From NCBI GenBank assembly GCA_016939365.1, contig JAFGHD010000042.1, positions 1 to 43,607 on the forward strand: a DNA stretch of 43,607 nucleotides, in the 5' to 3' direction. Both the position numbers and the translations under genes were made by a program. The notes under the pieces were generated by a model. That model searched no databases and was not told the DNA's origin. It saw only the letters and a program-made list of their open reading frames with translations. This DNA is from Bacteroidales bacterium (GTDB taxonomy: Bacteria > Bacteroidota > Bacteroidia > Bacteroidales > JAFGHD01). Positions 1-43,607 of this stretch are shown here, one piece after another. Each line of letters starts with the position of its first letter. Positions within the stretch are counted from its first letter, which is position 1.

Positions 1-2576
1 TTCAGGATGCCGGCCATGGTCTCCACCGCCTCACGGGTCTTGTCGGCCTGTGTGCCCACATAGGCGATCATGAAGGTTCTTTCATCGGGATAGAAAGGTT
101 TGTACACCCAGCCGCCCGTGGCGTAGGCCAGGGAGCGGAACTCCCGGATCTCCTGGAAGATGATGCTGTGCATGCCTCCGTCCAGGTACTCGTAATAGGC
201 ATCAAGGTAAGCCTTGCCGGGTTCATCGGTGATCTCACCCGGAAGATAGAAGTAATTCCTGCTCTGGATCGGTTTGTCATCACTGAGGAAAAATACGGTG
301 GGCCTGTCGTATGCCCGGAATTTGTCCTTCACGGGAGAAGTGCTTTTCACCCGGATGCGATCCAGTTCCAGCTTGTCCCTGATGATCCGTTCCACCTCAC
401 CCATGCCGGCCGTACCCGAATAATGGATGTCCGCTTCGCAGGTGACGACTGTCTGCAACGCCTGAAGCAGGGCGGAAGACTGAAGCGTCTTCACTTCCTT
501 TTCCGACAAACGGTTGAGGTATGGTGATCTTTCGCCGTGCACCGCATAGCGGAAAACTACTTCTCCCATTGTTTCAGGATCTTGCAGGGCAAACTTGTTG
601 TTCAGTTTTGCGGACTGCAAAAGGTTATTAAGTTTCCTGTCGTCCGGCCGGGGATCGTAGAGCAGGCCGGCAATCAACTCCACCGATTCCTCCAGGTGCT
701 CATCCATTCCAATGATCATCAGTTCGAAGTAATCTCCGGATGCCATAATGTAATAGCTGCATCCCCTGGTCTGCAGCAGGCGGTTGAACTCATCGTAGTC
801 ATGAGCCCCGGTACCGATCAGCTGCAGGTATTCCGCGACCTGCCTCAGCACCGGCATCTCCCAGGTGCCGATACCAAACCGGATCTTCAGATGGAAAACG
901 TCATTGATGCGGTTCTCAACCCAATAGAGGTGAGCCAGGTCGGTGATATCCTTCATCACCACATCCACATCCCCGCTGTACTCATTTCCGAACTCAATGA
1001 AATCGGGCTCCGTCTGTGATACCTCCATCTCCTCCAGCCTCTGTGCGAACCTGGATTTCATCTCCTTGTTTTTCGGGGGGATTGGCTCAAACGGAGGTCT
1101 GAGCGTTTTCGGCTTTTTGGGCAGGCCCATCTTCGAGTAGAATGCCAGATACTTCCCGCCGAAATATCTTTCTGCGACACTCAGAATATCCTCCCTTGAG
1201 ATATTACTGATCTTTTCCGGATAATCCAGGACATCCTCCCATGGAATACCCTGTGAGAAGGCTTCGCACATCATGTAGCCCCGGTTGTACTGGTTCTCAA
1301 ACATCTGCTCGTATCCGACCATGATCTCGGTTTTTACACCCTCCAGGAGGTCGTCACCGAAACCGCCCGTTTTCAGTTTCTGCAACTCATCCATCACCAG
1401 GCGCTCGGCTTTCTTCAGCGACTGGCCGATGATCCTGGGTACGAAGATCAGGTATTCCCCACCGGCTTCGGTGTAACGGTCGCCCATTACTGTGGCCATC
1501 ATCAGCCTGTTGTCAGATACCAGCTTATCGAGAAACCCCGTGCCTGCCTCATTGCTCATCATCCTGCCCAGGACATCCAGAGCGGGACCATCTTCATGAT
1601 TCACAGGTACGGATCTGAATCCCAGGATGCCAAACCGCACCGGTGTCAGCCGCTTTTTTAAGACCTCCCTTTTCGCGAAGGGTTCCACCCGGTAATTTTC
1701 AGGCATGGAAGGGATATCTCCGCTGCGCCACCGGCCGAACTTCTCCCGGATCACCGGTTTTACAAGCTCCGGATCGAAATCGCCGCTCAGGACCAGTGCC
1801 ATGTTATTGGCCACATAATAGGTCCGGAAGTAACGGTCCATCTCTGACATGGATGGATTCTTCAGATGCTCAGGGTAGCCCAGAATGGGAATGCCGTATG
1901 GATGGTCCGGGTAAAATCGTTGGATGAACTTCTCAAAGGCAGTGGCTATCCGGTCGTCTGCATACATGTTGTATTCTTCGTATACCGTCTCCAGCTCGGC
2001 CTGGAACAGCCGGTAAACGGGATGGATGAACCTGTGGCTGTAGACCTCAAGCCATTTTTCGATCTGGTTGCCCGGGAAGATGTTATAATATACGATCTCT
2101 TCATTTCCCGTGCCGGCATTGATGTCTGTTCCGCCCATCTCCTCCAGTATCCTGTCGAACTCATTGGGTATGGCGTATTCCGATGCTTTAACGGAGAGCC
2201 GGTTGATCTCTTTCTGGATGGCGGTCTGCTCCTCAACGCCGGTGGTGGCCGCCAGGCGGTCATACAGTGCTGCGATGCTGTCGAGATATATTTTCTCGGA
2301 TTCATATTCCGTGGTGCCGATCTCATCGGTACCTTTGAACATGATGTGCTCGAAATAGTGGGCGATGCCTGTGGCGTGTACAGGATCGCACTTGCTGCCG
2401 CCCCGTACGACCACCGCTCCAAAGACATTGGGCAGGCTGTGATCTTCATTCAGATAAACAGTCAGCCCGTTATCAAGGGTGAATATCTGAACATGCAACG
2501 GACCGGGATTCTGAGCTAACGAGAAAAAAGCCACTGCCATAATGGCTGTGGTGACGGCAGATATTCTGATCATCAT
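1..2576 (-). CDS. M16 family zinc metallopeptidase, secreted (partial, C-terminus off the window)
   Basis: An open frame runs from ATG at 2576 to the left edge without a stop, giving 858 codons of a protein whose end is missing. The first ~22 residues are a signal peptide (hydrophobic core, ending AFFSLAQ), so it acts in the periplasm or on the surface. Residues 73-77 read HYFEH, the inverted zinc site HxxEH of pitrilysin-type (M16) peptidases, with a Glu-rich helix (ELETVYEEY) some 75 residues later that would supply the third ligand. The C-terminal half resembles the second, inactive M16 repeat, so the pattern fits the long (~950 residue) two-lobe form common in Bacteroidota. M16 enzymes degrade peptides enclosed in a clam-shell chamber; the substrate here is unknown. 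It appears to be a single-gene unit. Confidence 0.93.
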   Translation of the reverse strand, partial: MMIRISAVTTAIMAVAFFSLAQNPGPLHVQIFTLDNGLTVYLNEDHSLPNVFGAVVVRGGSKCDPVHATGIAHYFEHIMFKGTDEIGTTEYESEKIYLDSIAALYDRLAATTGVEEQTAIQKEINRLSVKASEYAIPNEFDRILEEMGGTDINAGTGNEEIVYYNIFPGNQIEKWLEVYSHRFIHPVYRLFQAELETVYEEYNMYADDRIATAFEKFIQRFYPDHPYGIPILGYPEHLKNPSMSEMDRYFRTYYVANNMALVLSGDFDPELVKPVIREKFGRWRSGDIPSMPENYRVEPFAKREVLKKRLTPVRFGILGFRSVPVNHEDGPALDVLGRMMSNEAGTGFLDKLVSDNRLMMATVMGDRYTEAGGEYLIFVPRIIGQSLKKAERLVMDELQKLKTGGFGDDLLEGVKTEIMVGYEQMFENQYNRGYMMCEAFSQGIPWEDVLDYPEKISNISREDILSVAERYFGGKYLAFYSKMGLPKKPKTLRPPFEPIPPKNKEMKSRFAQRLEEMEVSQTEPDFIEFGNEYSGDVDVVMKDITDLAHLYWVENRINDVFHLKIRFGIGTWEMPVLRQVAEYLQLIGTGAHDYDEFNRLLQTRGCSYYIMASGDYFELMIIGMDEHLEESVELIAGLLYDPRPDDRKLNNLLQSAKLNNKFALQDPETMGEVVFRYAVHGERSPYLNRLSEKEVKTLQSSALLQALQTVVTCEADIHYSGTAGMGEVERIIRDKLELDRIRVKSTSPVKDKFRAYDRPTVFFLSDDKPIQSRNYFYLPGEITDEPGKAYLDAYYEYLDGGMHSIIFQEIREFRSLAYATGGWVYKPFYPDERTFMIAYVGTQADKTREAVETMAGIL

Positions 2577-2851
2577 TGATGAATTTTTTTATGAGTATTT
2601 GGCAAAATTGGCAATTTTATGATCAAAGTAAACAAATTATGTTGTAATGAAGATCAGGGTGATCCGCTCCTCAGGAATGAATGCCGGGCAATGGATGGCT
2701 GATAAACAGTTAAAATGTTATGATTAAAAACACGTCAAAAAAATGACTAAAAACTAATCATGACATGTTTCATCCTGATTACCTTCCCGGATCCCAACTT
2801 CCATCCGCCAGAATCACGTACCCCTGGCTTGTCACTTCCAGCTTCAAACTC
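2577..2851. other. Intergenic region with a 15-bp palindrome
   Basis: No gene is visible. The part next to the M16 start is AT-rich and holds the inverted repeat AAAATTG-G-CAATTTT at 2604-2618, 28 bp upstream of the M16 start, where an operator could sit. I see no exact TAnnTTTG box; the nearest on the minus strand is TTACTTTG with one mismatch. The half next to hypD contains CT-rich low-complexity sequence. Confidence 0.4.
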
Positions 2852-5227
2852 CTAACTACTGACATCTATTTCCCCATGCTCCGTTCGCCGGATGATCTCA
2901 TCCTGCAGTTCATCGGTCAGATCAACGAAGTAATCGCTGTAACCGGCGACGCGTACGATGAGGTCGCGGTATTGTCCGGGATTCTTTTTGGCTTTTTTCA
3001 GTGTAGCGGCCGTCACCACGTTGAACTGGACATGGTGTCCGTCCATCCGGAAGTAGCTTCTGATGAGCTGCATGAGTTTCAGAAGGCCTTCGTCGTTGCG
3101 GAGGAATGACGGTGTGAATTTCATATTGAGCAGTGTGCCGCCTGTGCGGATGTGGTCGATTTTTGCGGCGGACTTCAGAACGGCTGTCGGGCCTTTCCGG
3201 TCGGCGCCCTGTACGGGTGAGATGCCTTCCGACAGGGGGGTCCATGCCCGGCGGCCGTCAGGAAGAGCTCCGGTCACACTGCCAAAGTACACATGACATG
3301 TGGTGGGCAGCAGGTTGATCCGGTGCACGCCTCCGGAGGCTGTGGGGCGGCCGTCCACCGCCCGGAACCATATTTCGAAAACCTCCCTGAGAACATCATC
3401 TGCCCGGTCATCATCATTGCCGTATTTGGGTGTTTCATCCGTCAGCATCTTCCGGAATTCATCATGACCATCGAAATCTTTCCTCATAACCTCAAGAAAA
3501 TCTTTCATGTGTCCCGTTTTCCTCTCGAAAACATGATGCTTCAGGGCTGTGAGCGAATCGGTGATGCTTCCCAGCCCGACTCCCTGGATGTATCGCGTGT
3601 TGTATCGTGCGCCGCCATTGTTGTAATCACGTCCGTTATTGATGCAGTCGTCCGTCAGCAGGGACAAGAAAGGCACCGGCATGTGCTGTGCCCAAATCTT
3701 TTCAATGATATGGTTGCCGGCAATCTTGATGTCGGCAAAATATCTCAGCTGTTTTTCATAGGCCTTCATCAGGTCATCAAAGCTTGTGAAGGATGCAGGA
3801 TCTCCTGTTTCAATGCCAGTTGCCTTGCCGGTGCGGGGATCGGTGCCATTGTTCAGTGTGATCTCCAGCACCTTGGGCAGATTGAAGTATCCTGTCAGGA
3901 TGTAGGCTTCCTTACCGAAGGCACCGGTTTCCACGCAACCGCTGGCACCTCCGCTACGGGCATCCACGATATCTTTCCCCTGGCGCAACATTTGCTGGAT
4001 GAGGGTATCGGTGTTGAAGACGGACGGCTGCCCGAAACCGGTCCGGATGATCTTCAGCGCCCCGAGGATGAAACGGTCCGGGTTCTTCTTGCTGACCTGG
4101 ATCATCGAGCTGGGTTGCAGCAGGCGCATTTCCCCGATCACATCAAGGATCAGATAGGTCAGCTCATTGACCGCATCGGAGCCGTCGGGGCGCACTCCTC
4201 CCAGGTTGATGAGTGCGAAATCCGTATAGGTGTTGCTTTCTTTGGCAGTGACACCTACCTTGGGCGGTGCGGGATGGTTGCTGAACTTGATCCAGAAGGC
4301 CTGCAGCAGCTCACGGGCCCGTTCCTTGTCAATCCTGCCCTGTGCCAGATCTCTTGTGTAAAAAGGCAGCAGGTGCTGGTCAAGCCTGCCCGGGTTGAAG
4401 GAGTCCCAGGGATTCAGCTCGGTAATGACACCCAGGTGAACGAACCAGTAATACTGGAGTGCTTCATGGAAGGTGAGCGGGGCGTGGGCCGGCACATGAC
4501 GACATATCTCTGCCATATCAACAAGCTCGGCTTTCCGCAACGGATCACTCTCATGCGATGCGACCTCATCCAGCAGGGACGCATGACGGTGTGCGAACAT
4601 GATGATAGCTTCCGCGGCATACCTCATGGCCTGAAGCTCAACACAACGCTCCGGGGCGCCTTGATCCCCCTTATGGTCCAGATTGTCGCGGACAAGGTCG
4701 ATGTCGCGGATGAAGTCAATCATGCCTTTACGGTATATCTTGTCATCCAGAACAGTGTGCCCGGGTGCCCTTTGCTCCAGGAATTCCGTGAAGATCCCGG
4801 CCTCGTATGCAGTGATCCAGGCCTGAGGCAGCTCCGTGAAAATCCGTTCCCGGATCGTGCCTCCTCTCCAGTAGGGAATGATCTCTTCCTCATAGATATG
4901 GCGTGTGCCGTCATCCACCGCGAAGGGTATCTTTTCCCTGGAGTTCAATATCTCCAGGTCTTGCAGCGAGTGAAGGCATATCTCGGGATATGTGGGAGTC
5001 TCCTGCGGTGACGGCCCACGCTCCCCAACGATCAACTCCCCGGGTTGAATGAATATCTCCTTGTGCTGCAGAATGTATTTGAAAGCCAAGGCCCTGCGTA
5101 TGGGGGTGTGCTCCTCCCGCGCCCCCTGGCTTTGCATGAATCGGGTGAGCAGCACCGCACGCTCCGCGGATATCCTGGGTGTGGCGGATGTACTGGCATG
5201 TCGCAGTGATATGATCCTCTCGTTCAT
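2852..5227 (-). CDS. hypD: Trans-4-hydroxy-L-proline dehydratase (glycyl radical enzyme)
   Basis: This 791-residue protein belongs to the pyruvate formate-lyase superfamily. The glycyl radical motif RVAGYSDYF places the radical at Gly762, and the thiyl cysteine is Cys431 in GASGCVETG with Glu433 two residues on. From memory, the Clostridioides difficile HypD active site is Cys434, Glu436, Asp278, Phe152, Ser334, Tyr450, Thr645 and Gly765. A constant offset of 3 lands on Cys431, Glu433, Asp275, Phe149, Ser331, Tyr447, Thr642 and Gly762 here, all conserved. HypD removes water from trans-4-hydroxyproline to give (S)-1-pyrroline-5-carboxylate, which ProC reduces to proline. The enzyme is cytoplasmic, oxygen-sensitive and needs activation by the radical-SAM protein encoded 17 bp upstream. 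This suggests anaerobic use of collagen-derived or plant-derived hydroxyproline. No proC lies in the window. Confidence 0.93.
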   Translation of the reverse strand: MNERIISLRHASTSATPRISAERAVLLTRFMQSQGAREEHTPIRRALAFKYILQHKEIFIQPGELIVGERGPSPQETPTYPEICLHSLQDLEILNSREKIPFAVDDGTRHIYEEEIIPYWRGGTIRERIFTELPQAWITAYEAGIFTEFLEQRAPGHTVLDDKIYRKGMIDFIRDIDLVRDNLDHKGDQGAPERCVELQAMRYAAEAIIMFAHRHASLLDEVASHESDPLRKAELVDMAEICRHVPAHAPLTFHEALQYYWFVHLGVITELNPWDSFNPGRLDQHLLPFYTRDLAQGRIDKERARELLQAFWIKFSNHPAPPKVGVTAKESNTYTDFALINLGGVRPDGSDAVNELTYLILDVIGEMRLLQPSSMIQVSKKNPDRFILGALKIIRTGFGQPSVFNTDTLIQQMLRQGKDIVDARSGGASGCVETGAFGKEAYILTGYFNLPKVLEITLNNGTDPRTGKATGIETGDPASFTSFDDLMKAYEKQLRYFADIKIAGNHIIEKIWAQHMPVPFLSLLTDDCINNGRDYNNGGARYNTRYIQGVGLGSITDSLTALKHHVFERKTGHMKDFLEVMRKDFDGHDEFRKMLTDETPKYGNDDDRADDVLREVFEIWFRAVDGRPTASGGVHRINLLPTTCHVYFGSVTGALPDGRRAWTPLSEGISPVQGADRKGPTAVLKSAAKIDHIRTGGTLLNMKFTPSFLRNDEGLLKLMQLIRSYFRMDGHHVQFNVVTAATLKKAKKNPGQYRDLIVRVAGYSDYFVDLTDELQDEIIRRTEHGEIDVSS

Positions 5228-5244
5228 CAGGAAAATTGTAAAGG

Positions 5245-6009
5245 TTATTCTGTTAAGTTGAGCTTAAAACCTGCAGAAATGAATAGTGACCGGTATCCTT
5301 CCATTTCATCGGGTGTGATCTCATGGCTGGCAAAAACCGGGGGATTGACCCCAAACTGACGGTATTTGGCCTCCGCCAACCTGTGATAGGGTAAAAGATG
5401 CACCTCTGTGATCGTTCCTAGTCCCCTCAGGAACCGGATGATATCTTCCAGGTTTTTTAAGGTTGCAGTGATCCCCGGGATCATCGGGATGCGGATGATT
5501 ACCTGTTCTTTGCAATGGGACAGGTATTTCAGGTTATCCAGAATTTCAGCATTGGACACACCGGTGTATTTAAGGTGCAGGATGGGATCCATCAGCTTGA
5601 TGTCGTAGAGGTAAAGATCAGGCTTCCCGAGAAGTCTCCGGAACGTTGACTTACCGGCATATCCTGAGGTATCCACCGCACAGTGTATACCGGCTTCACG
5701 GCATAATCCCAGCATCTCAGCCAGAAATTCCGCCTGGGACAGAGGCTCTCCTCCTGAAAATGTGACTCCGCCACCGGAATCTTCATAAAAGATCAGGTCC
5801 CTCTCCAGTTCTTTCATCAGTTCATGACTGTCGTACCAAAGACCTACCTGTCTGCCATTCACCTCTTCCGGTACAGCTTTCCTCCCTTCGGGATTATGAC
5901 ACCAGTTACACTGCAGGGGGCATCCTTTCAGGAATACCGTAGTTCTGATCCCGGGGCCGTCATGAACGGAAAAGCGTTGAATATTGAAAACAAGACCTTT
6001 GATCGGCAT
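5245..6009 (-). CDS. hypE: Glycyl radical enzyme activase (radical SAM), HypD activator
   Basis: 254 residues starting MPIKGLVFNIQRFSVHDGPG. A longer frame begins at 6066, but the family's N-terminus fits the ATG at 6009. The radical-SAM cluster is the CPLQCNWC motif (CX3CX2C), followed by the glycine-rich SAM-binding segment TFSGGEPL. It reductively cleaves SAM and abstracts hydrogen from the glycyl loop of its partner. It is the first gene of a two-gene unit with hypD. No second cysteine cluster lies between the CX3CX2C motif and the GGE motif, so the ferredoxin-like insert found in many non-PFL activases is absent and the length is like PflA. The role as HypD activator is inferred from adjacency; the radical-SAM activase class is certain. 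Confidence 0.88.
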   Translation of the reverse strand: MPIKGLVFNIQRFSVHDGPGIRTTVFLKGCPLQCNWCHNPEGRKAVPEEVNGRQVGLWYDSHELMKELERDLIFYEDSGGGVTFSGGEPLSQAEFLAEMLGLCREAGIHCAVDTSGYAGKSTFRRLLGKPDLYLYDIKLMDPILHLKYTGVSNAEILDNLKYLSHCKEQVIIRIPMIPGITATLKNLEDIIRFLRGLGTITEVHLLPYHRLAEAKYRQFGVNPPVFASHEITPDEMEGYRSLFISAGFKLNLTE

Positions 6010-6211
6010 TGAATGAAAGATATAGGTAAGAAATGCAAACGAACAGCGAACAGGGGCAAATATCAACGGATCCAGCAGGAAAAGAGCCTCCTGCCTGTGA
6101 TGTCATAATAGCGGGGACAGATGATGGTCTTGTGCATGATGTAATCAGACTGCTGTGCAAAGTTAATGAAATGATTGAAAAAATGCCGGCAGTTTGTACG
6201 GGGGTATTCAC

Positions 6212-6219
6212 TATATTTG
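6212..6219 (+). promoter_or_regulatory. -7 box TATATTTG upstream of the RidA-like gene
   Basis: This is an exact match to the Bacteroidota TAnnTTTG element, 45 bp upstream of the start codon at 6265. A TTG at 6194-6196 is only 15 bp away, shorter than the usual 19-21 bp, so the -33 element is doubtful. Confidence 0.5.
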
Positions 6220-6264
6220 AAGGTTCATCCTTTTATTCACCTCTAACCATAAAAAGAATAATCC

Positions 6265-6702
6265 ATGAAAAAGGTTTTGTTGTTTCTGTTGATTGTGTCC
6301 TGTGCTTCGATGGGCCTGGCCCAGGAGCAGGACATCCCTGCACCTATGGCACCTTACAGTCCTGCTATTCAGGCGGGAGACATACTGTACATCTCGGGAC
6401 AGGTGCCTTTGAATCCGGAAACCGGCACACTGGTCCCTGGTGATATCAGGGAGCAGACCCGCCAGGTGATGACGAACCTCGGGAGCGTATTGAACCGGCA
6501 TGGTTATACCTATGGAGATCTCGTCAAATGCACGGTATTTATGACTGACATGGACAATTATGAAGCCATCAACGAGGTTTACGGGAGCTTTTTCAATGAC
6601 CGTTTCCCGGCAAGAGAAGCTGTCCAGGTCGTTCGGCTGCCGGAGGGTGCTATGGTGGAGATATCAGGTATTGCCGTTAAACCAAAGGTTGCCCGGCCAT
6701 AA
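6265..6702 (+). CDS. RidA/YjgF family protein with a signal peptide
   Basis: 145 residues. Residues 1-19 form a signal peptide ending in AQ. The rest is a complete RidA (YjgF/YER057c/UK114) domain with the segment AYSPA-like PYSPAIQAGD, the ISGQVPL strand and the closing PAREAVQVVRLPEGAMVEI, which keeps the arginine that binds the carboxylate of imine or enamine substrates. Cytoplasmic RidA hydrolyses reactive 2-aminoacrylate-type enamines; this copy appears to be exported, so its substrate must be periplasmic or its role different. It stands between the divergent hypE operon and the propeller gene and has its own -7 box. The family call is firm; the exported location rests on the N-terminal sequence. 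Confidence 0.92.
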   Translation: MKKVLLFLLIVSCASMGLAQEQDIPAPMAPYSPAIQAGDILYISGQVPLNPETGTLVPGDIREQTRQVMTNLGSVLNRHGYTYGDLVKCTVFMTDMDNYEAINEVYGSFFNDRFPAREAVQVVRLPEGAMVEISGIAVKPKVARP

Positions 6703-6928
6703 ATGCTCCGAAGGATATGCACGGTGACTTACAGCCCTGCTATCGGCATGCGATCCCTGCCAAAATGATAGTCTGGCTGAAGAATTGCTGAAACAGGCAA
6801 TCCTGCCGGATGGGTTAGGGGGTGAGAGGCATGTCACACCGCATGCTGTGCATTCCTGAGGCAAATCGACAGGCTGGTGGCGACTATCCGGAGAATAAAT
6901 GTAATATAGTATAATAATCCTTGTCTTT

Positions 6929-9900
6929 ATGAAAAGAGCATTTACCGCCGTACTATCGGTATGTCTTTTCCCCGGCATGTCATGTCTGTCGCAGTTCCCG
7001 GATAGTTTTTACGGTTGCCAGGGGCCTCAGGTACCGGAGGATACTCTCCGGACATGTGGTGCAGATGTGATTATTGGGAACGAATGGCTTCCGGACAACA
7101 CTTCCGGCGGATGGCCCGCTGAAATATTATTTGATCCTGCCGGAAATTGCTTTTACTTGCATGCAGGCATGCACCTGATTATCATTGATGCTACTACTTT
7201 TTCAAGGAAACGGATCAGGATTTCCGAAAGCGGATCTCCGTCTGTTACAGGAGGACTTGAATTCACCGACGAGATCGCAGAATGCAAGCTGGTCAGGAAT
7301 CCTTTGCTTAATGACATATACTGCGCCACAGAAGAAGAAAGGCTGCTCGTGATCGATGGGAACACCAGGTCGGTTGAAGCTGTTTTTGACATTCCTGGTG
7401 AATTCAGGAATCTGATCATTGATTTGTGCTACAACCAGATATCACAGCGACTATACTGGATGATGACCGATGATGAGGGCCTGACGGTGATCAGTGTTTA
7501 TGACGGAACCAATCATACCTTCGTGGCACGTGAATATTACAGCAATACAAAGGGTTATAAGTTACTTTCCGCCCCGGATGGCTCATGTCTCTATCTCAGC
7601 TGCGAGGAGTTCGGTACGGGTAGTCCTGAGATGCTGGTACTGAAAGGTGATGATCTGAATGTCATCTCCCACATCCCATTGGATAGAATTGGCATCCATA
7701 TGATCTATAACACGAATACAGACAGGATTTACGTGGTGCCTGAGGAGGGACAGGAGCTAATGGTTCTGGCAGGGGATACTGTCAACAGCTATTTATATTC
7801 TGTTCCGATGAACAATGCAGCCATCCACATCACTTATAATCCTCTGAACAACAGAATATACTGCAACGGCTTCGGAGAGCTGCAGATCATTGACGGAAAT
7901 TCAGATGTGTTCATAAAGGCCATATCATTGAATGGCCCGGTATCGCGTAGCCTTCTTTTTCATGAGGCCGGAAATATGTTGTATTGCGGGGGTGATCTGA
8001 ACCGGATTTATAAAATAAACGGAAATACCGACGAAATCGTTTCACAAACGCTGATGAACCATAACGGCCGAAGCCGGAACCTTGCACTTGATGATACCGG
8101 TGTGCCGCCGAAACTGGCCTCAGCGAATGCCAATACCGGTCATGTCACCTTCTTCGCAACAGACAATATGCAATTGCTGGAACTGGTTCAGACGGCAGGA
8201 TATATTTCTGCAGGATGCTATAATCCCAACAACAACGAAATATGGCTGATGCAGTCGCACAGCATCAATAACAGATCATTTTTGAATGTATATGACGGAG
8301 CAACAGGTCATAAAATAGGGGCCTCCCTGATTCCGAATTCAGTCAATACACTGTCGCAGTGCGCCCATAATGAAATGCACAACCGGATTTTTGCGACCAG
8401 CACGATGTCCGGCAGGATCATAGTCATCGACGGACCCACGCACAGCATCACAGGGGAGATCATTGTTGACCAGTATCCCAACGAAGTCTACAGCATTCCC
8501 GGTAGCGATCTTCTTGTTTGCGGAACCCATAACAGCATCCTGTTGATCAATACCGGTACGTTGCAGATAGTGGCTACAGTGACTACAGAGCCTTGCAGGA
8601 AGGATGCATTCGTTATTGGGAATGATCCGCCACATAAACTTTACGGCACTCTCTCCGCCCTCGGAAAGGTAATCTCTGTTGATTATGAGGATATTAATTC
8701 GGTCAAGGTGGATTATGTGGATGTCGGTGACAAGCCCTTTTTAATGGCCTGCCGGAGTCATGGCGAAAATAAAATCTACTGCGCCAGACAATCTGATATC
8801 AGGATCATTGACGAAGAAACCTTCACCGTAGAAGAAACCATTGATATTGGTTCACAGATAGTAAGCCTTGAATACAATGCATTTCTGGATCAGCTCTTTG
8901 TTCTGTCTTCAGCGGCACAAGGTCTGACCTATGTTCCGGGGAAGCTGTCGGTGATCACATGTAACAATAATACCTTTTTGCTGCAGGAAGAATTCAATGC
9001 TTTTTTTGGCAGTATGGTATTTAATCCGTTGAATAACAGGTTGTATTTTAATACTATTTGGAATTTCGGCGCATATAATGATGAGGTAGCATTGTATTCG
9101 TATGACTGCGACAGCAACAAGGTCAATGCGGTGCTGTCGCCCGGCCTGTTCAGAAGCCACAATGAATGCATCACATGGTCTACTTACAGTGACATCCTCC
9201 TGAATACGAAGAACAACCGGGTCGTTGTTCCAAACCACGGTTACAGCAGCGCAACATTCGTTCAGTGCCCCACCGACCGTCTGAGTCTGGCCTGGGGTGA
9301 AACCTGGGTGTCATTTCCCAGGATGAAACGATACGGAAACAATGCCTTTTCTTCGGATTCCGTGCTGAAGATGATCTCAGCTTTCCCGGACATCGGGATA
9401 GAGCTGCGGGATGCAGCAGGCCATTACAGGCGGTGGGAGAATATGTTGTGGAGCGGGAATCTTTTGCACGTGACCAGCACCTCCGGGTATAAACTGCATC
9501 TTGGATCATCCGAGGGTGCACCTCCCACGATTGCTTTGCACGGGGCGCGTCTTAGGCCGTCGACATTGCTGACCCTGTTGCCGGATACGGAGAACTGGGT
9601 CGGGTATTTCATCCCCTTTGAAATGGATCCCATCACGGCTTTTGGCGGATGGGCCTGGATGAATGATCATATCAGGATGGTAAGGACCCGGCACTGGACT
9701 ATGGTTAGGGAGGAACAGCAGGGCAGGGGTGGGTATGTCTGGAGAACAACAGGACATTTGAGACCTTTCGAATATGGGGATATGATCATCATTAAAACGG
9801 TTGGTGATGCCCCGCTTGCCTTTTCATGGACAGGGGGTGACTTCGCCGGAGGTTCTGTCGAATCAGTTGCCCTGAGTGATGCTTCTGCCGGAACTACGAC

Positions 9901-10192
9901 CGGAGATAGCCCTGAGACAGCTCCGGCTGTGATACCCAACCCTTTTGCAGGATCTGTGGCTGTTTCTTTTCCTCAAAATGGCTTTCAGGAAGAGAGTTCT
10001 CCATTGCTTTATATCTTTAATATTACCGGAGGGCTTGTCCGCATCATTAAAGGCGAATGCAAGGATGAACGGTTTGTATTCATCTGGGATGGAGCGAATC
10101 AGGATGGAGCCGGATTGCCTGCCGGAGTATATGTGTTTCATGTTCCATGCCGATCCGGTTGCCGGTACTCCGGGAAGATTCTGAAATTCTAG
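6929..10192 (+). CDS. Large secreted beta-propeller protein with a T9SS C-terminal sorting domain
   Basis: 1087 residues. An N-terminal signal peptide (residues 1-~21) is followed by ~750 residues of repeated YncE/YVTN-like propeller blades. Recurring units such as NPLNNRIYC, NTNTDRIYV, MHNRIFATS and NPLNNRLYF are each followed by a strand like LQIIDGNS or IIVIDGPTH. A further region (~800-980) has motifs like ENWVGYFIP seen ahead of sorting domains in T9SS cargo. From about residue 1000 the tail (VIPNPFAGS, ending GLPAGVYVF then SGKILKF) is a type A T9SS sorting domain, so the protein should cross the outer membrane and be attached to or released from the surface. No catalytic residues are recognised; binding or adhesion is the likeliest role. 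Base composition is somewhat more AT-rich than the gene on its right. Confidence 0.85.
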   Translation: MKRAFTAVLSVCLFPGMSCLSQFPDSFYGCQGPQVPEDTLRTCGADVIIGNEWLPDNTSGGWPAEILFDPAGNCFYLHAGMHLIIIDATTFSRKRIRISESGSPSVTGGLEFTDEIAECKLVRNPLLNDIYCATEEERLLVIDGNTRSVEAVFDIPGEFRNLIIDLCYNQISQRLYWMMTDDEGLTVISVYDGTNHTFVAREYYSNTKGYKLLSAPDGSCLYLSCEEFGTGSPEMLVLKGDDLNVISHIPLDRIGIHMIYNTNTDRIYVVPEEGQELMVLAGDTVNSYLYSVPMNNAAIHITYNPLNNRIYCNGFGELQIIDGNSDVFIKAISLNGPVSRSLLFHEAGNMLYCGGDLNRIYKINGNTDEIVSQTLMNHNGRSRNLALDDTGVPPKLASANANTGHVTFFATDNMQLLELVQTAGYISAGCYNPNNNEIWLMQSHSINNRSFLNVYDGATGHKIGASLIPNSVNTLSQCAHNEMHNRIFATSTMSGRIIVIDGPTHSITGEIIVDQYPNEVYSIPGSDLLVCGTHNSILLINTGTLQIVATVTTEPCRKDAFVIGNDPPHKLYGTLSALGKVISVDYEDINSVKVDYVDVGDKPFLMACRSHGENKIYCARQSDIRIIDEETFTVEETIDIGSQIVSLEYNAFLDQLFVLSSAAQGLTYVPGKLSVITCNNNTFLLQEEFNAFFGSMVFNPLNNRLYFNTIWNFGAYNDEVALYSYDCDSNKVNAVLSPGLFRSHNECITWSTYSDILLNTKNNRVVVPNHGYSSATFVQCPTDRLSLAWGETWVSFPRMKRYGNNAFSSDSVLKMISAFPDIGIELRDAAGHYRRWENMLWSGNLLHVTSTSGYKLHLGSSEGAPPTIALHGARLRPSTLLTLLPDTENWVGYFIPFEMDPITAFGGWAWMNDHIRMVRTRHWTMVREEQQGRGGYVWRTTGHLRPFEYGDMIIIKTVGDAPLAFSWTGGDFAGGSVESVALSDASAGTTTGDSPETAPAVIPNPFAGSVAVSFPQNGFQEESSPLLYIFNITGGLVRIIKGECKDERFVFIWDGANQDGAGLPAGVYVFHVPCRSGCRYSGKILKF

Positions 10193-10246
10193 ATTTCCGA
10201 GGTGGAAGATTATGCTTTCGCCTGGTAATGTTTTGGCGTCGGAGCA

Positions 10247-13012
10247 TTATGGTGTGGCGTCCATAATACACCTGAACCCTACCGTCGCATTCCTTTCAAA
10301 CCCCGGGGAGACCCGCAGCAGCATTTGGGTGCGGTTAAGGGGTTGAGGGCCTCCCTTCACATACCACCAGCTTGAGGTGGGATCATAATAGCTTCCACCC
10401 CGGATGATTATGTAATAGCAGCTTCCGTTGTCATACATATCGTTGGTCAACTGCCAGACATTTCCCACAAGGTCCTGCACACCGGAAGGGGATGCTCCTG
10501 AAGGATAGTTGTTGACCGGGGTCATTCTTCCCACACCTGCATTGCAACGGGTGGAGTCCATTTCATTTCCCCATGGATATATCCTTCCGTCGGTTCCCTG
10601 TGCCGCGTACTGCCACTCCGCCTCTGTGGGAAGCCGCTTGCCGGCCCAGAGGGCGTAAGCCTGGGCATCCTCAAGGCTGACAAATGCTACAGGGTAATCT
10701 CCTGACCCTTCCGGGTACATACCGTTTTGCCAGTGCATCAGGAACCGTGAGGTGTCTTCCGGCTGGTACCCTGTCGCCCTGATGAACTCGTAGTATTGAT
10801 GGTTGGTCACCGGATATATGTCCATGAAATATCGGTGCATCTGCATTTCGCTTTCATGGTAATCGGGGTAGGGAATGAAATCGGAAGGTGTTTCCGGGTC
10901 CGTGACGAAACGGCCCGGCCGGATCTCGGTCATGCCTTCCGGGGGACTGACTGCGGGCTCCGTTGGTACTGATTTGCTGATCAGCCGGGGGGTGCCGGGT
11001 TCAAGCCACAGTACTCTTTCATCGAGGAGTTCGGTTCCGCTGAAGAGCTGAATTACGAATTTGCCTTCGTACCTGCCGAACAGGCCGGAAAGCTTTTCCC
11101 TTACCGGCCATGATGTGAAGGTGCGGCTGGAGTTCTGATAGGATGGATTGCCCGGCCAAACGATAATCCTGTCACCTGTGGAAGCAGTGATGTCCAGGGT
11201 GTCGGCGATCAGCTCCGCCTCAAGGATTTCAGGCAGCAAGGCAATGCAGTCTATGCTGCCTTCCATACGGCTGCCCAGGTATGACCTGTTGAATGCGTCC
11301 GTCCTGACCGGACAGAAGGTTCCCCCCTCCAGTGTGTCCGGGAGCAGTTCCTCATGGTGCCATAGGCTTATCAGATGATATCCGGCAGGCGCCTCAGAGC
11401 GGAATAGGGGTTGGTCGATGCCTTCAGGCACCAGGCTCAGCACGGTAAATATGGTTTTTCGGTCTCCCGGCCATTCGTTGACCCAGATGCTGTCGCGGAG
11501 GGTGGGGATCAACGGTGTCCATCCGAAACTGTTGAAGGCTGATGAGTTCTCGCGAAGGATCATGGTGGTCCGGCCGAGGGTGCGAAAGTCTTCCTTGATC
11601 CAGTCGGGCCGGCCGGGGGCGAAGGTGTTGATCTCAGTGCCGTAACCGTTGAAGAATGCCACGGCGATCTCACGGTGGATACGTCCCTGGCTGAGCTGGC
11701 AGACCCTGAAAATGGCAAAGTCGGGGCGGATGAGCTTGTTGAGGTTGAGCGGAGGCGGCAGGAAGAGGGCATCGTGTACCCTTCCGGAGATGATACCTGG
11801 CATGTCCTTCGGCACCGCCATGCCCTCGCTGTACATTACCACACCGCACCTGACACTGTCGGCGGCATGCTGTAACTCCCGGCTCGAACTGCCCCGGGTG
11901 TCGAGCACCACACCGTCAGCGTCCAGGGCGTCGATCAGATGTGCCATACCGGTGTAGGGGTTCTCAGCACGTGTGCTTTGATCCCATGGGTTGAAAGCGA
12001 TGAAAAAACGGGTGCCTTTGCTCCTGGCTGATTGGGAGAGTTCCCTGAGCTTTCCCAGTCCTCCCGGAAGGTCTGCATAGAGGTCCCACTGGTTGCGCTG
12101 ATCCACGCCCAACGCCGGCCATGTCGGCCATATTCCGAATACATCCCAGCCTCCCATCAGCCTGATCCCCTCATCCAGCAACTCATTGAACCGGTATCCT
12201 CCTGCAGGGTGATCATACCATTCGTGGTTCCAGCCAAACTGAAGGGTCATGAGGTAATCATTCCTGATCCATGAAAGGTCCTTTCTCCGGAACAGCGTGT
12301 CATCAAAATCCTCAAGGTCATAGAGATACCTTTCCTGAAACATGAGCTTCAGGCCGTTCTGCCAGGCGCCGGTGTAGAAGTCAATGTGGAAAATATACTC
12401 AACCGTCCCACCCGGGTAAAGGTAAGTCTGATACCTGCGTTTCACACCATTGGTAACCGATTGCCTCCGGGCAATGGCACAAAGGGAATGGCCTTCATCC
12501 ACAGAAAGGGTCCCGTAACCCATCTCCCATGCATTGTCAGGAAGGATGACACCCACATTCCCAAGGCCGGGGCGGCAGAGTTCCGTTCGGGCCAAAGCCC
12601 ATGGCCCGAACCCCGTGATATGTATTCTGTCGGGTGATTCCCCGAAAGGCACTACATTTTCGATGACCACCGTATCGTCTGACCGGTTCATGATGGTCAG
12701 GATCATTTGTTGCCCCGGTTGATGTCCATCCCTCAGATTGAGATATCCCATGCCATTACAGGGCAGGCTGAATACCAGTGTGTCGCCGGTATAACGGATC
12801 CCTTCAGGCTTGATGGGGATCATTTCCCCGCCGGTCCGCAATGAAAAAACCGGGATGTCCGGATCAAATAACTTTACAGACCCATCGGGCAGGGTGATTT
12901 TCAAAACGGGAGGCATTTGATCCGAAACGCATGATAGGAATGATTGGGTCCATGATGTCAGCGGAATGATCTGCAACACCAGGATCAGAACCAGGATGAA
13001 GATCTTTTTCAT
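10247..13012 (-). CDS. Exported fusion: glycoside-hydrolase-like barrel plus FGE-sulfatase-like domain
   Basis: 921 residues. The first ~22 residues are a signal peptide. Residues ~30-240 are beta-rich. Residues ~250-500 look like a TIM-barrel glycoside hydrolase of the GH36/GH31-like kind, with GWNHEWYDH at 260-268, GVVLDTRG placing Asp371 and VVMYSEG placing Glu396 as candidate catalytic acids. Residues ~500-680 are again beta-rich. Residues ~690-918 form a formylglycine-generating-enzyme-like (SUMF1) domain: DIYPVTNHQYYEFI, GKRLPTEAEWQYAA, YPWGNE, DLVGNVWQL, IIRGGSYYD, VGFRCI. The active cysteine pair that follows RGGS in true FGE is missing, so it probably binds rather than oxidises. I do not recognise the GH family; a polysaccharide substrate is inferred. 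The upstream gene ends in a terminator, so this gene needs its own promoter or read-through. Confidence 0.82.
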   Translation of the reverse strand: MKKIFILVLILVLQIIPLTSWTQSFLSCVSDQMPPVLKITLPDGSVKLFDPDIPVFSLRTGGEMIPIKPEGIRYTGDTLVFSLPCNGMGYLNLRDGHQPGQQMILTIMNRSDDTVVIENVVPFGESPDRIHITGFGPWALARTELCRPGLGNVGVILPDNAWEMGYGTLSVDEGHSLCAIARRQSVTNGVKRRYQTYLYPGGTVEYIFHIDFYTGAWQNGLKLMFQERYLYDLEDFDDTLFRRKDLSWIRNDYLMTLQFGWNHEWYDHPAGGYRFNELLDEGIRLMGGWDVFGIWPTWPALGVDQRNQWDLYADLPGGLGKLRELSQSARSKGTRFFIAFNPWDQSTRAENPYTGMAHLIDALDADGVVLDTRGSSSRELQHAADSVRCGVVMYSEGMAVPKDMPGIISGRVHDALFLPPPLNLNKLIRPDFAIFRVCQLSQGRIHREIAVAFFNGYGTEINTFAPGRPDWIKEDFRTLGRTTMILRENSSAFNSFGWTPLIPTLRDSIWVNEWPGDRKTIFTVLSLVPEGIDQPLFRSEAPAGYHLISLWHHEELLPDTLEGGTFCPVRTDAFNRSYLGSRMEGSIDCIALLPEILEAELIADTLDITASTGDRIIVWPGNPSYQNSSRTFTSWPVREKLSGLFGRYEGKFVIQLFSGTELLDERVLWLEPGTPRLISKSVPTEPAVSPPEGMTEIRPGRFVTDPETPSDFIPYPDYHESEMQMHRYFMDIYPVTNHQYYEFIRATGYQPEDTSRFLMHWQNGMYPEGSGDYPVAFVSLEDAQAYALWAGKRLPTEAEWQYAAQGTDGRIYPWGNEMDSTRCNAGVGRMTPVNNYPSGASPSGVQDLVGNVWQLTNDMYDNGSCYYIIIRGGSYYDPTSSWWYVKGGPQPLNRTQMLLRVSPGFERNATVGFRCIMDATP

Positions 13013-13061
13013 ATATTTTTGGCTATGGGCCGGTCAGTCGTCCGGCAGGGAATAAAAATAA

Positions 13062-13100
13062 AAAAAGCCTTTATCCCATGCAAGGGAACAAAGGCTTTTT
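13062..13100 (-). terminator. Rho-independent terminator (near-symmetric)
   Basis: An 11-bp perfect stem, AAAAAGCCTTT at 13062-13072 with AAAGGCTTTTT at 13090-13100, encloses a 17-nt loop. On the minus strand it ends in a long T-rich tract continuing past 13062. It lies just after the stop of the small PID-CTERM-like gene and before the start of the GH/FGE fusion gene, so it should end the small transcript. The symmetry would also let it work on the plus strand. Confidence 0.85.
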
Positions 13101-13137
13101 CCTTTACCAGCCAGGTTGTCCTGGTTTCAGTTATCGT

Positions 13138-13365
13138 TCAGGAAAGGATTCTCTTTTTCAGGTTGTATAACTTCCTGGCTCCATAACCGGCGGCAAGGCT
13201 TATCAGCACGAGCAGGCCTCCGCCGATGGAAGCTCCGCCACCAACCGGATTGGTGCCTTCGCCGCCCCCGACAGTGGGATCCCACGGCTGGGGCTGTGCG
13301 GAAAGAATAAACGGCAAGGCAATTATTGCTGCAATGAGGGTGATAAGGATAATCTGCTTCTTCAT
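13138..13365 (-). CDS. Small PID-CTERM-like sorting-signal protein
   Basis: 75 residues from ATG 13365 (MKKQIILITL); a frame to 13401 exists but would put a polar stretch ahead of an otherwise good signal peptide. Residues 1-~24 form the signal peptide. A Pro/Gly-rich spacer (PWDPTVGGGEGTNPVGGG) leads to GGGLLVLISLAAGYGARKLY and a basic end (NLKKRILS). Gly-rich linker, Gly-Gly-Leu-Leu segment, GYGARKLY and a Lys/Arg tail are the layout of PID-CTERM mini-proteins of Bacteroidota, in which a Pro-Ile-Asp motif precedes the Gly-Gly; here that position reads Ala-Ser-Ile. It is likely processed and held at the inner membrane by a dedicated sorting enzyme, not seen in this window. It lies between two exported-protein genes and has its own terminator. 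Function unknown. Confidence 0.8.
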   Translation of the reverse strand: MKKQIILITLIAAIIALPFILSAQPQPWDPTVGGGEGTNPVGGGASIGGGLLVLISLAAGYGARKLYNLKKRILS

Positions 13366-13453
13366 GGGTTTGTTTTTATTATTCTTACATGAAAACTTCA
13401 TGAAGTGAATTTTATTGTTCCGATCTTACAATTTCATCCGGCCGGATCATGAT

Positions 13454-14428
13454 CTATCTGATATACACCTTGCGTGAGGCTGTGGTTTCGTTTGAGATCA
13501 CCTTCACGACATAGCAGGTGTTCGCATCCTGCAGGGTAAGGACATTCAGGCCGTCGTCCAGGCTCTTATGCATCACAACTTGTCCCATCAGGCTGTAGAT
13601 CACTACATTGCCCTTCACGTTGTTCATGTTGTACACATAAATGTTGCTCTGCTGCGAGTAGATCGCGAAGTCATGTTTTGCCTGGCCTGTAGTCGTTTCT
13701 GGGGGTTGATCCGTGTCGTAACTCTGCCGGTAAGATTCCGGCCGAAAGGAACCGTTCGCAAGACTTTTTTCGCCATGATCCGGGTGTCGGGCGGATTCAT
13801 TGAAAGAGCATATTGTAGGTGCTGTAAGCAGATCGTTTTCATATATGCAGGCATAATCAGGAGGTATGCCGTACTTGGTTTCCACGTTGGGTGCGGAACA
13901 ATAGTACTGGCTGCCATCCATCAGAAAAATAGCCCCGTCCCTGCCCACAAACTCAATACCTGCAGGTTGGTTTTCATCATTTACGATGATCTCAACATGC
14001 AGATATCCTCCGAAGTCCGGATAATCCGGGACACATTTCAACCATGCCGGATTTAGTTGCATGAAACCTGCCCATGAAGTTAAGGCGAACATGGAGGGTT
14101 TAGCGTCAATTGCTGAGAGCTCATAAGGGGAGTGAAGCATAACTCCGAACATCGGATCACCATCCAGCAGTTCGAGCCGGAAGAGAGATATCTTGCCGTT
14201 TTGCCAGATGTTTTCTCCGAAAGCCAGTGTGTTGTAATTGAAATAAACCATTGTTGATGAATGGTATGTTTCGGGGAGGGAACATGCCAGCTCAATGTCA
14301 AACTCGAATACGCAGTTCATCCCGACTGTTTTGGTGCCTGCATTGCTGAAACGCCAGTGCAAGACCGGCTGGGCCATCACTCCTAGTGCGAAAAGAAGCA
14401 TGACCATGATTATGACATTTCTTTTCAT
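13454..14428 (-). CDS. Secreted protein with a T9SS C-terminal sorting domain
   Basis: 324 residues. Signal peptide at 1-19 (ALGVMAQ). Residues ~20-200 form a beta-rich domain I cannot assign; it begins QPVLHWRFSN and resembles the cohesin-like or plain beta-sandwich domains of T9SS cargo that report strand-rich measurement. A Pro/Thr linker near 235-245 precedes the tail at ~250-324 (FAIYSQQSNIYV, GNVVIYSLMGQVV, and a final SRKVYIR), a type A T9SS sorting domain. It has a well-formed promoter (TTG-N20-TATCTTTG) about 70 bp upstream, and is the first gene of a minus-strand run with the PID-CTERM-like gene 88 bp downstream. Secretion is well supported; function is unknown. Confidence 0.85.
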   Translation of the reverse strand: MKRNVIIMVMLLFALGVMAQPVLHWRFSNAGTKTVGMNCVFEFDIELACSLPETYHSSTMVYFNYNTLAFGENIWQNGKISLFRLELLDGDPMFGVMLHSPYELSAIDAKPSMFALTSWAGFMQLNPAWLKCVPDYPDFGGYLHVEIIVNDENQPAGIEFVGRDGAIFLMDGSQYYCSAPNVETKYGIPPDYACIYENDLLTAPTICSFNESARHPDHGEKSLANGSFRPESYRQSYDTDQPPETTTGQAKHDFAIYSQQSNIYVYNMNNVKGNVVIYSLMGQVVMHKSLDDGLNVLTLQDANTCYVVKVISNETTASRKVYIR

Positions 14429-14791
14429 AGCGCGAAGAATTGAACAGGTTTGAAGGATGTTTGCCAGCGGTTAAGGTTGAATTTTATTATAATGAATACA
14501 AAGATATAAATATTTCATGAGGATGTCAAGTGCCATCTCAACATATGTATCAGAAACGTTTTTGTTGACGATTGTTTTTATTGTCCCCCAAAGGTTGGAT
14601 GATTGTGTTAAATTATTTTTAATAATGTAGATGAATTCATAATCCAGGGTGAAGGCAAAGCTATTTCGCTTGCCATGTTGAAATGCTGCATGACCTACCG
14701 CTTCGTCATATGAAATCAGCATCTCAGAAAAAGTTTACCTTAGCATCTCTTTCCGGGGCGATACCCGGGGAGTTTCTTTTATTACCTGAAG
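14429..14791. other. AT-rich intergenic region between divergent genes
   Basis: 363 bp, clearly more AT-rich than its surroundings. It contains the minus-strand promoter for the T9SS cargo gene at 14499-14529. An 83-codon minus-strand frame (14471-14722) covers most of it but contains that promoter and resembles no family I know. No exact TAnnTTTG box is visible for the plus-strand ftsE gene. Confidence 0.6.
14499..14529 (-). promoter_or_regulatory. Promoter TTG-N20-TATCTTTG for the T9SS cargo gene
   Basis: On the minus strand, TTG at 14529-14527 and TATCTTTG at 14506-14499 are separated by 20 bp. Both elements match the Bacteroidota housekeeping promoter and the spacing equals that of the murB promoter. 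The start codon at 14428 is ~70 bp downstream. Confidence 0.75.
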
Positions 14792-15478
14792 ATGGAAGAC
14801 AATGTGGTGATCCGGTTTTCAGACGTCTCTGTATATCAGAAGGAAACGGATGTGTTGGCTCATGTAAGCTTTGATATCCGGAAGGGTGAGTTTGTTTACC
14901 TGATCGGGGTGACAGGCAGTGGTAAAAGCAGTATTCTGCGCACCATCTATGCAGACATCCCTCTCAGGAAGGGCAGTGCAAACGTGGCCGGTTACGATCT
15001 GGGTGAGATCAGACACAGCGAGGTACCTTTCCTGCGGCGTAAACTGGGAATCATTTTCCAGGATTTTCAGTTGCTTTCTGATCGGAACGTCAGGGAAAAC
15101 CTGATTTTTGTGATGAGAGCCACCGGGTGGAAGGATAAAAAGACAATGGAAACGAGGATAGGGGAGGTCTTATCAAGGGTGGGGCTGGAAAGCAAGATCC
15201 ATCAGATGCCCCACCAGTTGTCCGGAGGTGAGCAGCAGCGGGTGGCCATTGCCCGGGCCCTGATCAACAACCCTCAGATCGTTCTCGCAGATGAACCCAC
15301 CGGTAATCTAGATCCTGAAACATCCAGAGGGATCGTCAGGCTGCTCCTGGAGATCAGCCGGTCCGGCCGCGCAGTATTGATGGCTACACATAATTATTCC
15401 CTCTTCAAGGAATTCCCGGCTCGTACACTCAAGTGTGACAACCATCAACTAATCCCGGTCGAAAATCAGCCTGCATAA
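14792..15478 (+). CDS. ftsE: FtsE-type cell division ABC transporter ATP-binding protein
   Basis: 228 residues. Walker A GVTGSGKSS, signature LSGGEQQRVAIARAL and Walker B IVLADEPTGNLD are intact, followed by the switch histidine in LMATHNYSLF. The TGNLD sequence and size place it in the FtsE/LolD/MacB branch; Bacteroidota proteins with this start are usually FtsE, which with FtsX controls peptidoglycan hydrolases at the septum. No ftsX lies beside it, so the gene is separated from its partner. Its last 30 bases overlap tail-to-tail with the glycosyltransferase gene on the other strand. The ABC ATPase class is certain, FtsE specifically is likely. Confidence 0.8.
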   Translation: MEDNVVIRFSDVSVYQKETDVLAHVSFDIRKGEFVYLIGVTGSGKSSILRTIYADIPLRKGSANVAGYDLGEIRHSEVPFLRRKLGIIFQDFQLLSDRNVRENLIFVMRATGWKDKKTMETRIGEVLSRVGLESKIHQMPHQLSGGEQQRVAIARALINNPQIVLADEPTGNLDPETSRGIVRLLLEISRSGRAVLMATHNYSLFKEFPARTLKCDNHQLIPVENQPA

Positions 15479-16582
15479 CTTCTCAGCATTGACCGGGTTG
15501 GAGTACCGGCTCAGCGCAGACCTTCTGATCCGGATGTCCCCGGCCGTAAATGAGGCTGCGAAAACCGACTGCACTGCTTGTCTTATCTGAGCGGGCGTTT
15601 CTTCCACCAGGCATGTCTCCTCCAGACCGGTGCCGTTCAGCATGCTCCGGTTTGCAATGCAGAACCTTCCGTTGAAAAGGGCATTGAGAAGTTTGAGCTT
15701 CAGTCCGGTGGACTGAAAGGTGACCAGGATGTTCGCATGGGCATCACGGATGAGTCCGAAAAGCTCCTGATCGCCCGGGTCAGGAATGATCCGTACATTC
15801 GGGTGCCCCAACACCAGCTGCAGAAGGGATTTGCGGGGCTTCATACCGGCTATGACAAAAGGGATGTTCATTCCGCTGAACACCTTTTTGATCAGGAATC
15901 TTACTGCTTTTTCGTTTTCAGGTACCTCAAGATTTCCATGATACAGGACATAGTCACCTCGCCCCTCCCTGACTGAGACATCATCATTGGCATGAAAACT
16001 TGGAAGGAATTCACTCCTGATATCCCTGAAATTTCTCCTGAAATACTTCTTGTCATCATCTGAGACCGCAAGGATCATCTGTGCATGGCGGATCACCTTC
16101 TGATAGAAAAGCAGTTTGGCAGAAGCGCAGAGGTAATAACACTTGTTAAACAAATTCCTGTCGACCTTGCAAAGATTAAAGTAATAACGGTGTTCGATGT
16201 TGCTTTCCCGGTAAATCTTGAACCTGCCCGCAAGTGCAGGGTGATCCAGATAATAGCAACTGTGCAGGCCTTCGAACAGGATAGGGGCATCGTCCTGCTG
16301 AAGGTTCCTGATCAGTTCGTCAGATTTGCGGCTGGCAACGATATAGGGTTTTACGTACATGGCCGATCGCCATCCGATCAGTCGGGGATAATACCACACT
16401 TTTTCGCAATACTCCCTGAGATTTTCCGCCCGCTCACGGCCGGGATATTCAAAGCAGTGGAGCTTTATCCTGACTCCCGCGCGATGCAGAGCTGCCAGCT
16501 TGTAAAAGACATCGATCACGCCGCCGTAATTGGGTGGGTAAGGAATGTCAAATGCAATAATATGGAGTGACCTTTCAGGCAT
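15449..16582 (-). CDS. Glycosyltransferase family 1/4-like protein
   Basis: 377 residues from ATG 16582 (MPERSLHIIAFDIPYPPNYG), chosen because the longer frame from 16636 adds a basic stretch overlapping the upstream gene by 62 bases. The N-terminal Rossmann half has the glycosyltransferase opening IIAFDIPYPPNYGGV. The C-terminal half has the donor-site region with DYVLYHGNLEVPENEKAV and ILVTFQSTGLKLKLLNALFNGRFCIAN, where the GT4 EX7E motif would be; its glutamates are replaced. It is therefore a divergent GT-B enzyme, probably for surface polysaccharide or LPS. It overlaps the upstream glycosyltransferase by 8 bases, so the two are probably translated together. Donor and acceptor cannot be told. 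Confidence 0.82.
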   Translation of the reverse strand: MPERSLHIIAFDIPYPPNYGGVIDVFYKLAALHRAGVRIKLHCFEYPGRERAENLREYCEKVWYYPRLIGWRSAMYVKPYIVASRKSDELIRNLQQDDAPILFEGLHSCYYLDHPALAGRFKIYRESNIEHRYYFNLCKVDRNLFNKCYYLCASAKLLFYQKVIRHAQMILAVSDDDKKYFRRNFRDIRSEFLPSFHANDDVSVREGRGDYVLYHGNLEVPENEKAVRFLIKKVFSGMNIPFVIAGMKPRKSLLQLVLGHPNVRIIPDPGDQELFGLIRDAHANILVTFQSTGLKLKLLNALFNGRFCIANRSMLNGTGLEETCLVEETPAQIRQAVQSVFAASFTAGDIRIRRSALSRYSNPVNAEKLCRLIFDRD

Positions 16583-17690
16583 ATGATCTGATCGCGTTGG
16601 CCAGTTTCTCCTTTTCCTCTTCCCAGCAGAGATCACGTGAAGCCTTACCTGTGTTTGCCCTCCAACGGTTCATCGCTTCATTGTCATCCAGCATGCTTTT
16701 GATACAGCCGGCTATGTGTTCCGGGTCATGACTTTCAATCAACCGTCCCACATTATATTCCTTTATCACGGCCGCGATCTCGGGCAGAGGAGATGCCAAA
16801 ACCGGAATCCCTGCATGGATGTATTCAAAGAGTTTGTTGGGAAGGCAGTAGCGGTAATTCAGGCTGACATCCTTGTCGAGTGTGACACCCAGATCGGCAG
16901 CTGCAGTGTACCTGGGCAACAATGATGCGGGCAGGCGCGGAATGAATTTCACTTTGTCCTCCAGGTGAAACGATACAACCATCTTTTTCAGCCCGGGAAC
17001 GACATCACCTGCCCCTATGATGAGCAGCACAACATCGGTGAGATACTGCATGGCCATAATCAGCTCTTCAGCTCCGCGATGAATATTGATTCCTGATCCC
17101 TGAAGCAATACAATGCGGCGGTTTTCGGGAAGGCCGAGTTCTTTCCTGGTGATGGCCCCTATTGATGTCCCTGATGACGGTAAGTTCCGTACAACCTCCG
17201 TCCTGATCCCGTATTTGCGGTGGTACTCTCCGGCAATCGACCCGTTGACCGTGATCATCATCTTCAATCGCGGCACAATACTCTTTTCAATCCATTCCCA
17301 GGTACTCTTCACCCATTTCCGGTGAATCAACTCAGGCGTCTCCGTGAAATACTCATGACTGTCATAAATGATCGGTATCCTCCGGAACTTATGGACCAGC
17401 CAATTGGCCGGCAGGGTGTCCAGATCGTTCGAAAAAAGGATATCTGCTCTTCGGAATAGCAGGAAAAGGAAGAGCCGGATGTTATACTCCGCGTAAAATA
17501 ATGGCCCCTTATCAAAAACCAGTCGCATCCTGATCGCTTTGTAGGGTCTTGGATCCATGACTGGGCTGGATTTCCTGATTCGTCCGACCAGCACCACTTC
17601 ATAACCCAGTTCAACCAACACCATACATGTCCGATGCACCCGCTGGTCTGTCAACAGGTCATTTATCACCGACACGAATGCCTTTTTCAA
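16575..17690 (-). CDS. Glycosyltransferase family 4 protein
   Basis: 371 residues, GT-B fold. The start MKKAFVSVINDLLTDQRVHR is a common opening for Bacteroidota GT4 enzymes, which scan for the acceptor in the N-terminal half (IIYDSHEYFTE). The donor half contains VVLLQGSGINIHRGAEE, LLIIGAGDV and the nucleotide-sugar loop NKLFEYIHAGIPVLASPLPEI, which keeps the first glutamate of EX7E and its glycine-rich context. It probably transfers a sugar to a lipid-linked or surface glycan. It is the first gene of the pair and is divergent from murB across ~104 bp. Specific sugar unknown. Confidence 0.88.
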   Translation of the reverse strand: MKKAFVSVINDLLTDQRVHRTCMVLVELGYEVVLVGRIRKSSPVMDPRPYKAIRMRLVFDKGPLFYAEYNIRLFLFLLFRRADILFSNDLDTLPANWLVHKFRRIPIIYDSHEYFTETPELIHRKWVKSTWEWIEKSIVPRLKMMITVNGSIAGEYHRKYGIRTEVVRNLPSSGTSIGAITRKELGLPENRRIVLLQGSGINIHRGAEELIMAMQYLTDVVLLIIGAGDVVPGLKKMVVSFHLEDKVKFIPRLPASLLPRYTAAADLGVTLDKDVSLNYRYCLPNKLFEYIHAGIPVLASPLPEIAAVIKEYNVGRLIESHDPEHIAGCIKSMLDDNEAMNRWRANTGKASRDLCWEEEKEKLANAIRSYA

Positions 17691-17746
17691 TACAAAGTTT
17701 TTCTCCGGCGAAACTACGAATAATCACTCCTGGGAAAATCCCTGAC

Positions 17747-17777
17747 TTGGTTTTTGACCAATTCGGGTATATCTTTG
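17747..17777 (+). promoter_or_regulatory. Promoter TTG-N20-TATCTTTG for murB
   Basis: TTG at 17747-17749 and TATCTTTG at 17770-17777 are separated by 20 bp and match the Bacteroidota promoter exactly. Its position just before the ATG at 17795 rules out the longer frame starting at 17627 and fixes the murB start, with a very short leader. Confidence 0.8.
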
Positions 17778-17794
17778 GGCCATACCTTTTGCAT

Positions 17795-18811
17795 ATGAAA
17801 GTGCTGCGTCAGTACCCCTGTCTTTCGCTCAATACGTTGGGTTTAAGGGTAGATGCAAATTTCTTTGTCCGGGTTGCTTCCATTGAGGAATTGCCCGGGA
17901 TCAGGAAATTCATCCGCGACCGCCAGGTCCGTTATTTGATACTTGGTGGGGGAAGTAATGTGCTGTTCACGGGGGATTATGACGGTCTGATCCTCAAGGT
18001 GGAACTTCGCGGTATCGATGAGGTCGTGAATTACGGGCCTCACGTTCTCATCAGGGTGTCCGCCGGGGAGGATTGGGATGGATTCGTGGATCACTGTGTG
18101 AAAAGGGGCTGGGGAGGGCTGGAAAACCTTTCCATGATACCGGGAAGCGTTGGCGCGGCACCGGTCCAGAATATCGGTGCCTACGGGGTGGAGATGAAGG
18201 ATTGTTTGGAATGCCTGGAAGCATACGATATGGACCAAAACAGGATGATCACTTTCAGTGCCCGGGAATGCCGGTTCGGATACCGTGACAGCATTTTTAA
18301 AAGCACCTACGGACAAAGGATGCTGATCTGCTCGGTCACTTTCAGGCTCCGGAAGGAACCGATGATCAATATCTCATACGGTACCATCAGACAGGAGCTG
18401 GAAAGGATGCAGGTGAAGGAACCCGGAATAGCTGATGTCAGAAAGGCCGTATGCACGATCCGGAGCAGCAGGCTGCCCGATCCGCTGTTGCTGGGCAATG
18501 CAGGCAGCTTCTTCAAGAATCCGGAGGTGGAGGAAGGGGTCTATAACAGCCTGAAGTCAAGATTCCCTGCCATAACAGCTTATCCGACTGAAAGAGGTAC
18601 CTTTAAGCTGGCCGCAGGCTGGCTGATTGAGCATTGTGGCTGGAGGGGAAAGAGACTGGGCAGGGCAGGAGTGTTCGACAAACAGGCCCTCGTTCTGGTC
18701 AACTATGGAGGGGCATCAGCCTCGGAATTACTTGAGTTGGCGGAAAAAATCAAGAATGATGTGAAAGAACGCTTCGGTGTGTATCTTGAGACGGAAGTCA
18801 ACATCATCTGA
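17795..18811 (+). CDS. murB: UDP-N-acetylenolpyruvoylglucosamine reductase
   Basis: 338 residues from ATG 17795, close to E. coli MurB (342). It reduces UDP-GlcNAc-enolpyruvate to UDP-MurNAc using FAD and NADPH, the second committed step of peptidoglycan synthesis, in the cytoplasm. The FAD-binding segment YLILGGGSNVLFT, the IPGSVGAAPVQNIGAYG loop, the catalytic serine in GNAGSFFKNP and the terminal catalytic glutamate in LETEVNII are all present. The length and NIGAYG loop match type I MurB. It is followed by a DUF2851 gene 65 bp on. A second peptidoglycan precursor locus (murL, murD2) lies about 5 kb further right. Confidence 0.96.
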   Translation: MKVLRQYPCLSLNTLGLRVDANFFVRVASIEELPGIRKFIRDRQVRYLILGGGSNVLFTGDYDGLILKVELRGIDEVVNYGPHVLIRVSAGEDWDGFVDHCVKRGWGGLENLSMIPGSVGAAPVQNIGAYGVEMKDCLECLEAYDMDQNRMITFSARECRFGYRDSIFKSTYGQRMLICSVTFRLRKEPMINISYGTIRQELERMQVKEPGIADVRKAVCTIRSSRLPDPLLLGNAGSFFKNPEVEEGVYNSLKSRFPAITAYPTERGTFKLAAGWLIEHCGWRGKRLGRAGVFDKQALVLVNYGGASASELLELAEKIKNDVKERFGVYLETEVNII

Positions 18812-18876
18812 ATTGCTGAAGACTTCATCGGAAAGCATTCAACCCTGTCTGCCATACCAACCAAACCAATCATCCC

Positions 18877-20151
18877 ATGACTGAGGAGTTTCTTCAATAC
18901 ATCTGGAAAACCAGGCAAATGGACCTGGATCTGTATACTGCGCAAGGGGAGGAGATATCCGTCCTGGATCCTGGGGAGCTGAACCGGGATGCGGGTCCCG
19001 ACTTCTTCAATGCCAGGATACGGATCGGAGGGACATTATGGGCAGGTAACGTGGAGGTTCATGTTTGTGCTTCCGATTGGCTGAAGCATGGACATGACAA
19101 GGATCCGGCATACGACGGGGTCATTCTGCACGTGGTATTCCGGAATGATGCGGAGATATCCAGAGGCAGCAGCATGGATCCAATCCCGGCATTGGAGTTG
19201 GAGGGCCGTTTTGATTACAGGCTATTTGAAAGATATCAGGATATCAGCAGGCATCTGGGATGGGTACCATGTGAAAGACTGCTCTCCTCAATATCCGATC
19301 TGATCACTGACCCCTGGCTCGGCCAGATGGCTATTGAAAAGCTGGAAAGGAAGACGGATACCATCCGCTCACTTCTGACCGGATGCCTCAATGACTGGGA
19401 AGAAACCGCATATCGCCTGATCGCCCGGAATATGGGATTCAGAAAAAACGGAGATGCATTTGAAATGCTTGCAGCATCCCTGCCGTTTCACATCATTGCC
19501 CGGAGGGCTGACAGCCAACGGGACATCGAAGCCCTGCTGTTCGGTCAGGCAGGACTGCTCAGGCGAAATTTCCGGGATCAATATCCCCGGCAACTCCGGA
19601 AAGAGTATGAATTCCTGAGGGACAAATATCAGTTGAAGCCAATGGATCCGGTAATGTGGAAATTCATGAGGATGAGGCCGGTGAATTTTCCAACGGTCAG
19701 AATATCCCAGCTGTCTGCCTTGCTTCACCTGAACAAAAAATTTTTTTCGAGTCTGATCGGTATCAGACATCGGCAGGAAGCCATTGTTTTCTTTAATGCG
19801 GAACCGGATCCGTACTGGCAGGAACACTATCTTTTCGATCATCCCGCACCCACCCGCGGTAAATCCTTAGGGGAAGAAGCATCTTTGTTGTTGACGATCA
19901 ACACGGTAGTTCCGCTGCAGTATGTTTACGGGAGGGTGTCAGGCAACCATACATTTGCAGATCAGGCATTGCAGCTTCTCTGCTCTCTCCCCGCTGAACA
20001 CAACTCTGTCGTCGCGAAGTGGAGGGCCATTGGACTGAATGCCCGTAATGCCGTGCACTCCCAGGCGCTCATTCACATGAAGTCTTTCTGGTGCGACAAA
20101 AGGAAATGCCTTGAGTGCGGTATCGGCAACTGGCTGATGTCGGAGGGTTGA
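18877..20151 (+). CDS. DUF2851 family protein
   Basis: 424 residues, cytoplasmic by appearance (no signal peptide or membrane segment). The opening (TEEFLQYIWKTRQ), then DPGELNRDAGPDFFNARIRI, GNVEVHVCASDWLKHGHDKD and a C-terminal cysteine-containing segment (WCDKRKCLECGIG) are characteristic of DUF2851, which is widespread in Bacteroidota. The N-terminal portion recalls a nuclease-like beta-sheet with Asp, Glu and His residues (NAGPDFF, GNVEVH, SDWLKHGH), but I know of no demonstrated function. It follows murB in the same direction and is probably cotranscribed. Confidence 0.88.
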   Translation: MTEEFLQYIWKTRQMDLDLYTAQGEEISVLDPGELNRDAGPDFFNARIRIGGTLWAGNVEVHVCASDWLKHGHDKDPAYDGVILHVVFRNDAEISRGSSMDPIPALELEGRFDYRLFERYQDISRHLGWVPCERLLSSISDLITDPWLGQMAIEKLERKTDTIRSLLTGCLNDWEETAYRLIARNMGFRKNGDAFEMLAASLPFHIIARRADSQRDIEALLFGQAGLLRRNFRDQYPRQLRKEYEFLRDKYQLKPMDPVMWKFMRMRPVNFPTVRISQLSALLHLNKKFFSSLIGIRHRQEAIVFFNAEPDPYWQEHYLFDHPAPTRGKSLGEEASLLLTINTVVPLQYVYGRVSGNHTFADQALQLLCSLPAEHNSVVAKWRAIGLNARNAVHSQALIHMKSFWCDKRKCLECGIGNWLMSEG

Positions 20152-20300
20152 GACAACCGGTGGTACCTTACAAGTCCTTACCGGATGAAGGATTTACGTC
20201 GCTTTCTTGTGACTGGTGAACTCAACACACAGCTCACAATTCACAACCCGCAACTTCAAACTCTTTTTCTATTTTAGCCGTTATTTACAAACCAGATTGA

Positions 20301-21695
20301 ATGGGGATTCTGGAAGCCATTGATCATGTGATCCAACTCTATAATGATTACGTCGGGGGATACCTGGTGTTGTTTATGTTGATACCGGCCGGCCTCTATT
20401 TCATTATCAGGCTCAGGTTTCTGAATGTTACCATGTTATGGCATTCCATCCGGGTGGTGGCGGGAAAGTATGACCGGCCGGGCGACAAGGGAGATGTCAA
20501 TCATTTCAAGGCGTTGACCACAGCGCTGTCGGCGACCGTGGGAACGGGCAATATCGTGGGTGTCTCACTGGCGATATACCTGGGCGGCCCCGGAGCCATG
20601 TTTTGGATGTGGGTCACCGGCTTCCTGGGAATGATCCTGAAGTACACCGAATGTACCCTGTCACACAAATACCGGGTGTTCAACTCAGATGGCAGTGTTT
20701 CCGGAGGTCCGATGTACTATATGAGATATGCGATCGTTCAGCTTTACCGGGCCCCTGTCCTTGCGAAGGTTATGGCTGTTTTCTTTGCCATAGCGGCCAT
20801 TCTCTGCTCCCTGGGAACGGGTAACATGGCCCAGGCCAATTCGATTGCCGATGTCCTGAATACCAATTACAATGTGTCCGTGTGGGTCACCGGTCTGATC
20901 AACACAGGTCTGGTTCTGCTGGTTGTGGTGGGTGGCATCCGAAGGATTGCCGATGTGGCATCCAGGCTGGTACCTGTAATGGCAATCACATACTTTATCA
21001 GTGCTTTTATCGTGATCATCGCCGAATATGATCAGGTCCCGGCTGCATTTGCGATAATTTTCAGGGATGCTTTTTCAGGAACGGCGGCCACTGGTGGTTT
21101 TGTAGGTTCCACTTTTCTGATGACCATGATATGGGGTGTCAGAAGGGGATTGTTTAGCAACGAGGCCGGACAGGGTTCCGCACCGATTGCCCATGCGGCT
21201 GCAAAAACGGAATATCCTGCCCGGGAAGGTCTGGTGGCCAGCCTGGAGCCCTTGGTTGACACCCTGATCATTTGTACACTCACAGCCCTGATGATCGTGT
21301 TGACCGGTGCATGGCAATCCGGCATCAAGGGCGTGGGTATGACTGTGGAAGCAATGTCAACGGGCCTTGGCCGGATCGGACTGGGGAACCTCGGCGGACA
21401 TGTAGTAGCGCTCGGCCTTATCATGTTCGCCTTCTCCACCATAATCAGCTGGTCTTACTATGGAACAACAGCCGCAAATTACCTTCTCGGGGAAAAATTC
21501 ATCCGACCCTACCAGTACCTCTTTGGCCTGTTTGTCCTTTTTGGATCGGTGTGGGGCATAGATATCGTCTGGCATTTTGTCGATATGGTGATCACCTTCA
21601 TGACCATCCCCAACCTGATCGCCATATTACTGCTGTCTTCCGTTGTCATCAGGGAGACCCGAAGCTACATGGATGCGATGAAGAAAGCCAGATGA
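20301..21695 (+). CDS. Sodium:alanine symporter family (AGCS) protein
   Basis: 464 residues, integral inner-membrane protein with about eleven hydrophobic segments. Motifs of the AGCS family are present: ATVGTGNIVGVSLAIYLGGPGA near residue 75, the GGPMYYM segment, GNMAQANSIAD and RRGLFSNEAGQGSAPIAHAAA. It imports alanine or glycine with Na+. It stands alone with ~150 bp upstream; a weak -7-like TATTTTAG (20270-20277) has one mismatch to the consensus. Substrate preference within the family is not certain. The hydroxyproline operon is distant and no direct link is implied. Confidence 0.93.
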   Translation: MGILEAIDHVIQLYNDYVGGYLVLFMLIPAGLYFIIRLRFLNVTMLWHSIRVVAGKYDRPGDKGDVNHFKALTTALSATVGTGNIVGVSLAIYLGGPGAMFWMWVTGFLGMILKYTECTLSHKYRVFNSDGSVSGGPMYYMRYAIVQLYRAPVLAKVMAVFFAIAAILCSLGTGNMAQANSIADVLNTNYNVSVWVTGLINTGLVLLVVVGGIRRIADVASRLVPVMAITYFISAFIVIIAEYDQVPAAFAIIFRDAFSGTAATGGFVGSTFLMTMIWGVRRGLFSNEAGQGSAPIAHAAAKTEYPAREGLVASLEPLVDTLIICTLTALMIVLTGAWQSGIKGVGMTVEAMSTGLGRIGLGNLGGHVVALGLIMFAFSTIISWSYYGTTAANYLLGEKFIRPYQYLFGLFVLFGSVWGIDIVWHFVDMVITFMTIPNLIAILLLSSVVIRETRSYMDAMKKAR

Positions 21696-21994
21696 TACCC
21701 GGTTGCTGTTTGCCTGTTAATATGGAGTGTGCCCGGTAAGTTTTCCGGGCTGTACTGAGAAATCCCTTGCAAGGGGGTATTGATCCCGGATTAACCCACA
21801 TGCCGGCCTTCGCGCCGGCCCTGTATCTGGCAGACAACCAGGGATTACCCGCTCAGGCCAACGCAGCCGACTTTCCTGCACGCAGACCCGCATTTCAACG
21901 GACAGGCAGGCGGGATGTCGTTGCTCATCATGGCGGATTTGGGTCGAACAATCAGAAAGACAAGTCAGGATGGTGAAGTGTGGAGGATGAGGCT
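21696..21994. other. Intergenic region with several hairpins
   Basis: 299 bp between convergent genes with no convincing coding frame. It contains GCCCGG/CCGGGC at 21731-21750, a perfect 12-bp palindrome CCCTTGCAAGGG at 21764-21775, and a GCCGGC/GCCGGC hairpin near 21800. None is followed by a T-run, so these are not classical terminators, although they may mark transcript 3' ends. Confidence 0.45.
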
Positions 21995-22570
21995 TTAATC
22001 AGGCTCCGGAACACCATAATCACGCGTTTTCAGCAAACGGTTCACTTCCTTGGGGTCAAAATGATCGGGATCAAACTTCCTGCCAATCCATTCCACATAG
22101 GTGGAGTACTCTTTGTGATTCCTGTCCTGCAATATCTTCAGTATATCCTCATAACCCCAGACGCCACCCGAATCCTCAGGGGGGCATGCTCTTTTCCCAT
22201 CAATGCAATAGGGATATTTCTTACCCTCTTCCGGCCCCATGATCTTTTCAACTACGATCTCATGTTCCCAGCTGTCACCAAAATCATACTCATAGATCAT
22301 TTTGGCTTTCACCTTTTTAAGAACATTTTTCAGCGGAATTTCCCGGTAATCGATGGTGTCCTCAAAAAATTCCTCTCCGGGCTGGCAGTAAATGTTCTTG
22401 CCTGAAATAAAATGATGCATGTGAGCATTTTTCCATCCCATTGCGGTCTGGATCACCTTGTGAAATTCCGGCAGGAGGATTCCTTCAGGTACCATCACCC
22501 TTCTCCAGATCGGAGGCTTGGAGTATTTGAGTGTGATCTTGATCTGATATACCTGTTCAATTTCCGTCAT
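21995..22570 (-). CDS. Plasmid pRiA4b ORF-3-like family protein
   Basis: 191 residues from ATG 22570 (MTEIEQVYQIKITL). The pRiA4b ORF-3 signature is clear: VYQIKITLKYSKPPIWRRV, FHKVIQTAMGWKNAHMHHF, a YDFGDSWEHEIVVEKI core, and the closing ACPPEDSGGVWGYEDIL. The family is named from a plasmid gene and also appears beside IS1096-type elements, but in Bacteroidota it is often a lone chromosomal gene, as here. No transposase or inverted-repeat ends surround it. Its biochemical function is unknown. Confidence 0.92.
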   Translation of the reverse strand: MTEIEQVYQIKITLKYSKPPIWRRVMVPEGILLPEFHKVIQTAMGWKNAHMHHFISGKNIYCQPGEEFFEDTIDYREIPLKNVLKKVKAKMIYEYDFGDSWEHEIVVEKIMGPEEGKKYPYCIDGKRACPPEDSGGVWGYEDILKILQDRNHKEYSTYVEWIGRKFDPDHFDPKEVNRLLKTRDYGVPEPD

Positions 22571-22874
22571 GCCACGATGGTTTAAAATCCAATGTTTATG
22601 ATAAGCCACTCATGGTTCTTTGCTAAACCCCCGTAAAATTAGTGAAATCTCTGGTTAATTAATGGGAAAACAGATATTTTTATTAAAAAATATCAATAAA
22701 GTTTGAACAAAGGTTCTGTTGCGCCTGAGGTTGCGATGCCTCAACTTTCGGTAAAGATTTTCAGTTGTGGGTTGAAGGTCTGAAACAGCAAATAGGCTTC
22801 GGTATGTTTATATATATGCCTTTACAGCACCTTCCGGCAAACGTAAGGATTATTTCGTTCTGCCTTTGGAATGA
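22571..22874. other. AT-rich intergenic region with a 9-bp-arm inverted repeat
   Basis: 304 bp between two minus-strand genes. The inverted repeat GATATTTTT (22673-22681) and AAAAATATC (22686-22694) forms a 9-bp stem with a 4-nt loop about 100 bp upstream of the pRiA4b-like start. Read on either strand it ends in A/T sequence, so it could be a weak terminator for yqgE or an operator. No coding frame of note. Confidence 0.45.
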
Positions 22875-23465
22875 TCAGTTCATGGAAGGATCGGCAGGGA
22901 AGTTGGACCAAAGTGTATATTCACCGCCCAGATTCCTGAGGCACAGATCCCAAAGCTTCGCTGGATCTGATTTCATGATCGCATCCACTGTAAGGTTGGA
23001 GACCAGCCATGAATTCCTTTCGAGCTCCCCGTCAAGTTGTTTCGGTACCCATCCGGCATAACCCGCAAAGAATTTGATCTCTTCATTTGATACCCTCCCC
23101 AGAGAGATCATTTCCTTCACCAGGTCGATATCACCACCCCAGTATAGTCCCTCAATGATCGGAATGCTTTCCTCGATCATGTTTCCCAGCGAATGAATGT
23201 AAAACAGGCTGTCGGTCTTTACCGGACCCCCAAGAAAAATCTGTGCATCAAACTGCGGAAAATCCTTCAGGAGGTCATTGAACTTGATGTCAACAGGTTT
23301 GTTGATGATCAATCCGAATGTGCCTTCATCATTATGCTCTGCCAGGAGCACCACCGACCTTTTGAAGTAATAATCAAGCAGAAAGGGTTCGGAAATCAGC
23401 ACCTTTCCTTTTGAGGGTTTAAGGTTGTTTGATTTGATTTTCAATATGTTGCTTAGACTGGTCAT
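22875..23465 (-). CDS. YqgE/AlgH family protein
   Basis: 196 residues, no signal peptide. Family landmarks are present: KGKVLISEPFL, VVLLAEHNDEGTFGLIINKP, FLGGPVKTDSLFYIHS, and FAGYAGWVPKQLDGELERN with the W-x-P-x-Q-L pattern. YqgE proteins are small cytoplasmic alpha/beta proteins whose function is unproven; in some Gammaproteobacteria the relative is called AlgH. It is divergent from murL with a 78-bp intergenic region that contains an inverted repeat. Confidence 0.93.
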   Translation of the reverse strand: MTSLSNILKIKSNNLKPSKGKVLISEPFLLDYYFKRSVVLLAEHNDEGTFGLIINKPVDIKFNDLLKDFPQFDAQIFLGGPVKTDSLFYIHSLGNMIEESIPIIEGLYWGGDIDLVKEMISLGRVSNEEIKFFAGYAGWVPKQLDGELERNSWLVSNLTVDAIMKSDPAKLWDLCLRNLGGEYTLWSNFPADPSMN

Positions 23466-23472
23466 GTTTTAA

Positions 23473-23489
23473 CACTTTGATGCAAAGTG
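23473..23489. repeat. Inverted repeat between yqgE and murL
   Basis: CACTTTG and CAAAGTG form a perfect 7-bp-arm inverted repeat with a 3-nt centre. It sits immediately upstream of the murL -7 box candidate at 23491 and 8 bp from the yqgE start, so it could be an operator shared by both genes or a hairpin in the yqgE leader. Confidence 0.45.
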
Positions 23490-23490
23490 G

Positions 23491-23498
23491 TACTTTTG
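23491..23498 (+). promoter_or_regulatory. -7 box TACTTTTG upstream of murL
   Basis: Exact match to TAnnTTTG. A TTT at 23468-23470 gives a 20-bp spacing with one mismatch to TTG. The transcript would begin near 23505, which fits a murL start at 23544 or 23604. Confidence 0.5.
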
Positions 23499-23525
23499 AG
23501 CGTTCTATAATTAAGTACCAAAGTA

Positions 23526-23553
23526 CAAAAATAATACCAATCATTGGCAACAA
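23526..23553 (-). promoter_or_regulatory. Possible yqgE promoter
   Basis: On the minus strand TATTTTTG (23533-23526) matches TAnnTTTG, with TTG at 23553-23551 giving a 17-bp spacer, slightly short. It lies ~60 bp ahead of the yqgE start at 23465 and overlaps the first codons proposed for murL. Confidence 0.4.
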
Positions 23554-24935
23554 AGGGGAATCCGGCCGGACGTTTCCACCTGCTCAGACGGGAATATGCC
23601 GGAATGACCTATAGAGGGTATGATTACAGTGTGGCGGATCAACGCATGGTGATCCGGTTTGACTTTGATCTGGACGACCGGTTCCGGTTCCGTCCGGAAA
23701 CGGAGATCATATTTCCCGAACCTGTAAACACAGCCCATTTACCGGAGGGGTTGCTTGACCATGCTGTCTTTCTCCTGGGTTTGACTGAACTGATCAGCTA
23801 CTGGAAGGCTGCCTGCCCGCCCAAGATCCGAATATTGCCGCACGGGCTGACAGAAATGCAGAAATCATGGTGGGCAGATCTGTTTTACCAGGGATTGGGT
23901 GAGTTCAGGTACCGAAATGGGATTGATGTTTCCCAAAAGGAGTTTGTGAGTATTGAATGTGAATCGGAGACCTTGCCCTTTCACAGCTTACCGCAGGCCT
24001 TGGACAGGGTGATGATTCCGGTCGGCGGAGGAAAGGATTCAGCTGTCACCCTTAATCTGCTGAAAACTCCGGACTTTATAAGGGTACCTTTTCTGATCAA
24101 TCCCGGAACTCCGTCAAGCCGGATAGTGGAAAGGGCAGGGATCCCGCTCCGGCAGAGCATCGTGATGATGCGGAAACTTGATCGGCAGCTGCTTGAATTG
24201 AACACTCGGGGATTTCTGAATGGACATACCCCTTTTTCGGCAATTGTGGCATTCGGGGGCTTGGTCGCTTCGTTGGCCGGCCGGACCGGATGGATGACAC
24301 TTTCCAATGAATCGAGTGCCAATGAACCAACTGTTCCGGGGACACTCATCAATCATCAATATTCAAAATCGCTTCATTTTGAGGAGCGCTTCAGGAACTA
24401 TATATCCCGCTATCTAACCAATGGGCTTGTCTATTTCAGCTTCCTCAGACCCCTGAATGAGCTGCAGATCGCAAGATTATTCAGCCGGATGGATCATTAT
24501 CATGACGTATTCATCAGTTGTAATTCAGGATATCGTCATAACCGATGGTGCGGTGAATGTCCGAAATGCCTCTTCAGTTGGATCATCCTGGCTCCCTTTC
24601 TGCCACAAGAAACCCTGCAGGGCATCTTTGGCAGCAATCTGCTGGATAAGTCTGAACTCAGGGATATTTTCGACCAGCTTACTGGGATTTCAGAGATGAA
24701 GCCGTTCGAATGTGTGGGAACTCTGGATGAGGTCAACGTTGCACTCTGTATGACCATGGAACGCTACGACGATAGCCGTTACCCCGCTCTTCTGAAGTAT
24801 TATGCCCTGACGGATGCCTGCCGGAGATACCGTCAGGTGGATCCGCAAAGATACCTTTCAGGATTTGACAAAAATCATTTTGTCCCCTTTCCTTATCTGG
24901 ACATTCTCAAAAATGCGATCGATGAGCAGGTGTGA
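23544..24935 (+). CDS. murL: UDP-MurNAc-L-Ala-L-Glu epimerase (MurL-like)
   Basis: 463 residues if translation starts at TTG 23544; ATG 23604 (MTYRGYDYSV) is a good alternative, as little before it is needed for the fold. MurL of Xanthomonas is an ATP-dependent enzyme that epimerises the terminal L-Glu of UDP-MurNAc-L-Ala-L-Glu. The protein shows the PP-loop-like motif PVGGGKDS at 160-166 (pyrophosphatase-type ATP site), SNESSANEPTV, and a WCGECPKC cluster near residues 330-340, all features I associate with MurL. It is followed 4 bp later by a Mur ligase (MurD2-like), the same gene pair used to define the pathway. Assignment rests on motif memory and the neighbour, not on an alignment. Confidence 0.83.
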   Translation: MATKGNPAGRFHLLRREYAGMTYRGYDYSVADQRMVIRFDFDLDDRFRFRPETEIIFPEPVNTAHLPEGLLDHAVFLLGLTELISYWKAACPPKIRILPHGLTEMQKSWWADLFYQGLGEFRYRNGIDVSQKEFVSIECESETLPFHSLPQALDRVMIPVGGGKDSAVTLNLLKTPDFIRVPFLINPGTPSSRIVERAGIPLRQSIVMMRKLDRQLLELNTRGFLNGHTPFSAIVAFGGLVASLAGRTGWMTLSNESSANEPTVPGTLINHQYSKSLHFEERFRNYISRYLTNGLVYFSFLRPLNELQIARLFSRMDHYHDVFISCNSGYRHNRWCGECPKCLFSWIILAPFLPQETLQGIFGSNLLDKSELRDIFDQLTGISEMKPFECVGTLDEVNVALCMTMERYDDSRYPALLKYYALTDACRRYRQVDPQRYLSGFDKNHFVPFPYLDILKNAIDEQV

Positions 24936-24939
24936 GGAA

Positions 24940-26307
24940 ATGAAGACGTGGCTGGAGGGTAAATCGATCCTGCTGCTGGGCTTCGGGCGGGAAGGCCGCT
25001 CCACCTTTCGCTGGCTCAGGAGCATGTTGCCCGAATCCGGCCTCGCCGTTGCCGACCGGGATGATCAGGCTTTGAAGGAATTGAGAGGTGATGAGCGGGT
25101 AACCCTGTTCCATGGCCCGGACTACCTTTCGGCCGTTGCCGGGTATGATATCGTATTCCGGACGCCCGGGTTACCCATGAGCATTCTGAAGAAGATTGTG
25201 GACCCGGAGAAAATTACCTCGCAGACCGATATCTTCCTTCGTCTTTTTTCCCGTCAGGTTATCGGCGTGACGGGGACAAAAGGCAAAAGCACGACATCTA
25301 CCCTGATCCATGAAATCATCAAATCTTCCGGCAACCATACCCTTCTGGCCGGAAATATCGGTGTTCCTCCCTTTGAGATCATGGACCGGATCAAACCGGG
25401 AACATGGGTCGTACTCGAACTGTCCTCCCATCAACTGGAACAGATCCGGACCGGGCCGGCCATATCTGTGATCCTGAACCTGTACCAGGAGCATCTTGAT
25501 CATCACAGCGATTTTCTTTCCTATCAGGAAGCCAAGTTCAACCTGGTACGGAATATGAATCAATACGGTACGCTGATCTACAACCTCGATGACCTGCTGG
25601 TCTCCCGTCATGCTGAGGAAAAGGTTCCGGAAAAACAAAGATTTGGATTTACATACCTTGGATTTCCGGATTCAGGGGTCTGTTTTTCCAATGGGAATGT
25701 TCTTGTAAGGCATCTGGGTCAAGCCTTGGCGAAATACCCAGTTGACAGCAGGCAGTCACTGCCTGGAATACATAATGTCTACAATATCATGGCCTCCGTG
25801 GCTGCAACCTGGACAGCCGAAATTTCAGGCATTGGGGTGTCCGAAACTGTGAACTCCTTCAGGGGATTGCCGCACCGGATGGAAAACATTGGCACTTTCG
25901 GAGGAATCACCTTCTATAATGATTCCATATCAACCGTGCCGGAATCCACCATGATGGCAATTAAATCGATCAGGGGCATTCATACCCTGATTCTTGGTGG
26001 AAAGGACAGGGGAGTGGATTATTCCGGCCTGATCAGTTTCGTGGCATCATCCGAGATACCTGTGGTCATTTGCACAGGTGAAACAGGGATTCGGATATTC
26101 AAAGCCCTGACGGGTGAAAAAAACTGGAGCGGTAATTGTTACATGGCTTCCGGTTACGACGAAATCACCCTACTGATCAGGGAACATACCCTGCCCGGAG
26201 GAATATGCCTTTTGTCGCCAGCAGCTTCCAGCTATGATATGTTCAGGAATTTCCAGGAAAGAGGTGACCGTTTCCGGCAAATCGCATTACAGATGAAAGG
26301 GGTATGA
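24940..26307 (+). CDS. murD2: UDP-N-acetylmuramoyl-L-alanine-L-glutamate ligase (MurD2-like)
   Basis: 455 residues from ATG 24940; this start gives MKTWLEGKSILLLGFGREG, the normal Rossmann opening, and follows the murL stop by 4 bp. Upstream ATGs at 24913 and 24922 would overlap murL. The Mur ligase ATP site is GVTGTKGKSTTSTLIHE, the catalytic glutamate and histidine area reads VVLELSSHQLE and NLYQEHLDHH, and the C-terminal domain has NDSISTVPEST, LGGKDRGVDYSGL and SPAASSYDMF. Sequence features are MurD-like; pairing with murL suggests it adds L-Glu, to be epimerised next door. It is cytoplasmic. If it were classical MurD it would use D-Glu and be expected in the dcw cluster. Confidence 0.85.
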   Translation: MKTWLEGKSILLLGFGREGRSTFRWLRSMLPESGLAVADRDDQALKELRGDERVTLFHGPDYLSAVAGYDIVFRTPGLPMSILKKIVDPEKITSQTDIFLRLFSRQVIGVTGTKGKSTTSTLIHEIIKSSGNHTLLAGNIGVPPFEIMDRIKPGTWVVLELSSHQLEQIRTGPAISVILNLYQEHLDHHSDFLSYQEAKFNLVRNMNQYGTLIYNLDDLLVSRHAEEKVPEKQRFGFTYLGFPDSGVCFSNGNVLVRHLGQALAKYPVDSRQSLPGIHNVYNIMASVAATWTAEISGIGVSETVNSFRGLPHRMENIGTFGGITFYNDSISTVPESTMMAIKSIRGIHTLILGGKDRGVDYSGLISFVASSEIPVVICTGETGIRIFKALTGEKNWSGNCYMASGYDEITLLIREHTLPGGICLLSPAASSYDMFRNFQERGDRFRQIALQMKGV

Positions 26308-26308
26308 T

Positions 26309-26614
26309 TTACTTATCCTCTTCAGCTGTTTTTTCATGAGGCTGCCTGGGAGCAGTCTTTTTTTTGGCAGCACCCTCCTTTTTTTTGACTGGTTTGACTT
26401 TGCTTTCCGAGGCAGTGGCCGTCTTTTTTCGCGTGGCCGTTTTTTTTGCCTTAGGCTGGGCTTCTGTTATTTCTTCAGCCTTTTGCATCATATTGCTGGA
26501 TTCACCGACCGCCGGAATTACGGTTTGCAGACCTCTCCTTCTTTTCCTCCTCCTGACACCATGAGAACCCAGTATGATCTTTCCGCGTCTGGTTTTTTTG
26601 TCTCCTTTTCCCAT
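26309..26614 (-). CDS. 30S ribosomal protein THX with a long Lys/Ala-rich tail
   Basis: 101 residues. The N-terminus MGKGDKKTRRGKIILGSHG followed by VRRRKRRR is the bTHX signature known from Thermus, where the protein is only ~26 residues and sits in a cavity of the 30S head. Here ~65 further residues are rich in Lys, Ala, Thr and Glu (repeats like KKTATRKKTATASES and VKKKEGAAKKKT), a disordered, histone-like tail also seen in other Bacteroidota. It converges with murD2, leaving only one base between the two stop codons. The ribosomal assignment of the first 30 residues is secure; the role of the tail is unknown. Confidence 0.85.
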   Translation of the reverse strand: MGKGDKKTRRGKIILGSHGVRRRKRRRGLQTVIPAVGESSNMMQKAEEITEAQPKAKKTATRKKTATASESKVKPVKKKEGAAKKKTAPRQPHEKTAEEDK

Positions 26615-26709
26615 ATGACCGGTTTTGATTCAGTTTTTTTCACGTCAAATATATTAAAAAGATGCAGATAATGTGACGTGGTGAATTATTGTTCCGGCGG
26701 ATATTACGC

Positions 26710-27414
26710 TTACTGAAGTGCAGAGAATTGCCTGGCGTATTCCTTTTCAAGCATTTCGGGATTTTTTAGGCTATTCCAAACCCACTGCAATTTGATATGT
26801 AACGCCTCCGCGTATGTCACTTGCCACGGAATGGCAGACATTCTCAGCCGTCTCACGGCCTGGTATAAAATAATGGCGGCACTTACGGAAAGATTATAGC
26901 TCCCGGTGAAGCCAAACATCGGTATGCAGAGAAATCCGTCCACATCTTCCATGGCCACATCTGAAAGACCCTTCAGCTCATTTCCAAACATGATGGCTGT
27001 CTTGAAGTTGATATCCGCATCCTCGGGGGGCACACCCTTCTGGTGCGGTGATGTCGCCATGATCCGGTAGCCCTCTTTCCTGAGGATTCTCAGGGCGCCG
27101 GGCGTATTATTGCTGCTGCTGTTGTGCCTGACCAGGGTGAGCCATTTTGATGAGCCCAGCGTCACATCGGGATTGACCTGGTACCGGTTCAGGTTTTCAA
27201 TAATGTGCACATCCTGGATCCCGAGACAATCGCATGTTCTGAGTACGGCGCTGGCATTCTGAGCCTGGTAAATATCTTCCAATACCACTGTGAAATGGCG
27301 GGTCCTCCGGGATAAGACTTCATCAAAAAGCCTTCTTCTGCGAGGCGTGATGAAACCGGACAGAAACTCTAGCAGCCCTTCCATATACCGGTAACCCTGA
27401 ATAGTGAGTTCCAT
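26710..27414 (-). CDS. TrmH-type SPOUT RNA 2'-O-methyltransferase
   Basis: 234 residues. The three SPOUT motifs are present: FTVVLEDIYQAQNASAVLRT near the start with the catalytic arginine, IMFGNELKGLSD in the middle, and CIPMFGFTGSYNLSVSAAI forming the knot and SAM site. The C-terminal helix (AEALHIKLQWVWNSLKNPEMLEKEYARQF, given here in pieces around WVWNSLKNPE) is that of TrmH, which methylates the 2'-OH of G18 in tRNA. It is the likeliest substrate, though other SPOUT enzymes methylate rRNA. It is transcribed away from the TPR gene. Confidence 0.9.
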   Translation of the reverse strand: MELTIQGYRYMEGLLEFLSGFITPRRRRLFDEVLSRRTRHFTVVLEDIYQAQNASAVLRTCDCLGIQDVHIIENLNRYQVNPDVTLGSSKWLTLVRHNSSSNNTPGALRILRKEGYRIMATSPHQKGVPPEDADINFKTAIMFGNELKGLSDVAMEDVDGFLCIPMFGFTGSYNLSVSAAIILYQAVRRLRMSAIPWQVTYAEALHIKLQWVWNSLKNPEMLEKEYARQFSALQ

Positions 27415-27546
27415 TAACGCTGGTTTACCCTCAAATGTAATAAATCTGATCAGACAGGTGCATTTTCAGCAGTCTGCCTGCATGCAATATATGACATCCA
27501 TGCCAATAAAAAAAGACACTCTTATGTTCATGAGTCCAAAAAAGTA

Positions 27547-27554
27547 TATTTTTG
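27547..27554 (+). promoter_or_regulatory. -7 box TATTTTTG upstream of the TPR gene
   Basis: Exact TAnnTTTG match 19 bp ahead of the ATG at 27573. No TTG lies at the usual spacing. The box covers the TTG at 27552 that would open a longer frame, so the ATG at 27573 is the correct start. Confidence 0.6.
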
Positions 27555-27572
27555 CACCCAAATTTTGATAAA

Positions 27573-28265
27573 ATGGCAAAAAAGAAGGATGCTGCAGAAG
27601 AACGGATCGTTGCTGTAGAGGAAGCGTTAAGTAAAACGGAACAGTTCATTGAATCCAATCAAAAGGTCATTACCATTGTGGTGGCGGTGATCGTTCTCAT
27701 CGTGGTGGCTTTTTTTGCCTTCAAAAGGTTCTATATATCCCCAAGGGAGCAGAAAGCCCAGGCCGCCATGTTTATGGCTGAGAAATATTTTGAAAAGGAT
27801 TCTCTTGACCTTGCCTTGTTCGGTGACGGATATTACAAGGGATTTCTCGATATTATTGATGATTACGGGATCACGGCATCTGCCAACTTGTCCCATTATT
27901 ATGCAGGGATCTGTTATTACCGGAAAGGCGAATATGATGAGGCGATTCATCATCTCAGGAAATTCAAGGGGAACGATCAGATAGTGGCCGGGATGGCACT
28001 CGGAGTGCTTGGTGATGCTTATCTTCAGCAGGGAAACCTTGAAGCAGGGGTGGATTACTATATGCGTGCGGCCCTGAAAAATGAGAATGAGTTCATTACC
28101 CCTGCATTCCTGCTCAAAGCCGGAATGACTTACAAAACAATGGAAAATTGGGATGAAGCACTTCAGGTTTTTGAAAGGATCAAGGAAGAGTATCCCAAAT
28201 CCAGGGAAGCACGGGAAGTGGACAGGTATATTGCACTCGCGAAGCTGAAGTTGGGGCAGTCCTGA
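27573..28265 (+). CDS. Membrane-anchored tetratricopeptide repeat protein
   Basis: 230 residues from ATG 27573 (MAKKKDAAEERI). A charged N-terminus precedes one membrane segment at residues ~33-51 (VITIVVAVIVLIVVAFFAF), with the rest on the far side of the membrane. TPR repeats follow: ASANLSHYYAGICYYRKGEYDEAI, GMALGVLGDAYLQQGNLEAGVDYY and PAFLLKAGMTYKTMENWDEALQVFE. The layout is that of the YfgM-like family, periplasmic chaperone-linked TPR proteins. Probably single-gene, with fmt starting 152 bp later under its own -7 box. Confidence 0.85.
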   Translation: MAKKKDAAEERIVAVEEALSKTEQFIESNQKVITIVVAVIVLIVVAFFAFKRFYISPREQKAQAAMFMAEKYFEKDSLDLALFGDGYYKGFLDIIDDYGITASANLSHYYAGICYYRKGEYDEAIHHLRKFKGNDQIVAGMALGVLGDAYLQQGNLEAGVDYYMRAALKNENEFITPAFLLKAGMTYKTMENWDEALQVFERIKEEYPKSREAREVDRYIALAKLKLGQS

Positions 28266-28382
28266 TAGTTGTATAATCAATACTTCTGGCCATTTTTCAA
28301 CTCTTATCCGGCCAGGCTTTACCAGATTCAGGTTTTTTTGCGGCTCAACCGTGGAAATACAGGACAGGAAGCGGTTTAAGCT

Positions 28383-28390
28383 TATCTTTG
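28383..28390 (+). promoter_or_regulatory. -7 box TATCTTTG upstream of fmt
   Basis: Exact TAnnTTTG match 28 bp before the fmt ATG at 28418. No clear TTG at the expected distance. Confidence 0.5.
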
Positions 28391-28417
28391 TGATCGTCTG
28401 TTTGCTGTATTCAGTGA

Positions 28418-29416
28418 ATGTCTGAACCGATTCATATTTTGTTCATGGGGACACCGGCATTTGCGGTCCCTTCCCTTAGCACCCTGATTGAAAACGGTTA
28501 CCGGATAGCGGGTGTGGTCACCGCACCGGATAAGCCTGCAGGACGCGGGCAACAGGTCAGGATGCCCGATGTCAAGCGTTTCGCTCTACAGGCAGGCCTG
28601 CCTGTCATGCAGCCTTTGAATCTGCGGGACAGAGAGTTCCTTGATCTGTTGCATTCCATGAATATCGATCTTGCAGTCGTCGTGGCGTTCAGAATGCTTC
28701 CTGCCGAATTGTGGAGCCTGCCCCGCATGGGAGCGATGAACCTGCATGCATCATTGCTTCCCCAATACAGGGGGGCAGCACCCATTAACTGGGCAATCAT
28801 CAATGGAGAAAACAAATCCGGTCTGACTACTTTCATGATCGATCACCAGATTGATACGGGCAAGATACTGATGCAGGAGGAAATAACCATTTCTGAAAAT
28901 GAAACAGCAGGTACACTCCACGACAAAATGATGAAACAGGGGGCAAAACTGGTGCTGAAAACGATCCGTGGAATGCTTTCGGGTAATATCACGACCCTGG
29001 ATCAGTCACTGCTGGAAAAACAGGGATTCATCCTGAAATCCGCTCCCAGGATAACCCGGGAGGATTGCGTAATCATCTGGACCCATACCGTTGCCAGCAT
29101 TTGCCGTCTTGTCAGGGGACTCAGCCCGCATCCCTGTGCCTTTACAGAGATGACGGCGCCCTCCGGGCAGAAATACTCCCTGAGAGCCTTCTTTGCAAGA
29201 CCGGCCGAAATATACCCGCCATCTCCCGCACCATGCGGACAGGTTCTTTGGAATCCCCACAAAGATTCGATCTTCGTGCAAGCTGCCGATGGAGTGGTTG
29301 CACTTACTGAAGTACAGCTGGCCGGCAAAAAGAAAATGCCTGCCGGTGAATTTCTGAAGGGGTTTCCCCTGGATAACCATTGGAAGATGGGACAACCGGA
29401 AATTACAACCAAGTAA
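28418..29416 (+). CDS. fmt: Methionyl-tRNA formyltransferase
   Basis: 332 residues, slightly longer than E. coli Fmt (315). Formylates Met on the initiator tRNA using 10-formyltetrahydrofolate. The opening ILFMGTPAFAVPSL, the formyl-folate site NLHASLLPQYRGAAPINWAI and the catalytic Asp in MIDHQIDTGKIL are present, keeping the Asn-His-Asp triad. The C-terminal tRNA-binding domain starts about residue 210. The one-carbon genes gcvP and folD are ~8-12 kb further right and not operonic with this one. Confidence 0.97.
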   Translation: MSEPIHILFMGTPAFAVPSLSTLIENGYRIAGVVTAPDKPAGRGQQVRMPDVKRFALQAGLPVMQPLNLRDREFLDLLHSMNIDLAVVVAFRMLPAELWSLPRMGAMNLHASLLPQYRGAAPINWAIINGENKSGLTTFMIDHQIDTGKILMQEEITISENETAGTLHDKMMKQGAKLVLKTIRGMLSGNITTLDQSLLEKQGFILKSAPRITREDCVIIWTHTVASICRLVRGLSPHPCAFTEMTAPSGQKYSLRAFFARPAEIYPPSPAPCGQVLWNPHKDSIFVQAADGVVALTEVQLAGKKKMPAGEFLKGFPLDNHWKMGQPEITTK

Positions 29417-29420
29417 CCTG

Positions 29421-29480
29421 CTCATAATTAGTAAGTAATCGCCTGAATTATTAACAAATAGCCCTAATTATTAACAAAAA
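29421..29480. repeat. Three phased 20-bp direct repeats upstream of HU
   Basis: Three units occur at 29421, 29441 and 29461. The core AATTATTAACAAA is exact at 29446-29458 and 29466-29478, and is degenerate at 29426 (10 of 13 positions). Units two and three share 17 of 20 bases. The spacing is about two helical turns, so all face one side of the DNA, and the array ends 22 bp before the -33 TTG of the HU promoter. Confidence 0.7.
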
Positions 29481-29502
29481 CGGGGGTTTTAGAGGGATAG
29501 AC

Positions 29503-29532
29503 TTGCTTTTTCCTAATAATAGCGTATATTTG
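29503..29532 (+). promoter_or_regulatory. Promoter TTG-N19-TATATTTG for the HU gene
   Basis: TTG at 29503-29505 and TATATTTG at 29525-29532 are 19 bp apart and match the Bacteroidota promoter. The start codon at 29563 is ~30 bp downstream. Confidence 0.8.
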
Positions 29533-29562
29533 CACGTACCTTAACCATTAAACTTAAGTAAT

Positions 29563-29835
29563 ATGAACAAAGCTGAATTGATCGACGCAATTGCCGGCGA
29601 AGCCAAAATCACGAAAGCCGATGCCAAGAAGGCTCTTGATGCTTTCCTCACCACAACATCCAAAGCTCTCAAAAAGGGTGACCGTGTTGCGCTGGTAGGT
29701 TTTGGTTCATTTGCAGTTTCAAAACGTGCTGCAAGGACCGGAAGGAATCCGAGGACTGGCAAAGAAATCAAAATTGCCGCCAAAAAGGTGGTGAAATTCA
29801 AGCCGGGAAGCGAACTTGCTAAAACCGTGAAGTAA
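29563..29835 (+). CDS. HU family DNA-binding protein
   Basis: 90 residues, exactly the size of [31 protein letters not shown] forms the helical dimer core, and the beta arm region [24 protein letters not shown] contains the conserved proline that intercalates into bent DNA. It wraps and compacts the nucleoid. Upstream are three 20-bp phased repeats and a good promoter, downstream a strong terminator, so it is a highly regulated single-gene unit. Bacteroidota have several HU-like paralogues; this is the classical short form. Confidence 0.95.
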
Positions 29836-29855
29836 AATCACCATCTGATGAGACG

Positions 29856-29890
29856 AAGGGGTTGCCTGTTACAGACAGCCCCTTTTTTTT
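29856..29890 (+). terminator. Rho-independent terminator of the HU gene
   Basis: A 14-bp imperfect stem starting AAGGGG at 29856 and closing with CCCCTT at 29879-29884 (one G-T pair and one mismatch) is followed by a run of eight Ts to 29890. The HU stop codon ends at 29835. Confidence 0.85.
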
Positions 29891-29916
29891 GCCTGTTTCT
29901 GAAAGATACTGCACAC

Positions 29917-30495
29917 TCAACCTGGAATACAGGTAAAGCGATACGGCAAATTGGCATCCTCCCCGGCATAGTCCACTCCAATCCTTGATGATGCCTTGAT
30001 GCTCATCTTCCGATTGTCTGTCCTTCCTTGCTCTATCCAGATGGTGTCACCGGTAAGGGAAATGCCATTGTGACCGGGAAGTATGGAAAGCAGCCGGGAA
30101 ACCCGTCCCGGTCCATAGATCGCTTCTCCCGGCTTTATTTCTTTTCCCCAACGGTCAGCCATGATTTTTTCGCCGGTGGTCGGTATGAGTCCTCGGATCA
30201 ATATGGCATCGGGGATGTTCCGGTTATTGGTCACCACATTGAACAGATAATGTACACCATAGCATAGAAAAACGTAGGCTACACCACCAGCCGCATACAT
30301 TACTTCATTTCGTGCCGTCCTGCTGCCGTTCCATGCGTGCGATGCCCTGTCCCCAATCCCCCGGTAGGCCTCAGTCTCAGTGATAATCCCTCCCGTCAGA
30401 TTACCGTCGATCCGCGTATACAGGGTCTTGCCCAGCAAATCCCTGGCCAGGCAGACGACATCCCCGTGCAGGTAATACGACCTGGAAAGTTTCAT
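29917..30495 (-). CDS. DNA-3-methyladenine glycosylase (AAG/MPG family)
   Basis: 192 residues. Excises 3-methyladenine and other alkylated purines. The family opening (LARDLLGKTLY), the catalytic glutamate region TETEAYRGIGDRASHAWNG, the NEVMYAAGGVAYVF strand and the closing RIGVDYAGEDANLPYRF are all present, as in human AAG-type enzymes. It follows the outer-membrane protein gene by 6 bp, so it is the last gene of a unit with recQ and that protein. Repair genes recQ and this one thus share a transcript. Confidence 0.95.
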   Translation of the reverse strand: MKLSRSYYLHGDVVCLARDLLGKTLYTRIDGNLTGGIITETEAYRGIGDRASHAWNGSRTARNEVMYAAGGVAYVFLCYGVHYLFNVVTNNRNIPDAILIRGLIPTTGEKIMADRWGKEIKPGEAIYGPGRVSRLLSILPGHNGISLTGDTIWIEQGRTDNRKMSIKASSRIGVDYAGEDANLPYRFTCIPG

Positions 30496-30501
30496 CTCCC
30501 T

Positions 30502-31290
30502 TTATTCCAGAAAAAAACCGATCCCCATTGTGGTAGCGATCTGTCCCAGGTCTGGCTGTATCGACCTGACCTCCGTTTTATTACTGATGGAGGGTACGGT
30601 GACGTTATCGAAAGTGGGAGTTGAAACGCTGTAAATGATATCACCCATCAGATAAAGCCGGGTGTTCAGCATATACTTGAGGCCGGGAGCGAGTGCATAT
30701 CCTGCTGAAATCCCGCTGAGTTCATCTCTCAGGGTTTCCTCTGTGCCATCGCGGGTAACAACAACCGGGTCGCAGTGGTGGTAAACCAGCCCTACAAGGA
30801 TCCGGGCATCAAAGTATAATTTCCGGGCGATCTCGAAAATGGCATACGGACCTGCTGACAGCCCACCGGTCATCCATGTACCCGAAACTGCTTCGATACG
30901 GGAACACTGCCATTGATGTATCATTTCTGCTCCTGAACGGATGGCCTCATCATCAAGAGGCAGGAAAGAACCGGTCAGAGCGGCTGCGATACCGAAATGA
31001 TCACGGATTTTATACGAGAACACAAAATGAAGCTGGAAACCGGTTCTGGCCAACCCTGCAGTTCCTTCAAACAGGTTGTCCATCGCCAGATCCTCCGAGG
31101 GAAAGCTTGCTCCGGCCGAAATACCCAGATATCCTCCGGGTTCGTATCTGCCGCGCTGTGCAAGGGAATCCAGACCGGCGCATGCCGCCAGGAGCAAGAG
31201 GGCTGCTACCCGCAGAGACCCTCCGGGTAAAACAAACTGCAGAAAATGAACTGCTGCGTTTTTTTTTCGAATTGAAAAATATCTCATCAT
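30502..31290 (-). CDS. Outer-membrane beta-barrel-like protein
   Basis: 262 residues. A longer hydrophobic N-terminal signal ends around residue 45 (ALLLLAACAGLDSLAQ), with a short basic region before it. The mature part has alternating strands with GGYLGISAGASFP, FQLHFVFSYKI and the end TTMGIGFFLE, the pattern of the outer membrane beta-barrel (Omp_b-brl) family. Its start overlaps the recQ stop by four bases (ATGA), so it is translationally coupled to a helicase gene, probably by chance. Function unknown; family assignment is moderate. Confidence 0.7.
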   Translation of the reverse strand: MMRYFSIRKKNAAVHFLQFVLPGGSLRVAALLLLAACAGLDSLAQRGRYEPGGYLGISAGASFPSEDLAMDNLFEGTAGLARTGFQLHFVFSYKIRDHFGIAAALTGSFLPLDDEAIRSGAEMIHQWQCSRIEAVSGTWMTGGLSAGPYAIFEIARKLYFDARILVGLVYHHCDPVVVTRDGTEETLRDELSGISAGYALAPGLKYMLNTRLYLMGDIIYSVSTPTFDNVTVPSISNKTEVRSIQPDLGQIATTMGIGFFLE

Positions 31291-33203
31291 GGGAAGAGTT
31301 GGTTTACAAAAAGCTTCTTGTCCCGGTACTTCAGCCGGTCATTATCCATCAGCCACTGAACAGCCTTAATGATTTTATCCTCGTGTATGCCTGGAAGGAT
31401 TTCCGTAATTTGCTCCAGTGTCATCGGGGACCTGGCCAGCCGGGGCAAAATTTGACCCGAGATATACTCAAAGTCAAGGTCTGAAAGCTCAATCCTGTTC
31501 CTTTTCAGACAGATGTCACAGATGCCGCATCTTTTTGAATCGGTTTCCCCGAAGTATGACAGAAGCATCTGGCTTCTGCAGTTTACCTGTGATGTGGCAT
31601 AGAGAATCATACTCCTGAGTCTTTCCAGTGCGGATTCTTTCCGCAAACGATAGTTCCCGGGTGTCAGGCTGATATCCCGCGCATCAATCCTTTCCGTGAT
31701 GAATACCAGGGAAGGGTCTGTCCGTTTGGGAATATATTCCAGCAATTCCATGCCGGACAACCTCAGGAGGATATTGCGCACATCTGCAACGGACATGCCC
31801 AGTCTTCTGGCCAGGTCGGACTCGCTGATCTTCTGAAAATCGCTGAAGAGCCCGGGGTAGGAGCGGAGCAGGGTTTTTATGAAAGGCTCATGTGCAGGCG
31901 CTTCTACCTGATATTTATAAATATCTTCCCTCGAAGCCCTGATCATGATCTTGGACTCACTCTCGGTATAATCATGGAGCATGATATAACCATCCCTTTC
32001 CAGGATTTTCAGCGTGTTGAAGACTATCAAAGGCTGAAATCCGTATTGCCGTGCAAAATCAACCAGGTGAAAGGTAAAAATGGCATCCCGTCCACTTCCT
32101 GCCGCGATCTGAAGATAATTACCCAGGGCATCATAGATCTGTCTGATGGTTTTTAGTTCCGGGAAGGCATCCTGCACCTGGCGCGTCAGGTTTTCCTGAT
32201 CTTCGGGGCCAAAGAGAAGAACAGCCCATGACTTTTTTCCGTCCCTGCCTGCGCGGCCCGCTTCCTGGAAGTAGGATTCAAGGCAGTCAGGTGGGTCGTA
32301 ATGGATCACAAAACGGACATCGGGTTTGTCGATCCCCATTCCGAATGCATTGGTGGCAATCATAACCCGTTTTGCCCCTGACATCCATGATGCCTGTTTT
32401 TTCATCCGGTCTGCAGTGGACAGACCCGCATGATAAAGTTCCGATGAAATACCCGATTTGTTCAGGATGCCGGCAATTTCCCGGGTCTTTTTCCGGCTTC
32501 TGACATAAATGATTCCGCTCCCCTTGATCTTCCCGGGGATGGCCTTTATCCTTTTCAACTTGTCTTCTTCGTAAAGCACGGAGTATGATAGGTTTTTCCT
32601 GATAAAGGAAGATTTAATGACATGTTTTTTCCTGAAAAGCAACTTGTTTTGAATATCTTCAGCTACATCCAGTGTCGCAGTGGCGGTTAGTGCAAGGATT
32701 GTTGCACTGGGTGCAAGCCTGCGAACTTCTGCAATTTTCAGGTAAGGCGGCCGGAAATCATAACCCCACTGGGAAATGCAATGTGCCTCATCAACAGCCA
32801 GGATGTTGACCTTCATCCGGGGCAGATTGACCCGGATCAGGTCGGTCTCAAGTCTTTCAGGGGAAAGGTAAAGGAATTTCAGGTTGCCGAAGAGGGCATT
32901 GTCGATGGCAACCGACATTTCAGTAGCGGTCATCCCTGAAAAGATGGCAGCTGCGAAGATCCCTTTTTTTTTCAGGGCATTAACCTGGTCCGCCATCAAT
33001 GCGATAAGGGGGGAGATTACAAGGGTAAGGCCTGGCATCATAATCCCCGGCACCTGATAACAGACAGACTTCCCACCTCCTGTCGGCAACAGGGCTAGTG
33101 TGTCCCTGCCCGTGAGAACGGAAAGGATAATCTCCTCCTGCATGGGCCAGAAGGATGAAAACCCCCAATATTTTTGCAGAATCTGCCTGGGAATCTGGGC
33201 CAT
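31287..33203 (-). CDS. RecQ family ATP-dependent DNA helicase
   Basis: 638 residues. Walker A in LLPTGGGKSVCYQVP, DEAH in VDEAHCISQWGYDFRP, and QEAGRAGRDG (motif VI) mark a RecQ 3'-5' helicase. The zinc cluster is C542, C559, C562 and C565, with exactly the E. coli spacing (17, 3, 3). However, about 220 residues (HLVDFARQYGF, SDLARRLGMSVADVRNILLRL and others, winged-helix-like) lie between motif VI and the first cysteine, compared with about 60 in E. coli RecQ. No HRDC domain follows. The zinc cluster therefore comes after, not before, the helical insert. It is the first gene of a three-gene unit with an outer-membrane protein and AAG glycosylase. Confidence 0.92.
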   Translation of the reverse strand: MAQIPRQILQKYWGFSSFWPMQEEIILSVLTGRDTLALLPTGGGKSVCYQVPGIMMPGLTLVISPLIALMADQVNALKKKGIFAAAIFSGMTATEMSVAIDNALFGNLKFLYLSPERLETDLIRVNLPRMKVNILAVDEAHCISQWGYDFRPPYLKIAEVRRLAPSATILALTATATLDVAEDIQNKLLFRKKHVIKSSFIRKNLSYSVLYEEDKLKRIKAIPGKIKGSGIIYVRSRKKTREIAGILNKSGISSELYHAGLSTADRMKKQASWMSGAKRVMIATNAFGMGIDKPDVRFVIHYDPPDCLESYFQEAGRAGRDGKKSWAVLLFGPEDQENLTRQVQDAFPELKTIRQIYDALGNYLQIAAGSGRDAIFTFHLVDFARQYGFQPLIVFNTLKILERDGYIMLHDYTESESKIMIRASREDIYKYQVEAPAHEPFIKTLLRSYPGLFSDFQKISESDLARRLGMSVADVRNILLRLSGMELLEYIPKRTDPSLVFITERIDARDISLTPGNYRLRKESALERLRSMILYATSQVNCRSQMLLSYFGETDSKRCGICDICLKRNRIELSDLDFEYISGQILPRLARSPMTLEQITEILPGIHEDKIIKAVQWLMDNDRLKYRDKKLFVNQLFP

Positions 33204-33307
33204 CGTCCGCTTTTATACGAAAATAGGTTTTATTTAAACATCATTTAAAATTAATTTAACAGATACATGATGGTGAATTTGCATTTTTGTATCAAAAACC
33301 ACCTGTG

Positions 33308-33547
33308 ATGGACCACTCTGAAGAAATGCATCTGGTCAGGAAGTGTCTCAGGGAGAGTTTCCGCACCGCATCGGATATTTTTGTGGACACAACGACCAGG
33401 GAATGTGAGGTCACAATTTCTGTGGACGAGTATCAGGGTGAACTGCCCGGTTATCTGGTTGCGGGAGATGTGGTGCTGAGCATGGTTGATTTCTGCGACA
33501 CCTTTCCTTTCAAGTATGTTTTCAGCTATGCCCTTCGGCCTTCGTGA
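33308..33547 (+). CDS. Small protein of unknown function
   Basis: 79 residues from ATG 33308 (MDHSEEMHLVRKC); the frame extends to a TTG at 33287 that lies within an apparent promoter area. Acidic, with no signal peptide or membrane segment, containing TASDIFVDTTTRECEVTISV and ending YVFSYALRPS. I do not recognise the family. It stands in a 360-bp gap between divergent recQ and convergent rny, and its stop is overlapped by a small hairpin (GCCTTC/GAAGGC, 33538-33551). The strand-helix layout looks like a real small alpha/beta protein, but it could be spurious. Confidence 0.55.
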   Translation: MDHSEEMHLVRKCLRESFRTASDIFVDTTTRECEVTISVDEYQGELPGYLVAGDVVLSMVDFCDTFPFKYVFSYALRPS

Positions 33548-33565
33548 AGGCTGAATGACGATGGA

Positions 33566-35110
33566 TTACTTTGCAAAGCTGACCGCCCTGGTTTCGCGGA
33601 TCACGGTGATCTTGATCTGTCCGGGGTAGGTCATTTCGTCCTGAATCTTTCTTGAAAGGTCATATGAGAGCTGGGTTGCCTGATCATCTGTCACCCGGTC
33701 AGCTCCCACGATGACGCGTAGTTCCCTTCCAGCCTGGATGGCATAGGTTTTTACCACACCGGGATAGGTAAGGGCGAGTTCTTCCAGCTTGTTAAGCCTC
33801 TGGATATAAGACTCTACAACTTCCCTGCGTGCACCCGGCCTTGCCCCTGATATTGCATCGCAGACCTGCACGATGGGTGAAATGAGATTGTCCATTTCAA
33901 TCTCATCGTGATGCGATCCGATGGCATTGCAAATCTCTGGTTTCTCCTTGAATCTTTCCGCAAGTTTCATACCCAGGAGTGCATGGGGAAGTTCTGCTTC
34001 GTTATCGGCTACTTTGCCGATATCGTGCAACAGGCCGGCTCTCTTGGCCAGCTTGGGATTCAAACTCAGTTCCGCCGCCATGGTGGCGCATAGGTTGGCT
34101 ACTTCACGCGAATGTTGCAGAAGGTTTTGCCCGTATGAGGAGCGGTACTTCATTTTCCCGATCAGGCGCACCAGTTCGTGATGGATCCCATGAATGCCCA
34201 GGTCAATTGTGGTTTTTTTACCGGTTTCTATAATCTCCTGCTCGATTTGTTTCTTGGTCTTTGCCACCACCTCTTCGATGCGTGCAGGATGAATTCTGCC
34301 GTCAGTGACGAGCTTGTGGAGGGATAGCCTTGCTATTTCCCTGCGTACGGGATCGAATCCCGAGAGAATAATAGCGTCAGGAGAATCGTCGATGATGATT
34401 TCAACCCCTGTGAGTGCTTCCAGGGTACGGATGTTGCGGCCTTCCCGCCCGATGATCCTCCCCTTGATCTCATCATTTTCAATATTGAAGACGGTTACAG
34501 CGTTTTCAATGGCATTTTCCGCCGCCGTCCTCTGAATGGTTTCGATCACGATTTTTTTTGCCTCACGGTTGGCTGTGAGCTTCGATTCTTCAATGATTTC
34601 CGCAATGTGCACCATAGCCTCAGACATGGCTTCATCCTTGAGTGTTTCAATCAGCTGTGATTTGGCTTCCTGCGCAGAGAGACCCGATATTTTCTCCAGT
34701 TGTTCCACCTGCTGCTTGATCGCTTTTTCAAGATCAACCTGTTTTTTCGCCACCAGATCGAGTTGCGAGTTAAGGTTTTCACGGATGGCATCCATTTCCT
34801 TCTGCTTTCTCTGCGCTTCCTCGATGCGCTGTGAAAATGCAGTTTCTCTCTGCTTCAACCTGTTTTCATTCTTTTGCAGCGCCGAGTTTCTTTCCTGTAC
34901 TATTTTTTCATGCTCAGCTTTCAGTTGCAGGAATTTCTCCTTGGCCTGGAGAATCTTTTCCTTTTTGATCACCTCGGCTTTTTCTTCTGCTTCCCTGAGC
35001 AGGTTTTCGCTTTTTCGTACAATTCTCTTCCGGATGAAGGTGGCCGCAATAATGCCTCCGGTAATCAGAGATACGGTACCAACAATAATCGTTATGATAT
35101 AATTGATCAT
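33566..35110 (-). CDS. rny: Ribonuclease Y
   Basis: 514 residues from ATG 35110 ([14 protein letters not shown]); a longer frame to 35158 adds 16 residues ahead of the membrane segment. One N-terminal membrane anchor (~1-25) is followed by a coiled coil (~25-185, rich in E, K, Q), a KH domain with [15 protein letters not shown], and an HD domain with LLHDIGK. RNase Y is a membrane-bound endoribonuclease that starts mRNA decay. It follows zapA across a ~290-bp stretch holding a probable 6S RNA. This arrangement is one I remember as typical of Bacteroidota. Confidence 0.96.
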
Positions 35111-35189
35111 CTTTTGTAAGTGTTTGGGATTGTCAAATGATAAAAACAAAACCCGCATAATTCAAGGAGTTTAATAAACCCCCTTTCAT

Positions 35190-35390
35190 ACAGGATTAGG
35201 TTTGCCTGATTTTTCGAGCGTCCACTGTCCCTGAGATTCAGGAAATCCCGGCATTGCCGGGATTGAGGCCTGCCCTACGAATCCTTGAGCATCACCTTGA
35301 GTTTGTAATGTTGAGGTTATAAACGTACGTTGAATTAATGCGGGTTGTCTTTTCAGGCAGGGATCATCCTCTGCCTGTAATCCCTATTAT
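35190..35390 (-). ncRNA. ssrS: Probable 6S RNA between zapA and rny
   Basis: The 294-bp gap between zapA and rny has no coding frame but forms strong RNA structures on the minus strand. The ends pair: GGGATTA (35384-35378) with TAATCCT (35198-35192). A 7-bp hairpin CAGGCAG/CTGCCTG lies at 35354-35377, a 9-bp hairpin AATCCCGGC/GCCGGGATT at 35244-35264, and a 5-bp one CCTGA/TCAGG at 35230-35242. A closed end helix with a long irregular middle and ~200 nt is what 6S RNA looks like, and in many bacteria it is next to zapA; in E. coli also. 6S binds RNA polymerase by imitating an open promoter. Ends are estimated; identity rests on position and shape. Confidence 0.55.
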
Positions 35391-35404
35391 CAAAGAACGG
35401 TTTT

Positions 35405-35707
35405 CTATGATCCTTCAAGTGTTTCAGACAGAATAACGTGGATGTTCTTCATTTTTTCAATCATCTGGCCCCTGTCGGATTCAACCTGCTTTCTGAGGCG
35501 CAATGCATTGGCCGAAAATTCCAATGCAGCCATGGACAACAAATCCTGTTTGTCCTTATGGGCATATCTGCCTGCATATTCCCTCAATGCCTTGTTGACC
35601 AACTCTCCTGCTTTTCTGACGATCTCCTCCTCCTCCCTTGGAATGGTCAACCGGTAAGGCCTGTCAGAAATGTTCACCGATATGGTCAATTCCTCCATCC
35701 CGGTCAT
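35405..35707 (-). CDS. zapA: Cell division protein ZapA
   Basis: 100 residues, the usual ZapA length. The N-terminal strand-helix part (LTISVNISDRPYRLTIPREEEEIVRKAGELVN) and a C-terminal coiled coil (EYAGRYAHKDKQDLLSMAAL and later residues) match ZapA, which bundles FtsZ filaments in the Z-ring. It follows the small coiled-coil gene by 18 bp and probably shares its promoter at 36033-36064. Confidence 0.9.
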   Translation of the reverse strand: MTGMEELTISVNISDRPYRLTIPREEEEIVRKAGELVNKALREYAGRYAHKDKQDLLSMAALEFSANALRLRKQVESDRGQMIEKMKNIHVILSETLEGS

Positions 35708-35725
35708 AATTTGATATTCTGTCGT

Positions 35726-36010
35726 TCAATCCTGTATAAGTCTGATTGACTTGTCAATTTCCCGCACCAACTCATCGATCACTCCTCGTAACTGCTGCTT
35801 GTCCATATTGTATCCAAGCGATTTGGCTACCTGGATAACGTTGATATGCTCCTTTAATTGTTTAATGGTTTCTTTCTGTTCTTCAATAACTTTGCCCTGT
35901 TCCCAGATCACTTTGTCCTGTTCTTCAAGCCGTTGCTTCAGGGTACGGTACAGGTTTGAAATTTTCCGGACCTGCTCCTCAATCCCGGATAATATCGTGC
36001 CCGCATCCAT
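35726..36010 (-). CDS. Small coiled-coil protein, ZapA-associated
   Basis: 94 residues, no signal or membrane segment. Residues ~10-60 form a continuous coiled coil with repeating E, Q, K and L at heptad positions (LKQRLEEQDKVIWEQGKVIEEQ). The C-terminal half (KSLGYNMDKQQLRGVIDELVREIDKSIRLI) resembles a family found upstream of zapA in many Bacteroidota. It may be a ZapB-like partner of ZapA, an inference from position and shape; I do not know a name. It has its own good promoter. Confidence 0.75.
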   Translation of the reverse strand: MDAGTILSGIEEQVRKISNLYRTLKQRLEEQDKVIWEQGKVIEEQKETIKQLKEHINVIQVAKSLGYNMDKQQLRGVIDELVREIDKSIRLIQD

Positions 36011-36032
36011 TACAATTCAGTATTCACATACG

Positions 36033-36064
36033 CAAATGTACAACAAACGCACAATCCGATCCAA
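36033..36064 (-). promoter_or_regulatory. Promoter TTG-N21-TACATTTG for the zapA operon
   Basis: On the minus strand TTTG (TTG at 36064-36062) and TACATTTG (36040-36033) are 21 bp apart and match the Bacteroidota promoter. The coiled-coil gene starts at 36010. This promoter would feed zapA and possibly the RNA and rny. Confidence 0.7.
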
Positions 36065-36126
36065 ATTTTTCTTCTTTTCTTTATGCAATAAGTTAATTAA
36101 TGCCTTGTATAATATTGATTATGTGA

Positions 36127-39000
36127 TTAATAATTTGAGATCGGGTCGCATGTGCAAATGAGGTTTCGGTCACCAAAGGCATCATCGATCCGGCCAACAG
36201 GCGGCCAGTATTTGGTGTTCCGGTCACCTTGCCCCGGAAAGGCAGCCTCCTCCCTCGAATAGGGTTTTTCCCAGTTACTCCCGGTGATCATACGAATCGT
36301 GTGCGGTGCACTCTTCAGAAGGTTTATTTCTTTTGGAATCTCACCATTCTCTATTTTCCGTATTTCTTCCCTGATCCGGATCATGGCATCCACAAAACGG
36401 TCCATCTCTTCCAACGGTTCACTCTCCGTCGGCTCGACCATCAGGGTGCCATGAACCGGAAAAGCGACAGTGGGGGCATGGAATCCATAATCCATCAATC
36501 TTTTGGCGATGTCGGATACCGTGATACCGGCACTTTTTCCCAGTTGGTTGCAGTCGAGTATCATTTCATGGGCAACCCTTCCATTCTTTCCCTTATAGAG
36601 AATGGGGTAATGATCTTCGAGGCATGACTTCAGGTAGTTGGCATTCAGGATGGCCATGCGAGACGCTTCAGTGAGTCCTTCACCACCCAGCAGTTTGATG
36701 TAGGCATATGAGATGGGAAGGATCATGGCGCTTCCGTAGGGTGCTGCGGCAACTGCGGTGATTCCCTTTATCCCTCCGGTGTCAACCAGCGGGTGTCTGG
36801 GAAGGAAAGGTGCCAGGTGGTCAGCCACACCGATCGGGCCTACACCCGGCCCGCCACCACCATGAGGTATCGCAAAGGTTTTATGGAGATTCAGATGACA
36901 AACGTCTGCACCAATGAGGGCCGGATTGGTCAGCCCTGCCTGGGCATTCATGTTGGCTCCGTCCATGTAAACCTGCCCGCCATTTCCGTGAATGATCCTT
37001 GTGATCTCCTCTATTTCCTCTTCAAAAACACCATGGGTGGAAGGATAAGTCACCATCAGTGCAGCCAGATTGTCCCTGTGCTCTGACGCCTTTGCCCTGA
37101 GGTCATCGGTATCGATATTGCCCATGTTGTCACAGGCCACTACCACCACTTTCAGTCCGGCCATTACTGAACTGGCCGGATTGGTTCCGTGGGCTGAAGA
37201 GGGAATGAGGCAGATATTCCTGTGCCCCTGTCCCTTTTCTTTCAGGTATTCTCTGATGACCATCAGCCCAGTATACTCTCCTGCCGCGCCTGAGTTCGGT
37301 TGAAACGAAATGGCTTTGAATCCCGTTATCTCACACAGGTCAGCCTCCAGTTCCCGGATCAGTTCGAGATATCCTTTCGCCTGGTCGGAGGGAACAAAAG
37401 GATGTATCTCCGCAAACTCGGGCCAGCTGAGGGGAAATAGTTCAGCTGCGGCATTGAGTTTCATTGTACAGGAACCGAGTGGGATCATGGTGCGGTTCAG
37501 CGCCAGATCTTTGTTCTCGAGCGTCTTGATATACCGCATCAAGGCAGTTTCCGAGTGCAGCGAGTTGAATATGGGATGTGTGAGAAATGATGAAGTTCTC
37601 CGGAAGGAGGCCGGTATTCCCTGTAAGCTCAAATTACCGGGTTCAGGGTTTATCTGAGCGGTGGATTGCCCGGTAGCTTCGGCCAGGACAGTGAGTATTT
37701 CCGCTATGTCCACGGATCCTGTTGTCTCATCCACGCTGATCCCGATGGTCCGGTTATCCACATAGAGGAAATTGATCCTGTGGCTCAGAGCTGCACTTTC
37801 CAGCTTTCTGATGTCGCAGCCTTGCGGGATGCGGAGTCTAATCGTGTCAAAAAAGGTAGCGTTCAACCGCTTGTATCCCAGCCGGTCTGACTCCCGGGCC
37901 AGAATACTTGCTGACATGTGGATGTCTTCAGCAATGGCTTGGATCCCGGAAGACCCGTGGTAGACGGCATACATGCCGGCCATGATGGCCAGCAGGGCCT
38001 GTGCAGTACAGATATTGGAGGTGGCCCGCTCACGTTTGATATGCTGCTCCCGCGTCTGCAAGGCCATACGGTATGCCTTGTTGCTCTGTGAATCGACAGA
38101 TAATCCTATGATCCTTCCTGGGATCAGTCTCTTGTATTCAGCCGTAGTTGCGAAGAAACCTGCATGCGGACCACCAAAACCCATCGGAAGACCAAATCTT
38201 TGAGAGGACCCCACTACGACATCTGCACCCCATTCCCCCGGCGGGACAAGCATTGCCAGACTCATCAGATCTGCCGCCACTACTGTCCTGATTTCCAGCT
38301 TTCCGGCACGGGCCACCATTTCATGGTAGTCATGGATCTCGCCCGTGATATCCGGATACTGCAGGATCATCCCGAAGACATCCGGCTCAAGATCGAAATC
38401 AGCAGCATCCTTAATCTCCAGCCTGATACCCAATGGATTTGCACGTGTCCGGAGAATATCCACCGTCTGGGGAAAGAGCCCGGATGATACCAGGAAACGG
38501 TCAGCACCCCTCTTTGCCATTTCACGTGAGCGGGCATTGAACAGCATGATCATGGCCTCCGATGCAGCAGTACCTTCATCCAGAAGGGAGGCATTGGCAA
38601 CGGGCAAACCGGTCATGTCTGATATTACAGTCTGGTAATTGAGCAAGGCTTCAAGCCTGCCCTGGGAAATCTCAGCCTGATAAGGCGTATACGATGTGTA
38701 CCAGCCAGGGTTCTCAAGAATGTTGCGGGTGATCACCCCCGGGGTGATTGTATTGTAATAACCCAAACCAATGTAACTCCTGTATATCTTGTTTTTCGAA
38801 GCAACTCCCCTGAGATGCCTGAGCAACTCATATTCGTTCATGCCACGCGGAAGCTGCATAGGCTTCTGCAGTCTGATGGAAGCAGGTATTGTTTGTCTGA
38901 TCAATTCCTCCACAGAGGTTACCCCAATCTTTCCCAGCATGGTATCAATGTCTCCGCTGGCCGGTCCGTTGTGCCTGTTAATAAAGTTATTACTGATCAT
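36127..39000 (-). CDS. gcvP: Glycine dehydrogenase (aminomethyl-transferring), P-protein
   Basis: 957 residues from ATG 39000 (MISNNFINRHNGP), the same length as the E. coli protein. The longer frame from 39051 would start inside the -7 box at 39049-39056 and is rejected. The pyridoxal phosphate lysine is in HLNLHKTFAIPHGGGG, with the glycine-rich run after it, and the N-terminal half-repeat (GLGYYNTITPGVI, TPYQAEISQGRLE) is also present, so both halves are intact. It decarboxylates glycine and passes the aminomethyl group to GcvH in the cleavage system. gcvT and gcvH are not in the window. folD and fmt nearby share the one-carbon pool, but their closeness may be chance. Confidence 0.97.
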   Translation of the reverse strand: MISNNFINRHNGPASGDIDTMLGKIGVTSVEELIRQTIPASIRLQKPMQLPRGMNEYELLRHLRGVASKNKIYRSYIGLGYYNTITPGVITRNILENPGWYTSYTPYQAEISQGRLEALLNYQTVISDMTGLPVANASLLDEGTAASEAMIMLFNARSREMAKRGADRFLVSSGLFPQTVDILRTRANPLGIRLEIKDAADFDLEPDVFGMILQYPDITGEIHDYHEMVARAGKLEIRTVVAADLMSLAMLVPPGEWGADVVVGSSQRFGLPMGFGGPHAGFFATTAEYKRLIPGRIIGLSVDSQSNKAYRMALQTREQHIKRERATSNICTAQALLAIMAGMYAVYHGSSGIQAIAEDIHMSASILARESDRLGYKRLNATFFDTIRLRIPQGCDIRKLESAALSHRINFLYVDNRTIGISVDETTGSVDIAEILTVLAEATGQSTAQINPEPGNLSLQGIPASFRRTSSFLTHPIFNSLHSETALMRYIKTLENKDLALNRTMIPLGSCTMKLNAAAELFPLSWPEFAEIHPFVPSDQAKGYLELIRELEADLCEITGFKAISFQPNSGAAGEYTGLMVIREYLKEKGQGHRNICLIPSSAHGTNPASSVMAGLKVVVVACDNMGNIDTDDLRAKASEHRDNLAALMVTYPSTHGVFEEEIEEITRIIHGNGGQVYMDGANMNAQAGLTNPALIGADVCHLNLHKTFAIPHGGGGPGVGPIGVADHLAPFLPRHPLVDTGGIKGITAVAAAPYGSAMILPISYAYIKLLGGEGLTEASRMAILNANYLKSCLEDHYPILYKGKNGRVAHEMILDCNQLGKSAGITVSDIAKRLMDYGFHAPTVAFPVHGTLMVEPTESEPLEEMDRFVDAMIRIREEIRKIENGEIPKEINLLKSAPHTIRMITGSNWEKPYSREEAAFPGQGDRNTKYWPPVGRIDDAFGDRNLICTCDPISNY

Positions 39001-39048
39001 TTCTCTATTGTCATTGAAATGGTTCTTGTTATTTTTTACTGAGCCGGG

Positions 39049-39056
39049 CAAAATTA
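39049..39056 (-). promoter_or_regulatory. -7 box TAATTTTG for gcvP
   Basis: Exact TAnnTTTG match on the minus strand, read 39056 to 39049, 48 bp ahead of the start at 39000. No TTG at the usual spacing. It rules out the upstream start codon at 39051. Confidence 0.55.
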
Positions 39057-39194
39057 TAAATCTTTGAATTACTTTTTGATTTATTGTTAACTTATTAACA
39101 ATAATGTTCTTCCGGATGTCCCAAACGTTTCCTTTCTGAAAGGCGCAGGCGGTCCGTTACGGTTTCCTTACCCTGAACAATGCCTGAATTTTCA

Positions 39195-39202
39195 TAATTT
39201 TG
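39195..39202 (+). promoter_or_regulatory. -7 box TAATTTTG for ffh
   Basis: Exact TAnnTTTG match, 22 bp before the ffh start at 39225. A CTG at 39173-39175 stands at 19 bp, one mismatch from TTG. It probably drives ffh and the genes after it. Confidence 0.6.
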
Positions 39203-39224
39203 CAGCCAAACGAAAGGAAGTAAG

Positions 39225-40571
39225 ATGTTTGAGGGATTAAGCGAGAAACTTGACCGGGCTTTCCGTATATTGAAAGGGCAGGGGCACATTACCGAGATCA
39301 ATGTGGCCGAGACACTGAAAGAGGTAAGAAAAGCCCTTTTGGATGCAGACGTGAGCTACAAGATTGCCAAAACTTTCACGGAAAATGTGAAGGAAAAGGC
39401 CATCGGCCAAAGGATACTGACCTCCGTGTCACCTGCCCAGATGATGGTTAAAATCGTACACGACGAGCTCACCCGTCTGATGGGGGGCGAGGCCATCGAT
39501 ATCTTCCTCAAAGCCAACCCCGCTGTGATCCTGATCGCAGGATTGCAGGGATCAGGAAAAACCACCTTTTCTGCGAAACTCGCCAATCTGTTACATACCA
39601 AGAGGGGAAGGAATCCATTGCTGGTTGCCGGCGACGTATACAGACCGGCAGCTGTCGAACAACTCCGGTTGCTTGGAGAACAGGCAGGTGTCAAGGTATT
39701 CACCGAGGAGGGGAACCTGAATCCTGTCAATATCGCCCGGAATTCGATCATCCATGCAAGGGATTACGGATTCAACACCGTGATCATTGACACGGCTGGA
39801 CGTTTGGCCATTGATCAGGAGATGATGGATGAGATTTCCGGCATCAAGGATGCGGTAAAACCCCATGAAATACTTTTTGTCGTCGACTCCATGACGGGCC
39901 AGGATGCCGTAAATACCGCAAAGACTTTCAACGAACGTCTTGATTACCATGGTGTAGTTCTGACCAAGCTGGACGGGGATACCCGTGGCGGTGCCGCTCT
40001 GACCATCAAGGCCACGGTGGACAAACCCATCAAGTTCGTTGGTATCGGCGAGAAGCTGGATGCCATCGATGTGTTTCATCCCTCCAGAATGGCCGACAGG
40101 ATCCTGGGAATGGGTGATATCGTCACACTGGTAGAGAAGGCCCAGGAACAGTTCGATGCCGAAGAGGCCCGGAGAATTCAACGCAAGATCGCTCGCAATG
40201 AATTTAATTTCAATGATTTTCTTCAGCAGATCAGGCAGATAAAAAAGATGGGAAACGTGAAGGATCTGATGGGGATGATCCCGGGTATGGGGAAAGCCCT
40301 CAAAAATCTGGACATCGACGACGATGCGTTCAAAGGTGTCGAAGCCATCATATTATCCATGACACCTGAGGAACGGGAAAACCCAAAGGTTCTTAACGGC
40401 AACCGCAGAAAGCGCATAGCCGGCGGAAGCGGAACGGATATCCAGGAGGTGAACCAGCTCATCAAACAGTTCAGCGAAACACAGAAAGTAATGAAAATGA
40501 TGAGTGGTGGTAATAGGAAAAACCTGATGCGGATGATGGCCTCCAGAAATAATTCTTCCCGCCGGCAATGA
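39225..40571 (+). CDS. ffh: Signal recognition particle GTPase Ffh
   Basis: 448 residues. NG domain: GLQGSGKTTFSAKLANLL, DTAGRLAIDQEMM and TKLDGDTRGGAALT are the GTP-binding motifs. The M domain from ~residue 300 is methionine-rich (MKMMSGGNRKNLMRMMASR at the end) and binds 4.5S RNA and signal sequences. Ffh brings membrane and secreted proteins to FtsY and the Sec translocon. It starts an operon of at least five genes with folD 34 bp on. Confidence 0.97.
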   Translation: MFEGLSEKLDRAFRILKGQGHITEINVAETLKEVRKALLDADVSYKIAKTFTENVKEKAIGQRILTSVSPAQMMVKIVHDELTRLMGGEAIDIFLKANPAVILIAGLQGSGKTTFSAKLANLLHTKRGRNPLLVAGDVYRPAAVEQLRLLGEQAGVKVFTEEGNLNPVNIARNSIIHARDYGFNTVIIDTAGRLAIDQEMMDEISGIKDAVKPHEILFVVDSMTGQDAVNTAKTFNERLDYHGVVLTKLDGDTRGGAALTIKATVDKPIKFVGIGEKLDAIDVFHPSRMADRILGMGDIVTLVEKAQEQFDAEEARRIQRKIARNEFNFNDFLQQIRQIKKMGNVKDLMGMIPGMGKALKNLDIDDDAFKGVEAIILSMTPEERENPKVLNGNRRKRIAGGSGTDIQEVNQLIKQFSETQKVMKMMSGGNRKNLMRMMASRNNSSRRQ

Positions 40572-40605
40572 GCATATGTGATTCAACCGACTGAAAAGCA
40601 ATGCA

Positions 40606-41487
40606 ATGGTTCTACTGGACGGAAAAGAAGTTTCCCGGCAGATCAGGGCTCAAATAGCTCTGGAAGTATCGGGTTTGATCGGCAATGGGAAAAGAGCCCC
40701 ACATCTGGCGGCCGTCCTGGTGGGAGATGATCCTGCCAGTCAAACCTATGTCAGCAACAAGGAAAAAGCCTGCAGGGAAGTAGGATTTCTCTTTTCTGTC
40801 TACAGGCTCCCAGACTCCACAACAGGGGAGGAGCTGACCGAAGTAGTGGATTTCATCAACAAAGACAATGAAGTGGACGGGTTGATCGTACAGTTGCCGC
40901 TTCCTCCCCACATCTCACCCACACGCATCATTGAGGCCATTGATCCTTCAAAGGACGTTGACGGTTATCATCCCCTGAATTTCGGGAGAATGGCATTGAA
41001 CCTTCCTTCGTTCCTGCCTGCTACTCCGTTGGGCATACTGAAGATACTGGAACATTACCGGATAGAAACCGATGGCAAAAGCTGCGTCGTGATCGGCCGG
41101 AGTCAAACTGTCGGCACACCTGTTTCCTTGTTGCTTTCAAGAAAATCAACCCCCGGTAACTGCACAGTTACTATTTGTCATTCGCGGAGTCATAACCTGG
41201 TGGAAATTTCTTCAGGCGCAGATATACTGATCGTTGCTGCCGGCCGGCCGGAAATGGTAGGTGCGGATATGGTGAAGGAAGGCAGTGTGGTCATTGATGT
41301 AGGTATCCACAGGCTTACGGATGCAAATACCAAAAAGGGATACCGGATCACAGGGGATGTGAAGTTTGATAAAGTTGCACCCAGGACATCTCATATCACC
41401 CCGGTCCCCGGCGGGGTGGGCCCTATGACCGTTGTCTCCCTGTTGCTGAACACCCTTAAAGCTTACAAAAAGGAGGTTTATTGCTGA
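40606..41487 (+). CDS. folD: Bifunctional methylenetetrahydrofolate dehydrogenase/cyclohydrolase
   Basis: 293 residues. Interconverts 5,10-methylene-, methenyl- and 10-formyl-tetrahydrofolate with NADP. The catalytic lysine is in YVSNKEKACREVG, the PLPPHI and PATPLGILKIL segments line the folate pocket, and GRSQTVGTPVSLLL is the NADP site; VPGGVGPMTV closes the protein. It follows ffh and precedes a secreted propeller gene whose ATG is two bases after the folD stop. Confidence 0.97.
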   Translation: MVLLDGKEVSRQIRAQIALEVSGLIGNGKRAPHLAAVLVGDDPASQTYVSNKEKACREVGFLFSVYRLPDSTTGEELTEVVDFINKDNEVDGLIVQLPLPPHISPTRIIEAIDPSKDVDGYHPLNFGRMALNLPSFLPATPLGILKILEHYRIETDGKSCVVIGRSQTVGTPVSLLLSRKSTPGNCTVTICHSRSHNLVEISSGADILIVAAGRPEMVGADMVKEGSVVIDVGIHRLTDANTKKGYRITGDVKFDKVAPRTSHITPVPGGVGPMTVVSLLLNTLKAYKKEVYC

Positions 41488-41488
41488 C

Positions 41489-42430
41489 ATGATGAAATGC
41501 ACCCTTTACCGGAAAGGCTGTCCGGCCGGATTTCCGCTTATTGGGATGCTGATCCTTCTTATCCCCATGGATCAAGTCTATCCACAGATGCATGTATTGC
41601 CAGGAGAAGAGAAGGTCTGGGTTTCACCCAGCAACCCGTCCTGTCACCTCAGAACCCTCCTGCCTCCTGAGTTGTCCGAGAACTCGGGGCTTCTCCCGGA
41701 TAAGAATGGATGGTGGACCCACAATGACAGCGGTGGCAAGCCCGCTCTCTACCTGGTGGATACACTCACAGGTGCTGTCATTCGTGAAGTAATCATCAGA
41801 AACGCTGAAAACCATGACTGGGAGGAGCTTGCCATGGATTCCGGCTTCCTTTACATCGGCGACTTCGGGAATAACAAGGGAAACCGGACGGACCTTGCCG
41901 TTTATAAAATCCGGAGAAAGGATCTTTGTTCTGATGATCCCGGCAACGTTACTGCAGAAAAGATCTTCTTCTCATGGGGTGACCAGGAACAGGTCACAGA
42001 GTCAAAGAGGGATCATGATTTCGATTGTGAAGCAATGGTATGTGTGAGGGATGACCTCATCCTGTTCACCAAAAACTGGAAAGACCGGAAAACAAGGATG
42101 TACAGGCTGTCCAAATCACCGGGACATTACCGGATCCTGCCTTTGGACATTCTGGATGCCGAGGGTCTTGTCACTTCGGCAGATTTCGACCCTGTGAACC
42201 ACAGGCTGGTGCTGGCCGGTTACCAGAATTATTTGCCTTTCGTCATCGTGGCGGATGATTTCGATGGCCGGCTCTTTCCAGACCAGGGCATCACCAGGTA
42301 CCTGCTTCCGGACCTTAAGGACGCCCAGACGGAAGGAATCATATGGTACGGAAAAGGACTTTTGCTCTCAACTGAAAAAACGGACGTTTTTCCACCTTCA
42401 GTCTATTTTATCAGCATGCCTGTCCAATGA
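41489..42430 (+). CDS. Secreted protein with a beta-propeller-like fold
   Basis: 313 residues. The first ~32 residues include a hydrophobic segment (FPLIGMLILLIPM), a signal peptide or anchor. Landmarks NSGLLPDKNGWWTHNDSGG, ALYLVDTLTGAVIRE, ENHDWEELAMDSGFLYIGD and FGNNKGNRTDLAVYKIR form repeated short blades of a family of Bacteroidota secreted proteins that I know only as 'uncharacterised', some of which carry T9SS tails. No such tail is present here, as it ends PPSVYFISMPVQ. The stop overlaps the queE start (ATGA), so the two are translated together. No enzyme motif is recognised. Confidence 0.75.
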   Translation: MMKCTLYRKGCPAGFPLIGMLILLIPMDQVYPQMHVLPGEEKVWVSPSNPSCHLRTLLPPELSENSGLLPDKNGWWTHNDSGGKPALYLVDTLTGAVIREVIIRNAENHDWEELAMDSGFLYIGDFGNNKGNRTDLAVYKIRRKDLCSDDPGNVTAEKIFFSWGDQEQVTESKRDHDFDCEAMVCVRDDLILFTKNWKDRKTRMYRLSKSPGHYRILPLDILDAEGLVTSADFDPVNHRLVLAGYQNYLPFVIVADDFDGRLFPDQGITRYLLPDLKDAQTEGIIWYGKGLLLSTEKTDVFPPSVYFISMPVQ

Positions 42431-43068
42431 ACCAAACGGAAGCATACAATCCGGACGATCTGTCAGCCGGTTTGGTCCTGCCTCTGATGGAGGATTTCTA
42501 TTCCTTGCAGGGTGAAGGTTATCATACCGGAAAAGCAGCTTATTTTATCAGGATCGGCGGATGTGATGTGGGTTGTCATTGGTGTGACGTGAAGGAATCC
42601 TGGGACAGCCGTATCTGGCCGCCGACCTCTGTCATGGATATACTTGACCGGATGGGCAACAATCCTTCGCACACTGTGGTTGTCACAGGCGGAGAACCAC
42701 TTATGTACAACCTTGCCGTGTTGTGTGATGTTTTGAAAAAATCAGGCCTCTCCCTTCACCTGGAGACTTCAGGAGCCTGGCCTCTGTCGGGTACATGGGA
42801 CTGGATATGCCTCTCCCCGAAGAAGTTCCGGCCTCCATTCCCGGAACTCATCGATCAGGCTGATGAATTGAAGATCATCGTCCAGGACAGGTCTGATATT
42901 GACTGGGCTGAAAAAATGGCAAACCGGGTCAGGGAAGGATGTCACCTCTTTCTTCAACCCGAATGGAGCTGCAGGGAGACCGTCATGCCCATGATTATCG
43001 GCTATATCAAGGAGCATCCCCAATGGAGGATGTCTCTTCAAAGCCACAAATACATGAAAATTCCGTGA
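42427..43068 (+). CDS. queE: 7-carboxy-7-deazaguanine synthase
   Basis: 213 residues. Radical-SAM enzyme of the queuosine and 7-deazapurine pathway that converts 6-carboxy-tetrahydropterin to 7-carboxy-7-deazaguanine. The cluster motif is GGCDVGCHWCD (CX3CX2C), preceded by FYSLQGEGYHTGKAAYFIR, and the SAM motif is VVTGGEPLMYN. The C-terminal region SLQSHKYMKIP is typical of QueE. It is translationally coupled to the propeller gene by an ATGA overlap. queC and queD are not in the window, so the rest of the pathway must lie elsewhere. Confidence 0.95.
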   Translation: MNQTEAYNPDDLSAGLVLPLMEDFYSLQGEGYHTGKAAYFIRIGGCDVGCHWCDVKESWDSRIWPPTSVMDILDRMGNNPSHTVVVTGGEPLMYNLAVLCDVLKKSGLSLHLETSGAWPLSGTWDWICLSPKKFRPPFPELIDQADELKIIVQDRSDIDWAEKMANRVREGCHLFLQPEWSCRETVMPMIIGYIKEHPQWRMSLQSHKYMKIP

Positions 43069-43071
43069 TCT

Positions 43072-43607
43072 ATGTGCGGCTTTTCTGATCAAAGGGGAAG
43101 ATTCAGCACCGCTGCGGTGTTTCGGTGGATCATGCTGGTATCTGTTATGGCAATGGCTTGCCTTGCGGAGGCCCAGGACACTCCCCTGTCGACGGGATCA
43201 AAAAGGGCTGAAAAGTTTTATCAAAAAGGGGAAGAAGCATACAGGATGAGGGAACTGGATATCGCAGAAAAAAATTTCAAACTTGCCTTGGAAGCGGATT
43301 CCGTTTTTTTTGAAGCGATGATGATGCTGGCAGATCTGTACGAGCATAAAGGAAGGGATTCGCTGGCCATTCGCTATTACCGCCAAGCAGCAAACCGTTA
43401 CCCTGACAAGTATCCGGCCCTGTTTTTTTTTCTCGGGAGACTGGAGTACAAGACCGGATGCTACGCAGATGCAGCCGGATCTCTTTCAAAATACCTGTCA
43501 TACCCCGAAACGGATGAAGAAAACAGGCGGATGGCAGAAAAGGAGCTGACTTCTGCCGTTTTTGCCGCAGATGCCATCCTTCATCCGGTTCCGTTTGATC
43601 CCGTCAA
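43072..43607 (+). CDS. TPR protein, probably start of an OmpA/PD40-type protein (partial)
   Basis: 178 codons run off the right edge. The N-terminus has a signal peptide (WIMLVSVMAMACLAEAQ). Then come TPR units: AEKFYQKGEEAYRMRELDIAEKNF, AMMMLADLYEHKGRDSLAIRYYRQA and YPALFFFLGRLEYKTGCYADAAGSL. The last visible residues (HPVPFDPV) are typical of what precedes the PD40 propeller and OmpA domains in Bacteroidota TPR-PD40-OmpA lipoproteins or secretion-associated proteins. It starts 4 bases after the queE stop. The full-length identity is inferred from only these residues. Confidence 0.7.
   Translation, partial: MCGFSDQRGRFSTAAVFRWIMLVSVMAMACLAEAQDTPLSTGSKRAEKFYQKGEEAYRMRELDIAEKNFKLALEADSVFFEAMMMLADLYEHKGRDSLAIRYYRQAANRYPDKYPALFFFLGRLEYKTGCYADAAGSLSKYLSYPETDEENRRMAEKELTSAVFAADAILHPVPFDPV

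Follow-up and report, generated by a model that had tools for sequence, protein, structure and literature searches.

A murL–murD2 gene pair as the very probable route to peptidoglycan D-glutamate in a Bacteroidales genome without glutamate racemase, and stand-alone MurD C-terminal domains among its relatives

The window, the whole stretch of 43,607 nt analysed here (contig JAFGHD010000042.1 of a Bacteroidales assembly, GCA_016939365.1), carries the adjacent genes murL and murD2 (Table 1). A first-pass annotation had read them as the gene of a MurL-like epimerase with the motifs PVGGGKDS and WCGECPKC, followed at a distance of 4 bp by that of a MurD-type ligase, the pair lying outside any dcw cluster. 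We found the spacing to be as described; the dcw cluster of the organism (murE-mraY-murD-ftsW-murG-murC) is on another contig, C192.

Table 1. Coordinates of the features discussed in the text (positions without a locus prefix are those of the window)
Feature	Position	Strand	Description
murB	17627..18811		about 5 kb upstream of the pair
murL	23544..24935	+	TTG start, 463 aa; NF041275 match, AF2 model
PP-loop PVGGGKDS	24018..24041	+	MurL residues 159-166; predicted ATP site
Cys site SC(N)...WCGECPKC	24516..24569	+	C326-x9-C336-x2-C339-x2-C342; predicted metal site, similar to QueC zinc site
murD2	24940..26307	+	455 aa, ATG 4 bp past murL stop; TIGR01087
Glu184 of MurD2	25489..25491	+	corresponds to position 182 of E. 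coli MurD; D-Glu enzymes have Asp
Ile330 of MurD2	25927..25929	+	corresponds to position 319 of E. coli MurD; D-Glu enzymes have Lys
Arg357 of MurD2	26008..26010	+	corresponds to position 348 of E. coli MurD; D-Glu enzymes have Lys
dcw murD of this genome	L092:6264-7607	-	full length
Fused MurL-MurD2 ORF	L131:9968-12670	+	single ORF
Fused MurL-MurD2 ORF	L144:9944-12931	+	single ORF
Fused MurL-MurD2 ORF	L152:9929-12673	+	single ORF
Fused MurL-MurD2 ORF	L168:9908-12694	+	single ORF
Fused MurL-MurD2 ORF	L181:9709-12465	+	single ORF
Half-MurD (example)	L091:5027-5584	-	stand-alone C-terminal domain
Half-MurD (example)	L081:4969-5604	+	stand-alone C-terminal domain
Half-MurD (others)	L187, L188 and 29 further loci		stand-alone C-terminal domain

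The murL product matched NF041275, the MurL equivalog profile, with E = 3.1e-76 and 256.7 bits over profile positions 25-397 of 447. The cut-off of this profile is 700 bits, as set for Xanthomonadales; the window MurL, with ∼257 bits, falls below it, so automatic annotation would leave the protein unnamed. The two motifs of the earlier reading proved invariant or nearly so: in alignments of 22 and of 47 homologues there was no variation at P159 and G161-S166 of the PP-loop, nor at the four cysteines C326, C336, C339 and C342 (WCGECPKC being residues 335-342).

Reviews describe MurL as a protein without known conserved domains (PMC5808125, PMC8788868). We obtained no Pfam match for the window MurL at 1e-3 and no clear family from PADLOC; a sequence search of the PDB returned weak PP-loop matches only, with no solved MurL relative among them. 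An AlphaFold2 model built from 47 sequences (mean pLDDT 93.3) had QatC as its best structural match (Z 18.2, 322 residues, spanning residues 17-423), followed by QueC (Z 12.6), Cap9 (12.1) and other PP-loop enzymes (8 or lower). The predicted structure brings together the QueC/QatC fold, the PP-loop and the four-Cys site; a common fold with the QatC/QueC PP-loop enzymes is predicted for MurL. Searching the MurL family with PF06508 (QueC) gave no significant result (7 of 22 members matched, best E 0.019); with no sequence match to Pfam QueC, we claim the shared fold and not membership in PF06508. QueC requires ATP and zinc and has the motifs SGGxDS and C(x)8CxxCxxC (PMC13329287). The MurL of Xanthomonas oryzae requires ATP and forms AMP, an adenylated carboxylate having been proposed by its discoverers (PMC8788868, PMC5808125); the predicted fold fits this ATP-to-AMP chemistry and offers a concrete mechanism to test for MurL.

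The second protein scored 303.6 bits against TIGR01087 (MurD), above the cut-off. Its specificity residues include Tyr432 along with E184, I330 and R357. In an alignment of 94 rows of MurD2, we observed E at position 182 (E. coli numbering) in 90 of 93 sequences, I at 319 in 92 of 92, R at 348 in 91 of 91 and Tyr at 416 in 87 of 90; full-length dcw MurDs have D/K/K at 182/319/348. By mutation, E197 and R358 of X. oryzae MurD2 (D182 and K348 in E. coli) have been shown to set the use of L-Glu, and E. coli MurD gains L-Glu acceptance upon K319T replacement (PMC8788868). The profile score, along with E182 and R348 as in the Xanthomonas enzyme, bears out the earlier assignment to the MurD2 type; judged from its specificity residues, the window ligase is a putative L-Glu-type MurD2. 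With E/I/R in this protein and D/K/K in the dcw MurD, the genome would hold both an L-Glu-type and a D-Glu-type ligase.

In the assembly, 97.5% complete, no MurI was detected: the best match to TIGR00067 was an aspartate-racemase-type protein with 25 bits (cut-off 146.65). The genome encodes only two proteins of the Asp/Glu-racemase superfamily, C73 (YgeA-like) and C194 (CuyB-like), and neither is a MurI (25-26 bits versus curated cut-offs of 147-328). A dedicated D-amino-acid transaminase over cut-off was not found in the genome, nor was a TIGR01121 transaminase in 60 relatives. The absence of murI, on which the first-pass annotation had made its interpretation depend, was thus borne out. Its statement that the pair replaces the classical MurD did not hold as worded, as the organism's own dcw cluster (C192) keeps, between mraY and ftsW, a full-length, catalytically intact MurD with the D-Glu-type residues D182, K319 and K348. 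Of the two genes whose joint presence had been named as evidence against the proposal, a murI and a dcw-located D-Glu-type murD, only the murD is there.

We considered the distribution of the enzymes in 60 relatives, drawn as one genome for each family of the order, with a second one for the window's own genus. MurI was over cut-off in 36 genomes and MurL was present in 23 (including G053, counted by a fragment only); none had both and one, G016, had neither. MurI over cut-off was likewise seen in none of 50 further MurL-positive genomes, Clostridia included. A scan of named genomes gave at least 574 MurL relatives, mostly from Bacteroidales MAGs, with some from Clostridia (e.g. Eubacterium sp. 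ER2). Among 296 genomes drawn from across the phylum, only the window's own had MurL, with nothing but chance-level fragments outside its order; more than 30 of these 296 Bacteroidota, across several families and including some outside the order, had neither MurI over cut-off nor MurL. Missing MurI alone is therefore no predictor of MurL. The MurL-positive genomes cluster on the MraY tree, so the mutual exclusion of MurL and MurI reflects few evolutionary switches and, in part, shared ancestry. Across the order MurL cleanly replaces MurI, with MurD kept either whole or as its C-terminal half.

MurL in seven records of Clostridia and other Bacillota (L157, L171, L172, L174, L175, L137, L143) was 41-46% identical; four of the seven had only one MurD-type ligase and no second MurD. 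The taxa listed in print for MurL (PMC8788868; PMC5808125) include neither Bacteroidota nor these Clostridia/Bacillota carriers, and in the open literature (subscription journals being mostly outside the search) we found no paper on MurL in Bacteroidota. In G016 (L101, L227-L230) we detected no MurI, MurL, MurD, MurD2 or MurC; MurE, MurF-like and Mpl-like proteins, MraY and a diverged half-MurD were present. Wall precursors of this organism may perhaps come only from tripeptide salvaged via Mpl.

Of 80 other loci, 79 had MurL and MurD2 together. Five of these had them as a single ORF of 901-996 aa, matching MurL and then MurD, and all five fused forms share the MurD2 specificity pattern; the genomes are gut/rumen or environmental Bacteroidales MAGs. 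In another genome, G055 (L031, L090, L097), we saw a half-MurD and a MurL interrupted by one internal stop, with MurD2 and full-length MurD absent from the assembly; either sequence is missing or the pathway has decayed.

The dcw murD of MurL-positive Bacteroidales was either full length or reduced to the C-terminal domain alone. Half-MurDs were seen in nine MurL-positive genomes of the 60 relatives and in G016 (G053, a true contig-edge case, was left out of this count), while 43 further MurL-positive Bacteroidales comprised 23 with the half and 20 with the full form, the domain being missing in none. Considering readable dcw slots, halves occupied 32 of 64 in MurL-positive genomes versus 0 of 35 in MurI-positive ones (Fisher p 2e-8, relatedness ignored); one MurI-positive genome, 70% complete, had no MurD in its assembly. 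We rejected contig-edge truncation for the half-MurD of G006, as its frame, like the others, directly adjoins the end of mraY. The half-MurD frames, 178-239 aa long, were open in 33 genomes (32 MurL-positive and G016); they lay directly after mraY in most genomes and were followed by ftsW in all 32 genomes with ftsW detected. In most genomes the frame began at or near the Met equivalent to residue 267 of the MurD of the window's organism. No separate N-terminal MurD gene was seen among the MurD-profile matches listed for half-MurD genomes.

How, then, is D-Glu of the wall supplied? Earlier work on Xanthomonas, Micromonospora and Salinispora has established both reactions of the pathway: ordinary L-glutamate would be attached first and then flipped to the D form on the wall precursor, and the same reactions presumably hold in this organism. 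The absence of MurI, the specificity residues, the exclusion between MurL and MurI and the linkage and fusion of the two genes, taken together, make it very probable that murL-murD2 is the organism's route to peptidoglycan D-Glu, in place of the missing glutamate racemase; the pair would be its main or only D-Glu source.

Alternatively, the YgeA-like or the CuyB-like racemase could produce D-Glu for the dcw MurD to attach, with MurL-MurD2 as a backup. The genome does encode the two racemases as well as an intact D-Glu-type MurD, and weak racemase-family matches seem somewhat commoner in full-MurD than in half-MurD MurL-positive genomes (genome size ignored). However, the scores of both proteins are far from those of MurI, many MurL-positive genomes have no such racemase, and the half-MurD genomes, which cannot use free D-Glu via MurD, yet keep MurL. 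Besides, E. coli murI mutants require D-Glu though ygeA is present. We regard this alternative as improbable. That the pair serves another pathway, such as that of a secondary glycopeptide, would suit its position outside the dcw cluster, but is hardly credible given the strict exclusion of MurI in the sampled genomes and specificity residues matching those of Xanthomonas MurD2.

If the murL-murD2 pair supplies D-Glu, an intact D-Glu-type MurD may be kept for scavenged D-Glu, for a minor racemase or for a second role of the protein. At least five changes between full and half forms are required by well-supported branches of the MraY tree, and ten by parsimony; halves neighbour full forms, as G373 does beside the window's genus. 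For six pairs the dN/dS of half-MurD was 0.05-0.18 (with synonymous sites near saturation except in the closest pair) and that of MraY 0.02-0.09. D317 is kept in 33 of 33 halves. In the full-length MurDs of MurL-positive genomes the checked catalytic residues were intact, bar one D182N in 29, but their N-terminal part is the faster-evolving one: dN/dS in the three closest pairs was ∼0.11-0.15 there versus 0.02-0.08 for the C-terminal part.

One could argue that half-MurD genes are decaying pseudogenes kept by operon position or by translational coupling to ftsW. The D-Glu contact residues (348 and 415) are lost in many of them, and the most diverged are only 32-36% identical to the MurD of the window's organism. 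Against such decay stand the low dN/dS values and the frames still open in all 33 genomes; furthermore, the domain, whole or half, is present in 43 of 43 further MurL-positive Bacteroidales, with four of seven Clostridia having no dcw MurD. We therefore consider decay unlikely. Purifying selection on the half-MurDs points to a non-catalytic role, and that the C-terminal domain has repeatedly survived on its own speaks for a second role of MurD; this suggests that the domain has a second, non-catalytic function, perhaps in holding together the assembly on the MraY/MurG/FtsW side. In Thermotoga, MurD reportedly binds MurG and MreB (PMC6420597), so that it might plausibly act as a scaffold here. 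With some reserve, we lean to the reading that in MurL/MurD2 Bacteroidales the C-terminal domain of dcw MurD is a functional non-catalytic part of the mraY-ftsW-murG machinery, set free on five or more independent occasions, with no loss among the genomes examined. Our search of the open literature, which left subscription journals mostly aside, gave no paper describing a stand-alone C-terminal domain of MurD.

The dcw MurD of the window's organism has an in-frame ATG at the exact half-MurD start (residue 267, MTIDNLALQG) with A-rich sequence upstream. A Met at this place is also present in most full-length MurDs, and the upstream A-rich sequence is a feature of full-length murD in MurL-positive genomes; after thinning for relatedness, its value there was 0.88 versus 0.78 in MurI-positive genomes (p 0.13). 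As the MurI-positive genes are A-rich too after thinning, a MurL-specific internal translation start was kept as an idea only. The higher conservation of MTLEELALQG in MurL-positive genes was not accepted as evidence of a start site, since common descent alone may account for it.

Both enzymes, glutamate racemase and MurD, are targets for drugs. A considerable fraction of Bacteroidales families (23 of the 60 genomes sampled), along with some gut Clostridia, appear to have no glutamate racemase and to use the MurL/MurD2 route, which has been described for few genera, mainly Xanthomonas. If the reading of the C-terminal domain is true, MurD would have a structural function that can be separated from ligation; the stranded domain is a natural separation-of-function experiment that makes the old question of a Mur-ligase scaffold directly testable where MurD catalysis has passed to another enzyme.

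Among known systems the closest is X. oryzae XOO_1319/XOO_1320: there, too, MurL and MurD2 are adjacent, the ligase has D182E and K348R, MurI and D-amino-acid transaminase are missing and the epimerase uses ATP (in the window, by homology). The differences are the score of only ∼257 bits for the window MurL against the Xanthomonadales profile, Ile at position 319 of its MurD2, the presence of the pair across many Bacteroidales families and Clostridia, its fusion in five genomes and its coexistence with a whole or halved dcw MurD. The canonical dcw MurD shares with the window MurD2 the ligase fold, the catalytic residues and the addition of the second stem-peptide residue; it has D/K/K/F (L in E. 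coli) at positions 182/319/348/416 where MurD2 has E/I/R/Y, as expected for L-Glu. MurL itself resembles QatC (of the qatABCD defence system) and QueC in its predicted PP-loop fold, the match to QatC being whole-length, and in carboxylate chemistry converting ATP to AMP (AMP being known from the X. oryzae work); its C-x9-CxxCxxC motif is close to the C-x8-CxxCxxC zinc site of QueC. Unlike these enzymes, MurL has GGGKDS in place of the SGGxDS of QueC and epimerises its substrate, a UDP-MurNAc dipeptide.
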